Below, in pieces: positions 1-64,000 of a DNA stretch of 64,000 nucleotides. Numbering within the stretch: the stretch's first letter is position 1; every line of letters begins with the position of its first letter. Under the pieces are notes generated by a model, which had not been told where the DNA came from, ran no database searches, and saw only the letters and a program-made list of their open reading frames with translations. This DNA is from Prorocentrum cordatum (lineage: Eukaryota > Sar > Dinophyceae > Prorocentrales > Prorocentraceae): the NCBI GenBank assembly GCA_963575745.1, contig CAUYUJ010018616.1, positions 445,680-509,679 of the forward strand, written 5' to 3'. The position numbers and the translations under genes are program-made.

Positions 1-320
1 CCTAGAACGCAAAGAAGGAGAAGTGGGGGGCAGCTTCGGACGCCCCCCCCCCGCCCCCGCACCGGTAAGCCTGGGCTTAACGCAGCCCCGAGAAGGGTGG
101 GGGGTAGCTTTAGCCCCACCCTCGAGCTCTGGCAATTCCCCGTTTGGGGAGCCCCCGCCCGTGGAAAGCTCCTCCTCAGCAGGGAGAGGAGGGTAGCTCC
201 AGAAGCGGGGCAGCCCGGGCTTAGCCCGGCACCACAAGGGTGGGGTGAGGGGGGGAGCTTCCGAAGCCTCCCCCCCCCCCTGGTGGAAAGGAGGGGGGGT
301 AGCTTGACGCTGGAGCTCCT
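1..320. repeat. Degenerate GC-rich direct repeat, two units
   Basis: Two stretches about 150 bases apart share the motif GGGCTTA followed by AAGGGTGGGG and AGCTT (near 70-110 and 205-260), each beside long C or G runs. This looks like an old direct duplication. No gene is visible here. From 320 to 800 I see only GC-rich sequence with overlapping open frames and nothing recognisable. Confidence 0.4.
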
Positions 321-810
321 CTTTTGCTCCTCGCGTCCCCCGCAGCGCGCTACTCCTCCATCTCGCGCAAGACCCGTCCGTCTTCGTCGCTCGGGGGCTG
401 TGCGCTGCGCGCCCGTGGAAGGCAACGGAGCCCAGCGGCATCCAGAGCTGACCAGGTCGTTCCGCGACGCGAAGGGGCCGTCCCCCCACACCCCTGCTGG
501 GCTTCGGGCCCTGGGAGGTCCATCCCCACACATATCTGCTGGGGTGAGCTCCTGCCGAGGGGGGCCCGGCCGTGGCGACGAGAAGCCTCCCCGAGGCCGA
601 GACGGACCAGCAACTCTGGCCAAGAACATCTTTGCTACCATACCCAGAACATCGCGACGTGGTCGAGGTCGAGGCTTCCTCGATCCCCCCTCCCCCCCCC
701 CCCCTCCGCCAGAGGAGCCGGGCGGCCAGCAGCCCCACCCTGGCGCAGCGCTCCTTGAACGCCTGGTCGAAGCCGTGGGGCGCCCACGAGGCGCCAGCGG
801 TGTGTGGGAG

Positions 811-883
811 ACGTCGTCGTCGTCGTTGCCGATATTGTGGTCGCTGTCGTCGCCGTCGCTGTTGTCGTCGTCGTCGTCGTTGC

Positions 884-915
<32 letters not shown>

Positions 916-1026
916 CCGTCGCCGTCGTCATCGTCGTCGCCGTCGCTGTCGTCATCGTCGTCGTTGCCATTCTTGTGGTCCCCGTTGTCATCGTCGCCGT
1001 CGCCGTCGTCGCCGTCGTCGTCGCCA
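811..1026. repeat. (GTC)n microsatellite
   Basis: Imperfect GTC/GCC triplets with scattered CAT and GTT variants run for about 215 bases. The tract is open in several frames on both strands (poly-Val, poly-Ser, poly-Arg, poly-Thr), which explains the long open frames here without any gene. Confidence 0.9.
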
Positions 1027-1149
1027 TTGAATACCCATCTCTGGAACACACTTCTTTGCTGATCTCTTGGAACGGATCGGGGCGATGTCGCATAGACGCC
1101 GGCTAAACGACTCTCCCGCTCGAGCGCGGGCTTGACTCCAACGCCGTGT

Positions 1150-1900
1150 CTTTCAAAGTCCAGCTACGACGATAACGGCTCCCGCTCGATACTTCTTCGT
1201 TCCTCGAAATTTGCCCGAGGGCGCCCTGGGCAGAGAGGCCCCCAACCTTGGAAACGGGCACGCTCGCACGTCAGTCAAGCTTGTTAAGATCCTGCTCGAT
1301 AGGTCGTCGTCATTTGCCCCAGGACGTCCTGGCCAGAGAGGCCCACCAACTCGGGAACAGCGCTCTCGCTTTAGACTCCCTCGCAAATTGCTCAAAATTG
1401 CAAAAAGGCCCAACTACGACTACACCGGATCTCGCTCGATGCTTCTTCGGAATGTACCCCAAAACGCCCATGGCCAGAGAGGCCTCTCAACACTTCCGTG
1501 AACATCGACTCCGGAACTCGCTCAAGTTGACCCAGCGACGGTGACAACGGCTGCCGCTAAATACTTCCTTGCAGTTTTATTCCGAGACGCTGTCGACAAA
1601 GATGCCCCCCGAACTCAGGAACGGCGCTCTCTCGCTAGACACTTCCCCACATATCAATCAAGTTCATAAATGCCCCACCGCAAATTAGCAAAATTCCGGC
1701 TCGATACTGCCAAAGAGCCCCCCCCGATTGACTCACGCTGGTGGCCCTGCTGCTGCGACGACAAGGGTTCCCGCTCGATCGTGCCTCACAGATTACTCCG
1801 AGGCGCCAGAGCCAGAGAGGCCCCGGAACTTGGGGACGGCGCTCTCGCCCCAGGCTTCCACGAAAATCAATCAGGTTGCTGAGCTGCCCGCGGGTGCCTT
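1150..1900. repeat. Degenerate tandem repeat, about 4-5 units
   Basis: The block CGCTCGAT, then CTTCTTCG, then GGCCAGAGAGGCC, then GAACGGCGCTCTCGC, recurs with drift near 1177-1280, 1288-1375, 1432-1490, 1553-1645 and 1776-1855. Spacing is irregular (110-230 bases), so this is an old array with internal deletions. No frame is conserved between units. Confidence 0.6.
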
Positions 1901-2096
1901 AGCTCGTGCTTTTGCCATGGCGGCGCGGTTCGCATACATAGCGCGCTGCTGAATGAATGCTTCTCCCAGGAGCCGGTATGAAAAGAGGCCCCTCGAACAG
2001 GGGGCTGGGCTCATAGACTCAGCGGGAAGGTATAAGGAAGATGGGGAAACAAATGAAGGTCAAACTTGTTCTCGAGGTCACATGTCCGCAAGATGG

Positions 2097-2172
2097 TAGT
2101 CGGCGTTGCCGTTGTCGTCGTCATTATTGTCGTTGTCGTCGTTGTCGTCGTCGTCGTTGTCGTCGCCGGCGT
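2097..2172. repeat. (GTC)n microsatellite
   Basis: About 75 bases of GTCGTT/GTCGTC triplets, the same class as the tract at 811-1026. Confidence 0.9.
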
Positions 2173-2343
2173 CCCTCTCATCGAAGGAACGAGAGGGACC
2201 AGAAGAAGCCAAGGACCCATCGCCGATCTACAGCACGCCCTCCCATCCCTGGCACCCTACTTACCAAGCCCCTGCGCTTAGGCCTTTCCCGCTGCGCGAG
2301 GCGCACCTTCTCAGAGGCAGACGCCCCATGTTAATCGAGAGCC

Positions 2344-2900
2344 CCGCTCAGAGAGCACCCTGTACTGCGCATCCTTCCGAATATGGCCAAGGAATGCTGA
2401 ATGTCGGGGCATAAAGTTCGCTGAAGTATCAGGCGAGAGCTCCATTTTGAGAAGGAACGTCGTCCTTGCGTACTGTGCATATTTCCCAATCTGGCGAAAT
2501 AATGCTTAATACAGCGACATAAAGTTCACAGACGTATCAGACGAGAGCTCCTCTTTGATAAGGTTCGTCTTTGCGAGCAACGGTTGCACACCTTGACACC
2601 TCTGACAACAAGACTTGAAGTAACATAGCCCCGTTTCGAAAAAGAGCTGGCCTCTATCCTGCGCGATGTAGGAAACTTGTATGATAAATATGTGCGCGGC
2701 GCCTGAGCGAGAGCCATCATTTGAAGACAATCGGCCTTCTATCCTTGTAGCTGACGGGAACTTCTAAAACGAATCGTCACTGCGCCTGGACGAGAGCCAC
2801 ATTTTGAACAGATCCCGATCTCCATCATTGTATCCGTTGGCAGCGATTCAGGCGATTGCGCGTGGCGCTCAGGCGAGCCGCACATGTTGGTCCCTGTGTC
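2344..2900. repeat. Degenerate tandem repeat, ~118-bp founding unit
   Basis: Units starting near 2349 and 2467 match closely: TACTG(C/T)GCAT, then CATAAAGTTC, then GTATCAG(G/A)CGAGAGCTCC, then TTTTGA. Poorer copies of the CGAGAGCC and TTTTGAA portion follow near 2705, 2790 and 2870. No coding potential is conserved between units. Confidence 0.55.
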
Positions 2901-3189
2901 GACTGAAAACCTGCAGGGCGAATGTGTACGCAATTCAGCCATCATTCAATGTTTGAGATACGCCCTCCAACCTTGTAGCTGTTCATGACCCGGGCCACTG
3001 AGGGTGCAGCAGGCGAAGCGCCTGGGCCGCCCTACGGACACGTCTGGTGGCGCGGTAAGGAAGGGTGATTTACAAGGAGGGGAGGTGAAAGAGAATGGGG
3101 AGGAGACAGATGAGGAACCGAAGCACCGATTTTTACGCATTACACTGTCCCAGGCGACGACTTCCATCTCAAGACCATGTTGGTGGGAC

Positions 3190-3300
3190 GTCGGTAGGTC
3201 GCGGATGGGGCGCGGGTTGATCGCGGGTGGGTCGCAAGTGGGTCGCAAATGGGCCGCGGGTGGGTCGCCGAGTAGATCACGGGTGGGTCACTGTTTGGGC
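3190..3300. repeat. Short G-rich minisatellite (GGGTGGGTCGC)
   Basis: About ten irregular copies of a 10-11 base unit around GGGTGGGTCGC. A similar short run is at 63,700-63,735, and a C-rich counterpart lies near 3,660-3,720. The rest of 3,300-3,820 holds no gene; the word AACGGGTACT recurs in both orientations near 3,443 and 3,560-3,580. Confidence 0.6.
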
Positions 3301-3821
3301 CGCAGGCGAGGACGATGAACCGCACTCCAGGCAAGCACCCAGGTGGTCCAGGACCGCCCGCCCCCCTCACTGGCGCCATGATCTGAGTGGGGGGGCAGAA
3401 GTGTTACTTTGCTTATCAACGCCCCTCAAACGGGGACTCCACTAACGGGTACTTTGGCCAGTGACCCAGCGAACCCAACCCTTCCCAATGCGGGCAGCGC
3501 TGCACTGCCAGAAAGAGGCTCTAAAGTGGCAACTTTCAGCAAAATTGCAAAGTACCCGTTAGTAAAGTACCCGTTACGGGCGCCGTTGAGCTTAGACGTT
3601 GTGCTGCTGCCGGCGCTGCCACGAGAACCGCCCCCCCGCGACCTGGCCCCGACCAATCCCGCAAGCCACCCACGGCCAACCCCACCCGCTGCCCGCGCGC
3701 GACCCGCCCGCGACCCGCAGTACGCTTCGCCCGCCGATCCGCCGACAAATCCATCTGCGACGCACTCGCACTGCTGACAACATTGACGCCCGCGGCGGGT
3801 TCGCTGTGAAACATGTGGCGG

Positions 3822-3915
3822 TGAGGAGGAGGAGGAGGAGGAGGAGGTGGCGGAGGAGGAGGAGGTGGTGGTGCTGGAGGGAGGAGGAGGTAGAGGGAGG
3901 AAGGAGGGAAGATGT
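3822..3915. repeat. (GGA)n microsatellite
   Basis: Purine-rich GGA/GGT triplets, facing a CCT tract 200 bases further on. No gene is seen between 3,300 and 4,380. Confidence 0.85.
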
Positions 3916-4095
3916 GGCGGAGGGAGGGAGCTGTGTATGTGCAGGAAGGGGTGGCTGAGAGGAGACGGAACAGGACGAGGGATCTGACGAATCTAAACAT
4001 TAAGACAACAACATGTAGGAATAGAGGGCCGAAGGAGAAGGAACATCATCCATTGGGTGCACTTGTTGGTATCGTTCCATTGGTCTTAGGCTCAC

Positions 4096-4285
4096 CGTCC
4101 TGCTCTTCCTATTCTCTTCCTCGTCCTCCTCATGCTCGTCCTCTTCCTCCTCCTCCTCCTCCTCCTCCATGTTTATCCTCCTGGCTTCCACCCTGCGCCT
4201 TTGCTGCTCCTCCTTCACCTCCTTCCCCTTCTCCTGGCAAGCACTGCCCTCCTCCTCCTCCTCCTCCTCCTCCTCCTCCTCGCGC
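4096..4285. repeat. (CCT)n microsatellite
   Basis: Interrupted CCT/CTC triplets ending in a clean run of about 30 bases at 4,250-4,280. The upstream boundary of the retroelement remnant lies shortly after it. Confidence 0.85.
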
Positions 4286-4394
4286 TCAGGTGGCCCAGGG
4301 ATGGCGCAACGGCGCGTGCCACCCTTGAAGCGGCCAACCCCACACACCTGTCCGCGGGGCTTCTCCCCATGCAGTTCGCAGGCCTGGCGGCGGA

Positions 4395-5056
4395 GACAGC
4401 AGACTGCTCGACATTGTACATGAGCTAGGGCGGAAGGGCATCATCGCGCTCGTGGGTACCCAGCTCAAAAGCCTAGGCGAGGTCACCGAAAGCAAGAGGA
4501 CTGTCTGCGTGTATCCCAATATAGAGGCAGGCTGCTCGTATGTTCAGTTCGAAACTATGCGTTGTGGGGCTACATTATTGCTCAGGCGCGAAAAAGGTTC
4601 CCCATCTAATGTGTCAAGTGAATGTTTCACGTACCTAAGAGCATTCGAGGGCGTGGTCTCGCCATGATGATCGTGTCCCTGGGGCGCAGATACAGCATCA
4701 TCGTAGCGCGGTTCACTCCTTGAGAGAGGTCAGAACTGCGAGCGGACGGTGGAGCACTTGCTGACATGGATATCGGAGGCGATGGCGGCCGTCAAGGAGA
4801 GAGGTACTGTCCCAGCCGTGCTGGCGGATTTGAACGGCGCGTTGTCCCGTAGCCCACAGGATCGAGTTGCAGGTGCTCACGGCACGGGGCGCATCACACC
4901 CTCATCAGCGAGGTTCGGACCATGTCTAGCTGGATGGGGGACCCACGAATGCTTCTACACGCGATGCTGGGCCGCCGACGCGCGCCGGAGGAAAGGGAAC
5001 ACCGTATATTGGCCACATGCGCATCCCTTGCAAGATGTTGCAGGCACTTGGACGGA
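4395..5056 (+). pseudogene. Endonuclease-like (EEP fold) domain remnant of LINE-1
   Basis: In the exonuclease-endonuclease-phosphatase family this domain nicks target DNA during retroelement insertion. Visible pieces in order are GTQLK (near 4,455), GATLLLRRE (near 4,575), RGRGLAMMIV (near 4,645, in a second frame), HLLTWISEAM (near 4,755) and VLADLNGALS (near 4,820). The last corresponds to the D-x-N active-site block of the family. The frame moves at about 4,630 and back by about 4,750, and a TGA follows the second segment, so the domain is broken. It stops at the MITE inserted at 5,057. The order GTQ, GRG, LL-W, DLN is what I know from dinoflagellate retroelement endonucleases; the assignment is otherwise unsearched. 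Confidence 0.6.
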
Positions 5057-5240
5057 TACTCCAGATTTCGTAATAAAAGGGAGGGGGTCTGGACCCTCCA
5101 AGACAAGCCATTTCAGACCCCCCCCCGTGGGAGAACCCTCCAAAACATCGTCTCCAGACCCCCCCAGGCCCTCCAAGACAGCCTGGAAGAGACCCCCCCC
5201 GAAATGAGACCCCCCTCCCTTTATTACGAAATCTGGAGTA
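5057..5240. mobile_element. TA-flanked MITE inside LINE-1
   Basis: A 34-base inverted repeat, TACTCCAGATTTCGTAAT at the left (5,057-5,090) and its complement at the right (5,207-5,240), encloses about 115 bases. The outermost TA on each side fits a TA target duplication, as in Tc1/mariner and Stowaway-like elements. The interior repeats CCCTCCAAGACA three times beside C runs. Endonuclease-like coding stops at the left end. There is no transposase, so it is non-autonomous. Confidence 0.8.
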
Positions 5241-5402
5241 CGCATTCTTTCGTCGGCGGCACGGAGATCACAACCGATGGAGGCTCGAGAGCCTCGAGAC
5301 CACAGGCCCGTGCTGGTGTCTCTTTCCTGCGCAGCGGGCCGCCGCACCTCTGCCCTGGCGACCGCCGAGGCCGCATCGGGGAGCGTTGTACCGGTGCGTT
5401 CA

Positions 5403-5565
5403 TGAAGGAGCCCCAGGACACACAAATAAATACACACAAATAAAATAATTCCCCATATTTTCCCATATTTTCTGGGTTTTTGTCTTCCCCCCCACTTCCC
5501 ATATTTTCCCATATGTTCCTTGAAATCGACGATTAATTTTGTCTGTGTGTTTTTTCCCCTCCTGA
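5403..5565. mobile_element. Family A dispersed element, copy A1
   Basis: The element begins TGAAGGAGCCCCAGGACACA, continues ACAAATAAATACACAC, has the core GGGTTTTTGTCTTCC and GTCTGTGTG, and ends TTCCCCTCCTGA. It is flanked by GTTCA at 5,398-5,402 and 5,566-5,570, a likely 5-base target duplication. It sits inside LINE-1, between the endonuclease and linker remnants. Four more copies are at 31.7, 46.1, 54.2 and 60.5 kb. Read on the minus strand, the core is open in two frames and gives a similar peptide (GGRQKPRKYG) in A1 and A4; I do not take that as coding. Confidence 0.75.
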
Positions 5566-5570
5566 GTTCA

Positions 5571-5832
5571 GGTGGGGTACACGCGGAATGAAGTACTTAG
5601 CCAGCTGGAGGGGGAGGTCGCGAAGGTGCAGGAGGATCTCGATTCGGCAGCGGAGTCGGGGGACGCATACGCGATGCACGAGCTCTTGATGCCAGCGCTG
5701 AATCAAACAAGTGTCTCACAACTAGACGTATCACCACTATACGCAGAGAGCCACACGCAGCACACAAAATATATAGCCCGATTGCTGAAGGAGAGGAGGG
5801 AGATGAGGGAGAACTCACACAACCTATATTAG
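5571..5832 (+). pseudogene. Linker segment of LINE-1 between endonuclease and RT
   Basis: An 87-codon open stretch follows directly after family A copy A1 and ends at a TAG. The peptide is helical and charged (EGEVAKVQEDL, SGDAYAMHELL, RLLKERREMR). This resembles the helical spacer between endonuclease and RT in dinoflagellate non-LTR elements. There is no plausible independent start; the frame simply resumes after the insertion. From 5,833 to 6,260 no frame stays open and I see only decayed sequence. Confidence 0.45.
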
Positions 5833-6259
5833 AAAAACCAAGCGACTTCGCACAGCTAGCCAGGACTAGTGGACCCAGGTACAAGGAAGAACAGTTCAAT
5901 AATTACGACTAGCTGCTAAGGACCAGAACAACTACCTAGTACAAAACTGGTTAGGTTATTAGCATGCAGGGGGCGAGGACCTCACCGACGACAATTTGCA
6001 GCGATTGCCAACAGTTCCGCCTCGGCACGGTCCTGGGCGCAAAGAATGTAGCTGAACCCTCTCGCTGGAAGATGTAGGGCCGTACCGACACATCCGACCG
6101 AGGTGAAACAGAAGAACGATGAGGAGGGGGGGGGACCTGATGGAGGAATCGGGGGCTGTATTTCTCATAACTGAGGGTAGGGCGTATGTAACCAAGGCCG
6201 TGTGGAAGCTCAGAATTTGCCGCACATGGCCAGCCTGATCGCTCCCGCCCGAGCTCCTC

Positions 6260-6958
6260 AGGCGAGTGTTCCATCCGAAATGGGTCAACGACAGGAGGCC
6301 TGAGAGGGGGGAGGGGGTCGGTTGCGACCAGGGGGTTGTTAAAATTGATCGCACGAGAAACGCCATGAAGGCGCTGCTTGTCGCGTGTCGGAGACACCGA
6401 CGGTTTCCAGTTATGCGGCACAGCGCACAAACTGCACGTTTACCTAATAATAATCACAAGCTTGATCGTGACGGAGAACGGTTGGTCATGGTCTTGTGCT
6501 GTCTCGGGCGAGCTTTCCATGCAGCAGCTCTGGCACGCAAAGAACCCAAGTGGGACCCCCCCAACTGGCTCCAGGGGGGATTCAGGCGGAGGAGGAGGGA
6601 GACGGCCATGGGAGTACAGCTGGCAGCATCATGTCGAATGCAAGCAACATGCATCACGCACATGCTCAGATGCCACGACGCCACGAATGCGTACCACACT
6701 GTGCAACACGACGTTTCGTTAGAGCATGTGCACTCTTGCTACTCATACGTAGGTCGGCAGCTCATCAAATACATGATCCTGCACAACACGCTCTCGCTTG
6801 AGGACGAGAGCGGCTCTTTTGTTGGCAGCATGCGCGATCAGGCCTTTTTCCCAGGCGACACGGGAGCCACCCAGCTGCTCTGCAAAAGCTACTCGGCCCC
6901 GATAGTGGAGAAGGTGACAGATTGTTCGGTCATTCGGGGCTGTTTCCCGTATGTTTAA
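6260..6958 (+). pseudogene. Reverse transcriptase domain remnant of LINE-1
   Basis: A 230-codon open stretch ends at TAA 6,956-6,958. Its second half looks like an RT fingers/palm region. GGFRRRRRETAMG (about residues 104-116) corresponds to the GFR-R block. CHDATNAYHT (136-145) corresponds to motif A, with D138 as the metal-binding aspartate. PGDTGATQLL (196-205) occupies the motif B position. The YxDD motif is not found downstream, where the frame is lost. The first half of the frame does not look like RT and is probably out of frame. Upstream and downstream pieces of the same element support the assignment. Confidence 0.6.
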
Positions 6959-7058
6959 GAAGCGCGGCCCTGTCAGCTTATCCTGAGCAGTTCGCCCTCG
7001 CGGGCTACGGATACGAGTTGGCGAGCAAGGTGGTGGAGGAGGAGGGGACCAAGGAGGA

Positions 7059-7643
7059 GTGCATCATCAGGGGGGGGCGAGGACGAGAACGAAGCGATCG
7101 ACGAGGGACTGGGGGTGGTGGGAGCGGGGCAGAACATCAGCAATCAGGAGAATCGTTGCTAGTGTCGCGGCCGTGGGGCCCATCAACTCCAACGCAGGTT
7201 GTGCAGTGGAGAACTTCCAGGCACCGCGGGAAAGACCAAGCACCACACGCGGTACCTCGGGGGCCTCCAGACGGCCACGTTCACTCCTGGCCCCGGGCTC
7301 CAGAAAAAGGCTGCATGCTGTCAAGGCGGCCGACCACTCCATGAGAAGGTTCTGGTTCAGCAAGTGCCCTTCCCCGGTGAAACGCACGATGGGCAACTGC
7401 CTCCTCATTAGCAAGGCCCTGTCAAGGCTCGGAGTTGCGGAGCATGGTTCGGGCCCCCTTAGAGAAGCAGATCTTCGGCACTTCCAGAGCTTCGTGATGA
7501 TGGAACAACTCTCGAACGATACTACACGGCACAACACGGTGGGAGGCAGGAACTGGACACATGCGCACGACCAGCCACGAGGATACCATGAGGAACTTAA
7601 ATCTTGCACCGTTGTTTTTGGAATTGGGAGTCCTACGTATTAA
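7059..7643 (+). pseudogene. Post-RT segment of LINE-1
   Basis: The C-terminal half of a 194-codon frame carries HAVKAADHSMRRFWF, then PVKRTMGNCLLISKAL, then GVAEHG. This fits the connection segment that follows the RT domain in dinoflagellate non-LTR elements (aromatic FWF, basic KR, then a small-residue LISKALS block). The first ~80 codons are a different frame of the decayed element: another frame at 7,205-7,330 shows the expected glycine-rich turn (YLGGL, then FTPGPGLQK). At least one frameshift therefore lies in between. Confidence 0.5.
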
Positions 7644-8145
7644 GTGGTTCCAGAAACTCGTGGAGATGCGCGGAGACAGCCCGCAATTCTTTTCGACAGT
7701 GTTCGGGCCGACCAAGTTTGACGCACCAGTGCTCGAAGAAGGTCGAGTCTCAGAGCACGCCAACCCATGGGCGCGCCAAGCCCAGCATGACCTGGACGGG
7801 CTCAAGTCCACGGAGGCTGAAGCCAGCCCAAACGAATATAAGAGTACTGTTGATTTCCTGCCTGCGGATTGCAGCGAGGTTGTTCGGCTCGATGTGGACG
7901 AGCTCCGCGCCAAGTGTTTTCTTCCCTCCGCTCCCTCGAGCAAAACTCCTCGGGCCGTCAACAGGGGGCGAGCACAAGTGCATGGAGGCACTCGAAGATG
8001 GCAGCACGTGTGGCACGTCGTGGCCCAGCAACGCGCAACACTATGCACGCATATGAGCTACGTCGCGGTGGAGCCACGGCAAGTCGCACAGCGGTATAGT
8101 ACGTACTACGACAAAACAACTGCGTCATGGGCGAGAGCACATTGA
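7564..8145 (+). pseudogene. LINE-1 post-RT region and zinc-finger segment
   Basis: The open stretch carries LGVLRIKWFQKLVEM (about residues 22-36), a FFSTVFGP block, then ANPWARQAQHDL (67-78) and LDVDELRAKCF. These blocks are familiar to me from the region that follows RT in dinoflagellate non-LTR elements, where ANPWA-Q is nearly invariant. Overlapping in another frame near 7,975-8,055 is HKCMEALEDGSTCGTSW, the first half of a C2H2-type finger (C-x8-C), followed in the first frame by TLCTHM. The finger is thus split by a frameshift. The open stretch overlaps the previous segment by about 80 bases in a different frame. Confidence 0.6.
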
Positions 8146-8469
8146 ATGGACTAAGAAGCAGCTGGGCAGCACATACCAGCCAGTGAGTAGGGGATCTTGT
8201 CTGACGCTCAGATCTAGACCTGCTAACCCCAGGGAGGACCCCACGGAGCTCAGATGCCTGTGATGCCTGGAAGTAGGCGGGCCAACCACATCAGACCCTT
8301 GCTCTCCCCGTCCTCCTGCGCACGTGAGCTCAAGCACGAGGAGCAGCCAGGAACATGCACAGTCGTGGATAGCGCGCCCTGGGGCAAGGGCGGCCAGTTC
8401 GACAGCCAGCGTGGCGGGAGGATGACCAGCCAAGAAGGCCAAGGGCGGGGAGCAGGAGGAAGACGACGA

Positions 8470-8877
8470 GGTTGACATCACCATAGCCACCCTGCAAGCG
8501 CTGCTCGGACAGAAGGCCGAATCCGCACCCGTGAGAACGAGAGCCACCTCACGTCCCTGATCGCCAAGGAAGCAGCAGTGGTTACCACCATTAGTCAGTC
8601 GTTCCAGGCGTTCGTGCAGAAGAGAAAGAAGGTGCCAGAGGGAGAGCACATCGGCACGCTAGCGTGCCACTGCCTTTTCGGGGCTCTCAACGCTATCTCG
8701 AATTACGGACACAAGGGCGCCTCCCCGCGATTCCAAATGGTGCTCGCGGCCCTCATGCGGCTCAGGAGCATGCTCGAACAGGCCAAGCCCTCGGACGCGG
8801 AGAAGTGGATCAAAGAGCTGGTAGTGCCCCCGACGTGCGACAAATCTGGCGAGGAGAGCAAGGTACGCATTATGTAA
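8470..8877 (+). pseudogene. LINE-1 downstream segment, first part
   Basis: EVDITIATLQALLGQKAE (8,471 onward) shifts frame near 8,540 into a stretch with LTSLIAKEAAVVTTISQSF, then VPEGEHIGTLACHCLF, then WIKELVVPPTCDKSG, ending at TAA 8,875. Codon use and composition look like genuine protein rather than repeat DNA: mixed hydrophobic and charged residues with no homopolymers. I do not recognise the domain. It follows the finger region of LINE-1 and is probably its C-terminal part or a short gag-like portion. Confidence 0.45.
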
Positions 8878-9143
8878 GCAGTTTCCGAAGCGAAACTCTT
8901 CTGGTCAAGGACGAGAAAGACAACGACCTCCTGATGAAGGCGATCGCCGATCCCAGTCACGAGATCCACCACCTCAGCCCCACGGAGAAGCCGACGGACA
9001 TGCACCGCATGAAAAGGGTGATCGTGCCCGTGGAGACCCTCTTCGCAGAGGCGCTCAGGAGCATGGGTGGCAAGCAGCTCGGGGGCAGGGCCCCCCAGGG
9101 GCAACATGGCGAGGCAGCCTGGAAGTGGAGCTCGGGGAAGTAA
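8872..9143 (+). pseudogene. LINE-1 C-terminal segment
   Basis: After a frameshift near 8,870 the coding-like sequence continues as SETLLVKDEKDNDLLMKAI, HLSPTEKPTDMHRMKRVIV and FAEALRSMGGKQLGG, then RAPQGQ, ending at TAA 9,141-9,143. The composition matches the preceding segment, and the shift point joins two protein-like stretches, so this is one broken frame. The ending GGRAPQG resembles C-termini I associate with dinoflagellate repeated proteins; that is weak evidence. Nothing is recognisable from 9,144 to 9,290. Confidence 0.4.
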
Positions 9144-9289
9144 GAGATCGTAGACAACGCAGTTCGTGAATCAGGACGTGGCTCTTTGTCGCTGCAGCAG
9201 ATTATGGTGGATATCCTCTCACGGTGACGCTTGACTGACGATGAATCTTGCAGCATTGCGATGCAGATGCTGCACCATCTTAGAGTACC

Positions 9290-10110
9290 GTGTTCCGTGT
9301 GATGCGCCGAAACGTACCGCTGCCCCTTGCTTCAGATTGGAAGCCTCGTCATCAAATGACAGGGACGGCATCCTTTGCGTGCTCGACTGGGTCCTCCTGG
9401 CGTGAAGGCCTCGCGGCGCCGCGCCGCACCCCCGCGCCGGCCCCAGCCTGCGGGCACCAGCCCCCGCAGGCCTGCTGCACTGGAGCTGGGGACTGTGCAG
9501 AACCGTGCGTCCTCCCCAGCCCAGAGCCTGCTCCCGAAACTCTCGAGGAGCTGGCCCGACGGGGCAGAGAGGGAGAGAGAGGCTCCTCGCGCGCTCCTGC
9601 TCCGAGGCAGCGGTGCCCCCCTCCCCTCCAGACTGGTTGGCCCTCGTGCTCCTCCTCCTCCCCTCGCTCCTGCTCCTGCCCCTCGCCCGCTTCCGCCCGC
9701 CTCCCCTCCCTCGCCCCCTCCGCGTGCGCCCACGCCCTCGGCACACAAGCTGCCTCCCCGCGGCGCCCCCCAAGCCCCGACGCCGGGAGGGGCAGCGGCG
9801 GTGCACCGGCGCAGGCCGCCCGGATATCCAGCCGAGCACGGCCGCGTCCTGGGCCCGGGCTCTCTCTCTGCGCGGCTCCGCCGCGCTGCTGCGCCCCCCG
9901 CACGGGCCGCAGCCGAGTGGCCACGGATTTCACGGGCACCGCACGGGTCGTGGCAGCCGCCGGCGTCACCCATGCCCACGTCGTCCTCGTCTTCGCTCAC
10001 ATCACCACGACAGTCGCCCTCATCGGCATCCTCAGGGGAGCGCGATGGAGCAGCTCACACCGACTCGTCCGTGCCACGGCGACAGCGGGAGACATTGATC
10101 GATAGATAGA
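9290..10110. other. GC-rich stretch open in nearly all frames
   Basis: About 800 bases of C-rich sequence lack stops in most frames on both strands, giving overlapping frames of 200-270 codons. All translations are dominated by Pro, Ala, Arg and Ser, and no motif is shared with a known family. The openness is explained by composition. A real gene cannot be excluded, but nothing favours one frame. From 10,110 to 10,560 I see only scattered AATGCAAAGC-like words and no gene. Confidence 0.5.
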
Positions 10111-10864
10111 CCGCCAGCCGCCAAACTATGCCAGAACTGCGACGGCGACAGCGTTTTGAACCCTCACCAGAACTCAAATCACAATGCGAACCCCCCTCAT
10201 GAAGTCCATGCGCTTGATGAGGTTTTCCGACCGAAGCTGCTGCTCAAAGCGGGTCTACCGAGACCCAAACTCAGGATCACTTGATTTTTCCTGGGCGCTG
10301 GGGAACTGGGGAGGACAGGGCAACAGTCAGCGGATATGCTGATAAATGATCCAGCGTGGACCTCGAACAATGACTCGATTCAATGCAACCAGCGTAAAAC
10401 AATGCAAAGTTAAGACGTGAAACGCACAGCAGTTCGAAACAGTCAGTGCATGGCGCAATACAGCACAAGGCAACTCCAGTTCAAAACGAATGCAAAGCAG
10501 CAGACAGCACATACGACCGACGCAGGGCAAGGAATTGCAAAGCAATGCGCAGCAATGTAAAGCTCAACGTGTACTCACTGACCAGCACACGTGGCCCATG
10601 TCGCAACCTGTGACCCAACCCCGTGGCGCAGCCCGTGGCCGCAACCTGCGGCCACCGAGCCTCTGCGCCGGCCAGGGGCGCAGCCGGTGGCCAGGAAGCA
10701 GAGTGTGCAATCGCTTATTTGCGCACCCAGTTCCTCCAGGCACGGGTGCGTGACAAGAAACGCACGCACTGTTTGGGCAGCGAGCCCGTCCGCGCAGAAC
10801 AGGGGTGGTGGATCAGAAGCGGCCAGCCAGTTTGCACAAGGATGGCACTCTCGGTGGACGCTCC

Positions 10865-11310
10865 TCTCCTCGTCGCCATCCTCATCTAACCCTTCTCCTC
10901 GTCCGCATCCCTCTGCCTCTCCCTGTCTATCTGTCTACCTGTCTCATCTTTCTCACTGCTCCCCTAGTTTATCCTCATCCCGTTTGATTGCCGTCCCAAT
11001 TTTATATTCCTCCTCCTCGTCCCTCCTCAGCCTCCTCCTCGTCCCTCCTCAGCCTCCTCCTCGTCCCTCCTGCTTCTCCTTCTCCTCCATCGTTCTTGTC
11101 ATCCTCCCTTCTTCATCTCCCTCTCATCCTCCGTCTCTTCTTCCTACCGCCACGTCGACTTCACCCTCCTCATTTCTCTGTTATCCTCATTCTCCATCGT
11201 TATTATACTCTCCCTCATGCTGCTCGTTCTCACCCCCCGCCGTCTCCATCTCTTCCTCCTCCACCCTCTTCTTCCCCCCTCCTTACTCCTCCTGCTCCCT
11301 TTTTGCCATC
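10865..11310. repeat. Pyrimidine-rich CCT/TCC tract
   Basis: About 450 bases of C/T-rich plus strand with repeated CCTCCTCGTCCCTCCTCAG (three times near 11,008-11,070). It opens serine- and proline-rich frames that are not genes. Confidence 0.75.
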
Positions 11311-11400
11311 AGCGGCGCCTCGAAACAAGCTGCAGAGAGGAGGCCGAGACTACATGTACGAATGATAGAAACACCCTCTGGAACAGATCCAAAAAGATAA

Positions 11401-12300
11401 TCACGCCTGCTTTATAAGGATCCATCCCTGTCTGATCTTGCTCCAACTCCTGGTTCCCATGACGGTCGGGGGCTTACACGGCTTACCAAGTTCATAGACC
11501 TGCGCCCCCGAAAAAATGACACCGACACCGGGGCCAAAAAACATGCTGCGCCCAAGATCGATCACGCGGTGGGGATGACCCACAACAACACTGTCATAAC
11601 GGGAGTGTCCCTTACACGAGCCCTCGGCCAGGCAGAGGGAACTTGAGTTCGTTTCGAACAGGCACGACATGAATTCCGACTGACGTGGGTCACGCTTCTT
11701 TGCAGGAGAGCGAGGAGGAACCCGCTCCAAACCCCGAGACTCCACCACATGGAACAAAGGGGAGGACAGCAGCAGCAAGGTCCACGATGCACCTCGCTAG
11801 CTTGACCTGGAGCCGACAATTGCCATTACGTCGGCCAGAAGACTGGGATGCCAACCGGCAGCACGTTTGGCACCAGCATCAGCGACACAATTGCCACGCC
11901 CAATGAACACGCGCGTCGCCGAATTCGTTGCTCGCCCAACTCCGTGTGAGCAACTACCTTCCCAATGCTAAGCAACTCGGTTACAGCCCCAGCAATTCCA
12001 TGGATCAAGAGACCGGAGTACTGAAGCTCAGGCGAAAAGAACACCTCCACAGCAGTCTTGCAGTCGCTGGTCGCTGGCGCAGGAGGCTTCGGCTTCCAAG
12101 AAAAAATGAAGCCCCATAAAAAATCCGAATTGACCGAGAAAACTGTACCACAATATGTTTGAAACGGCTACCGTCCATGAACACATGCCCCAATAAGCTG
12201 AAGTCAGGATGAGTCGGACTGGGGCTGGAGGCCCCAGACACGGTCACAAAATCCACGGACCAATCCAGATGCGCAACTCCATTCGGCGCTGTTTTCGCTT
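11401..12300 (-). pseudogene. RNase H and C-terminal remnant of a retroelement, minus strand
   Basis: RNase H removes the RNA strand during element copying. Reading the minus strand downward, VFMDGS (near 12,187-12,170) matches the first RNase H block, with D as its metal ligand. GRGNCVADAGAKRAAGWHP (near 11,910-11,850) matches the final block, where N-x-x-A-D-x-x-A is typical. About 90 residues separate them, slightly short for the domain, and the frame shifts at least twice with stops between. A 125-codon frame (11,778-11,401) then gives GVGVIFSGAQVYELGKPCKPP, broken by one base pattern from the G-V-x-F-C-x-x-C-G block I associate with the C-terminus of dinoflagellate RNase H-bearing elements. 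The element is dead. Confidence 0.55.
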
Positions 12301-12301
12301 G

Positions 12302-12562
12302 CTAATCCCCTGGCTGACGGAAGGGCCCATGGGTGAACAAGGTGAGCTCATGGTCCTCAGCGCTGGCGTCGAAAGCTAGCGCAACGACACCCCCGGGAAC
12401 CAACTGAGTTCTGAGAAGGTGGCAAGTTCTGCACTCCTCCCAGAGGCGCTCCCACAGCATGTCTACATGCTTGCCGCGCAGAGCCCAATCAGGAAGAACG
12501 TCACAACCAGCATTGACGGCGGCCTGGCTGGTCCAAATCGCGTAGCTGGCCATTGCTCCCAA
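12302..12562 (-). pseudogene. Segment upstream of the RNase H remnant, minus strand
   Basis: An 86-codon frame directly upstream of the RNase H remnant contains AVNAGCDVLPDWALRGKHVDMLWERLWEECR, given here only as its key parts: AGCDV, then LRGKHVD, then LWERLWEECR. In related elements a zinc-knuckle-like block (C-x-x-C then H-R-L-W-x-C) precedes RNase H; the second cysteine and histidine are altered here. No other known protein is suggested. From 12,600 to 13,090 nothing is recognisable. Confidence 0.4.
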
Positions 12563-13093
12563 GATGGGCTGACCATGATAGGAGGCCTTCCTGGACGCAC
12601 TTACTCATGAACGATACTCCAACAACGCCGGCGCGGATACCCGAAATGACAACTTGCGTGTCTCCGAAAACCCCAAGACCCCACAGCCCTGCCTAGTTGA
12701 CTAGCAAACTTCGGGTAAAGGAGAGGAGGTTGCGGGCGTGGCCTTTGTCGCCCACGCATCGACAGAATGGGGTCATGTTCTAAATCAGCCTGTAGGGGGC
12801 CATGCGCAACGCACTGGGAGGGCCGGCGATTTTGGCGCAGGACCATTCCCCCTCCCCGACAATCGAGGCCCAAGCCTTCCATGACAGTTCGACGGGGAGG
12901 TGTCTAGGGGGGGGGGGGGCTCGTCTGCGAAAGCGAAAGCTCCTCGGGGCCCGCGCACCAAACCCCGCCCCGCGACCAGAGGCGCAGCGCGCGCTCGCCA
13001 CGGAAGGCCGCCTTCCGACAGGAAGGTGACGGTGTGCGAGCGACGCTGCGACGTAGGCACTCTCGCGGACATGCCCTGGGACCTGCAGAAAAG

Positions 13094-13211
13094 GAGGAGG
13101 AGGAGGGCGGGGAGGAGGGGGAGGAGGAGGAGGAGGAGGAGGAGGAGGAGGGGGACGGGGGAGGAGGAGGAGGAGGAGGAGGAGGAGGAGGAGGAGGAGG
13201 AGGAGGAGGAG
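13094..13211. repeat. (GGA)n microsatellite
   Basis: About 115 bases of GGA/GGG triplets, the last 55 nearly pure. It opens poly-Glu, poly-Gly and poly-Arg frames on plus, and poly-Ser, poly-Pro and poly-Leu frames on minus. Confidence 0.95.
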
Positions 13212-13559
13212 TGTCCTGGGCGCCACTCGGAGCCGCCGATGCCAAAGACTTCCGCGGCAGCGGGGCCGCTGGCAAGGGGGGGCAGCAGCGCAGAGGGCTG
13301 TGCGACCGAGGACCTCCCCATGCTTGACAGGCCTACTGGCTTTCCGAAGGACCTGTGCCAATCGACCGTTGACTTTGCTGGGCGTGCTCATGCCAGCGCC
13401 CCCGGCGCGCAGACGTCCCCCTGCCTGTGGCCCGCGCCTGAATTGACAGCGAATTGGGGAAAGAACGCTGCGATATCGCCAAGTTGCAGCTCGAGCTGCT
13501 CGGCGACCCACTGTCGGCTGAAGACGAGGCTGTGTCAATCGACCAAGGGCAGCGCAGAA

Positions 13560-15310
13560 CCTGGGTGGCGGCGTGATGGAGGCCCTCAGCGCTGGCCACT
13601 CGGCCTCTCGTTACTTCGCGAAAAATACCCATCGTAGAGAGGCTGGCGTCGTCAAAGCAGACATCGAAGCCCGCGCCTCTCTGGACAGGGATTCCATGGA
13701 AGGCAGACATAGCGAACGCCCCCATGAAACTGGTGGCCATTGAGCAGCCAGCCACCGCCCCTGACCGAACCTAGTAGGGCCCTCAAAGATTTCTCCGAAC
13801 AGCAGAAGCCGAACCGACCGAAGCGCGCGCGCGCTCGGGCGACGCAGCGAGACAAGGAGCACAGCTCGCATCGATGCTCCAGGTGCACGATGGGGGGGGG
13901 GGGCGCTCTTATAATAAGATGTCTTTCTGTCCCAGCAAAGAAAAACCGAGGCGCGCTTGAACACTCCAGCCTCCGCAGTGAAAACCATGCGCCGCGCGAC
14001 GTCTGCGGCCCCCGCGCGAGCGCCGCCAGCCCAAGGGCCGCGAGGGTTGCCAAGGCCCCACTGCAGTCGCTGGAGCGCGCAGGGCCTCCTGGCCTCGCCG
14101 CGGGGCCGGCGCCAGGAAACCAGAGCGCCGACGGGCCAAGAGCCTCCAGAAGCTCCCCCCAGGAGGGCCTGAAGAACCAAGGAAACCTGGCGCGACAGCC
14201 CGCCGACAAACTCAACGATCCACATCGCGCCTGGCAGGGCTTCCAGGGCAGAGCCGCCGGGCATCGCGCAGTGCCGGAGGTGAGATTCATTCGCCCAAAC
14301 GGCAATGGGTTTCCGGCGAGCTTGCGGAGATCGCCCGGGGCGATCTGGGGGGGGGCCCATCTCACGACAGGACCTTCGTCGGGGCCGCTACCGTCGCCCC
14401 AGCGCTCGCCGAACCTGAAGCCTGCTGCCCGAAACGCAGACAGACCCGGGGCCCATGAGAATTCGGCCGTGGCTGACGAAGGTAGTCGAGGGAACCCGCG
14501 GAGCGGTGTCTCTGAGGACACAGCGGGTCCATCCGCCGCCAGGGCCCGGCCCATCCTGGGGCCACTCCGCCCAGTGAGCCGCGTTGCCGGCAGTGGCGCC
14601 GCGCCTGGCCGCGGCCGCCGCGGGCGGCAGATCCTCTGGCATGAATGCTTCACGAGCGCAGAGAATATGGCCCATGCCGCAGAACGCGGGCGAAGCGAAC
14701 ACCACCGAGCCATAGGCCCGACGGGGAGGGGGAGGTCGCGCGGCCAGATCTTCGGCCGCAGAAGCTGGCGGGCGGGGCAGAGCGAGTTGGCGATGCCAAC
14801 ATGCTTGTCGCCCAGGGCCCCACTGTCCTTGACTTGAATCCTGGCGACAAGGATCGAGTCTGCCCTCGAACCACCTGCACCCCGCGATCCGAGGAAGGGC
14901 CCTAGGGGGGCCCGACGATTCACTGCGCGTGTCCGATGACTCCCAACGGGGCGGCCACGGGGGCCGCGACGCGGCAGATCGCGCCCGCGAAGGCGCTCGA
15001 GGTCAAGGCCGGCTGGCCTGGTCGGCCCGAGGCTGGCGCGCCAGATGCAGCGCGGCGGTCGCCTTTTCTCCGTCATCTCCGTCGCATCCCGCGCGGCATC
15101 GGTGGCCTTCTCCCAATCCGAATGCATTGGCTCGAGAGGGGGGGGTTCGCGTCGGCGCAGAGACAGGCAAGGGGGGCGGCTTCCTGGAGGCGACGTCTTC
15201 GACGCGGACCAGCTGGTGGAAGAACTGCATATTGACTGGCTCATGCGGGCGCGACGGATAGCCACGCGCGCCGATGCCGCGAATGCTTTTGTCGAACCCC
15301 CCCCCCGAAC
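13560..15310. other. GC-rich region with long overlapping frames, no recognised gene
   Basis: Frames of 602 codons (minus) and 365 codons (plus) overlap almost completely. Neither shows a motif I can name. The plus frame begins with a basic, hydrophilic stretch (FSEQQKPNRPKRAR) and the minus frame ends FGEIFEGPTRFG, either of which could be exon-like, but codon evidence from reading alone does not favour a strand. Poly-G runs at 13,891-13,901 and 14,347-14,356 break any simple frame if they vary in length. Confidence 0.4.
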
Positions 15311-15317
15311 CGCAGAC

Positions 15318-15318
15318 A

Positions 15319-15361
<43 letters not shown>

Positions 15362-15373
15362 AACAACAATCAC
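15318..15373. repeat. (CAA)n microsatellite
   Basis: Near-perfect CAA triplets over 55 bases. A shorter relative is at 16,545-16,566. Confidence 0.95.
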
Positions 15374-15587
15374 TTTACCCGAACGCTCAGTGTTCTCACC
15401 AGTGCCAGGGTTTTCATGCGACGCCAGCCAATACCCCCACTTTGTGGGGGGGCAGTGCAAGCTCTACCAAATATCCACACGACTCTTCGCCACCACCCAC
15501 ACCCAGCTTCCCGCCCTATGACGTTCGGACACTTCACTTCGTGGCCTGCGGACGACCGTGGCTACTACACTGGCGTGGAGTACACAC

Positions 15588-15672
15588 CCACAGAAGTTGT
15601 TAAGCCTACGTTCGTACACCCACAGAAGTTGTTAAGCCTTGTTAACCCACAGAAGTTGTTAAGCCTTCCACA
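15588..15672. repeat. Three direct copies of a 19-base unit
   Basis: CACAGAAGTTGTTAAGCCT occurs three times, at about 15,590, 15,621 and 15,651, with variable spacers. No coding role is seen. Confidence 0.8.
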
Positions 15673-15805
15673 GAACATCTGTTGCATATGATGCATATGG
15701 TACATGATACACATGATACACATGATACGTACTCACAAGATAGTTGATCACATCTTTAGGGCAAATTCCTGAGGGATGTGGGAATACACAAGAGAGAGAG
15801 GATAT

Positions 15806-16018
15806 GGTTGTCCCGATGGTTGTCTCGATGGTTGTCCCGATGGTTGTCCTGATGGTTGTGGTTGTCCCGATCGTTGTCCCGATGATTGTCCCGATGGTTG
15901 TCCTGATGGTTGTGCTTGTCCCGATCGTTGTCCCGATGACTGTCCCGATGATTGTCCCGATGGTTGTCCCGATGGTTGTTCCGATGGTTGTCCCGATGGT
16001 TGTCCCGATGGTTGTGAG
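15806..16018. repeat. 12-base minisatellite, about 17 units
   Basis: The unit GATGGTTGTCCC is repeated with a few single-base variants and two partial units. Twelve bases keep frame, so the plus strand reads (DGCP)n or (MVVP)n and the minus strand (GQPS)n. No flanking domain makes any of these a credible protein. A second 12-base array with another sequence is at 30,330-30,625. Confidence 0.9.
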
Positions 16019-16129
16019 CGATGCCGGATCCTCACGCCCCCCGCCGGAGGGTATTATTTGACAGGGATGATGGCCCTGGCAGGTGCGCAACCGTTGTCGC
16101 AGAAGTTCGAAAAAGTTGCTCGCAAAAGC

Positions 16130-16470
16130 CCGTTTGACAGAAATGTTTAAAAAGTGTTGGGTTTCCTACGAATCCGCAAGAGCGCGCGGGATGAGATTTT
16201 GACAATTTTTTGTTGAAAAACCATTGGTTTTTTGATGTTTTTATGTTAAAATCGCTGCGAACACTAAGGTTTTGGAAGGATTTCGTCTTGCGCGCGCGAA
16301 TGTCCACTTTACCTTATTTTTTGCAAGGGATTCTTGAAATTTGATTATATTAGAACAAGAAATGTCATTTTCTATTGTTTTTTGCAAGGGAAAGCGGATT
16401 ACAACAAAACAACCGGATCCTGTACACACCCTCTTTTCTGAGGCTTCCTCACGAAAATGATGAAAATGTA
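16130..16470. other. AT-rich island
   Basis: About 340 bases are clearly AT-rich in a GC-rich neighbourhood, with TTTTTTGCAAGGGA twice (near 16,315 and 16,377). No clear terminal inverted repeats and no gene. It may be an inserted element of a different base composition. Confidence 0.5.
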
Positions 16471-16569
16471 GCTGCGGCCTAGGCGGCGCAGGGGGGGCGC
16501 GCACCAGGGGGCCCAACAATAATTATTCTCTAGAATAAATAATGTTCAACAACAACAACAACAACTCGC

Positions 16570-17850
16570 GCGCGCCGGGCTGGCCCGGGGAGGGGGCGCG
16601 GGCGGCGCGCTCCCCGGCGCGGACTAAGTTGACCCCTGCGTTGAATGCCGAACCAGCAGGATAGAGAGACTCCGGAGTGACAGGGTGCGCGGGCGCCGCG
16701 CAGGCAGCGGGCGCCGCGGAGGCGCGCGACGCGCGGGCCTGCATGGGCCCGTGGCCGCCCCCCTCGGCTTCGCACGGGCCGAGCCAGTCGCGCGCCAGGG
16801 CGCCCGCCCCCGAGGGGTCACCGCCCTGGGAGCCAAAGGCTCCTTCCATCCAGATCGACCTCCAGACTGGCCTGCGAGCGCTCGCCGAGGCGCGACGAAG
16901 CATTCCCATATCCCGAAGCTGATGCCCCTGAACCAGAGGGGCGCGATTATCGCGGAGACAACTCCGGGATGTCCAGCAGGGCGCCCCAGGCGTTGGCATC
17001 GACGGTCTGCATGACCAGCGCCAGTCTGCCCGAACTGGCCCGGACAAACGGGGGCCGAGGACCTTGGCGTCCGGGCCCCATGGGCAGAGCAGCAAGGGAG
17101 AGGCGCAGGAATGCCGCGAACAAAATCTGGGCACGAGAATGGGCGCAGACCCTTCGCGCGCCTGCTGGCAGCGCGAGCGCAGCGCGGGAAACCGGAGGCG
17201 TCTGGCCGCCAATTGCAACTGCATGAAATTACGGGGTCCGCCTGAAAACAAACATTAAAACAGCGCGCTGGACAGCACGCAAACAGCGCCGCCGGTTTTC
17301 TCGCCGCGGGCCCCAGGGTGGATCCCGACCAATGTTTTTCGACGCCTCGTCCGGCGTGCGAGGGCGAGGGGGCATCGGACTCGCCCGGCTGAAGAAGCCC
17401 CGAGAACCCCTCCCGATCCAGCTCCAAAGCGTTGGGGGAAGCGCCAAACAACTGCTGCCATAGAAGAAGGGAGTGCGCCAGTGGGCCCGGGGCTGCCAAC
17501 GCTCTCAGCAAATGCGCGCGCCAAACTCATTCATGACGAACCGACCCTTGCAAGCGGCTGAAGATGCCGGGGCGGAACGGCCACTGGCGCTCGGCAGGCC
17601 CCCTCCAGCCGATCCCCAGCCCATGCGTTCCACGCCAGCTGACGGGCAGCCTGGGCTGGGAGTCCGCCTGGGCCGCAGAGACTCAAACGCGCGTGACCCG
17701 CGAGTCTGAGACGGGAGAACAGCGGGCAGGGCCGGCGAGACACTGCGAGAGGCGCTTGCGCTCTGAGGCCATGAAGACCCGCGCGGCAAGAGCCTCGCAG
17801 GCGATGCCCCCTCACGCAGCAGCCGTCGCCGCGGAAGGGGGGGGGCCATG
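16570..17850. other. GC-rich stretch with overlapping frames, no recognised gene
   Basis: Minus-strand frames of 240-295 codons and shorter plus frames overlap here. The translations are Ala-, Pro-, Arg- and Gly-rich without a recognisable domain. The region lies downstream, in minus orientation, of the retroposed gene at 17,850-19,123 and could include its 3' part, but I see no poly(A) and no continuing homology. Confidence 0.35.
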
Positions 17851-19123
17851 ACTCCACCAGACGCGACTGGCGCGACGCGCGCTGAGGAACCAGATGACTC
17901 AGATAATGGCGCTCCATCTTCACTGCCAACGCCAAAACCTCCCGCGGCACCGAGCCGCCACCAGCCGACCCCGCAGCTTCGCCTCCAGATGCCGCGCCGT
18001 CTTCGGTCCTGCGCTTCTTCCTGGCGAGCCCAGGCTTGCGCGCCCCGCGCACGGCTTCGGCGGCGGCTGCAGCTTCCGCCGCGCCCTCGACGAGGATGGG
18101 CGCAAGCTCCTTGATGGAATGGGACATGGTGTCCTTGCGTTTTGACAGCTCGGCTTCGTCATCGGGCGTGAACTCGGACGCTGCCTCTTCCTTCAGGACA
18201 TGGGAGAGGTTGTCGAGATCGAAAAAAACGCTCCGAAGGAGGCACTGCCACCGATGATGGACTAACTCTTCGATGTCGACCTTACGGAGCGACAACATCA
18301 TGCAAGGCGGCGGCGGACAGCTCCTGAACCACGGCATTGATTTCCTCACTTGCCTGCTCGAGCTCGGATTTATGCTTGAGGACCAGCTCCTTCTGTGCGC
18401 CGGCCTCCCTCCTGCGCTTGCACTCGTTGGCCGACATGCGATCCTTATTATTGGCTTTGGCTTCGGCATGCTGGATCGGTTGATGCGGCGATACCACAAC
18501 ATCCTTCGCCAGCCGGCTGTAATGATTGGTTGTGGGGAGTTCTCCAGCTTTGCGAGACAACTCTGCCAAGGTGAATCCTCCTCTGCCGAAAGGTCTCGAG
18601 GGGGTTTCTGGAGGCAACGCTCACGGACCGTCGCCACCATCTGACTCAGGCTTGGATGCGCCGCCATACATGCCCTTGCCCTTGTCCTTTCTAAGGCTAA
18701 GGCTGCTTGCTCGATGCTCCCAGACCCACACCGCCATGCAGCTGCAACGTCCATGTGCTCGCGTGAGCTTTGGGAGCGGACGGCTGGACATGCATAAAAT
18801 AGGAACTGCAATGCTTGCACAATTTGTCGTGGCTGGGATTCTTGCGACAACCACCAACAGCGCACTGGATGGTGGAGAACTTGCATCCTCTGCCTTCTCC
18901 CTTGGCGGACCGGCCCACGCCGTCATCGACGTCCTCAACCCAAGGCTGGTAAGTGAAGGCTGGAACAAGCACCACTGCAGCTGCACCGCGGGGGGAAAAA
19001 AGTTCCCTTGAGCGAAGCGTGATTTGAATGTGAGAGCCTGGCGGGAGAACGCCAGGGTCACGGTGGGGACCGCAAACCTCCCTCCCGTGTCAAAAGCACA
19101 AGTACTCGAGCAATGCCGCCAGA
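17850..19123 (-). pseudogene. Retroposed gene remnant: C4 zinc motif and charged helices
   Basis: Protein-like sequence runs down the minus strand in three frames. An 18,975-18,697 segment has YQPWVEDVDDG, then a C-x4-C-x9-C-x2-C motif (CAVGGC then CKHC, 18,808-18,864), a plausible zinc site. An 18,617-18,282 segment has FTLAELSRKAGEL, then a charged helix (KRRREAGAQKEL, LKHKSELEQASEEIN). An 18,285-17,850 segment, in another frame, has VDIEELVHHRWQCLL, FTPDDEAELSKRKD and a basic KKRRTEDG. The stops and shifts between segments mean decay. A spliced-leader relict sits immediately 5' (19,124-19,138), so the locus is best read as a reinserted cDNA. I cannot name the family; a dinoflagellate repeated (possibly gag-like) protein is one option. 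Confidence 0.5.
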
Positions 19124-19138
19124 CTTGAGCCAAAATGG
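19124..19138 (-). other. Relict dinoflagellate spliced leader (DinoSL)
   Basis: The minus strand reads CCATTTTGGCTCAAG, all 15 bases of the 3' part of the 22-base dinoflagellate spliced leader. The missing 7 bases are exactly those before the leader's internal AG, the form known from genes made by reverse transcription of trans-spliced mRNA and later re-trans-spliced. Coding-like sequence in the same orientation follows directly. Upstream, in minus sense, is only a GGA tract. Confidence 0.85.
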
Positions 19139-19139
19139 T

Positions 19140-19330
19140 TATTGTCTCTTGCTCCCCCTCCTCGTCCCTCTCCTCCTCCTTCTCCTCCTCCGCCTCCTCC
19201 TCCTCCTCCTTCTCCTCCTCCTCTTCCTCGTCCTCCTCCTCCCTGTATCGCGCCCTCGCCCTCCACGTCCTCCTCCTCGTCCTCTTCCTCCTCCTCCTCC
19301 TCCTCCTCCTCCTCCTCCTTCATGCCTTAC
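19140..19330. repeat. (CCT)n microsatellite
   Basis: Interrupted CCT/CTC triplets directly upstream, in minus sense, of the spliced-leader relict, ending in a clean run near 19,285-19,320. Confidence 0.9.
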
Positions 19331-19904
19331 CCGCGGCCCCGCCACCAGACCGGGTGTAGATCTGGTGTCCACCGAAGCTAAATCGTGTGGGGTGGAGGCC
19401 CCAAGACCACAGCGAGACTCGTGCGTGCCACTTCCTCCTTCTCCCCACCTCCCCTTCCTCCTTTCCCCTTCTCTATCCCTTCTCGTCCCTCCTCCTCAAT
19501 CTTCCTCCTCCGCGTCCTCTTCTCTCCCCGTTCAGCCCGATGCCTTGCCGACGCTCTGCGAGACGAACTTCAACCCCTTGGCACTGGCCTCGCAGTGCAC
19601 GCGTTGGTCCTCTGGGCCGGAGATGGGGGATCTCCGAAACTTCTGGCGGACTGATGCTTTCAATCCCGCTGTTTCTGTATATATTTCGGCCTCTGGGGGC
19701 CGCCTCTGTCTCCCGGGACAATGAGAACAGCATCCAGGGCATCTGGGCCTCTGGAGCCCGCGGAGCACGGAGCAGGGTAGGGATGAGCAGGAGGAGGAAC
19801 ATGGGGAGAGAGTAGGAAGGCTTGAGGGGGGAGGGGTGGAAGGACGAGTCGGGGGAGGCAGGAGCAGGGAGAATGGCGGAGGGGGGCAGGAGCACTTTCT
19901 GCTC

Positions 19905-20040
19905 CACTTCCTGCTCCTCCTGCTCCTCCTCCTGTTCCTCCTCCTGTTCCTCCTCCTCCTCCTCCTCCTCCTCCTTCTCCTCCTCCTCCTCCTCCTCCTC
20001 CTCCTCCTCCCCCTACTTCGCCTCCTCCGCCTCCTTTTCC
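19905..20040. repeat. (CCT)n microsatellite
   Basis: CCT triplets with CTG variants, about 135 bases. Nothing else is recognisable between 19,330 and 20,880, including the TTTGG/CTTTAGG-rich stretch at 20,400-20,830. Confidence 0.9.
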
Positions 20041-20881
20041 TTCTTCCCCTCACCTCCATCCTCTCGCTCCCCCTCTCTTCTCTTCCCGCCGCTTTGCCTC
20101 GTGCTCATCGTCTCACACCACGCACCTGGGTCTGCCATGTCTCGCATGCAGGCGGAAGTGTCATCAGCATGAGAAGTAAGGAAACGAACGAACCTACTGT
20201 GATCAATGACAATGCGAATGATACAAGGTTTCCTGGTGCCCGGTCTCGTCGTTGTCGTCTGCTTCCATGCGTTCTCCTGCTTATGATGCCCCGTCTGGGC
20301 ATACCCCGTTCCTGCGAAAATGTTGCTGCATTCCAAATAATTTCCGTTGCGGAGGCTCCTCCGTGGAAACACTCTGGGGGCCTCACGAAAGCAGATTGGA
20401 GGCTTTAACGGGGGCCTCTGGAAGCTTACTAGGCGCGTTTTGCCTCTAGGGGGGTCTCTTTCAAAGCCCCCTTGCTGCCAACCGCAATCTCCCTGAAAGC
20501 CCAGGCCGCGATTTGAAGTGCTTCGGGGGGCGTCTTGAGACCAAATTGTCCGTCATGGGGCTCTCTTTAGGCCGTCGTGCGGCACAGTTGGGCCGTCCTG
20601 GAGCTCTTGGACTTTTTGGATGTTTTTCTGGCCAATGTGGATGCGATGTTCAGGGCCTCTCGGGCAGTCTCGGGAGCCCAGAAAGCCGAAGAGTAGAGTA
20701 CCCACAAATCACGCAAACTCAGAAAGCCAACTCCATGGCGTTGCGTTTGCATGGCTTTTTAGGGGGGGCTTCCTTGGGCCGTCTTGAACCATTTGAGGGG
20801 TGCTGGGGCTTTCGTAAGGCCGTTTGATCGCACGCTCCAGGGCATCCAGGAGACCCTGAGGCCCTGAGAAGGAATATAAGG

Positions 20882-21014
20882 GACAGAAAAAGAAAGAGAG
20901 AGAGAGAGAGAGACAGACAGAGGGAGAACAACAAAAACGAAGAGCGAGAAAGAGAGTGAGCGAGAGAGCGAGAGAGCGAGAAAGCGAGAGAGAGAGAGAG
21001 AAGGAGCGATACAA

Positions 21015-21048
<34 letters not shown>

Positions 21049-21058
21049 TGAGACAGAG
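20882..21058. repeat. (GA)n with a short (TA)n core
   Basis: GA/GC-rich purine dinucleotides flank a (TA)9 run at 21,015-21,035. No gene is identified from 21,060 to 21,740. Confidence 0.9.
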
Positions 21059-21739
21059 GCTGAAAGAGACCGAGGGGGAAAGGAGGAGGAGTCGGAGCAG
21101 CAGCAGCAGCAGCAGCGGCAGCAGGAGGGCGAGGGACGAGCAGCACGACGCAGCCCGGATGCGAGGTGGGAGCGCACAGGCACGGGGGAGCGCGAGGCTG
21201 GGCCGGCCTTCTGCGAGGGCGGGGGCCTCCCAGCAGGCGGGGGACGAAGACCTTCCCCCGAGATGCTTCTGCGGAGGGGCTCCTGCGAGGCCGGAGGAGC
21301 CTCTCTCAGAAGCCCCCCCTGGTGGCCTGGAAGCTCGGGCTCAAGAGCCGCTGGGCAGCAGGCTCGCTTCCCCGGCCCAGACGGGGGGAGCCAGAAGGTG
21401 CCGATGCCGCTGCTCCCTGGACCTCTCCCCGGGGGTGCGTTCCGACCAGAATTTCGAAGCGCATCCAGCGGTGATATACGAAAGTTCCACACACAAAAAA
21501 ACCTGCGAGCAAATGCCCAGGGTCCAGTCCAGATTCTTGGCTTGCTTGCGCAAGATCTGGAGTTCATGGAAATTTGCTGCTTGTTCTTGCGATCTCTGAT
21601 GGGTCTGCCCTCACACTCCGGCGCAGGCCGGCTCCACAGTCACGGGGGCCGGCTGCCCCCCTCGGCAAGCACGGGGCCGTCGGATGATGTGCAAGCGGCT
21701 CGCTGTGCCAGGGCAACGGTGGCTGTGCTGCGCGCAGTG

Positions 21740-21801
21740 GGCGCGGTGGGCACACCCAGACACCCTCGAGTAGTGAACAAATCACGACGGGAGGTTTTTT
21801 T
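21740..21801 (-). repeat. Family C, 3' portion cut off by element H1
   Basis: In minus sense this continues the family C sequence whose 5' portion is at 24,474-24,600: AAAAACCTCCCG, then TGATTTGTTC, then CTCGAGGGTGTCTGGG. It matches the uninterrupted copies at 33.3 and 50.9 kb. The two halves are separated by H1, so H1 inserted into a family C copy. Confidence 0.65.
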
Positions 21802-24473
21802 CCCAACCATCCGGTGGTGTTGGGTCCTGGTTTTGAAGAGACATCGCCCCGCGTCTCCTTCCTCCCGCTGCCCATTCTCTCCTCCCCCTCCCCCCGCCTC
21901 CATGCGATTCACCCACCCAGTACAGCGCTTCGTGGCACAATCGGGGACTCCACACAAGGACCCAGCGGGGGTGGCCACATGCGTCCGCCACACCCAATAC
22001 AGCGTTTCGTGGCCCCATAGGGACCACAGCCAAGACCCCAGTGGGGGTGGCCACTTTCGTCCGCCACACCAAGTGCAGCGCTTAGTGGCCTCATGGGGAG
22101 CTCCACGCAAGGCCCCAGTGGGGGTGGCCACATGCGCCCGCCACACCCAGTGCAGCGCTTCGTGGCCCCATAAAAAGCTCTACCCAAAGCCCCAGTGGGG
22201 GTGGCCACATGCGCCCGCCACACCAAGTGCAGCGCTTCGTGGCCCCATAGGGACCTCCACCCAAGGCCCCTGTGGGAATGGCCGCATGCGTCCGCCACAC
22301 CCAGGTCACCGTTTCGTGGCCCCATAGGGACCTCCAACAAAACCCGCAGTGGGAGAAGCCACATGCGTCGGCCACACCCAGTACAGCGCTTCGTGGTCCC
22401 ATAGGGACCCCCGTAAGGCCCCAGCGGGTGTGGCCACATGCGTCCGCCACACCCATTACAGCGCTTCGTGGCCCCATACGGAGCTCCACGCAAGGCCCCA
22501 GCGGGGGTGGCCACACCCAGTACAGCGCTTCGTGGCCCCATAGGGAGCTCCACCCCCCAAGGCCCCAGTGGGGGTGGCCACATGCGCCCGCCATTCCCAA
22601 TACAGCGCTTCGTGGCCCCATAGGGACCACCACCCAAGGCCCCACTGGGGGTGGCCACATGCGTCCGCCACACCCAGTACAGCGCTTCGTGGTCCCATAG
22701 GGAGCTCCACCCAAGGCCCCAGTGGGGGTGGCCGCATGCGTCCGCCACACCCAATGCAGCGCTTCGTGGCCTCATGGGGAGCTCCACGGAAGGCCCAGTG
22801 GGGGTGGCCTCATGCGTCCGCCACACCCAGTACAGCGTTTCGCGGCCCCATTGGGAGCCCCACCCAAGGCGCCAGTGGGAAGGCCACAAACGTCCGCCAT
22901 TCCCAATACACCGTTTCGTGGCCCCGTAGGAGGTCCACCCAAGGCCTCAGTGGGGGTGGCCACACGCGCCCGCAATTCCCAATACAGCGCTTCGTGGCCC
23001 CATAGGGACCTCCACCCAATGCCCCAGTGGAGGTGGCCACATGCGTCCGCCACACCCAGTACAGCGCTTCGTGGTCCCATAGGGAGCTCCACCCAAGGCC
23101 CCAGCGGGGGTGGCCACATGCGTCCGCCATTCCCAGTACAGCGTTTCGTGGCCCCATAGGGACCTCCACCCGAAGCCCCAGTGGGGGTGGCCACATGCGC
23201 CCGCAACACCCAGTACAGTGCTTGGTGGCCCCACAGGGAGCCCCACGCAAGGCTCCAGCGGGGATGGCCACATGCGTCGGCCACACCCAGTACAGCGTTT
23301 CGTGGCCCCATGTGGAGCTCCACCTGTGGCCCCAGTGGGGGTGGCCACATGCGCCCGCAATTCCCAATACAGCGCTTCGTGGCCCCATAGGGACCTCCAC
23401 CCGAAGCCCCAGTGGGGGCGGCCACATGCGTCCGCCACACCCAGTACAGCGCTTCGTGGCCCCATAGGGAGCTCCACCCAAGGCCCCAGCGGGGGTGGCC
23501 ACATGCGTCCGCCATTCCCAATGCAGCGCTTCGTGGCCCCATAGGGAGCTCCACCTGCGGCCCCAGTGGGGGTGGCCACATGCGCCCGCAATTCCCAATA
23601 CAGCGCGTCGTGGCCCCGTAGGGGCCACACCCAAGGCCCCAGTGGGGGTGGCCACGTGCGTCCGCCACACCCAGTACAGCGCTTCGTGGCCCCATAGGGA
23701 CCTCCACCCAAGGCCCCAGTGGGGGTGGCCACATGCGTTCGCCACACCCAGTACAGCGCTTCGTGGCCCCATTGGGGGCTCCACCCAAGGCCCCAGTGGG
23801 GGTGGCCACATGCGTCCGCCACACCCAGTGCAGCGCTTAGTGGCCCCATAGGGAGCTCCACAGAAAGACCCCAATGGCACCGCCCGCATGCGTCGTCCAC
23901 CTTCAGTACTGCATTTCGCGGCCCCATTGATTGGGAGCTCCACCGAAGGCCCCAATGGGGGTGCCCGCATGAGTGCGCCCCACCCAGTACAGCGTTTCGT
24001 TGCCCCGTAGGGGAGCTCCAGTGGCCACCGAAGGCCCCAGTAGCAACGCCCGCATGCGCCCCCCCCCCCTCCCACGGCCCCAGAAAGGGGCTCCACTGAA
24101 GGTCCCAATGTCACCGCCCGCATGCGTCGGCCACACCCAGTGCAGCGTTTCGTGGCCCCGTAGGGAGCTCCACAAGAAGACCCCAGCGGCACCGCCCGCA
24201 TGCGTTTCCCCCAACCAATACAGCGCTTCGTGGCCCCATGGGGAGCTCCAGCGAGGGGCACCGCCCGCATGCGTCAGCCGCACCCAAGACAAAGTTTCGT
24301 GACCCATAGGGGGCCCCACCGAAGGCCCCAATGGCATCGCCCGCACGCGTCTCCCCCACCCATTACGGCACGTCCTGCACGCGCTTCGTGGCCCCATAGG
24401 GAGTTCCACCGAAAGCGGCACCCAGAACGCGTCACTCACAACTGCATACGGTTGGGTCCTTCGCCAGGCTAAT
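21802..24473 (-). mobile_element. Satellite-bearing element H, copy H1 (about 33 units)
   Basis: In minus sense it begins with a leader (ATTAGCCTGGCGAAGGACCC, 24,473 downward), then a tandem array of a 77-base unit, then a purine-rich tail, then TCTCTTCAAAACCAGGACCC, ending GGATGGTTGGG at 21,802. Leader and tail are shared with H2 and H3. The words CCCAACC near the leader end and GGTTGGG at the tail end form a short inverted repeat. Units share TATGGGGCCACGAA, GACGCATG and CTGGGGCCTT. Because 77 is not a multiple of 3 and the unit is almost stop-free, minus frames of up to 486 codons appear; they read the same repeat in rotating frames and are not genes. Flanks are the two halves of a family C repeat. 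Confidence 0.8.
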
Positions 24474-24610
24474 GTTGTATTTTCAACCTCTGGAGGTCCA
24501 CACCAGCCCTCGGGACCGTCAAAAGACGACTCAGCATGAAACACTGATTGGGAATGGGTCGACACCTCAGGGGGTCGATGTGATGAACAAATCATGACGT
24601 CGGGGGGTCT
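24474..24610 (-). repeat. Family C, 5' portion beside element H1
   Basis: In minus sense: GGTGTCGACCC, CATGCTGAGTCGT, TTTTGACGGTCCCGAGGG, then CCAGAGGTTGAAAATAC, at which H1 begins. Other copies are at 29,995-30,130 (minus), 33,150-33,345 (plus) and 50,790-50,950 (plus), with a part at 24,945-25,012. Confidence 0.65.
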
Positions 24611-24689
24611 GTACACGTGGATGGTCCAAAACCTGGGGCGGAGAGACCCATGCGCAGGACGACCCCTCCGCTCTGCAGTCAGCCCGAAC

Positions 24690-24880
24690 AACAAGGACGC
24701 ACGATGAGGACGCAAGGGCTTTGGAAGGCCATGTCGACACTCTGGCGAGCGAGGGGGCGGCCAGCGAGAGCGGCCTAGGAGGGGCCGAAGGTGAAGGAGG
24801 CAAGGGCAGCCTTGGAAAATTGCTCATCCCTACTGTGCGGGTTGACTGCATTTTGGCACAGAATGGCCACGTGATGCACC
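24690..24880 (+). repeat. Family D dispersed repeat, copy D1
   Basis: It shares with D2 (29.64 kb), D3 (50.96 kb) and D4 (57.88 kb) the series GGACGCAAGGGC, GGCCAGCGAGAG, GGAGGCAAGGG, CTTGGAAAATTGC and GGGTTGACTG. D1 is the most diverged. D copies lie next to C copies in three of four cases, so C and D may be parts of one larger element. Confidence 0.55.
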
Positions 24881-24944
24881 TCCGTTTGCCTTGGTAGGTA
24901 ACATAAGCGGTTCCTGTGGGGAGCCCTTCCCTCCGCATTATTGC

Positions 24945-25012
24945 TTGACGGTCCCGGGGAAGATCCCGAGAGCCCGAAACCGGTGAGAAAACCTTGGGAA
25001 TCGTTTTGTCAA
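24945..25012 (+). repeat. Family C fragment
   Basis: GCTTGACGGTCCCGGGGA followed by GAGAGCCCGAAACC and GAGAAAACC matches the centre of family C. Confidence 0.45.
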
Positions 25013-25140
25013 GTCCCCTCTGGCCACATGGCGTTTGCCCTTGCCCCCTTCTGGTCCATCCGGCCGGCGCCAGCCGCCCCGGGCTCGGGAGGTGGCGACG
25101 GGGACATGGTCTGCAGCGTGCACCGCGCGTGCGCAGGAGG

Positions 25141-25294
25141 TAGGGGGTCACATGCGAACCCTACCCCTACCCCCCACGATTTCTCAGGGTGAGGGTGGGG
25201 TTCACTTCGTTCGGGAGCTCCCGAGCGAAGTGAACCCCACCCTCTCCCTCCGAAATGGTGGGGGGTAGGGGTAGGGTTCGCATGTGGCCCCCTA
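25141..25294. mobile_element. TA-flanked foldback MITE
   Basis: A near-perfect palindrome: the left arm starts TAGGGGGTCACATGCGAACC and the right arm ends with its complement, GGTTCGCATGTGGCCCCCTA. Both arms are about 65 bases with a small central loop near 25,213 (TTCGGGAGCTCC). The TA at each outer edge fits a TA target duplication. No coding capacity. Confidence 0.8.
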
Positions 25295-25679
25295 AGGGTG
25301 GGGCGGAAGCGCCGAGAAAGTGCGAGAAACCGCAAGCAGAAGAAAGCTCGAGGCCAGCGAAAGCAGACAACACCGCCGAAAGCAAACAACACAACTGAAA
25401 CCAAGCATCGTGATTAAAAGAATGCTTCGCGCAAAACAGGCGCTCACCGAGGGCAGATCTGTCGCTGTCTGAGAGCAATTGTCGGAAAGCGGCGGTTGTT
25501 GCTTTCATCTGTGCTAGGTGGTGGTCTGTGGCTATCTGTGCAAATACCACCAGCCCCCTGGGCGTAGGTGGTCTAGGGAGGCTCCTCTTCCAACCCCCGT
25601 CTTCCCCTTCGGGGAGGGTTTGTTTATTGTTCCTATTAATATACACCCCTCCCCCAGGCGACCGGCGGCCAACCAGGAT

Positions 25680-26090
25680 CCATGAGGGCCCCCCCACCAT
25701 CTCTATCAAAAAGCCATGCAACACGTACTCTGCCTCCAAATTCGGAGCATGCACAAATAACCGAATGCGCCCCCCCCACCATCCCTGTCAAAGACAATAC
25801 AGCATACACTTCGGGGCAAAGTCTAGAGTCATGCTCGTGAGGCCCGCGAGCACTTTGTATTGTCTTTCGACAGGGCAGGCGGGGGTGTCAACATATTGCC
25901 TGCTGCGCGCAGGGCTACCATCCCTGACAAACACACAGCACAACATGCATCTCGCGGCTAGATCTGGATCATGCGCGGCCACCCCGCGATCATTGTCAGG
26001 GACGGCGGGGGTGGTGGCGTATGGCCTGCTGTGCGCAGGCCCATCAGACACAGTGATGTGCATTGGTTCTCGACAAGGATGGTGGGGGCC
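25680..26090. repeat. Cluster of related inverted repeats
   Basis: Two adjacent hairpin-forming units, about 25,775-25,890 (CCATCCCTGTC, AGACAATAC and complements) and 25,918-26,010 (CCATCCCTGACA with TGTCAGGGACGG), plus partial arms at 25,690 and 26,080. They look like copies of a small foldback element. No gene is seen from 25,300 to 26,790. Confidence 0.5.
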
Positions 26091-26797
26091 GACATGTTTC
26101 CCGATGTGTGCTGTCACGTGCGCAGGCGCAGCTCACTCTGCACGTGGCCCGAGCATGTCTCACTCTGCATGCGGCCCGGCTGGAATGCGCGGCCCACCTG
26201 GCGCACGCTGAGGCACGTGGCGCATCGTGGCGCACTACATCACCTGAATTGTTCCCTCACTATTTGAGAATACCTGGTTAACCGCACACGTTGCACACAA
26301 CACGTGGCACCTCGAGTACTGCACCCCACACATTCTACTTCATGCACCGCATCACATACAGCGGACGCTATGGATTGCGCACGGTAGGTTCCAGCTTACA
26401 TCTTGCAACTCATGGATTTCTTCTCAGAAGCCCCACAACATATGCATAGCATGCACTTCGAGAAGTGCACCCCATGCAAAGCGTATCATGAACTTGGTTC
26501 TGTCTAGTCCCCTGCCTGGGGTCTACAAGCTGGTATCAAGCAGTTTGTGCGTATTGTTGTTTGGGTGAGGGGTGGGAGGATGAGAGGGCTTTGCGCAACC
26601 AATGATAAACATGTGCCCATTGAGTCGGCACTCCTCTTTCACCGTCATTGCGTTTTGGGGCGTTTCTTCCACCCCTGCCCCATACTGGATTAGCAAGGGT
26701 CGGGGCTCGACCAGTGCCTTCAGCCTTCCAACGGCTGAGCAAGCCCCCCCCGAAGTGCCGTCGAAAATGCAGAATCTGAGAGAGGCCTTCGGATTAG

Positions 26798-26888
26798 GAG
26801 GAGGAGGAGGAGGAGGAGGAGGAGGAGGAAGAGGAGGAGGAGGAGGAGGGGGAGGAGTAGAACGACGACGACGACGACGACGGCGGCA
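26798..26888. repeat. (GGA)n and (GAC)n compound microsatellite
   Basis: About 55 bases of GGA triplets followed by about 30 of ACG/CGG triplets. Confidence 0.95.
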
Positions 26889-27150
26889 ATGACAGAGAGT
26901 CGACTCCGTTTTCGTCGAGGACCCCTCCTCGAAAGCCGCCGGTGCACGCTGCTCGTCGCCGAGCCTTTGAAACGAGATCTGAAACGGGCGCGGGCCGCGG
27001 CCAACTGCCATCGAGCTGTCGCTAGGCCAAAACCGGGCTCTGGGCCTACGCAGAGAAGCTCGCGGGGCACGGCGAGGGCCCCAAGAAACAGATCGAGAGC
27101 CCTCGCCCATTCTGGCCCCTCAGGGGGTCTCCCCGGAGCGAACAAATTAT

Positions 27151-27362
27151 TTGGACGCCCGGAATGGGCACGGAAACAATGGGTACAATGCCCAACAACC
27201 AATTGTTGTCCCAAACCATCAGCGGGGGCTGTTGGGCAGGCGGCCTTCTGTCTCAAATGGACACAGGCCGCGGCGGCGTGGACAGCGAATCCTGCTCAGA
27301 ATGAACAGGAACTGCTGTTGGGCATTGTGCCCATTCTTTCCGTACCCCTTTTGGGGCGTCCA
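27151..27362. mobile_element. Foldback MITE G, copy G1
   Basis: Inverted repeats of about 47 bases: left TTGGACGCCCGGAATGGGCA to CAATGCCCAACA (27,151-27,198), right TGTTGGGCATTG to GGGGCGTCCAG (27,316-27,362). A second copy in the same orientation lies 590 bases downstream. The interior GC-rich part contains CAGAATGAACAGGAACTGC just before the right arm, as in G2. Confidence 0.75.
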
Positions 27363-27510
27363 GAAACTAGCAGGATATACACGACGTCTTGCTCGGTTGC
27401 GCCGGCCGTGGAGATCGGAGATGGGCCCGCAGGGAGGCAACGGCGGCTCCGACGCCCGGCCAACACCCGCTCACAATCGGTCACCAGGCACTTCCTGGGG
27501 TCCCTCTAGG

Positions 27511-27571
27511 CTTCTTCTCCTTCTTCTTCTTCTTCTTCTTCTTCTTGGCTTCTTCTTCTTCTTCTTTTTCT
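27511..27571. repeat. (CTT)n microsatellite
   Basis: CTT triplets with one CTTGG interruption, lying between the two G copies. Confidence 0.95.
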
Positions 27572-27738
27572 TCGACGCGGATGCGGCCGTGGCTCGGCAG
27601 GGAGCGAGGGGGGGGGAACGAGAAGGAGGAGGCCCTCTCAGAAGGCGCCGGGGCTTCCCAGAAGCCCTCGGGCCGTCCAGTCAGCTTTTTTTTGCTCTGC
27701 GCCTTCGCGGAAAGCTTTCAGACTTCCGAGCCTTCTGT

Positions 27739-27946
27739 TTGGACGCAAGAATGGGCACTGAAAACGTGGGCACAATGCCCAACAGAGGTCGTGCGAAACC
27801 GACAGCGGCCGCTGCCAGGCAGGCGGCTTCGTGTCTTCAAAGAAACAACGTCCGCGGCGGCGCGAACCGCGAGTCCTGTTCAAAATGAACAGGAGCTGCT
27901 GTTGGGCATCGTACCCGTTCTCTCCGTACCCATTTCGATCCTCCCG
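27739..27946. mobile_element. Foldback MITE G, copy G2
   Basis: Left arm TTGGACGCAAGAATGGGCAC to GGCACAATGCCCAACA; right arm CTGTTGGGCATCGTACCCG from 27,899. About three quarters of positions match G1 by eye. A minus open frame covering it is a by-product of the stop-poor sequence. Confidence 0.7.
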
Positions 27947-27997
27947 ACTCTGAGAAGGCCCGCCCCTTCTCGCCTCCTCACCCCCCTTCTCGCCTCC

Positions 27998-28062
27998 TCT
28001 CCTCCTCCTCCACCTCCTCCTCCTCCTCCTCCTCCTCCTCCTCCTCCTCCTCCTCCTCTTCC
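27998..28062. repeat. (CCT)n microsatellite
   Basis: Nearly pure CCT triplets over about 60 bases. Confidence 0.95.
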
Positions 28063-28417
28063 CCCACCGGCCCGCCGCCGAGAGGCGACGAGAGGCCTCC
28101 AGGGGAGGCCCCCAAGAGAGAAGGCCGAGACCCGCGCCTCAGGAAGGGCTGCTTCCGCTGCCTCGACGGGCGCTCCTCCGATCACAATTCAATAGGCGCG
28201 AGAGGCCCGCCCGCGGGCGAGCTCGGGGAGAGCCAGGCGCGCGGCAGGATTGCTTCGCTCCCGAGGGGCAGCGTGAGGGGGGGGGGCGGGCTCAGGGGGG
28301 GGGGGGAAACACCGGCCCTCAATCGGCGACACATCGTCGACAGATCGTCGACGGGCGCCCGTTGGCAGGCCCGCACGTTCCGAATTGTCATGCTCATGTA
28401 CTTGTTCGGGGATCCAC

Positions 28418-28600
28418 TGACCTGGGTCAATCCAGACCCGGGTCAGCCAGTCTCTGCAGGATCCCAGGATCCTGCAGAACCCTGCAGGAGCCTGCGCCCA
28501 AGCCTGGGTCAGTGCGACCCTGGCCATGCAGGATCCTGCAAGATCTGGCGCTCTGACTGGCCCCCGTTTGCACTGACCCCCGTCTCTTGAGCCCCGACTC
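28418..28600. repeat. Hairpin cluster and dispersed repeat M, copy M1
   Basis: Several short palindromes (CTGGGTCAATCCAGACCC, CAGGATCCTGCA) crowd together. The last part, TGCAAGATCTGGCGCT then CCCCGTCTCTTGAGCCCCGA (28,537-28,596), recurs at 42,310-42,375 (M2). Confidence 0.6.
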
Positions 28601-28885
28601 GTTTGCATCCCGACTGGAGCTGCCCCCGGCAGGCGCGAGGCAGCCCTGTGTTCCGCCCCCTGGGCGACGATGGGGGCGAATAACCCAGGGGAGAGCAACA
28701 CGCGTATCCAAGGGCGCCCCGACGGCCCATGCCTCCGCCAGGGCTCCCGCGGGCGAAGGCGTGCCCCGCCCCTGGGCTATTCGCCCCTTTCGCCGCCTCC
28801 GACGTTGTTTGCCTCCCGATAGAGGCTGCCCCGCCCCCAGGCGGGCGCGCGGCAGCCCTTGCGCTCCGCCCCCCCAAAAGTGACT
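28600..28885. repeat. Diverged duplication enclosing inverted arms
   Basis: TTTGCATCCCGACTGGAGCTG to GTTCCGCCCCC (28,604-28,670) returns as TTTGCCTCCCGATAGAGGCT to GCTCCGCCCCC (28,809-28,872). Between them GGGCGAATAACCCAGGGG is matched by its inverted partner CCCCTGGGCTATTCGCCCC. No gene is seen between 28,885 and 29,080. Confidence 0.55.
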
Positions 28886-29080
28886 ACCTACCAGACCGCC
28901 CCAACCCAGCCCGAAGACCCGAATTGGACCCGAATCTCGGGTTTGGGGGCGGTACGGGCTCCATGTGTTTTTTCCATGTTCCCCGACGCCCCCCCCATTT
29001 GGAAATGGAGGACAACTTGAGAGATCTTCGGGTTGGGCTCGGGTGGTTTGGTAGGCGGTGAACAATGATCAGGGGGGCGC

Positions 29081-29270
29081 AAGACCCGGGCACAGGGAAC
29101 TCGGAGATCCCCGACGAGGTCGTCCACAAAAATGCCGAGGCCGAGCCTGCATTTCGACGAGGCCTCCCGCTGCAGACATCCCACGAAACTCCGACTCGTC
29201 AGAATCCGAGCCGCGGCCGTCAAAAAACGAGGGCGAACCCGAGTCCTGGCAAACCCGGGTCTTACGCCCC
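29081..29270. mobile_element. Foldback repeat E, copy E1
   Basis: About 190 bases from AAGACCCGGG to CCCGGGTCTTACG, with an internal hairpin (ATTTCGACGAGG and CGACTCGTCAGAAT). It shares the series GAGATCCCCGACGAGGTCGT, CGAGGCCTCCCGCTGCAGAC and CGAACCCGAGTCCTGGCAAA with E2 at 41.76 kb. The terminal words are inverted, so this is a MITE-like element. Confidence 0.65.
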
Positions 29271-29449
29271 CCCGAAATGAGGGGCCGCCTCAGTCGCCGC
29301 GGGGCGCCGCCAGCGGCTCCTCGTCCTGCGGCACCGCGCCCCGGCGCCCCGCGCGCCTCGGCGGCCGGAGGGCCTCCCTCGGGGCCTCCCCGGGGCCTCC
29401 CGGCCCGCCCATGTGCAGAGGGGCCCGGGGATGCGATGTGTACAGCGAA

Positions 29450-29592
29450 ATGCTTAAGAAACCATGGGTTAAGAAATTCAGAGTCTCAGAACTGGAATAA
29501 AAACCTAGAACTTCTATCAAAATCTTGGGATTTACATTGACAAGTTAAGAATAATCAAGACTCTGGCCGAAAACTTGGGTTTTCTTAAGCAT
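29450..29592. mobile_element. AT-rich MITE
   Basis: Inverted ends ATGCTTAAGAAACC (29,450-29,463) and GGGTTTTCTTAAGCAT (29,577-29,592) enclose AT-rich sequence that contrasts with its GC-rich flanks. The 143-base size, lack of coding and base composition fit a non-autonomous DNA transposon. A target duplication could not be assigned. Confidence 0.6.
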
Positions 29593-29635
29593 CGCCTAAG
29601 GTGTACGAACACATAGGGTCCACCCGTGCAGTAAG

Positions 29636-29792
29636 GAGGAGCGATAAGGATGCAGAGGTCCTGGAGGGCGATTTGGATGCTCTTCGAGCGGGGCGCGGCC
29701 AGCGGAAGTGGCGACGGATGGACCGAGGAGGCGAGGATGCAAGGGTACCCTTGGAAAGGTTGCCCATCCTTACTACGCCGGTTGACTGTACA
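29636..29792 (+). repeat. Family D dispersed repeat, copy D2
   Basis: It matches D3 well: GAGCGGGGCGCGGCCAGCG, GGATGGACCGAGGAGGC, GGATGCAAGGGT, CTTGGAAAGGTTGCCC and GGTTGACTGTA. A (TA)n run follows at 29,795-29,823. Confidence 0.65.
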
Positions 29793-29994
29793 TATATATG
29801 TATGTATATATATATATATATATCATCCAGGACTCCCTGTGTTTAAACACATTTCCTGCACGTTCGTCTCCCAGTGCCTTTCCCATATGTTATGGCGTGC
29901 TCGTGAAAGTCGACGTTTATCTGTGCCGGTGTGTAGTTGTTCCTCCTGGAAAGGTTGCCCGCCTCCCCCGTGCCGCCACCTCCTCGCGTCGTGA

Positions 29995-30130
29995 AGAAAA
30001 TCACGACGACGGGTCTCGAAGCGTTTTCGACCTGTGAGGGCCCTCGACGGGCCCCGGGCCGCCAAGGAACGACTCAGGATGAACAGCCGGTCCCTTTGAA
30101 ATTGTCGAGACCTCCAGGGGTCGACGTTGT
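29995..30130 (-). repeat. Family C dispersed repeat, minus copy
   Basis: In minus sense: TTCATCCTGAGTCGTTCC, GGCGGCCCGGGGCCC, CGAGGGCC, then GTCGTGATTTTC. It lies about 200 bases after D2. The TCGAC and GACGTCGG words beyond the CTGAGTCGT block are shared with the copy beside H1. Confidence 0.55.
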
Positions 30131-30187
30131 GAAAACATTACGACGTCGGAACTCTGGGTTCTCCTCCCTCGGGGCAGGTTTCAGTCC

Positions 30188-30265
30188 GGGGGGGAGGAGC
30201 AGGAGAAGGAGGAGGGTGAGGAGGAGGAGAAAAAGGAGGAGCAGAGGGAGGAGCAGAAGGAAGAG
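30188..30265. repeat. (GGA)n-type purine tract
   Basis: Irregular GGA/GGAGAA triplets over about 75 bases. Confidence 0.85.
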
Positions 30266-30324
30266 ACAGAATTGTTACCGTGAGCACAAACAAAACCACA
30301 CTTTCGAGTCCCTTTGCGGATTCC

Positions 30325-30630
30325 AGTACGGGTCCCTATGCGAATCCCTATGTGGATCCTAAGGCGGATCCCTATACGGATCAATGCGCGGATCCTTATG
30401 TGGATGTTTATGCGGATCCCGATGCGGATGCCGATGCGGATGCCCTGCGCAGTGCCATGCGAATCCCTATGCGAATCCCTATGCGGCTCCTTACCAGGAT
30501 CCCTATGTGGATCCCTATGCAGATGCGCATGCGCATGCCTATGCGGATCCCCATGACATTCCCGATGCGGACCAGGTTCCTATGCGAATTTCTATGCGGA
30601 CGCCGATGCGGATCCCGATGCGCACCGCGG
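30325..30630. repeat. 12-base minisatellite (TATGCGGATCCC), about 24 units
   Basis: Units of 12 bases (some 6) around TATGCGGATCCC with many point changes. It reads in plus as (YADP)n and related peptides and in minus as (GIRI)n. As at 15.8 kb, a frame-preserving period explains the open frames; there is no flanking protein domain. Confidence 0.9.
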
Positions 30631-30734
30631 CAGATCCCGGAGGGCACTCGGGGGGGAAGGGCGTTACGTTATTAGGGGGGGGGGGGGCCTGGGGCTATAA
30701 TGCCCATTATGCCCAAAGCAATAAAGAAACACGC

Positions 30735-30905
30735 TCCATGTCGCTCCGCTCCACGGGGCGGGAGGCTGGGAAAGGCTCGGGACGTTGCCGCCTGGGGACC
30801 GCGACGTGGATTGCGTGTCGCGCAGAAACGCGGTGGGCCAGCAACCAGCGGCGCGACATGCCAAGCCGAAGTTCCCGACCGTACTCTTCGTGGCCCATCC
30901 CTCAG
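30735..30905 (+). repeat. Family B hairpin repeat, copy B1
   Basis: It shares with the other B copies GTCGCTCCGCTCC, GGGCGGGAGGCTGGGAAAGG, CTCGGGACG, GTGTCGCGC, GGTGGGCCAG and a final TTCCCGACCGTA. The inverted arms that make the hairpin in B3 and B4 are partly degraded here. No gene is seen between 30,905 and 31,480. Confidence 0.65.
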
Positions 30906-31720
30906 AGCTGAGCCGCCGACACGTGGTGGACCCCCGAGGAGGTGCCGGCACAAGACGGCACTGCTGGCGCAGTCGCCAGAGGTGGCAGTACGAACCCTGT
31001 TGGGGACAGAGGGCGCGGCGGTGTCGCTCGCAGGAGCGAGGAGCTCCTGGCGCGTGGTGGCTTGCCCCGTATGTCGGCTTCGGGCCCAGTTCGCGGCCCT
31101 GAGTGTCACTTCTGCGCTCCGGACATTCTACGACGAGGCCGCCCGACGGCAAGGTCGCAGAAAGTCGTAGCCGAACGGTCTCGATCCGAACTCCATCACA
31201 TGGCTCTTCCCGAATACCCTGAATCCCAAAACATGCCATCTCTTGGATGAGAGATCCCTCCTTCTGCCAACTTCCGCCGGCTGCCGCCAGCGGAGCCGAC
31301 CCCGGCAGGCCTTCCGCCGGCGACGAGGTGGCACTGGACACCCCCTCTTCGGCGGGGCCCCAACCACAGGCGGCGCCCAACTTGAGCGTCCGCGCTGGGG
31401 TCGACGCTGCGTCGGCACGGCACGAAGCTGCCGTGCACGATGCGAGCCTGCTGTACACCACGCCCCCTACAGAACACATACATACATATACATATATATA
31501 TGTCTATATATATGTATATGCATATATATATATATGTGTGTGTATAAACATAACACAAAAAACAAACAAAAAACAAAAAAAACGGCCCTGGACCCGGCAC
31601 GGCGAGCAGAGGCTCGCACGGGCTGCGGCCGCGACGCCCTCTCGCGGACCGAGCGAGGACCCATCCGCCAAAATCGACCTGGGAGGGGTGGCGCCTCTGC
31701 GGCCGGGAACCTCTGCTCCG

Positions 31721-31788
31721 AAGAGGCCCTGGGGGCACACAAAGGAATACACACGCAGATACAGGATTCGCCATATTTCCCATATATA

Positions 31789-31819
<31 letters not shown>

Positions 31820-32017
31820 TGTATGTATGTATGAATGTGGATGGATGGATGGATGGATGGATGGATGGATGTATGGATGTATGGATGTATGGATGTATGG
31901 ATGTATGGATGTATGGATGTATGGATGTATGGATGTATGGATGTATGGATGTATGGATGTATGGATGTATGGATGTATGGATGTATGTATGCATGTATGC
32001 ATGTGCATGTATGCATG

Positions 32018-32049
<32 letters not shown>

Positions 32050-32278
32050 TGTATGTATGTATGTATGTATGTATATGTATGTATGTATGTATGTATGTAT
32101 GCATGCATGCATGCATGCATGCATGCATGCATGCATGTATGTATGTATGTATGTATGTATGTATGTATGTATGTATAGATAATGGGTTTTTGTCTTCCCC
32201 CCCCTACTCCCCACATTTTCCCATGTTTTCTGGGAGTCGACGATCACTGGTGTCTGCGTGTGTGTTTTATCCCCTCCT
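31721..32278. mobile_element. Family A copy A2, expanded by an internal microsatellite
   Basis: The ends match family A: GAAGAGGCCCTGGGGGCACA at the left, and GGGTTTTTGTCTTCC, GTCGACGATC and GTGTGTGTTTTATCCCCTCC at the right. TCTGCTCCG occurs on both sides (31,712-31,720 and 32,279-32,287), a 9-base target duplication. The CATATTTCCCATAT region of the family is replaced by about 390 bases of ATGN repeats. Confidence 0.75.
31788..32178. repeat. (ATGT)n / (ATGG)n / (ATGC)n microsatellite
   Basis: Successive blocks of ATGT, ATGG, alternating ATGTATGG, and ATGC units. It lies wholly inside family A copy A2. Long Cys/Met/Tyr-rich and Ile/His/Thr-rich frames across it are artefacts. A short AT-rich run precedes A2 at 31,480-31,550. 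Confidence 0.95.
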
Positions 32279-32285
32279 TCTGCTC

Positions 32286-32490
32286 CGCGTCACGCCGCGG
32301 CGTCCTCGGCGGCACGCTCCGCCCCGCGAGCGGCGGGCGTGTCGCTCCGCTCCGCGGAGCGAGGGGAGGGCCCGAGAGGAGGGATCGGGCTGGGTGACGC
32401 CCGGGGGCCACGACGCCGTGAGCGTGTCGCGCCGAAACGAGGTGGGCCAGGGCCGGCTGCGCGACGGCGCTGAGCCGAAGTGCCGAACAC
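32286..32490 (+). repeat. Family B hairpin repeat, copy B2
   Basis: It starts eight bases after family A copy A2: GCGTGTCGCTCCGCTCC, GGAGCGAGGGGAGGG, GAGCGTGTCGCGCCGAAACG, GGTGGGCCAGGGCCGGCT and GCGCGACGGCGCTGAGCC. Beyond it the phrase CCGAAAGCTGGACCCCGAAAA is a short local duplication of AAGTGCCGAACACCG units (32,478-32,556). Confidence 0.65.
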
Positions 32491-32624
32491 CGAAAGCTGG
32501 ACCCCGAAAACCAACGCCGAGCCAAAGTGCCGAACACCGGAAGCTGGACCCCGAAAACTTACTAGGAGGGGCCGTCGAACGCGTAGTACGACAAACTTCC
32601 TGGCTGTACAGTCGGGAACTGTTG

Positions 32625-32850
32625 CTGAGCGTGTCGCGGCGGCGGCCCCAGCGACACGCTATGCCTTGCGAGTAGACAGCGTGTCTCTCCAGTCCGCGGA
32701 GAGAGGAGGTCGGGTAAGGCTCGGGACGCTGACGCCTGGGGACCGGGAAGTGGACAGCGTGTCGCGCCGAGGCGTGGTGGGCCAGAACCGGCGGAGCGAC
32801 ACGCTCAGCCCAAATTCCCGACCGTATCCTTCGTGCCCCATCCCTTCCGA
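32625..32850 (+). repeat. Family B hairpin repeat, copy B3 (complete)
   Basis: Two hairpins bracket the copy: GAGCGTGTCGC with GCGACACGCT (32,627-32,661), and AGCGTGTCGCGCC with GAGCGACACGCT (32,757-32,803). Between them are CTCCAGTCCGCGGAGAG and CTCGGGACGCTGACGCC. It ends TTCCCGACCGTATCC like B1. Confidence 0.7.
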
Positions 32851-32862
32851 GACCCCCCAGGA

Positions 32863-32985
32863 TTAAGTCGGGCGTGTCCCTCTACAGGAGGAATATTCAT
32901 AAGTGGTAAGAAAAAATAGTATGGGGACGATGTTTCAAAGTATGTCTGGACTATTGGGGAATATATTTGAATATGTTCGACCTAA
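32863..32985. mobile_element. MITE I, copy I1 (8-bp target duplication)
   Basis: Terminal inverted repeats TTAAGTCGGGC and its partner (GTTCGACCTAA) enclose 123 AT-rich bases. Flanking octamers CCCCAGGA (32,855-32,862) and CCCCCGGA (32,986-32,993) match at 7 of 8 positions. Eight-base duplications are typical of the hAT superfamily. Other copies are I2 (42,560-43,969) and I3 (60,767-60,931). Confidence 0.7.
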
Positions 32986-33149
32986 CCCCCGGAATCGTTC
33001 CCTGTCGGATCGCCTGGCCGCGCCGCACGCCAAGCCAGATTGCCGCCTGGCGCTCGGGGCGATCCCTCGGGCCTCGAGCGGCCGCTCGGGGCCCTGCTCG
33101 CACCGCCCGGGAGCGCCCTCGACCAGGCGCAGCCGACGGGAGCCTCCGG

Positions 33150-33345
33150 AAAACTTCGAGCCGTGTAACTCATACCCAGAGATCCGGCGTCGTGATTTTT
33201 GCAATGCGGCTTTTCATCCTGAGTCGTGTTTTGACGGTCCCGGGGCCCGGCGAGGGCCGCCAGAGGCCGAAAATCTAGAAAAACCTGCGTCCTGATTTTT
33301 TCAATGCGTTCGAGGTCTGGGTCGAACTCATACATCACCCCCCGA
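33150..33345 (+). repeat. Family C dispersed repeat, intact copy
   Basis: TTTCATCCTGAGTCGTG, TTTTGACGGTCCCGGGGCCC, GCCAGAGGCCGAAAATC, AAAAACCTGCGTCCTGATT and CGAGGTCTGGG are continuous here. This copy shows what the one at 21.7/24.5 kb looked like before H1 entered. Confidence 0.65.
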
Positions 33346-33451
33346 CCGACCGGCCTCCAGCACGCCGCCGCCCCCGCGAGGCTGCCCAGGGCAGGCCGCG
33401 CCGCGTGGCGGGCGCGCCAGGGCCGCCTCCTGGCCGCTGGCGGCCGCGCCT

Positions 33452-33735
33452 CTCCTCCTCCTCCTCCTCCTCCTCCTCCCCTCACCTCGGCTGTCGCCCC
33501 CCTCCCTTGGGGCTGGCACTCGTCTGGAAGTCGTGAGCTGCGACTCGCGCCTTCGAGGAGGACCGAAACGAACCGAACCATGGCCTTCTCCTCCTCCTCC
33601 TCCTCCTCCTCCTCCTCCTCCTCCTCCTCCCCTCACCTCGGCTGTCGCCCCCCTCCCTTGGGGCTGGCACTCGTCCGGAAGTCGTGCTGTGACTCGCGCC
33701 TTCGAGGAGGACCGAAACGAACCGAACCACGGTCT
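33452..33735. repeat. Recent tandem duplication of ~151 bases with CCT tracts
   Basis: Two copies of CTCACCTCGGCTGTCGCC to GACCGAAACGAACCGAACCA start at 33,481 and 33,632 and differ at only a few positions, each after a run of CCT triplets. A third CCT run follows at 33,735-33,775. The long frames here are due to the triplets. Confidence 0.85.
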
Positions 33736-34179
33736 CCTCCTCCTCATCCTCCTGCTCCTCCTCCTCCTCCTCCCTGTCGACCGTCTCGTTCTTGTCGTCA
33801 TCGTCCTCCTACTCCTTCGCCAGTAGAGAGAAGGGCAGGCCTGAGCTCGATCGGATCGCAGAGCGAGGTCGCATCGGAAAAGGATTGGGTCGCGCCCGAT
33901 TCGGCGCGGACTCGGATCGGGATCGGATCGTGCGGGATCACCGATCGAGCTCGGGCCTTGCCCAGCCCCTGCAGGTCTCAACTCCTCGCCAGATCTGTGC
34001 AAGGATGGATCAATCCTGGCCTCTCCCTTTGGGCCCGTTGGGCCCTGGGGGGGGGGGGCCATGAGACATTGTTCTGGGACGGAAGCTGCCCCTGGGGAAG
34101 AAGTCGGGACCTCGACTGGGGCCCGCGTGCAGGAAACAACAAAAAGCATCGTCGGATGTCTGGGTCCTCCAGCTCCAAC

Positions 34180-34530
34180 TGAAGAACGGGGTCGAGGGGG
34201 CAGGAGGAGGAGAAACAAATTGCCAAGGGGATTGAGGGGGCACAGAGGGAACGATGAGGAAGGGCGGAAGGGGAGCATTAGGAGGAGGAATGATAAACGG
34301 AGGGGAAGGCGGACATGGAGTAAGAGGAGGAAAAGGAGGAGGAGGAGGAAAAGGAGGAGGAGGAAGAGAAAGAGGAGCAGCAACGAAGTGAGAATGGGAT
34401 AGGGACAAGGGGGTCGGGGGGAGAAACAGGGGGACGAGAAGGCGGGAATAGAGGGCGAGAAAGGCGAATCCAAAGGATTAGATGAACAATGAGGAGGGAG
34501 GGAGGAGGATGAGGGAGGAGGACAAGGAGG
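34180..34530. repeat. Purine-rich GGA/GGAA tract
   Basis: About 350 bases of nearly uninterrupted purines on the plus strand, degenerate rather than clean. No gene between 33,780 and 35,240 is recognisable. Confidence 0.75.
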
Positions 34531-35239
34531 AGGATAGTTTGCCTTGCCCGAACCACCTCTGGGGTGGCTCCGAAAGTGGAGTTGATGGGCCCCACTTTCA
34601 GGTCGCTCCACGTCACGAACGCCTCCTTGTTCTTCTTGTCCGCCCTCGCAGGAGGACGCAAGCCATATATCGACGCCTAAGTAGTCCAATTAACTTCGCG
34701 CCTCGCATCACCGGAAGCGCGACGTCCCCGGAGGCCTCCTGAGGCTTCTGATGGCACTGCAGATAACAAACATCGGAGGAGCACAAAGGTGGGGTTGGGG
34801 CAAAAGTGGGGTTGGAAGGAGAATCGCTCCGAACGGCCCCTGGAAAGGGGAACCGCGTTCAGCGGGCGCATCCAGCTGGGCCCGTTCCCCAGCCCCACCT
34901 TGGGATAACCCTCCCTCTAGAATTAGGAACTCCCGACAAAAAAAACATGTCGACAACCCGGATCCCAGAACCCGGGACCGCAGACCCCCCGAGAAGCTTC
35001 CACGAGGCCTCAGCGTGCGCCAGAGAGGCCCGGCCCGCGGGGGGCCCCCTCCCCCAAGAGACCCCAAGGGGTCTCCAAGAGGCCTCCTTCCTCCTCCTCA
35101 TCCACGTCCTTCTAGTGCTCAGTTCCTCCCTTCTTGCTGCTTCTCCATCTCCTCCACCTCCTCCATCCTCCTCCCCTTCTTTTCGTTCCTCTTCCTCTCT
35201 ATTTTGTCTACGACTCGTGAGCAGTGGCGACATGGGCCG

Positions 35240-35610
35240 AAGGCCATTGGAACACCGTGCGTGCCACGAGGGCGCAGGGCGTGCCGAACTTTAGAGCACT
35301 TGCTGGCCTTCCAAGGAAGATTCCCACTTTCCCACTAGCAATTCACCAGGTCCCCCCGAAACTGAACTCCATTGTCTTTTCCGCCTCAGATGGCTCCGAG
35401 ATGGTTGGAGGACCCCAGAAGGGGCTCAAGCGGCAAAATAAAGTATGCCCCTTGGATATTTCAATTTGGTTCGCGATCTCAGCCCTCGTGCTTCCGACAG
35501 CCCAAGACAGCTCAAGAGGCCCCGAAGATCGCCTCAAGACGGCCCAGTTGGCCCGTACGAGCCAAGACAGCCCTAACACGTGGCACGCGTGCCATGGCTA
35601 TTGCACATGA
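35240..35610. repeat. Diffuse CCAAGA/GGCC-rich repeat
   Basis: Phrases such as GCTCAAG, GAGGCCCC, CCAAGACAGC and AAGACGGCCC recur irregularly. Similar diffuse stretches lie at 41,050-41,150, 44,490-44,640 and 54,900-55,390 (CCTCCAAGATGGCCCCAAGA). Whether this is one family or compositional drift is unclear. Confidence 0.35.
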
Positions 35611-35904
35611 AACGAGAAGGGAGGAGGACAAGCTAGGTGCGCTCGTGCCTCATCTGACATCAAGTCCTTCCTTCCCATCCCTTCCCATTGCGCTGATTTG
35701 ACATGTTCGCGGACGCGTGTCATAGCCGACCTGCTCCAGCCAGCAGGCCACATCGTGTCTTGCATCATCAGGAACACAAGCTGCGTCCAAAACGTCCGGC
35801 ATGCTCGAATCGGCTGCTGAAAGCGTGCCGCTTCTACCGGCCACGCCGCGCAGACCATGGATATCTTCATGGACACCCCACTTGATACACCCGAGGAACA
35901 AACA

Positions 35905-36306
35905 CAGAGACATGGGTGTCCGAGCTCCTGTGAAGGCGTTGAACGCACAATTACAAGTTTCTGCGCGTGCGGATAAGAGAAACTGGTTGGAGAACGCGGT
36001 CCACGATAGAGGATTGAAAACGATACGTTCTCTAAGGACACAGCCGCCGTTACGACAAGGACGTCTGCGAGACAAGCATGTTTTTTGGTGGATTCCAAAC
36101 AGAGCGTAAACGATCTCCGACTATTTGAAATATATACACTGGAATTTCTATGACGGCCTCAAGACCTTCTATAAAGTAGAACTCAACGCGGCCCCTCTTA
36201 AGGTACATGCAGGGCGTATTACGATCGAAGAGATACGGCGAGCAGTTCAAGCGCTAATAACGCAGAAAGCAACAGGGAACAATGACATATCACCAAATGC
36301 ATGGTA
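35905..36306 (+). pseudogene. LINE-2 linker and start of RT domain
   Basis: RADKRNWLENAV, then GLKTIRSLRTQPP, then QGRLRD (35,960-36,080) match the endonuclease-RT linker of dinoflagellate LINE proteins, where QGRLRD is characteristic. A TAA follows at 36,107. After a frame change, GRITIEEIRRAVQALITQKA and TGNNDISPNAW (36,211-36,304) match the RT entry block (E-x-L/I-x-x-A-I, then K-A-x-G-x-D-x-I-P). A TAA after NAW ends it. The original element would continue through this stop. Confidence 0.7.
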
Positions 36307-36361
36307 AATTATACGGACCAGTGACACGGCTTTGGAGATACCCCGGGAAACTATGTGATGG

Positions 36362-36463
36362 ATGTTGTCAACACGGGCAACACTGGAATACTGGCGAGCA
36401 ACATCCATTCTCACCATCTTGAAACAGGGCGACACTTCAAAACGGAGCAATTATGAACATCGT
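36362..36463 (+). pseudogene. LINE-2 RT segment before the TTAA MITE
   Basis: EYWRATSILTILKQGDTSKRSNYE matches the RT block W-x-x-x-x-I-x-x-I-x-K-x-G-D followed by N-Y-R; its key residues are LKQGD and NYE. It is cut at 36,464 by a TTAA-flanked element. Confidence 0.65.
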
Positions 36464-36625
36464 TTAACAGATCCCTATCCCCCCTCGCGTGGCCTGGGCC
36501 CCACTGGTCGGGTAACCCCCCTAGATGGGGATATACGCAATTCCTGTCAGATCTCGAAGGGTATTTCCCCAACTGGGGGGATGAGATGGTGGGGCCTGGA
36601 TGGGGATGGGGATGGGATCGGTTAA
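36464..36625. mobile_element. TTAA-flanked MITE inside LINE-2
   Basis: Ends: TTAACAGATCCCTATCCCC at the left and GGGGATGGGATCGGTTAA at the right. The arms match with one or two differences, and TTAA is present at both edges (36,464-36,467 and 36,622-36,625). TTAA duplication is the hallmark of the piggyBac superfamily; the symmetry continues two bases outward, so the exact edge is uncertain. 162 bases, non-coding. Confidence 0.65.
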
Positions 36626-36845
36626 ACAATACCGAAATTAGAGGCGAACTACACTGTTAGCTGTGGGCTACAGAGTACCCGCGAGCATCATTTTACACAG
36701 GCCAAAACAGCAGGTGGCGTGGAACAGCGCTTTGACGAATCACAAGTGCGGATTCCGCCCGGCCCGCGTCACCGCGGACGCACTGCTTTTCTTGGCGCGA
36801 CGCCTTCTTGATGTGACCCTCGAAGATCAACATGGAAAGCTTCTA
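36626..36845 (+). pseudogene. LINE-2 RT segment with GFRPAR motif
   Basis: NHKCGFRPARVTADALLFLARRLLDV matches the RT block G-F-R-x-x-R-x-T-x-D-A; key parts are CGFRPAR and TADALLFLARR. It follows a stretch with ASIILHR, also expected before it. The frame is lost at about 36,846, where element L1 begins. Confidence 0.7.
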
Positions 36846-36847
36846 TT

Positions 36848-37063
36848 CCCCAATCAGTGCTTGCACTGAAGGGGTCCTAGCGGATATTGAAAAATTTGGC
36901 GAAATTTCCCGCCGATCTTGGTGGCGGGCTGGGTTCCCGGGTTCCCGGTTCCGGGTTCCCGGGTTCCTGGTTATTGGTTCGGATCCGGGCCGATTTCCGT
37001 GGGTTCTGGGTTCCCGGGTTCCCAGTCGATCTTCTTATCGATCAAGCCATCCACTGATTGGGG
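36848..37063. mobile_element. Element L, copy L1, inside the LINE-2 RT domain
   Basis: Perfect 12-base inverted ends, CCCCAATCAGTG and CACTGATTGGGG, enclose GC-rich sequence with repeated GGGTTCCCGG words. Similarity to L2 (45,061-45,257) continues 15 bases past the right arm, to 37,078. RT coding stops just before and resumes just after. The missing stretch, 36,846-37,078, is 233 bases, the length that leaves the flanking RT frames in phase. Confidence 0.7.
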
Positions 37064-37078
37064 TCCTTCTCTGAGGTG

Positions 37079-37608
37079 ATATACCTTTTGGATTGGTCCA
37101 ACGCATTCGACCGCATCAAGCCAGATGGACTGCTCCACGCTTTGCGGCAATTTGGTATACACCCAAGTATTCGCATCATGATCAGGGGGATGTACACGGC
37201 ACGCGAATTCATCGCGAAAAGTGTGAAGGGATGTCGTCCCCGCGATACCAGAATGCTGGGATCGCGCAAGGGTGCCCATTAACACCACACTTATGTGCTT
37301 TCGTAATGCCCATTATTCTGCAATCTGTGGACACCAAACTACATAAGAACAACCCCTCGACAGTCAAAAAGCCGTACATCATCATAGAAGACATACTCGA
37401 TGTCGACGACACGCAGTTGACAGCAGAGAACCCAGACGCTCTTAAAACCCACTTGCACGTTATTGCGCACATCGGGAAATCATTTGGTGTGGAACTTAAT
37501 GTTTGCAAGACGGTACTCTTGAAAACCCGATGTGATGCGACAATATTTGTGCCTGGGGGCGAACCTATCGATGCCAAGACCACGCTACCTATTTGGATGG
37601 CTTTCTGA
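37079..37608 (+). pseudogene. LINE-2 RT palm segment
   Basis: YLLDWSNAFDRIKPDGLL (from 37,082) is RT motif A with catalytic D in LDWSNAFD. ALRQFGIHPSIRIMIRGMY follows. In another frame from about 37,250 come GIAQGCPLTPHLCAFVM (motif B) and ILDVDDTQL (near 37,395-37,420). The last stands for the Y-A-D-D-T motif C with Y and A changed to D and V, while both catalytic aspartates remain. Then VELNVCKTVLL (motif D/E region) and FVPGGEPIDAK. One frameshift lies near 37,255-37,270. Confidence 0.8.
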
Positions 37609-37844
37609 CTACCGATGGACGCCCCAAAACAGAGCTTACGCTTGGTGAGGCGCAGAAGGCATTTCGAGCCATGCAACCGTCTGCCGCTGGCGAAAAACGA
37701 TGATACACGTGCATATGTTCGAAGCTACTCTATGGGCTAGAATCTCGCATGTTGCCCGCCGCTGATAAGGACAGGCTCAATGGTTTCCAAGCACGGCGTT
37801 TGCGTAAGATCTGCACAATCCCCCCGGCCTTCATCTCGAGGAAG
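37609..37844 (+). pseudogene. LINE-2 post-RT segment
   Basis: Pieces in shifting frames: GFLTTDGRPKTELTL, GEAQKAFRAMQ, then SKLLYGLESRMLPA and RLNGFQARRLRKICTIPP. The L-Y-G-L-E block followed by F-x-x-R-x-L-R-K-I and I-S-R is the usual region after RT in LINEs. It is cut at ISRK (37,844) by the TA-flanked element. Confidence 0.75.
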
Positions 37845-37977
37845 TACTCTGGATCCCTTAATAATCGACCCCCCAAAAAAAAACCGGACCCCCCCTTCTT
37901 TCGCGACATAATTTTCCGGACCCCCTCCCGCAGAGGGCGCCTTAATATTCCGGACCCACCCCCCAGCAAAATTGCGA

Positions 37978-38100
37978 GTGCGACGACGACGACGACGACG
38001 ACGACGATACGAGAACTACGACTACGACTACGACGACGACGACGACGACGACGACGACAACGACAATGACAACGACGACGACGACGACGACAACGGCACC
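37978..38100. repeat. (GAC)n microsatellite
   Basis: GAC triplets with TAC and AAC variants, inside the TA-flanked element. Confidence 0.95.
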
Positions 38101-38474
38101 CCTGCTGCTGCTGCTCCTCCTCCTCCTCCCCCCTTCCCCCTCCATCGAATCACGCTGTCCCCGTCCTCCCTCCTCGCCCCCGGCTCATCCGCAACGTTTC
38201 GGGATCCGCCACTAGGAGGTGCAGAAAGCCACCCGCGGGTGGACAGTCACCATATTCACACGCGGGGGAGGGGACGCAAGGGCTGGCGAGACCTGGCACA
38301 ACTCTAAAGGGGCAGCTTTCCGCACGAAGAAAGCGGCCTTGAAGGCGGGCTTCAAGGAGAACTGAGGGGCACTTAAGTGCGCAAGATGATGTTCGCGCTT
38401 GGGGTGCGACGAGGAAACCATCACCGAGATAGTCGTCATCGCCATCAGAAGTGCCATCATTGCCACCGCCGCAT

Positions 38475-38584
38475 CATATCGTGATGATGGTGATAACGAC
38501 GATGATGAGGATGATGACGATGATGTTGAAAATGTTGTTGATGATGATGTTGATGATGATGTTGGTGATGATGAACATGATGAT

Positions 38585-38616
<32 letters not shown>

Positions 38617-38619
38617 TGC

Positions 38620-38678
<59 letters not shown>

Positions 38679-38682
38679 GTTA
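38475..38682. repeat. (GAT)n microsatellite
   Basis: GAT triplets, the last 60 bases pure, inside the TA-flanked element. Plus frames read poly-Asp or poly-Met. Confidence 0.95.
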
Positions 38683-38840
38683 GTACTCCGCGGGCTAGTA
38701 CCCGAAAGGCGCCCTAATAAACCGGACCCCCCCTGAACGTCGGCTTCAAGAAACGCCTTAATAAACCGGACCCCCCTGCTTCCCTAAAAGGCGCCTTAAT
38801 AAACCGGACCCGGGGGACGAATATTAAGGGATCCGGAGTA

Positions 38841-39050
38841 AGGAACATGAGTGGAACAGCACGAATGTCTTCGACATTGTTGCAGGAGCATATCACGGAA
38901 GCAAAGAGGCCCTCGCCTACTGTGGACGCATTACATGCACGCGTGTGCTCTGGGCCTAGCTGGAGATTGTCTGGATAGACTGCATAGCCTGCTGCGAGGC
39001 TCTCGCGTATCTTGGGAAGCTGCAGCTGCACGGTATTGCAAATCAGTGTA
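38841..39050 (+). pseudogene. Possible LINE-2 tail after the TA element
   Basis: The sequence after the right TA is open in two plus frames (FDIVAGAYHGSKEALAYCGRI; CGSISRKQRG-like). In LINEs the I-S-R block is followed by an S-N-x-x-V stretch and then G-x-x-x-R; NVFDIVAG is only loosely compatible. It is included because of position and coding-like composition. Confidence 0.3.
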
Positions 39051-39261
39051 GTTAGTGTGTTCCTCTCCTTGTCCTTGTCCTCCTTTTCCTCCCCTCCTCT
39101 CCCACCTACCCCCCCTTCATGCACGGTACTGCGCAAATGTATTGCCTACCGCTGCCCACCATTGCGAAATTCAGTGGCCGTGTTCCGCATTTTTCGTGGC
39201 CTCCTATCTTGTACGGTTGTCCGCCGATGCGCCGTCTAGGCGCGGCTTTTTTCCAGTCCAG

Positions 39262-39310
39262 CTCAGTGCAAAGGAGGAGGAGGAGGAGGAGGAGGAGGAG
39301 GTGGCAGGGG
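39262..39310. repeat. (GGA)n microsatellite
   Basis: Short GGA run. Otherwise 39,050-39,570 contains no recognisable gene. Confidence 0.85.
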
Positions 39311-39573
39311 AGCAGGAAAGGACGAGGAAGAACAGCAGCAGCAGGAACTAGAGTGGAAGGAGCGGGAGGACCAGGAGGACCAGAGGAAGGCTGAGGAGGG
39401 GAAAGGAGCGGGGCGACAGCAAAGAAGACAGACTCGGATCCAGAAAAGGGGCCTCCGCGCTGGGGCGGGAGCGCCATCCTGAACGACGGGAGCAAAGCGC
39501 CGCTCCAAAAATGAAGCCCACCCTGCAGCGGGAGCAAATTTTTGAAACACCGGAAGCATTCGAACTGCCAGAA

Positions 39574-40906
39574 ATTAGCCTGGCGAAGGACCCAACCATA
39601 CTCAATTGTGAACACCGCAATTGCGAATGTATTCTTCGGTGGCGCTCCCCATGGGGTCACGAACCGTATGAGGGGTGTGCCGAATTGTGTGGTAGGGTAC
39701 AGAACACGAACGGAAACGATAGGTCTGAGTATGAAAGCTTGAGCGCGGGCGAGTCTAAGCGCGAGTGAGTCTGATTCTGAATGCAGATGCGTGCGATTCA
39801 TTCTATTTGCATGACTGCGAGCATGGAGACGCCTAGTGTAAAAGCATACGACTGTGAATGGTTTGGGTCTGCCTGAATCTGAGAGCTCGTGACACGGAGC
39901 ATAGCCTCCGCAAGGAGTTTTCCTGGGAACCCCGACGGCAACGCCCGCGCGCCGCGACGCCCATGTCGGCACGCCCCACACGAGGATCGCGCACGCTTCC
40001 TCCCCTTGTTGTCCCTTCCTCTTTGCCCGTGCACTCCAAAGTTCAAGGCTGCGGGCGCCGCGCTACGCGCAGGTCGGACGTCGACGACGGACGACGACAA
40101 CGAAGAAGTCTGCCCTAGGGAAGCTGTCGGGACCACCAGTTCCTTATGGGGCCACGAAACGTGTGAGGGGTGTGCCGAATTGGGTGTGCGGGACGCATGC
40201 GGGCGGCGGCACTGGGGCCTTCGGTGCAGGTCCCTGTGGGGCCACGAAACGTGTGAGGGGTGTGCCGAATTTGGTGTGCGGGACGCACGCGGGCGGCGGC
40301 ACTGGGGCCTTCCGTGGCCGAATTGGGTATGCGGGACGCATGCGGGCGGCGGCACTGGGGCCTTCGGTGGAGCTCCCTATGGGGCCACGAAACGTGTGAG
40401 GGGTGTGCCGAAGTGGGTGTGGGGACGCACGCGGACGGCGGCACTGGGGCCTTCGGTGGAGCTCCCTATGAGGCCACGAAACGTGTGAGGGGTGTGCCGA
40501 AGTGGGTGTGCGGGACGCATGCGGGCGGCGGCACTGGGGCCTTCGGTGGAGCTCCCTCTGGGGCCACGAAACGTGTGAGGGGTGTGCCGAATTGGGTGTG
40601 CGGGACGCATGCGGGCGGCGGCACTGGGGCCTTCGGTGGAGCTCCCTATGAGGCCACGAAACGTGTGAGGGCTGTGCCGAATTGGGTGTGCGGGACGCAT
40701 GCGGCCGGCAGCACTGGGGCCTTCGGTGGAGCTCCCTATGGGGCCGCGAAACTTATGAGGGGTGATGGTGCTGATGACGGCGATGATGATGACGATGATG
40801 GTGATGATTACGGGTGAGAGGAGGAGGGAGGGGGGGAAGGAGGATGAGGGAGGACGCGGGGCGCTGTCTCTTCAAAACGAGGACCCAACACCACAGGATG
40901 GTTGGG
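39574..40906 (+). mobile_element. Satellite-bearing element H, copy H2
   Basis: Leader ATTAGCCTGGCGAAGGACCC at 39,574, one degenerate unit (39,640-39,705), about 430 bases of unrelated sequence, then seven units at 40,136-40,760, a GAT/GGA-rich tail, TCTCTTCAAAACGAGGACCC and GGATGGTTGGG ending at 40,906. Units here are about 90 bases, 13 longer than in H1 and H3 through an extra GTGTGAGGGGTGTGCCGAA-type segment. The 430-base stretch may be an insertion. Confidence 0.75.
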
Positions 40907-41254
40907 AACAGTGGAATCAAAAACTCAACTGTTGACATTATGTGTAAAAGACACAGCGCGGAGAAGGCCAGGCATCTTCCCGACGGAGACATGCGAAAGA
41001 GGAGAGTAGTACTCATATTGTCTAATTGTGGAGGTGGAGGAAGAGGTGCTCCGAGAACTTGCCTCCAAGATGGCTGAAGAGAACTGAAGACGGTTGAAGG
41101 TGGCCCCCACCATGCCTCCAAGAGGCCCCTAGAGGGCCACAGTACGGCCCCATTTGATTTCGGAACACCCTCGGGACCCCCCCCCAAAAAAGCCGAAGGA
41201 AAATCAATAACTTGCCCATTGGCACCTATTTGCTTCCGATGGGCTTTTGACGCC

Positions 41255-41530
41255 TCCAGGCTGGGCTGGCTGGGGGGGAGGGCGGTGCCGGGGCCGTGCG
41301 TGTGTGCCGAAATAGACTTGACGGGGCTGAGGGGGCGCGCTGGTTGACGGGTGAGGAGGAGCTGGGCTGGCTGAGGCGGCGGGGGATGGTGCCGGGGCCA
41401 TGCGCGAGTGCCGAAATAAAATGGTCGGGGCGGAGGGAGCGCGCTGGCTGGGGAGAGAGGGGGAGCTGGGCTGGCTGGGAGGGGGGCGGGCGGGCGGCGC
41501 TGGCGATGTGCGTGCATGTCGAAGCAAATG
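41255..41530 (+). repeat. Minisatellite N, first block
   Basis: About 2.5 units of ~100 bases: GAGCTGGGCTGGCTG, CGGTGCCGGGGCCGTGCG, TGCCGAAATA, ATGGTCGGGGCGGAGGG and GCGCGCTGGCTGGGG. The array continues at 42,140-42,559 and 43,970-44,475. Confidence 0.75.
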
Positions 41531-41757
41531 GTCGTCAGGGCTCCCTACACCTGGACACGCTAGACCAGGACATCCAACATACCTTGAAATGAATGTTTCC
41601 CGACGGTGGCACGCAAAAAAACTGCACAGCACAAGAAGGTGGCACGGACAAAAAACTGCATTGCAACATTCTCGGAATAAGCCCGGACAAAGGCCATGAA
41701 AGCCTGCGAAACCTCCCCCTAGACCCAGAGAAAGACCCGAATCCTGCATCGGGGAGA

Positions 41758-41946
41758 CGTAAGACCCGGATACGGGGGACTCGGAAATCCCCGACGAGGT
41801 CGTCAAAAAAATGACGAGGCCGAGCCTGGATTTTGACGAGGCCTCCCGCTGCAGACATCCCACGAAACTCCTCCTCGTCAAAATCCGAGGCGCGGTCGTC
41901 AAAAAACGATGGCGAACCCGAGTCCTGGCAAACCCGGGTCTTACGC
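41758..41946. mobile_element. Foldback repeat E, copy E2
   Basis: Inverted ends CGTAAGACCCGG and CCGGGTCTTACG. The inner hairpin ATTTTGACGAGG / CCTCGTCAAAAT is nearly perfect here. It agrees with E1 (29,081-29,270) over its whole length. E2 lies between blocks of minisatellite N, as a likely insertion. The surrounding 41,530-41,758 and 41,946-42,140 hold no gene. Confidence 0.7.
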
Positions 41947-42139
41947 TCCCCCGACTGCAGTGCAACAGCAGAAGAATGCACTGGACGACCAAGCGCAGCA
42001 AAAAAAATGCACTGGACGACCACAAACTGACTTTGCAACAAAGCGTGTCGTTTTCCCGACTTGCCAGTGTTCTGGTTAGTCTTTCTCCTGGTCTCGGGGG
42101 GGCTGCTGTCGGCGAAGGGGGCGCGCCAGAAATGGGGCG

Positions 42140-42559
42140 AGGGAGAGCTGGGCTGGCTGAGGGGAGAGGCGCTGCTTGTGCCGAAATCAAGTGGTCGGGG
42201 CGGAGGGGGCGCGCTGGCCAGTGGATGCTGGCTGGGGGGGGGGCGGTGCTGGCGCCGTGCACGCGTGCCGAAATAAGAAATGGTCGGGGCAGGGGAGTCG
42301 CGCTGGCTGGGGGGACTTCTGCAAGATCCGGCGCTTGACCCCCATTGGCATTGACCACCGTCTCTTGAGCCCCGAGCCGGGCTGGCTGGGAGGTGGTGGG
42401 CGGTGCCGGCGCCGTGCGCGCGTGCCCAGATACGTGGTCGTGGCCAAAGGGGCCGCGCGGACCGTGGGGCGAGGAGGAGCTGAGCCGACTGGGGGCGGCG
42501 CGGTGCGCGAGCCGTGCGTGCGCTCCAGAATGCAATGGTCGGGGATGATGGGGCGCGCG
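42140..42559 (+). repeat. Minisatellite N, second block, with repeat M copy M2
   Basis: Three to four further ~100-base units, interrupted by CTGCAAGATCCGGCGCTTGA to GTCTCTTGAGCCCCGAGC (42,308-42,375), which matches M1 at 28,537-28,596. The array is cut at 42,560 by MITE I2 within the GGCGCGCG of a unit. Confidence 0.75.
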
Positions 42560-43969
42560 TTAGGTCGGGCATGTCCCCCTACAGGGGGATTTTGGACGAA
42601 CAATTGAAAATACCCCAAAACATATTCAGAATTATCCTGGCGAAGGTCCCAACCATATGCAATTGTGGGTACCGTAATTGTGAATATCTGCTTCGGTGAA
42701 GCTCCCTATGGGGCCACGAAGCGCTGCACTGGGCGGGGGGGAACGCTGTGCTGTGTGGGTGGTGTGCCGAATTGGGCTTCCAGGACGCATGCGGACGGTC
42801 CCACTGAGGGCTTCGGTGGAGCTCCCATGGGGCCACGAAGCGCTCTACTGAGTGAGTGAAAATGCCAAGTGGGGTTACCGGGACGCATGCGGACGGTCCC
42901 ACTGGGGGCTTCGGTGGAGCCCCCTATGGGGCCACGAAACGCTGCACTGCGCGGGTGAAAATGCCAAATTACATGTCCCGGACGCATGCGGACGGTGGCA
43001 CTGTGGCCTTGGGTGGAGCCCCCTATGGGGCCACGAAGCGCTGCACTGGGTGGGTGAAGATGCCAAATTGGGCTTCTGGGACGCATGCGGACGGGGGCAC
43101 TGGGGCCTTCGGTGGAGCTCCCTATGGGGCCACGAAACGCTGTACTGGGTGGGTGAAGCGCAGGGAGGAGTGGGAGGGCCACGAAACGCTGTACTGGGTG
43201 TGCGGGACGCATGCGGACGATAGCGCTGGGACCTTCGGTGGGGCTGCCTATGGGGCCACGAAGCGGTGTACTGGGTTTGCGGGACGCATGCGGACGGTAG
43301 CACTGGGACCTTCGGTGGGGCTCCCTATGGGGCCACGAAACGGTGTACTGGGTGGGTGAAACGCAGCGAGGAGGGGGAGGGGGGCCACGAACGCTGTACT
43401 GCGCGTGCGGGACGCATGCGGACGGTAGCACTGGGGCCTTCGGTGGAGCTCCCTATGGGGCCACGAAACGCTGTACTGGGTGTGCGGGGCGCATGCGAAC
43501 CGTAGCACTGGGACCTTCGGTGGAGCTCCCTATGGGGCCACGAAACGCTGCACTGGGTGTGCGGGGCGCACGCGGACGGTAGCACTGGGGCCTTCGGTGG
43601 AGCTCCCTATGGGGCCACGAAACGGTATACTGGGTGTGCGGGACGCATGCGGACGGTAGCACTGGGACCTTCGGTGGGGCTCCCAGTGGGGCCACGAAAC
43701 GCTGTACTGGGTGGGTGAAACGCAGGGAGGAGGGGGAGGAGGGCCACGAAACGCTGTACTGGGTGTGCGGGACGCATGCGGACGGTGGAGGAGGAGGGGG
43801 AAGAGGAGGAGAGAAGGAGAACGCGGGGACCCTCTCTTCAAAACGAAGACCCAACACCACAGGATGGTTTGGAAATATCCAGAAGTAGCCAGAAAATTAT
43901 CAAAACAAATCGTCCCCAGACTATTTTTTAAGCTATTCTTGAATCTGTAAAGGGACAGGCCCGACTTAA
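42560..43969. mobile_element. MITE I, copy I2, containing element H3
   Basis: Left arm TTAGGTCGGGCATGTCCCCC, right arm GGGACAGGCCCGACTTAA. The exact octamer GGCGCGCG flanks it (42,552-42,559 and 43,970-43,977). After removal of H3 the remainder is about 170 AT-rich bases comparable with I1 and I3; shared interior words are GGGGGATTTTGGACGAA and AGACTAT. Confidence 0.85.
42631..43872 (+). mobile_element. Satellite-bearing element H, copy H3 (about 14 units)
   Basis: Leader ATTATCCTGGCGAAGGTCCC, then 77-base units to about 43,785, a GGA-rich tail, CTCTCTTCAAAACGAAGACC and GGATGGTTTGG. Units share TATGGGGCCACGAAACGCTG, GACGCATGCGGACGG and CCTTCGGTGGAGC. Several units are truncated and joined through a GCAGGGAGGAGTGGGAGG-like spacer (43,160, 43,370, 43,725). 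AATTATCC before and AAATATCC after it could be a diverged 8-base duplication. Overlapping open frames on both strands are repeat artefacts. Confidence 0.8.
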
Positions 43970-44475
43970 GGCGCGCGGGCTGGGGGGAGAGGGGGAACTT
44001 GGCTGCCTTGGGGGGGGGGCGGGCGGCGCCGGCGCCGTGCGTGCGTGCCGAAACAAGGAGTCGTGGTAGAGGGGACGCACAGAATGGGGGGCGAGGGAGA
44101 GCTGGGTTGGCCGGCGGGGGGGAGCGGTGCAAGTGCCGTCGTGCGTATGTGCCGAAACAACATGGTCGTGACGGAGGGGGTGCGCTGGCTAGTGGGTGAG
44201 GAGCTGGGCTGGCTGGGGGGGGCGCGGTGCCAGTGCCGTGCGCGCGTGCAAGAATAAAATGGTCGGGGCGGAGGGGGCGCGCTGGCTGGGAGGCGAGGGG
44301 GAGCTGGGCTGGCTGGTCGGGGTGTGGGCGGTGCCAGTGCTGTGCGCGCGTGCCGAAATGCGTGATGGCGGAGGGGGCGCGCTGGCTGGGGGAAGAGGGA
44401 GAGCTGGGCTGGCTGGGGGGCTGGGGGTGGGGAGGCGGTGCCGGTGCCGGGCGCGCGCGCCGAAACAAAGTGGTC
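43970..44475 (+). repeat. Minisatellite N, third block (about 5 units)
   Basis: The array resumes right after the target duplication of I2, with units such as GGGGGAGCTGGGCTGGCTG, GTGCCAGTGCCGTGCGCGCG and AAAATGGTCGGGGCGGAGG. It ends near 44,475. From 44,480 to 44,980 there is no gene; 44,700-44,880 is CA-rich single-copy-looking DNA. Confidence 0.8.
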
Positions 44476-45060
44476 GGAGCTCGAGACATCCTGTGCAGGA
44501 TAGCTAGAAGCCCAAGCAAGGACCCAAGAAAACCCAGAGAGGCCTCCAAGACGGCCGCCGAAGGCGGCCGCCTGCCAAGATGGTCCCATATGGTCCGGGC
44601 GGGCCTCAGACCTCCAAGAATGACCAAAAGGCCTGGAATGAAACCCAAGCTATGAAAAATATTGCCCCTCCCTAGTGTCTCCCCCTTTTCGTTTCCGCAC
44701 CAGCTGGGTGAGCATGCAACCAAACAAAACCACATCAGTACACAGCGGACTAGCATGGAAACACAACGCATGCAGCAGACACACGCATCTCTTACACATG
44801 ACGCAACATGCGCACACACCATGCATAAAGGACACGCGTAACGACCATTCACAAGCAATGCCGTAACATAGCACGCTGTAGGGTCACACGCGACTGACTT
44901 CCGAACCACTCGTTGCAGCTACGTGCTGAGGATCGCCCAGAACAGCACTTTGTTCCACAGCGTGGACCCCTTTCCCGAGCATGTCTTTCCATCGCCGAGC
45001 GCTTTTGTTGACGGTCCAGCGCCGATCTCAGAAATCCGCGCGGACTTCGGGACGTTTATT

Positions 45061-45257
45061 CCCCAACCAGTGCACTGAAAGGGTCCTAGCAAAAATTGAA
45101 AGATCTGGCGAAAGCATCCCGCCGATTTTGGTGGCCGGCTGGGTTCCCAGGTTCCCGGTTCCGGGTTCCCGGGACCCATGGTTGTTGGTTCCGGGCCGAT
45201 TTCGGTGGGTTCCGGGTCTCCCTGTTGTATCGATCAAACCATCCATGGACTGGAGTT
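45061..45257. mobile_element. Element L, copy L2
   Basis: It begins CCCCAACCAGTGCACTGAAA and continues GGGTCCTAGC, TTTGGTGG-type words, GGTTCCCGGTTCCGGGTTCC, GGGCCGATTTCGGTGGGTTC, ATCGATCAAACCATCCA and TTCTTCTCTGGTGTGATC, in step with L1. Arms are more diverged than in L1. Upstream sequence (44,930-45,050) has a protein-like frame (FHSVDPFPEHVFPSPSAF), so it may also have entered coding DNA. Confidence 0.65.
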
Positions 45258-45289
45258 CTTCTCTGGTGTGATCGTTATGCCGCTCTCTG

Positions 45290-46049
45290 TTCCTCCACAG
45301 CGACGGACATCGTCGCCGTCTGACGCCCGTCGCCGAAGCAGACGAGAGGCGCCCCCGCAGGCCTCAGCTCCTTCACGTCGCCCGACTCGAACGAGCAGGG
45401 GCCACGCGACACCCCGACGTCGACGGGGTCCTGGCGCGGCGCGAGCGGCTGGCTGTCTCTGCGGCAGGCTCAGTGGCCCGTGGCGACTCGCGCGCTGGCT
45501 TCCGACACCTCGGGGCGCTCCTTCAGTCCCTGAGATTATGGCGCCCCTCTTGGTTTCGCAACGGGCGACTTCGCCTTGTTTCGGGATCCAGAATCATTAC
45601 GCATCTATCCGGCTCGAAACCTTCCGCACACAGGTTGAATCGTGATTTTTGGCGATGTTGCAACTTCCCTAGCAACTTCGGATCCCAAGAGTCCCATCGC
45701 GCATACTATCCGTGTCGAATCCGCGTCCAGTCCAACACCACGTGGCTCATTCGGTTACACGCAGGAGTGGCCCTAGGCAAGAGTGACCTTTGGTGCGCGG
45801 CTTTTTGGGGGCCGCGGGGGGACCAAACTCAAGCGCGCAAGACGCTACTACCGCATCGCGTTCGGCGATCGGGGGACCCCTTGGGCCCGCACCAAAGGTC
45901 ACTCTGGCGAAAGCTCACTCTTGTGTAGCCGACTCAGTCAGCCTCGACTGGTCGTGGCTATCCGACAGCACAGATCGTTCGACGTCGGCCCATTCCGGGC
46001 CACTGGCGGCTTTCGACGCTGAACGCTCCCGCCACACGAACCTACAACC
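45290..46049. other. Unassigned stretch with protein-like plus frame
   Basis: A plus frame from about 45,780 (AAGGPNSSAQDATTASRS, KVTLAKAHSCVADSVSLDW) has mixed composition up to the family A target site at 46,050. No family is recognised and other frames are equally open at 45,300-45,500. I make no gene call. Confidence 0.3.
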
Positions 46050-46062
46050 GTATCTGGCCAGC

Positions 46063-46229
46063 CTGGAGGGGCCCGGGGACACACAAATAAACAGAGACAA
46101 CTCCCAGGACTCCCCATCTTTCCCCATCTTTTCTTGAGTGCCGCACTCCCCATCCACCTCCCATCTGTTCCGCATTTTCCCCGGGAGTAGACGCGTCTCT
46201 GTGTCTGTGTGTGCTCTTGCCTCCTGACG
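46063..46229. mobile_element. Family A copy A3, 13-bp target duplication
   Basis: GTATCTGGCCAGC occurs exactly on both sides (46,050-46,062 and 46,230-46,242). Inside, CTGGAGGGGCCCGGGGACAC and ACAAATAAACAGAGAC at the left, and GTGTCTGTGTGTGCTCTTGC then CTCCTGAC at the right, mark family A. The core is more diverged than in A1 and A4. It lies just downstream, in minus sense, of the GH7 exons. Confidence 0.8.
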
Positions 46230-46339
46230 GTATCTGGCCAGCTCCCTGGGCATCCCGAGGGCGCGGCCCTGCCTCGTGGCGTGGAGGCGCCCAGAGACGG
46301 GCCACCGACCAGCCGGCCCTACAGGGTAGAGGAGCGAGA

Positions 46340-46525
46340 AGCTGCGCGCACATGAGCGTCCGGAGGTCCGCACGCGGTTTGGGCCTCCGGGCACCCTCTG
46401 ACCCCTTCCCGAGGGTCGTCGTCAATCGCGCCCTTCTGGCTGTCGAGCCAGTTCATCCTCGAGAGGCCGTCGTCCCAGACGGAGAGGGACATCACCATGC
46501 CGCGGGCGATGGCCTCGCCCATGGC
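46340..46525 (-). CDS. GH7 (cellobiohydrolase/endoglucanase family) gene, downstream exon
   Basis: GH7 enzymes cleave beta-1,4-glucan chains of cellulose; dinoflagellates make cellulosic thecal plates and are known to carry GH7 cellulases. Reading down the minus strand: AMGEAIARGMVMSLSVWDD, then GLSRMNWLDSQKG, DDDPREGVRGC and CGPPDAHV. This follows the GH7 series G-E-A-L-x-R-G-M-V-L-V-M-S-L-W-D-D, M-L-W-L-D-S, G-V-x-R-G-x-C and S-G-x-P-A-x-V. The exon begins after ...GCGAAG at 46,526 (AG acceptor). Its 3' end is uncertain: similarity fades after PDAHV and a TAG follows. The catalytic E-M-D-I-W-E-A-N block lies further upstream in the family and is not in the window, so this is a partial gene. 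Whether it is intact is unknown. Confidence 0.7.
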
Positions 46526-46859
46526 CTTCGCTGCCGGTTCCGGCACAACAGAAGCGCCCTGCACCTTCGGGGGGCCTTGCGTGTCCAAACCGACTGCGGC
46601 ACCTTCCTGCATCCGCCGCGAGTCCAGCGTGGGCGCGACACGGAGTCGACGCACCTTCGACGCGACAGGCGGCACGATGGGACACACAAGGCCCCTCCGA
46701 AGGTGCAAAGGAACAGAAAGAGCCTCGCCTGTGACTCCTGGCGTCCAGAGTCCAGGAAACGACTACTCGGTGTGATCGAAATCTGCTCGAGACTCAGCTT
46801 GCCTGCAGATCGCGAGGGAATTTCAATCCAACGGGATCCCGGCGAAGGGCTTCCAAGGC
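46526..46859 (-). other. GC-AG intron of the GH7 gene, with an internal inverted repeat
   Basis: In minus sense the intron starts GCCTTGGAAG and ends GCAGCGAAG; both edges carry the repeat AAG-GCC, so the exact cut is ambiguous by a few bases. GC donors and short repeats at both edges are known for dinoflagellate introns. Joining 46,860 to 46,525 keeps phase and gives G-G-M-K-A-M-G-E-A, as expected for GH7. Within the 334 bases, GCACCTTCGG then GGCCTTGCGTGTCC (46,561-46,586) faces its near-exact complement at 46,680-46,706. Confidence 0.7.
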
Positions 46860-46985
46860 CTTCATGCCGCCGCTGGTCTTGAACGTGTCGATCCAGGGGA
46901 CCGACGCGTTTTCCGTCTTGTTCTTGTCCTTGTGGGTTACGTTGAACTTCTTCACCGCCGCCCCGCAGTACTCGTCGCTCAGGGA
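46860..46985 (-). CDS. GH7 gene, upstream exon
   Basis: The minus strand reads SLSDEYCGAAVKKFNVT, then a Lys/Asn-rich insert (HKDKNKTENA), then WIDTFKTSGGMK, matching the GH7 series S-x-T-D-E-F-C-x-x-x-K-x-x-F and F-x-x-x-G-G-L-K that directly precedes M-G-E-A-L. The DEYC cysteine is a conserved disulphide partner in the family. The exon ends at AAG 46,860. Its 5' limit is not certain; CTGAG just before CGACGAG is one possible acceptor (near 46,978). No further GH7 motif is visible up to 47,850, so the next exon is far away or missing. Confidence 0.7.
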
Positions 46986-47857
46986 ATCCGGCCGGGGCCC
47001 CCTGCCGCCCCGAGGCGTGGCTGCCCAGACGGGGCTGGAGCACGTCCGGGGTCCCCAGGGCCCGGCGGAGGATCCCTGGCCTCCACGCCCACTGGCCCGT
47101 CTGCAATGGCTTCTGCTCAATTGCATCTGCGTGGGGCCCCCGCAGGGCCGGGCCGAGGACCCGTGGCCTCTGAGCCCCACTGGCACGATTGCGGTGGATG
47201 GCCGCATCGCTGCAACATTGTCGCCGCGCGGGCAACGCGGAAGCCGCATCGGGCCACATCAGCGAGGCATCCCTTCCTGCTCCACCCTGTGGCGCTGCGG
47301 GCCACGCGCGGGCAGTAGGCCGAGGCGGGATGCACCAGCATACGCTGCAATCTTCGCCGCCCCGATACGCAACACGCAACCCGTAGCGTGTTGACACGGA
47401 GCTGAGCACGCAGACTGAAAGCGTAGGTCTGGAGCGGTGGGTTCGCTAAAACGTGGGCCAACGAATGCCGAACCAACACGCAACGCATTAACACGGACGT
47501 ATCTAACACGGTACGTGTTGCGCTTCAGCACGGGCGTATCAGTGCAACCTAGGCCGCAGTCGTACACAGGTCGCTTGCACTCGAAGCCCCGAGGCCGTGG
47601 AACGGCGCGGAGCGAGTTGAGACAGCGGCGGCTCAACATCGGTCCCTGGACCCCTCCTGGGGTCCAGACGTGGAAGTTCTGCGAGCTGCGCCCAGCCGTC
47701 CAGTGGCGACAAGCCTCTCCCTCCCCGATGGCCAACTGCCGTTTTGCCACAACGCCCCCCCCCTCCGAGTAGAATCCCAGGTGAGGGGCTGGCCAAGGCG
47801 AGCAGACAGGGATACCATCGTCTTCATCATTTGGTATCTCCAAGATTTGGGTCTAGC
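46986..47857. other. No recognisable gene
   Basis: GC-rich to 47,370, then a stretch rich in ACACG and CAACACG words (47,370-47,560), then mixed sequence. In minus sense it would be intron or upstream flank of the GH7 gene. Open frames here show no GH7 motifs. Confidence 0.4.
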
Positions 47858-47891
47858 ATCATCATCATCATCGTCATCATCATCATAATCG

Positions 47892-47946
<55 letters not shown>

Positions 47947-48136
47947 CATCCTCATCCTCATCCTCATCCTCATCCTCATTTGCATCATCATCATCAGCAG
48001 CATCATCATCACCAGCATCATCGTCTTCATCGGCATCATCATCATCACCATCACCATCATCATCTGCACCATCATCATCATCATCATCGACATCATCATC
48101 AGCATCAGCATCATCATCCGCATCGTCATCAGCATC

Positions 48137-48204
<68 letters not shown>

Positions 48205-48308
48205 ATCAGCCTCTCCATCATCATCGCCAGCATCATCAGCAACACCATCACCATCATCATCATCAGCATCATCACCATTTTCATCTGCACTACCATCACT
48301 TCCACCAC

Positions 48309-48344
<36 letters not shown>

Positions 48345-48734
48345 TATCGTCTTCGGCATCATCACCAGCATCAGCATTATCAACATAATCATCACCATGA
48401 GCATCAACATCGTCATCATCAACATCACCATGATCATCATCATCGTCACCATCATCATCATCATCATCACCAGCAGCATTATCATCATCAGCATCATCAT
48501 CTGCATCGCCATCACCATCATCACCATCACAATCACCATCAGTAACATCATCATCGCCACCATCATCAACAACATGATCAGCATCACCACCACCACAATC
48601 AGCATCAGCATCAGCATCATCAACAACATGATCAGCATCACCACCACCACCACCACCACCATCATCATCATCGTCATCATAATCATCGTCACCATCAGCA
48701 TCGTCATCATTATCGTCATCATCACCATCATCTA
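47858..48734. repeat. Long (CAT)n microsatellite
   Basis: About 875 bases of CAT triplets with CAG, CGT, CAC and CCT variants, pure for 40-70 bases at 47,890-47,942 and 48,140-48,205. It is the largest simple repeat in the window. Plus frames read poly-Ile, poly-His and poly-Ser; minus reads poly-Met and poly-Asp. Confidence 0.97.
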
Positions 48735-48790
48735 TGCGGGCGGGCGGGCGCGCGGCGACGCGTCTGGCAGCCGCCCGCAGCTCGACAGAG

Positions 48791-48830
48791 CCCAGGGAGA
48801 GAGAAAGAGAGAGAGAGAGAGAGATAGAGC
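48791..48830. repeat. (GA)n microsatellite
   Basis: Short GA run shortly after the CAT tract. Confidence 0.9.
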
Positions 48831-49187
48831 GACCGCGAGAGGAAACTTTGATGCGGACTGGGCGAGCGCATAACTTGGTCAGGCCATTTCGGGATCAGAG
48901 AAGGACCATTCGCGATGACACCCGAGACCAGCCACGCCCCCTCCCAGCCCCCCCCCTGGTGACGCTGCGATTCGTTGCGGCGTCGTCGGAGAATTAGCCA
49001 CTCGAGAGAAGGCGATTCGTGGACGCTTGCTTGGGAAACATCCCGCGACATGTTGGAGTCGCCCCCCCCTCAAAAAAAAGCAACAAAAACATCCGGGGGG
49101 AACGGACACCTGCCTAGCTAACCAGAGGGTAGAAGGCCCTACCCCGTTCCAGGAGGGGGGGGGTCGAACTGGTGGGCGACTCTACTC

Positions 49188-49755
49188 TAATAGAAGCAAC
49201 CTTAACCAGGCTCGATCCAAGTGTAATAAAATCGTACTCGGCTCGACCCATCTCTACTAGAATCTAAGGATGGACCCAGCACCACTGGGAACCTACTGTG
49301 GCTGGATCCAACTCAAGAGGATCCTACAGGGGCTCGGTCCACCTCGCATAGGATCCTAAGGAGGGTGGATCCAACTCTACAACTCGAAAAGACTTTGTCC
49401 AACCTCTAGTCAATCCTTCTAGGGCTCGAACCAGTTCTATCAAAAACGCACTTGGGTGCATACTGTGATATCATCCTGCTCGGGCTCGATCCACCTCTAC
49501 TAGAAACGAAGGCTCGATCCAGGTCTGATCGAATCCGCCTGGGGCTCGACGCAGTTCTATCAAGACCCTACCAAGGCTGCATCCATCCCTACTGAAATCC
49601 TAGTAAGTCTCGGTCAAGTATACAATGCAATCGGAATCCTACGAGGGCTGGATCCAGCCCTACACGAATCCTACTCGGGCTCGATACAGCCCTCAGAGAC
49701 TCCTACAGTACGGCTCGATCCACATGTAAAAGAATCCTACCAAAGCTCGGTCGTC
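49188..49755. repeat. Degenerate array of ~35-40-bp units
   Basis: About 15 diverged units around GGCTCGATCCA, CTCTACTAG and AATCCTAC, spaced 30-45 bases. The drift is heavy and no two neighbours are identical. No hairpins and no coding. It runs directly into the GTC tract. Confidence 0.75.
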
Positions 49756-49851
49756 GTCGTAGTCGTCGTCGTTGTCGTCGGCGTTGTCGTCGGCGTTGTC
49801 GTTGTCGTCGGCGTTGTCGTTGTCGTTGTCGCTGTCGATGTCGTTGCCGTT

Positions 49852-49915
<64 letters not shown>

Positions 49916-49998
49916 TCGTCGTCATCATCGCCACCGTCGTTTCCGTCGTCATCGTCGTTGTCGTCGTCGCCGTCGTTGTCGTCGTCGTCGCTGCCCGA
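49755..49998. repeat. (GTC)n microsatellite
   Basis: GTC triplets with GTT, GGC and CAT variants; 49,853-49,915 is almost pure. Confidence 0.97.
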
Positions 49999-50049
49999 TG
50001 GCGCCAGCGGCGGCGCAGGCTCTCGCCGTCGTCGTTTGCCATTGGGGAG

Positions 50050-50158
50050 GAGAGGGGGGGGTCGGCACGGTTCGACCCCCCCCCCCTGCAATTCAGGGGG
50101 GGGACCGGTTCGAACCCCCCCCCTTGCAATTCAAGGGGGGGGCTGGTTCGAACCACCC
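50050..50158. repeat. Three ~37-bp units with palindromic GGTTCGAACC
   Basis: CGGTTCGAACCCCCCCC, then TTGCAATTCAAGGGGGGG, repeated three times. The GGTTCGA word resembles a tRNA B box, but there is no A box, anticodon stem or acceptor pairing, so this is not a tRNA. Confidence 0.8.
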
Positions 50159-50296
50159 CGCCCCTTCCCAACGTCCACAGAACGGCATTCTACAGCATTC
50201 CCAGACCGCGCCAGCGCGAATCGTGACTTGACCGGCCCCCTACCACTCCCCCGCCGGTCACGCCCGTTATCGCCAAGGAAACGCACACACACACAC

Positions 50297-50795
50297 ACAC
50301 ACTCGAAAGTGGCGACGGCTCCACATTTCGCAGTCCCCCAGGAATGGCGAGGTCTTGGTAGGATCTGCATGTGCCCGCACTCTGGGGGCTCCTCCAGCAG
50401 CCCTCGAAAGTGGCGACGGTTTCACACTTCGCAGCCCCCCCCAAGGATGGCGATGTCCCATTTGGGCATGCGTGTGGTCCCACTGTGCGGGCTCCCCCCG
50501 CAGCTCTCGAAAGTGGTGACGGTTTCACACTTCGCAGCCCCCCGTTTGGGTCTGTGTGTGGCCCCACTGTGTGGGCTCCCCCAGCAGCCCTCGAAAATGG
50601 CGACCATTTCACACTTCGAAGCCACACCAGGGATGGCGAGGTCCCGTTTGGGTCTGCGTGTGGCCCCATTGTGCGGGCTCCCCGAGCAGCCCTCGAGAGT
50701 GGCGACCATTTCACACTTCGCAACCTCCCAGTCCCGTTTTGGTCTGCGTGTGGCCCCACTGTGCGGGCTCCCCCCGCAGCCATCGAAAGTGGCGA
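50297..50795. repeat. Minisatellite K, ~100-bp unit, 5-6 units
   Basis: CTCGAAAGTGGCGACGGTTT, CACACTTCGCAGCC, GATGGCGA, then TTTGGGTCTGCGTGTGGCCC, CACTGTGCGGGCTCCCC and CAGC. Unit starts are near 50,303, 50,404, 50,507, 50,591, 50,692 and 50,783; 84-91-base units lack the GGATGGCGA part. A (CA)n run precedes it. It ends against family C. Confidence 0.85.
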
Positions 50796-50950
50796 CAGGA
50801 GGTGTCGACCCCTTTCCCAGGACTGGCTCTTCATGCTGAATCGTTGTTTGACGGTCCCGAGGGCCGGTGAAGGTACCCACAGGCCGAAAATAGCGAACAA
50901 ACTCCCGGCGCGATTCTTCCATACCTCTGGGTCTTCCGCTCGGCGGTTGC
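50796..50950 (+). repeat. Family C dispersed repeat, intact copy
   Basis: GGTGTCGACCCCTTTCCC, TTCATGCTGAATCGT, TTTGACGGTCCCGAGGGC, CCACAGGCCGAAAATAG, AACAAACTCCCGGCGCG and ACCTCTGGGT. It is followed within ten bases by D3. Confidence 0.65.
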
Positions 50951-50959
50951 CCGCGCGCA

Positions 50960-51085
50960 TGGCGGCGCCATTTCGAAGGTTTTCGAGCGGGGCGCGGCCA
51001 ACGAAAGTGGCCAAGGATGGACCGAGGAGGCAAGGATGCAAGGGTGCTCTTGGAAAGGCCGCCCCTCACTGGGCGGGTTGACTGT
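50960..51085 (+). repeat. Family D dispersed repeat, copy D3
   Basis: GAGCGGGGCGCGGCCAACG, GGATGGACCGAGGAGGCA, GGATGCAAGGGTGC, CTTGGAAAGGCCGCCC and GGGTTGACTGTA, close to D2. Confidence 0.7.
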
Positions 51086-51265
51086 ATCCATATCCACGCC
51101 CTCGCGGTCTGGATTCCTGGGCACGATCCCGCGGATGCGCGGTCGCACGGATGCGCTCCGCGCAGGACAATCGCGAAAGAGCGCCCCGTATCCGCGGGGT
51201 CGTGGCCCAGGGACCCAGCCCGCGAGGCCGCGGGCACAGGGCCGCCTTTCGCCCACGATCGACGC
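51086..51265 (+). repeat. Family J dispersed repeat, copy J1
   Basis: GTATCCATATCC, CGCCCTCGCGGTCTGGA, CGCGGATGCGC, CTCCGCGC, GCGCCCCG(T/C)(A/G)TCCGCG and GAGGCCGCGG recur at 57,015-57,190 (J2). C, D3 and J1 form a continuous chain here. Confidence 0.65.
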
Positions 51266-51370
51266 AACCCCCTTCCGCTTCTGCGTTGGCGCTACGTCCT
51301 GTGAGAGATCTTGCGGCAAGCACTCCGAGGGCACACTGGCCGTTGCCCTGAACATCCAAAGGGGCCCCAG

Positions 51371-51533
51371 GGGAGGAGGAGGAGGAGGAGGAGGAGGAGG
51401 AGGAGGAGGAGGAGGAGGAGGAGGAGGAGGAGGAGGAGGAGGAGGAGGAGGAGGAGGAGTAGGAGTAGGCGGAGGAGGAGGAGGAGGTGGAGGAGGAGGA
51501 GGAGGAGAAGGAGGAGGAGGAGGAGGAGGAGCC
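51371..51533. repeat. (GGA)n microsatellite
   Basis: Nearly pure GGA over 160 bases with a few GTA and GGC changes. Confidence 0.97.
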
Positions 51534-51744
51534 CCAGGTAGGCAACCGTGTGCGAGCCATACCCCCGCAGGTCAGACTTCTGCAGCGCGGGCCCTAGCTC
51601 GGAGCCTCGAGGGACCTCTGCAGCCAGGCGAGCCTCGGCAGGGGTCTCGGACGCCCCTGCGTCGATGGCCCCCGCAGGGGCAACACGAGGCCGATGTGGC
51701 ATCACAGCAGCAATTCGGCCCCTGCCTCTCGTCCTGGGTTCGGT

Positions 51745-51865
51745 TTAGTGAAGTGATGAATTTCGGGGTCCTCACGTGGGAAAACACATCACTTCACTCA
51801 TCTGGGGCCCCTGGGGCCTTAGTGGGCCCTGGGGCCCAAAATCAGTGAAGTGATGGTTTTCGGGC
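51745..51865. repeat. Inverted and direct AGTGAAGTGATG words
   Basis: AGTGAAGTGATGAATTTCGG (51,748) is faced by CATCACTTCACT (51,787) and repeated directly as AGTGAAGTGATGGTTTTCGG (51,843), with GGGGCCC words in between. A small foldback structure. Confidence 0.55.
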
Positions 51866-52534
51866 CTCGGAGGCAAGGGCTGGCAGGCAGTCGCGGACCA
51901 GGGCTGCTGTGGGCCCCCAGGGCCGTCGGGGGAACAAGACATGCACCGGAAACTGGGGCATATACATTACCAGTGGCGGGCTGACTTTCAGTCCCAGAGC
52001 TTTTTGAGGGTCGGGGACGACGTCGGAGTGGTGTGGTGTACACTATTTTCCCTGTTTTCCCGGGGAAACGGCGAAACACGTATACACCAGGATCCCGTAT
52101 ACACCAGGATCCGCTTTCTTGTGCGAATTTTTGTGCGGGGCCGTAGAAGACGTCGGTGTATAGAGTCCGGTCCCTTGACATGCCCGTGCGGGGACACCTG
52201 GTTTCGGCCCCGCCGCCGGGCCCATTCCTCGATACGTGGGCGGCTCCCGGCGCCTTGAGGCGCTGGGAAAAGCAGCCACGCAAGCTGATTCTCTCACACA
52301 CCCCTCTGCTACCCCCCCCCCGTTCGCCTGGCCCGAAACAAGACCTGCCCGTGCGGGGAAGCCTGCGTCTCTCGCTCGATGTGCCTGCGGCAGGGCCTCT
52401 TCCGGCCCGACTGTGTGGGGGGGATGCGCGCGCCGCCCCCTCGTGGGCGTGCCCCGGCTTCTCTCCCTCAATCGCCCCCCCCCGGCGGTCGGGGTCGGCC
52501 TGGTTGGCCATCGGGCGAGGCCTCCTGGCGACTT

Positions 52535-52690
52535 GGACCTTGCCGCCGCTCGGACGTCCGTTTCCCGTGCATTTTTCAGTTTCGTGCGTGCTTTTAGTTG
52601 CTCGATGGTCCAGGATGGTCCTCGATGGTCCTCGCCGAGAAAAAATGCACACGTCCGAGCGATGCCAAGGAACATGCGGGGGGTGGGGGG
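52535..52690 (+). repeat. Dispersed repeat P, copy P1
   Basis: CGGACGTCC(G/C)T, CCAGGATG(G/C)TC, TCGATGGTCC and the near-constant CGTCCGAGCGATGCC are shared with 57,510-57,660 (P2) in the same order. No gene is recognised from 51,865 to 53,280. Confidence 0.5.
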
Positions 52691-53289
52691 GGCGAAAGTC
52701 TTGGGCCCAGGTTTCGTGGGGCCTCGCGGGGAGGCCCCCCCAGGAGATCCCCCAGGAATCGAGCGCTACTAAGACGAAGCCAGAGCGAAGATCAAGTCGG
52801 GTGCGGAAGAGTCGAGAGTCTCTCGGGCGGCTCGGGAGGATGGCTCGGGCGCCGCGGCCTCCTCGGAGCGTGGCGCTCCGGAGCGGAGGTGTCCTCGCCC
52901 CCGGCCCCGTCCGAACACACAGCTTGTGGGGGGCTCTGGACGGCGCGGTGGCCGGCTGCGGCTCCAACTGCTTGCTCCCGCTGCAGCCCGTGCGGCGGGC
53001 TCATCCCACCTCCTCCCCCGCCCGGGCAGCAGGGCTGAACCTGAGCGGTGTTTCTCGTTCTCGTTTCGCTTTCGTGTTCCCTCGTCTTGTCTTCACTCCG
53101 CCTCTACCGCAAACCGAAGTCGAAACGAAGGCGGCCCACGAAATCGCCAAAAACACCGTTTAGGTCCAGCCCCACCCGCGCAGCCGGTGACCCCGCTCAA
53201 AGGGAGCCCTGAGAGGGCATCTGCACGGAGTCCACATCGAAGAATTGTGTTGCATCTTCGGGGGACCTCGTCTGTCCCGTCGCGCCGCG

Positions 53290-53405
53290 ATCCGCGTCGA
53301 ACCCAAGTCGAGCGCGTCGAGCCTGTGTCGCACCCGTCTCGAGTCCACGTCGAATCCACGTCGAATCTGCGTCGAAGCCACGTCGATCCCACGTCGGAGT
53401 ACAAG
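53290..53405. repeat. Short minisatellite (CCACGTCGAAT)
   Basis: Roughly eight irregular 12-15-base units around GAATCCACGTCGAATC. Confidence 0.7.
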
Positions 53406-53767
53406 AACATACTGCAACCTACATGGTAAGAAGGCCCCCCGGAGATGGAAACGAAGATCGGCCGCAGCCAGATGCACAACACCGCCGTGCTCGCATCGGG
53501 CCACATCGGATTGAGCCGGCCGGGACCAGTATCGGATCGGAAATGGATCGTGGGGGGGCCCAAGAGACCCTTCCAAGGATCCCCCAAGGAGCCACCCGGG
53601 CGACCACGACCCGTCACGCGGTTGACGCCGCTCGACGCGTCCCCCCGTGCAGAGGGCTCCTCGCTTCCTCTCCACTGCGCCGCGCGCGCACGGCTCTTGA
53701 TCGAAGAGCGCGCCCCGCGCACGCCCGCCTCCTGCCCTCTCCCCCTCTCGCCGCTGATGCGGGACAA

Positions 53768-53848
53768 AAAAATGACCACAGCCACTGCTTCTTGTTTGCG
53801 CCGCCTTCCAGCCGGCCGAAAAAGAAGCAGTGGTTGTGGTCATTTCCC
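53768..53848 (+). mobile_element. Miniature foldback element, copy 1
   Basis: ATGACCACAGCCACTGCTTC and its complement GAAGCAGTGGTTGTGGTCAT enclose about 32 bases with CGCCGCCTTCCAGCC. Confidence 0.75.
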
Positions 53849-53866
53849 TGGTGCCAAGCTCAACGA

Positions 53867-53943
53867 AACTGACCACAACCACTGCTTTGTTTCTGCGGGC
53901 TGGAAGGCGGCAACAAAAGAAAAGCAGTGGCTGTGGTCGTTTT
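53867..53943 (-). mobile_element. Miniature foldback element, copy 2, opposite orientation
   Basis: TGACCACAACCACTGCTTTG and AAAGCAGTGGCTGTGGTC enclose GGGCTGGAAGGCGGC, the complement of the core of copy 1. The two copies lie 19 bases apart, head to head. Confidence 0.75.
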
Positions 53944-54175
53944 CACGCCCCGTAGCTGATGCTGCCGCGGCGCTGCCCGTCGGATGCCGCTCCCCTGCCG
54001 CCACCAGGCCGCCGCCGCCGCCGCCGCGCCATGCCGCCCTCGGCCCTGCGCCGCCGCAGGCAGCGCCGGCCTGCCTGCCTGCCTGCCGGCCTGCCGCTGC
54101 ACGCGCCGCCCCGGAAAAAGCTCGCGCGCCCGTGGCGGCCCGCTTCGGCACGCCGCCCCGCGCGTCGCGCGCCCC

Positions 54176-54347
54176 CCATTGAAGGGGCCCACAAACACAC
54201 AAATAAATACACACAAATAAAAGGATTCCCCATATGTTCCCATACTTTCTGGGTTTTTGTCTTCCGCCCCAGTCCCAATATTCTCTCATATTTTCCTGGG
54301 GATCGACGATTAATTGTGTCTGTGTGTTTCTTCCCCTCCTGAGCCAT
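54176..54347. mobile_element. Family A copy A4
   Basis: TGAAGGGGCCCACAAACACA, ACAAATAAATACACAC, the core GGGTTTTTGTCTTCC, GATCGACGATTAATTGTG and TTCTTCCCCTCCTGAG. It is very similar to A1. Only CCAT can be seen on both sides, so its target duplication is not convincing. Family B copy B4 follows within 15 bases. Confidence 0.75.
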
Positions 54348-54361
54348 GCGGTCCCTCTTGC

Positions 54362-54572
54362 CTCGCGTGTCGCGGGGGCGGGCCCCCTGCGACGCGCTGT
54401 GCCTTGCACGCTGGTGGCGTGCCGCTCCGCTCTGAAGCGGCGGGGGGGGCTGGGCAAAACTGCGCACGCTGCTGCTCGGGGCCTGGGACGCGCAAAGCGT
54501 GTCGCGCCGCAGCGTGGTGGGCCAGAACCGGCTGCGCGACACGCTAAGCAAACATTCCCGACCATGGCCCCG
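54362..54572 (+). repeat. Family B hairpin repeat, copy B4 (complete)
   Basis: AGCGTGTCGCGC and GCGCGACACGCT (54,496-54,546) form a perfect 12-base stem around GGTGGGCCAGAACCGGCT. The 5' part has TCGCGTGTCGCGGGGGCG facing CTGCGACGCGCTG, then GGTGGCGTGCCGCTCC. It ends ATTCCCGACCATGG. Confidence 0.75.
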
Positions 54573-54655
54573 CTGGGGGTGCGAGTTTGCGACCGCCTCC
54601 ATCCAGCACGCCCCTCACAGGCGTCGTGCCTCAAGGGGCCGCAGGTGCGGCACCA

Positions 54656-54702
54656 GTGTGTGTGTGTGTGTGTATGTGTGTGTGTGTGTGTGAGAGAGAG
54701 CA
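54656..54702. repeat. (TG)n microsatellite
   Basis: TG dinucleotides followed by a short GA run. Confidence 0.95.
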
Positions 54703-54899
54703 AGCTGTCCCCACCTCGGCTCCGCGCACCCCTCGCCAGTCCCGTGCCTCAGGGGGAGAACCACCTACGACTAGTCCTTCGGATGCTTCAGCAAGTTGGT
54801 TCTTTCAAACTCGTCTTCTCCTTCGGGCAGAGGCTTACCTCTCCAGCTGCCCCCTCTACTGGGTCTGGCATCTTCCTCCCGCGGGTCGTTGAAGGGGCT

Positions 54900-55390
54900 C
54901 AGATGGTCGTAGGGAGCTCCAGGGCCGCAGATAGCCCAGCATGGCCTCCAGGATGGCAAAATATAACGAAAGATGGCTCAAGATGGCCTCCGACATGCCC
55001 CCCAAAGGCGCCATGACCCTCTGACAACATCTTCAAGTGGCCACGGGGCCCCACGAGCCCCCCCCTGGCGAACCTCAGATCTTTCCAAATCCGTCCAAAA
55101 CCTTCCTGGCAACCCAGTGATTGTTGTCTTCTCGCCCTTTCGCTTTCGGTGAGCTCCGGAGGCCTCAAGATGGCCCCAAGATCGCTCATGAGGGCCCCAA
55201 GAGGGGCCCCATACGGACGGCCCCAAGAGCGTCCCAAGAGGCAGAGCGGGAGACCGTCATGAGTTACCCCCCTTCTTGGATCGATGGCCTCCAAGATGGC
55301 CCCAAGAGGGCCCCAAGGCCCCCGACATGGCCACAAGAGAACCCCTAGAGGGCCCCAAGGGCATCCAACATGTCGCCAGGACTCGAGCAA
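54900..55390. repeat. Diffuse GGCCCCAAGA-type repeat
   Basis: Irregular recurrences of GATGGCCTCC, GGCCCCAAGA and CCAAGAGGGGCCCC. It resembles the stretch at 35.3-35.6 kb. No gene. Confidence 0.45.
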
Positions 55391-55512
55391 GCTGTCAAGA
55401 GGCTCCACTATCGAGAGATCTGCGAGGGCATTTATTGGTCACTCTTGGACCTGCTCAGGTGAGCGTTTTCTTATTCGGCATTAGGCGGAAAAGGGGGGGG
55501 GGAGGGGGGGGG

Positions 55513-55612
55513 NNNNNNNNNNNNNNNNNNNNNNNNNNNNNNNNNNNNNNNNNNNNNNNNNNNNNNNNNNNNNNNNNNNNNNNNNNNNNNNNNNNNNNNN
55601 NNNNNNNNNNNN
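55513..55612. other. Assembly gap of 100 N
   Basis: One hundred N with runs of G on both sides (GGGGGGGGGGAGGGGGGGGG before, GGGG after). The round length suggests a placeholder, so its true size and content are unknown. Confidence 0.99.
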
Positions 55613-55924
55613 GGGGATTGGGACTCATGAGCAGTGAGCGAACAGCGGGGGGGAACGGGAACAGGGCCGATGGTATGGTGAGCATGAGGAGGACCAGCGG
55701 CGCGCCGGAGGGGGAAGTGAGAGGGAACCGGCATCCTCGGAGGGCGGCCGGTCTTCTCAGAAGCCCTCCAGCCTTCCGAGAGGCCATCTCTGCCTTCGGT
55801 GAAGGCTCAGGCAGCCCCTCAGCAAGGGAGGAGACCAGAGGTCCGCTCCTTCTGCCTTCCCCTCCGGGCGCGCCGCCGAGAGAAGCAGGGGGAAGGGAGG
55901 CCTTGGGGGGGAAGGGAAACGGAA

Positions 55925-56035
55925 GCACGAGGAGGAGGAAGAGGAGGAGGAGGAGGAGGAGGAGGAGGAGGAGGAGGAGGAAGAAGAGGAGGAGGAGGAG
56001 GAGGAGGAGGAGGAGGAGTAGGAAGAGGAGCAGGA
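55925..56035. repeat. (GGA)n microsatellite
   Basis: GGA triplets with AGA interruptions. Confidence 0.95.
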
Positions 56036-56372
56036 GACACGGCAGGGAAGGGGCTGGCGGAGGCCGGGAGTCCATGCTGCTATCTCCTGCGGATCCCTGG
56101 CTCCGTGGCGCGCAGAGCCTGTCTGCCAGGCACCGCTAGCCCTTGGGCGAGCAGCTGTGGCGTCAACAGGGAGGGGGGGTGGCCTCTCTGCGGCACCGCT
56201 CCTCTGCAAGCAGGCAAGTAACAACGGCACGAGGAAGAGGAGGACCAAACCTGCGGGATGACGAGGAGGTCCCGCGGCTCACACTCAATACTGCTGCTCG
56301 TGACTCGCGGTCTTCCAGCCCATTTCGACCCCTCAGCACCTCACGTCCGACCTTCGACATCCCACTCCTCCT

Positions 56373-56695
56373 CCGCACCCCTCTCCTCCTGCCTACATCC
56401 TCCTCCTCCGTCCCCTTCCTACCCCGCCCCCCCGCCTCCTCCTCCTCCCTCCGCCTCTCATCCTCCTCCTCCTCTCCTGTCTTCCTCCCCTCCCCCCTCC
56501 CGCCTCCTCCTCCGCAATCCTCCTTCCTCCTCCTCCTCCCTCCTCCCCTCTCCTCCTCCTCCTCCTCCCCTCCCTCCTCCCTCCTCCTCATCCTCCTCCT
56601 CCCCTCCTCCCCCTGCTCCTCCTCTCCTCTCCCTCCTCCTCCTCCTCCTCCTCCTCCTCCTCCTCCTCCTCCTCCTCCTCCTCCTCCCCCTTCTC
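56373..56695. repeat. (CCT)n microsatellite
   Basis: Interrupted CCT/CTC for 250 bases, then a clean 55-base run. It faces the GGA tract 340 bases earlier. Confidence 0.95.
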
Positions 56696-57014
56696 GACAC
56701 ACCTCCCCTGGAGCAAATAGTAACAGCAGGACAACAAAGGGGGTTTCTCGCGGCGCTCGGCCACTCACGCTCGGGCCGCGAAGGGCCGCAAGACAGCCAG
56801 GACTCCTTCGAACGCACATCTCGGCATCAATGCGACTCGCTCCTCGGATGCTACGCCGGGATCCTCCCCTCGCTCCATGTCACCACCCGGGCCAATCGCT
56901 CGCTTGATTGGATTTGAGCGGCGGCAGCACGGCCACGCAGTCGGACGAAGTCCAGAATCTGGCGCTGTGGCCTTCGGCTGGTGTTTTCCTCCCTTCCTTC
57001 TCCCACGAGCGGCG

Positions 57015-57192
57015 AACGTATCCAATACCCGCGCCCTCGTGGTCTGGACTCCGGGGCGCGCTTCCGCGGATGCGCAGCCGCCCGGGCACGTCCTCCGCGC
57101 GGAGCACCCGCGCAAAGGCGCCCCGCGTCCGCGCGGTCGCTGCCCAGGGGCCCGGCCGCGAGGCCGCGGAGGCAGACTCGTGCTCCCCGCCC
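57015..57192 (+). repeat. Family J dispersed repeat, copy J2
   Basis: Matches J1 at about three quarters of positions by eye, in the same orientation, without the C and D parts that precede J1. Confidence 0.6.
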
Positions 57193-57204
57193 GCGGCATC
57201 CCCC

Positions 57205-57378
57205 CCCCACCTCCTCCTCCCCCCCCCCCCCCTCTCCTCCCCCCTCCTCATCCTCCTCCTCCTTCCTCCTCCTCCTCCTCCTCCTCCTCCTCCTCCTCCT
57301 CCTTCTCCTCCTCCTCCTCCTCTCCTCCTCCCCTCCCTCCTCCTCCTCCCCTCCTCCTCCCCCCCCCCCTCCCCCCCC
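57205..57378. repeat. (CCT)n microsatellite with C runs
   Basis: CCT triplets between C homopolymers (57,218-57,230 and 57,360-57,380). Confidence 0.95.
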
Positions 57379-57509
57379 CCTGGGGGCAGCCTTCTGGTCC
57401 CTCTCCCGCAGCTGCATCGCCCCCAGCAGGGCCGCCAGGCTGTGCGCGCTCTCGAGCCTCGGGCTCCGCGCGCGCGCAGGCGCGCGGGGGGCGGGGGGCG
57501 GCCCTTGCC

Positions 57510-57665
57510 GTCGATCGGACGTCCCTGCCTCGTGCGCGCGCGCAAGATGACCTTCCCGCTCGACGTCGCGCCCCCTCTCCTTCGCGAGACGACCCAGGAT
57601 GCTCTTCGATCGTCCCTGGCGGGACCGATGCACGCGTCCGAGCGATGCCTCGGGCGGCCGCGCAC
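57510..57665 (+). repeat. Dispersed repeat P, copy P2
   Basis: Partner of P1 at 52.54 kb; the best-kept word is CGTCCGAGCGATGCC. Confidence 0.5.
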
Positions 57666-57867
57666 GCATAAGCGCGCGGCGCGCAGGCGCGCGCGGGGGG
57701 AGGGTTTCGCCGCTGCGCCGCGGCTGGCAGGCGTGCCGCTGTCGGGGGCCCTCTGGTGGAGCGTGCTGTCTCGGCCCTGGGCAGCGAGGGTGCGGTCGGG
57801 CCTAGGGTCACAACGTGTATCAAGGGCGGGTGGCAAGGACGCAAAACCCTTGGAGGCCGAAGTCGGG

Positions 57868-57975
57868 TTTACCTGGGCGGCGGGCGACCAGCGAAACCGG
57901 CAAAGGACGGGACGCAGAGGCTAGGACACAAAGGCACCCTAGATGAGGCGCGCGTCTTTGCTGGGCGCGTTGACT
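57868..57975 (+). repeat. Family D dispersed repeat, copy D4
   Basis: GGGCGACCAGCGAAACCGGC, AAGGACGGGACGCAGAGGC, GGACACAAAGGCACC and GGGCGCGTTGACTGCAGG follow the D series with drift. Repeat O1 starts immediately after. Confidence 0.5.
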
Positions 57976-58115
57976 GCAGGACAGAAGAGCATCCTTCAAG
58001 AGCCGGCCCAAACTGAAGACCATTCGAGGGTGCCCTCCCCCAGGGTGCACAAGAGCATCCAACAAAAAACCGAAGAGCAGTGTAGGGTACCCTCCCCCAA
58101 CTGACCTCGATCTGG
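57976..58115 (+). repeat. Dispersed repeat O, copy O1
   Basis: AGCATCCTTCAAGA, GGGTGCCCTCCCC, GCACAAGAGCATCCAACA, GTAGGGTACCCTC and ACTGACCTCGATCTGG recur in order at 62,668-62,815 (O2). Confidence 0.6.
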
Positions 58116-58564
58116 TCCGACCGTACGGCAAATTCGTGTCGTGCCGACTTTGGCGCTGGCTTCTGACACCGCGGGAATCGTTCAACCTTGAACGATTGGC
58201 CGTTTCCGAAACGTCAGATCGTTCATCATCGACCGATTCTGGGTCACCGGCAGCGTCCAACGATGAACGCGGGCGGCGGGGTCGCCACCAGTCGACACGA
58301 TGCGAACCTACCGTAGGAACCATGGAAAAAGACACCGTCACCACCAGGGACCACCAGCGGGAGGAGCCATGGGGCTACCCCCTGGTGGTGTGGTCAGTGG
58401 TCCCCCCCGCTCGCTCGAGACATCCTCATCCCCATCTCGAGGAGGCATCGTGAACCTTCTCGCTGGAGGTGGTCCCCCTGGTGATGGCGGTGTCGCTTGT
58501 CCGTCCCCCGAGACGAGGGGTCTTGGCGGAAATGGGGTGGATGTTACACACGTTCGAAAGTTTT

Positions 58565-59012
58565 TGCTCAAAGTGTCACTGCGGCGGCCCCGGCGACAAG
58601 CCAGTACCTGCAAACGGATGGCGTGCCGCTCAACCCCGCGGTTGCGCGAGGCTGAGGGAGAGGCTGGGAAGTTGACGTTCAGGACCAGGAAATGGTTGTC
58701 GTGGGCGACGGTGGGGAGCAAACAGGCCAAAGGCGACCAATCCATGTACCCAAAAACGCCGGTGGTCCATGCCTTCGGCGAGGCTCCCTGGCGAACACGT
58801 GTAATGCCCGCCCCTGGGAAATTCGCCTCTATCGTCGCCTCCGAGGTGAGGGTGTCGCGCCGAAGCGAGGTGAGCCAGAACCGGCGCTGCGGCACGCCAA
58901 GCCAAAGGTCTTGGCCAAAACCGCAGAGGGCAAGAAAGGGGGAGATGGCGTGTCGCTCCACTCCGCGGGGCGGGAGGCTGGGAAAGGCTCGGGAAACTGA
59001 CGTTCGACAGCA
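58565..59012 (+). repeat. Family B copy B5, rearranged
   Basis: The 5' half is at 58,573-58,680 (GGCGGCCCCGGCGAC, GATGGCGTGCCGCTC, GGCTGGGAAGTTGACG), the 3' half at 58,848-58,915 (GTGTCGCGCCGAAGCGAGG, GAGCCAGAACCGGCG, GCCAAGCCAAAGG), and a second middle part at 58,940-59,012 (GGCGTGTCGCTCCACTCC, GGAAAGGCTCGGGAAAC). Two overlapping copies, or one copy split by an insertion of about 130 bases, would explain this. Confidence 0.55.
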
Positions 59013-59039
59013 TGGGGCTCCCTCCACAATCTGCGGGGA

Positions 59040-59870
59040 TGGGGGATGGAGGAGGATCAGGGTGTGCTTGCCTGATTCGTGGAGGGGGCTCTTACAGCGT
59101 GATGGGCCTTGGCCGATGGAAGCTAACAGGAGCGGCGGCACAAATCGCTCCCGCTGGCCTGTCCGCGTGCTGCGCGGGGTCCCGACTCGCTCACACACCT
59201 GGCCCCCTGTGGCCACGTGTCCCCAACGTGGAACGGGTGCCTGGGCCGCGGAATCTACGTCACCAAACTTCGCGAACCGCGCTCCGCGTTTTTCTTCTTC
59301 GCGCCATCGAGCCCCGCGCCGCGCCCTCTAGAGAAGGGCGGCCGCTCTGGCCCAGGCCGCAACGCACGAAGCGCGATCATCCTCGCACTCCCACGGGTGA
59401 CCCAGCGGAAAGAGTTCTCGTTGGACTCGCTGGCTAGGCACAGGCGTGCGGGAAGCGAGGCTGACGTGCCCGAGGTCTCGGGCCGCCAACACAGCCTGAA
59501 GCTGCTCAGGGGCCTCGTGCCTCGGAACATGGCCAGAATTTATTCGCGCAATGCTTCCCTTCCCTTTACGAGTCATGGGCTGACAGCACGCGGCCTGGCG
59601 TACCTGCCGCACTCCGAACAAAGTGCCAGGCCGCAGAAGGAGTAGGGAGAAGACGACCAGGGCGAGACGCAGAAGGATGTAGTGACAACAAAGAAGAACC
59701 ACTTACCCCGCTGAGAAAGTCCCTGAAACGGCATGGCGTATTACCACTGTTTGAGGAAAGGAGCCCTGTCGCAGACAGATCAGACGAAGAGACGACACGA
59801 CAGGGAAGACGCTTACAATTCTGGCAATTCTTGATGACCGTATGGGCACACGGATACCTCTGGAACCTCA
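59040..59870. other. No recognised gene
   Basis: A plus frame of 142 codons (59,217-59,645) has mixed composition, including CLGRGIYVTKLRE and a basic, leucine-containing tail. I cannot assign it; other frames are also open. A short CCT tract follows at 59,876-59,932. Confidence 0.3.
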
Positions 59871-59875
59871 TAGCC

Positions 59876-59932
59876 CCCTCCTCCTCCCTCTCGGGAGACC
59901 TCCTCCTCCTCCTCCTCCTCCTCCTCTTCAGC
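59876..59932. repeat. (CCT)n microsatellite
   Basis: About 30 bases of clean CCT within a pyrimidine-rich stretch. No gene from 59,935 to 60,470. Confidence 0.9.
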
Positions 59933-60474
59933 TTGCCGTGACAACACCTTGAAGAACTTACCACGCGTGAAAAGAGTGCCCCGCCCAGAAGAGCCACGGA
60001 GAACCCGCGCGGGGCGGGCGCCCATCAGGGAGAAAACGGTCGGGAGCTTCTGCTAAGCGTGTCGCCTCCGAATGCGCCGCCCGGCCTGCGAGGAAGGGGG
60101 GGGCTCCGATGAGGCTCGCTCGGCAGAAGGCTGAGGACACTGCGGCGGGGAGCAGTGGGCCCGCCACAGCGGTGGCCACTCGAGGAAGCGCGCTGCCAAC
60201 CAGGACTCGGCGGTGCGCCCAGGGGAGAGGGCGGCGCAGAGGGGGGGGGGAAGGCTTAGGAGCTCCAGGCTCGAGGTTCGAGATGTTTTGGGGGCGCTTC
60301 CACGGGTCCTCCATCGTGTTCTCGCCTCGGGGTCCGGTCCAGCGGGTGCGCCTCGCCGAGAGGGTGCGGGGGGCGCCAGGCTCGCCCCGAACGGCCACGG
60401 GAGAGCCGAACGCATGACCCTCCCAAAAAACGGCCAGGCAGCCGAGAGGGGTGAGCCTTCTCTCAGAAGGCTGA

Positions 60475-60628
60475 GGATGAACGGGCCCAGGGGCACACGA
60501 ATGCATAAAAGCACATGCCCCAGGATCACCGTATCTTTCCCACAGATTCTGGATGCTCGTCTTCCCCTCCACTTCCAATGTGTTCAATCATATCATCTGA
60601 GTCGACGATTGTTGCGCCTGTCTTCTGA
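60475..60628. mobile_element. Family A copy A5 (diverged)
   Basis: GAACGGGCCCAGGGGCACAC, then ATAAAAGCACATGCC, TTCTGGATGCTCGTCTTCCC, GAGTCGACGATTG and GCGCCTGTCT. TCTCAGAAG (about 60,461-60,469) and TCTGAGAAG (60,623-60,631) flank it and may be a one-mismatch duplication. It is the most diverged copy. Confidence 0.6.
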
Positions 60629-60766
60629 GAAGATGCCGAAGCCTCCTCCGAAGCCTCTCAGGAAACCGGAGGGCCTCTGAGAGGCCCCGCCACCTTCGAA
60701 GCGGGCCAGCCCCGTCTCTCGCTCCCTCCCATGCGCGCCGCCGAACGACGGCGGGGGGCAGCATCA

Positions 60767-60931
60767 TTCGGTCGCCCCTGCTCTCCTACAGGGGGATTTT
60801 GGACGAAAAATAAAAATAGCCAGAAACATTACAAGATGTTATAATCAACTCAAGAACCTTCAACAACAAAAACCCAATGAGTCGCTATTATGTTTGGACT
60901 ATGTTGGAATAGAGGGACGTGCCCGACTTAA
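60767..60931. mobile_element. MITE I, copy I3
   Basis: Left arm degraded (TTCGGTCGCCC), then CTACAGGGGGATTTTGGACG as in I2. The right arm GGGACGTGCCCGACTTAA is intact. AT-rich interior with GGACTATGTTGG, shared with I1 and I2. Flanking octamers match at only 5 of 8 positions. Confidence 0.65.
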
Positions 60932-60959
60932 AACCACCATCCCCCTCCCCCTCCTACGG

Positions 60960-61165
60960 CCAGGAACTCTTGCGGAGCGTTTCGCGGCGGGCCCTGCAAG
61001 CTGGTGGCGTGCCGCCTTGCTTCGTGGAACGGGAGGATGGGGAAATCTCGGAGCGTTGATGCTTGTCTGGCGGGACGTGCTTGCTTAGCAAGTCGCGTCG
61101 GAGCGTTGTGGGCCACAACCGGCGTCGCGACACGCTAACGATGACCCTGACCGTGCCCCTCCTGC
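60960..61165 (+). repeat. Family B hairpin repeat, copy B6
   Basis: GGAGCGTTTCGCGGCGGGCC, GCTGGTGGCGTGCCGCC, GAACGGGAGGATGGGGAAA, then AGTCGCGTCGGAGCGTTGTG, GGCCACAACCGGCGTCGCGA and CACGCTAACG. It follows MITE I3 by about 30 bases. Confidence 0.6.
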
Positions 61166-61584
61166 TACGCGTCCCCAGTCGTTCGGGGTGCCGGGCGATA
61201 GTCGCACGCTCGGACACCCGACCGTTCTGCTGTCACCTGCTCTGTCAACTCTGTTGCGTCTCTTTTTTGGAGGGGGCACGAAGAGGTACCTGCAGGAGCG
61301 GGCACAGGCAAGCGATAGATCATGGACACGGTCACCCTGGATCCTCCTTATCGTCATTCTGCGCCTCCCGCACCCTCCCACTAATTCCCCTCCTCATTCC
61401 CCCCCTCCCATTCCACAATTACACAATATAAATACTACTCTCCTCTCTCCCCTGGTGACGTCGGGGAAATTTTCGGCCCCCCACCGCGTACGGGTTTTTT
61501 GCACACAGGATTCCCGGGAGTTAGCTTTTCGCTTGGTATGTTTTTCAAAAAGCTGATCTCGCTGAAGCGCTGGCCTCATTTTCA

Positions 61585-62150
61585 GGCTACTGCTCGTTCC
61601 GAATCGTGCTCCTTCTGCAGCGCTGGCTTCATTTCCGCGCTTCCGCTCGTTCCGAATCGTGCTCCCGCTGCAGCGCTGGCGTCATTATTCCCAGCGCCAT
61701 GCCACGGCATGGTTTGCGTTACTTTCAAATATGCCCCAAATCTAAAAAACCCGACAAAAACTATCGGAAGTGATTGCACATTCGGTGTCGATTATTTGAT
61801 TTTTGGGTCGCAGAAGCCCCCCCCTCACTTTGGTGAGTCGCCACGCCATGCTATGTCTGGCTACGCGTCCTCCGAATCGTGCTCCCGCTGCAGCGCTGGC
61901 CTCATTTCCGCGCTTCCGCTCGTTCCGAATTGTGCTCCCGCTGCAGCGTTGGCGTCATTATTTCTAGCGCCATGCCACGGCATGGCTTCCGGTCCTGCCA
62001 GATAGGCTCCAAAATCTAGAAAATGGCCCTCAAGACAACCATCGGATGTGATCACATATTCGGTGTCGATTCGGTGATTTGTTGGGCCGCAGAAGCCCCC
62101 CCTCTTCGGGGCGTCGCCACGCCATGCTATGTCAGGCTACGCGATGATCT
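61585..62150. repeat. Tandem duplication, ~281-bp unit, two units with inner repeats
   Basis: CCGAATCGTGCTCCCGCTGC, GCGCCATGCCACGGCATGG, CATTCGGTGTCGATT, GCAGAAGCCCCCCC and GCCACGCCATGCTATGTC occur in order in both units (for instance at 61,785 and 62,066). The first ~70 bases of each unit are themselves two copies of a 36-base motif. Nothing is recognised from 61,170 to 61,585. Confidence 0.85.
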
Positions 62151-62667
62151 TCAACATCATGCTATGCCATACAATGCTGTGCCCTGCTATGACATCCGAC
62201 TGTGCGAATAGGAGATACACGCCATGGTAAGGGACGGGAGGGAGGGGTAGGACGTCAGATACATCCAGCTTGTCCTTCCCCCCCTCCTCTGCCCTCCTAT
62301 GCCATCCCTGCTCCTCCCTCCCCCCTCCCTGCATCTGTTCTCGAGCCTCCCTCGTCCTCCGCCTTCCCCCGGTGGCCTGCTGGCAGTGCCCCCCCTTTCG
62401 CCGAAAGACCAGCGTGGCCTGCATTCGAGCTGGAGCGCGGCGGGGTCCGGCCCCCCCACGTGCCCCATGGCTCCAGCCAGCCGCAACCGGGGAAGCTGTG
62501 CCACCGGGCCCCATTGAATGGACCTGTCGTGCCTACGATCTCTCGAGAGGGTGCCGCGTAGGAGAAGGCGTGTTGATGACTCGTAGGGTGGGATCTGCCC
62601 TGCATCGCCAATCTCTCGAGATTGGTGCCGAGCCTGGCTTGTCGGTTGAGGTACAATCGGACCTAGA

Positions 62668-62815
62668 CCCAAAAAACATCCTTCAAGAACGTGAGACCCT
62701 CCGCGGACCAAGACACACAGACCATCCGCGGGCACCCTGCCTATAGGACGCACAAGAACATCCAAGACACACGAAGATCACTAGGGCACCCTAGCCGAAC
62801 AGACCTCGATCTAAT
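62668..62815 (+). repeat. Dispersed repeat O, copy O2
   Basis: AACATCCTTCAAGAAC, GCGGGCACCCTGCC, GCACAAGAACATCCAAGACA, CTAGGGCACCCTAGCC and ACAGACCTCGATCTAA match O1. No gene is recognised between 62,150 and 62,668. Confidence 0.6.
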
Positions 62816-64000
62816 ACCTCGATGCGACTGTAGGTCCGCACCTCGACGACAATGCTCATGGTGTCTGTCACACCGCTGAAAAGCTGTCCAGTCGTGAACA
62901 GTCTCCGCCCTCGAAAGGTCCCCAGAAGGCGTCGAGCCCATCGAACGCTGGCATCTTGTGGCCGAGGGTACCTTTTCTAAGCGTCCCGGGCCCGAAAGGG
63001 CTCCTGGGGGCATTCAACCTCGAAACTGCACGCGCAAGCGCCGCGTCCTGAACCTGTCAAGAGCAGCTAGCATCGAACCGCAAAGTCGAGTCGCCTGAGA
63101 GCTTGTGTCGGATCGGGCTGCATCGGCACGAAATCGAGGTAGAATGGAATCGGCTGGACTCACAATTTGAGCCGTGTAAACATCGGACATCATCGGATCA
63201 CCCGGACGTCAAAATCGAGTCGGACCGAGCCGCGCGAGATCAGTATTGAACCGGACCGCTCAAATTGATAATCCACATGGGCCCTGACCCGTCGTAGGAA
63301 CCTTTTTGGGTCGCGGCGACTTGGGACACGGCACGATCGGAAGAGAAGCCAAGGTCGAGAGCGCCCACGGAGGCACGAAGAAGAGAAGCATCTCGCTCAT
63401 GAGAGCTGTCCAGGTCCAGGCAAGTTCCCAACGGAAGACATACCAACGGCCACACTGATAAGACCAAATCCGCCGGCCCCCTCGGGGGCCAACAGCCTGC
63501 GAAGTTAAGGCTTCCCTGCACCCTGCAACAGTTTCAGTTACCAGTATTACGTAGCACTGCGCAGTAGCGGATAAGAGTCAGGGGGCGGCGGGAAGTCGGC
63601 AGCCTGCGAGGCTCTGAAGAAGCACGCCGCAAGTGCATCATTTTCAAATCATACAACGACCCCGCCGTAAGCGCCGAATTCTCAGTTAAACCAATGTGGG
63701 TGGGTCGCGGGTGGGTCGCGGGTGGCTAGCGGATGGAAGGACGACAACAACAAGCAGCAAACAACAAGCAACGCAACATGAACAACACTAGCAACACCAG
63801 CAGCACCAATCATTTTAAGAGTGTTGGCTCTTGTGCGCGTGCGTGCCATTCAACACGTATGTCCCAAACACTCGACACCCGCCCTCTTCGTCTTCGATCG
63901 TACCCCCTTGGGGGTATATCCTTTACCTGTAACTTGTATTTCATGCAGCCACTATGGCAGGGGAAGGAGAGTACGGATGGAAGAAAGAGACAAGGGGGAG
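62816..64000. other. No recognised gene
   Basis: Mixed-composition DNA with CGGA/ATCGG-rich words (63,100-63,260), a short GGGTGGGTCGC run (63,700-63,735) and CAACAAGCA-type words (63,745-63,805). Frames are short and show no motif. Confidence 0.4.

Follow-up and report, generated by a model that had tools for sequence, protein, structure and literature searches.

Probable non-autonomous Helitron-like transposons of Prorocentrum cordatum carry satellite arrays and share their 3' end with a predicted RepHel-coding relative

The three repeats H1, H2, and H3 of the window (the whole analysed stretch of 64,000 nucleotides, C17767:445680-509679) are, with a probability of roughly 0.92, non-autonomous Helitron-like (rolling-circle) transposons, which are similar to Helitron2 in most features of their ends and would depend on a RepHel-coding relative with the same 3' end for their mobilisation in trans. 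The placement among the Helitrons is based on the agreement of the termini, the target, the lack of a target duplication, and the coding relative. We infer the enzymology, the mobilisation in trans, and the direction and mode of array growth that are described below.

Each element has the layout T-run|TTCCCAACCATCC... (5' hairpin) ... array ... ATGGTTGGGTCCTTCGCCAGG(C/A)TAA|T-run. This is the reverse of the orientation in the original prediction, whose "tail" is the 5' end and whose "leader" is the 3' end. H1 (21800..24472, plus strand), the limits of which come from the comparison of 33 5' ends and 43 3' ends and from empty sites, has the termini 5' TTCCCAACC ... CCAGGCTAA 3'. Its 5' end (21802..21824, plus) contains the 5' asymmetric terminal inverted repeat (5'-ATIR) CCCAACCAT within the hairpin CCCAAC/GTTGGG, its satellite array (21932..24410, plus; TRF and core scan) has 31 cores with a spacing of mostly 75-77 nt, and its 3' end (24448..24472, plus) is composed of the 3'-ATIR ACGGTTGGG, with one mismatch, TCCTTCGCCAGG, and CTAA. 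H2 (39575..40908, minus strand) and H3 (42632..43874, minus strand; also compared as L001) are complete elements delimited by the motif occurrences and the end comparison. The array of H2 (40133..40764, minus; TRF and core scan) has 7 cores that are mostly 89-90 nt apart, with one step of 143. The element further contains a remnant of the 3' untranslated region and the 3' end of a coding element (39579..40072, minus; 84.6% over 499 nt to the copy L059), in which an isolated 3'-subterminal core (39638..39660, minus) lies 82 nt before the CCAGG end, at the position where the coding copies have their one core. In H3, the array (42695..43695, minus; TRF and core scan) has 12 cores.

The leader CCTGGCGAAGGNCCCAACC occurs three times in the window with at most 3 mismatches, at 24450-24468 (minus), 39579-39597 (plus), and 42636-42654 (plus), while the tail motifs CTCTTCAAAAC and GACCCAACACCAC have three exact occurrences each, at the opposite end of H1, H2, and H3, the order and orientation of leader and tail motifs agreeing across the three. 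All 47 window matches of the array core (at most 6 mismatches) are found inside H1-H3, and with a looser threshold the totals are 31, 8, and 12 cores, the eighth core of H2 being located 495 nt beyond its 7-core array. The original prediction of three copies, each consisting of a tandem array between common ends and mobile as a whole, is thus borne out. The arrays themselves are also confirmed, with counts of 31, 8, and 12 cores instead of about 33, 7-8, and 14 units, and the description of the H3 array as a plain 77-mer has to be corrected, since its spacings are a mixture of 77, 98-99, and 126-128 nt with two shorter ones. A scan of the window with Rfam gave no match at the gathering score.

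The consensus element can be written as TTCCCAACCATCC ... ATGGTTGGG(T/A)CCTTCGCCAGG(C/A)TAA inside T-runs, and in the end comparison the T-run target is present on both sides of the element. Across the 33 distinct 5' ends compared, T occupies the two positions immediately ahead of CCC in 33 and 31 cases, and the three positions further upstream in 25, 26, and 20. At the 3' end, the position after CCAGG is C or A in 40 of 43 rows, the following ones are T in 38, A in 39, and then A in 29 or T in 12, and the next four places 3' of the end are T in 34, 38, 32, and 30 of these 43 rows, which include a few diverged or chance ones (e.g., L010 minus and L038 minus). The shortest displayed head-to-tail joint, CCAGGATAA-TT-CCCAACC, yields the same element limits.

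The 5'-ATIR CCCAACCAT, situated 0-2 nt from the 5' end, pairs with ATGGTTGGG, situated about 16 nt from the 3' end, and this pairing is perfect in 18 of 30 paired ends. The same repeat partly pairs with GTTGGG just downstream of it, all six Watson-Crick pairs being present in 21 of the 30. The fold energy of this 5' hairpin is not significant (z -0.97), and no 3' hairpin is detected in three stretches representing two 3'-end types, which fold like their shuffles (z -0.20, 0.58, and 0.07). Compensatory changes in the ATIR or the hairpin were not found among the 30 paired ends.

The search of the genome (4,128,499,153 bases in 21,875 contigs) gave 11,727 exact 3' ends (5,918 + 5,809) and 16,658 exact 5' ends (8,370 + 8,288). 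The reversed-pattern controls gave 0 for both ends in the 4.13 Gb, and the ends are therefore not due to chance; scans of IMG/VR with both ends gave 0 matches. Among the exact matches listed for contigs C1-C103, 36 of 79 leaders are accompanied, at a distance of up to 5 kb, by a tail on the correct side and strand, compared to 0.8 expected; in a further 5 pairs the tail is on the wrong side, and in 3 it is on the opposite strand. Conversely, of the 98 tails, 35 are within 5 kb of a leader and 63 are not. When up to 5 edits are allowed, a 5' end is found within 5 kb for 15 of the first 20 listed leader places, which were fetched irrespective of their content (one of the 15, L047, duplicates L045). 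Rare pairing of leader and tail, which had been named as an outcome that would speak against a mobile element, is accordingly not what is observed.

The remaining 5 of the 20 leader places have no 5' end within 5 kb. Several cores are present at three of these loci (L042, L048, and L058), three cores at L050, and one at L039. The concern that the same arrays might commonly occur without the ends is thus settled in part: outside H1-H3 there are none in the window, and arrays do occur at three of the five unpaired leader loci. The complete distinct elements (n = 25) have lengths of 944 to 2,754 bp, and all 25 contain at least 5 cores. Nine of the 25 come from eight loci recruited by their similarity to H3, and two of those nine, L006 and L007, have common flanks.

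The insertion of H1 was analyzed using its joined flanks. Among 1,915 first-look candidates, 40 places were scored, of which 39 span the junction uninterrupted with 80-84% identity and are copies of the family C repeat, the fortieth being the right flank of H1 itself. The proposal that H1 splits a family C repeat is hence supported by 39 uninterrupted copies, and one uninterrupted family C repeat, i.e., an empty site, is also present inside the window (33212..33322, minus; 75% to the joined flanks of H1). Compared to these flanks, 38 of the 39 empty sites are 2-5 nt shorter and one is 6 nt longer, and because of this variation in length the exact insertion joint of H1 is not fixed. The four empty sites that were read (L074-L077) have GACGGGAGGTTTTT(T).G..ATTTTC, compared to GACGGGAGGTTTTTTT[element]TGTTGTATTTTC in H1, and display no target site duplication beyond a few Ts. 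This comparison covers one insertion, that of H1. For H3, the comparison within the window reveals similarity to 32863-32931 in parts of both flanks and to 60767-60829 in the 3' flank, which is compatible with an insertion into a MITE. The pairs in fixed orientation and the empty sites together uphold the original proposal that the element is mobile and non-autonomous and disperses the array it contains.

The link to a coding relative comes from L052, where an open stretch of 465 residues is found between the array and the 3' end. The fragment alone has 0 matches in Pfam and 0 in PDB. However, 15 relatives of it were found, including PIF1-like helicases that score above the Pfam cutoffs (P0014 with PIF1 and P0013 with AAA_19), and the profile of the 15 relatives (A1) matches PDB PIF1 helicases at 3.8e-5. 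The search with P0002, one of these relatives, gave 10,136 candidates in the genome, and the 73 that were scored contain 78 matches, many of them in long open frames. At 11 of the 12 best loci the 3' end of the family (at most 2 substitutions) is present downstream in the sense of the helicase, L065 being the one without it.

The best coding copy (C19889, L059) has an open frame of 2,648 codons. Its upstream frame (P0017) matches Helitron_like_N (PF14214) with 31.5 bits relative to a cutoff of 28.9, while the matches to DUF6570 in this frame are below the cutoff. PF14214 is present in 95 of the 109 homologues listed, and one homologue (P0040, 39% identity) is labelled Prorocentrum cordatum. 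P0017 contains the motif QGRGSLHPH, which we take to be the HUH motif of Rep; in 11 sequences, hand-picked from the 109 homologues plus the query, QGRGSLHP is invariant and the second H nearly so. The helicase frame of C19889 is below the Pfam cutoffs (AAA_19 0.011, PIF1 0.013). Between the Rep and helicase parts, 1,286 nt (620514-621799) are outside the sequence read, and the tyrosines of Rep may be located there. In the 11 copies where the helicase C-terminus was found, the frame stops after it and leaves no room for an endonuclease, and Pfam finds no endonuclease domain in the 1,098-residue frame of L059. L046, L051, and L052 combine both family ends with helicase remnants; in L046 and L051, the C-terminus of the helicase is retained together with the 3' untranslated region. 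The 5' end of the coding copy was not found in L071. As judged from the sequences, the coding relative of the family is thus a putative RepHel element with a PIF1-like helicase, linked to the family through the common 3' end.

With this evidence at hand, other assignments can be weighed. One could consider a MITE or a foldback-like cut-and-paste element, such as Tetris, with CCCAACCAT/ATGGTTGGG as terminal inverted repeats, an internal array, and a DDE transposase. The 9-bp inverted repeat at the two ends, perfect in 18 of 30 pairs, would fit such an element. However, the repeat is asymmetric, being 0-2 nt from one end and about 16 nt from the other, no fixed-length target duplication is seen at the four empty sites of the one insertion, helicase remnants are present between the ends, and the same 3' end is found on RepHel elements. 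It is mainly this RepHel link that largely refutes the cut-and-paste assignment, which we reject on account of the asymmetric ends, the missing duplication, and the RepHel link, and consider very improbable. Even less probable is that H1-H3 are ordinary satellite arrays spread by unequal exchange, segmental duplication, or extrachromosomal circles, their shared ends being mere flanks. Some copies do lie in apparent segmental duplications (L045/L047 and L046/L048), and 5 of 20 leaders have no 5' end, but the fixed ends and the empty sites lead us to reject this scenario: 39 empty sites are available for one insertion, the ends stay constant amid differing flanks, which is precisely the observation that counts against mere flanks, and no core is present in the window beyond H1-H3.

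The closest competitor is a true Helentron/HINE with an endonuclease-bearing partner, rather than a Helitron2-like element. The central repeats, the TT-rich target, and the subterminal inverted repeats are as in HINE and DINE-1. On the other hand, no endonuclease is found in the 11 frames that end after the helicase, nor by Pfam in L059, the repeat has 9 bp and not 11-15, and the 3'-ATIR lies at a much shorter distance from the end than in mite HINEs, for which the excerpts of PMC4067079 state 38-60 bp. A strict Helentron is rejected because of the missing endonuclease in the copies read, and we regard this assignment as unlikely, although clearly less so than the two preceding ones. A strict Helitron2 is rejected as well, since the distance of the 3'-ATIR is about 16 nt rather than 20-30 nt and the 3' hairpin is missing. 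The family is thus a Helitron by its protein and its target, and it is Helitron2-like, with two terminal features of Helitron2 not matched.

The coding copies also throw light on the monomer. The last 494 nt of H2 align with the 3' untranslated region of C19889 with 84.6% identity over 499 columns, the two ending together, and 6 of the 7 array cores of H2 match one single 58-nt place in this region. A source for the remaining part of the unit, which makes up about 32 nt in the 90-mer, was not found in the sequence read from C19889. In the 10 coding copies where the C-terminus and the 3' end were both found, one core is present between the stop codon and the 3' end in 8 and none in 2, and this single core is located 82 nt (7 copies) or 83 nt (1 copy) before the end. 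The last core of the complete elements is at the same place, 81-82 nt from the 3' end, in 20 of 25, and at 122, 122, 138, 138, and 391 nt in the other five. Of these 20 elements, 14 have this core together with the array, and it is parted from the array by 390-2,090 nt in the other 6 (H2, L044, L046, L051, L052, and L053), where the separating sequence is related to the 3' part of the coding element. Because of this separation, the core in these six elements is not simply the last unit of the array. The presence of the subterminal core in 8 of 10 coding copies and 20 of 25 complete elements therefore means that the monomer core and the 3'-subterminal segment of the transposon have a common source.

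The likeliest order of events is that deletion derivatives amplified the single core located near the 3' end. An array could also have been already present in the 5' part of the coding copies, since all six of these elements have it 5' of the coding remnant and the 5' part of the coding copies lies outside the sequence read. The identity between 77-mer units is 0.940 within and 0.846 between elements (11 elements), and for the 90-mer units the values are 0.932 and 0.856 (10 elements), showing that the homogenisation is local to each copy. The 14 units of L051 have a mean identity of 0.990.

A mechanism consistent with the Helitron-like assignment would start with the nicking of one strand by Rep at the 5' TTCCC end, the displacement of the strand being helped by the PIF1-like helicase. 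The pairing of the 5'-ATIR CCCAACCAT with the 3'-ATIR ATGGTTGGG, together with the CCAGG(C/A)TAA end, would then stop the transfer, and the displaced strand would join a T-run without duplicating it. Every copy would amplify and homogenise the monomer on its own, the probable cause being slippage or unequal exchange in the course of replication. One may tentatively go further and regard the rolling-circle transposon as a satellite factory, in which a 3'-subterminal segment that coding copies have once near their 3' end is multiplied during the element's own replication, every non-autonomous copy thereby founding and homogenising a private satellite, and the array-bearing copies out-multiplying their partner to more than ten thousand ends. 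We consider this broader picture possible, though rather less than an even bet.

It should be mentioned here that a 3' end is followed by a 5' end within 26 nt at 400 places in the genome, compared to 0.6 expected, and 17 of the 33 displayed spacers consist of only Ts after TA(A). Within the Helitron-like assignment, these head-to-tail rows might be rolling-circle multimers and not nested insertions. In addition to the number of junctions, the runs of several junctions on C1346 and C4862 are in line with multimers, as is the low number of head-to-head joints (6 places, corresponding to 12 hits of a palindromic pattern). Against this, T-runs are present at both ends of the element, and repeated insertion into them would also give equal orientation, and the junctions within a run are 1.4-2.4 kb apart, implying that neighbours differ in length. 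Rolling-circle multimers and repeated T-run insertion would both produce such rows, and the data do not separate them; overall, we put the multimers at slightly below even odds.

The origin of satellite DNA is a long-standing question, and the present analysis assigns a monomer core to a single, defined location in a coding transposon, with a constant distance to the 3' end. As there are many thousand copies, each with its own version of the array, the birth and growth of arrays become traceable copy by copy. Moreover, a rolling-circle family is shown to reach a very high abundance in a dinoflagellate; the genomes of this group are large and little annotated. Helitrons are named among the enriched repeats of Symbiodinium in the excerpts of PMC9087856, whereas the text of a 2024 review of dinoflagellate genomics (PMC11453091) contains no occurrence of Helitron, rolling-circle, or satellite, and no paper combining Prorocentrum and Helitron was found in the literature searched. 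The assertion that no dinoflagellate family of this form has been described is thus uncontradicted by that literature, which consists of freely accessible papers. The form as such is not new, as satellite-carrying non-autonomous Helitrons have been published for flies, mites, and oysters.

Among the known systems, Helitron2 (e.g., Helitron-1N1_CRe of Chlamydomonas) is characterized in the excerpts of PMC3627910 by asymmetric terminal inverted repeats and a 5' hairpin, the 3'-ATIR being 20-30 nt from the end. The present family is alike in its 5'-ATIR at 0-2 nt from the end and its 5' hairpin, in the insertion beside TTTT without duplication (PMC3627910), and in a RepHel without endonuclease (excerpts of PMC4067079). 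It differs in the 3'-ATIR at about 16 nt from the end, in having no detectable 3' hairpin, and in carrying a satellite array.

Satellite arrays in non-autonomous rolling-circle elements are reported in the sections consulted of PMC4067079 and PMC7492417 and discussed in those of PMC9659126 and PMC8268682. As far as the excerpts of PMC7492417 go, Cg_HINE of Crassostrea gigas is likewise a non-autonomous rolling-circle element with subterminal inverted repeats (subTIRs) that is distributed over the whole genome and has satellite-like arrays flanked by a conserved module on either side (left and right), but it belongs to the Helentron class and has a subTIR of 11-12 bp, a microsatellite, and a 3' palindrome. 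Its authors were unable to relate the elements to an autonomous one (PMC7492417, same excerpts), unlike the present case, where a coding relative has the same 3' end and the monomer core. The DINE-1/HINE elements of Drosophila and mites, as portrayed in the excerpts of PMC4067079, share with our family the subTIRs, the preference for TT, the central tandem repeats, the high copy number, and the relation to a RepHel element. They differ by their Helentron partner with an endonuclease, a subTIR of 12-15 bp, and a 3' palindrome, and in mites the 3' subTIR is 38-60 bp from the end. DINE-TR1 and Tetris, in the excerpts of the review PMC9659126, are similar in that transposon-borne repeats serve as a source of satellites, but both are fly elements and Tetris is a foldback element. 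Satellite-carrying Helitrons were thus already known from DINE-1 and Cg_HINE, and what is new here is the host, the link to the partner, and the relation of the monomer to it.

In the genome listing of helicase matches, the matched part is free of stop codons in many copies of the coding relative of family H (a RepHel element with a probably PIF1-like helicase), and the open frames holding such matches reach 4,751 codons (e.g., C2066:12498-13859). The non-array parts vary among complete elements. That of L044 is related to the 3′ part of the coding element; L040 and L041 have in common a 5′ part that is lower in GC (73.6% identity over 435 nt).

Two pairs of leader sites, i.e., 3′ ends of family H, have the same 3′ flanks and lie about 23.6-23.7 kb apart, namely C1:2454586 (L045) with C1:2478326 (L047), and C1:2467669 (L046) with C1:2491272 (L048). 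The element interiors of L045 and L047 are identical over 944 bp; L046 has a 5′ end within 5 kb of the leader, and L048 is without one in the same range. This recurrence resembles that of a segmental duplication. The adjacent elements L056 (C2:2319145) and L057 (C2:2322511) also have a common 3′ flank (96% over the first 81 nt), as if a host stretch had been duplicated together with or around the element.

H3 lies amid GC-rich tandem repeats of 100-104 nt, at 41260-41484 on one side and 43970-44420 on the other, with similar consensus units, and near a possible palindromic element. Another tandem array in the window, at 50302-50796, has units that are roughly 84-103 nt long (also 186 nt) and does not contain the family H core.

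Among the 30 paired elements, the 5′ copy of the ATIR, the 9-bp asymmetric terminal inverted repeat, shows several mismatching positions at which A is replaced by G or C by T; these leave wobble pairs and could stem from deamination or from chance. At L003:1169 (minus strand), a diverged 3′ end, CATTTGGTTCGGTCTCTCGCCAGG ctaattttt, suggests that there may be older sister families whose ATIR sequence differs, in which compensatory changes in the repeat might be found.
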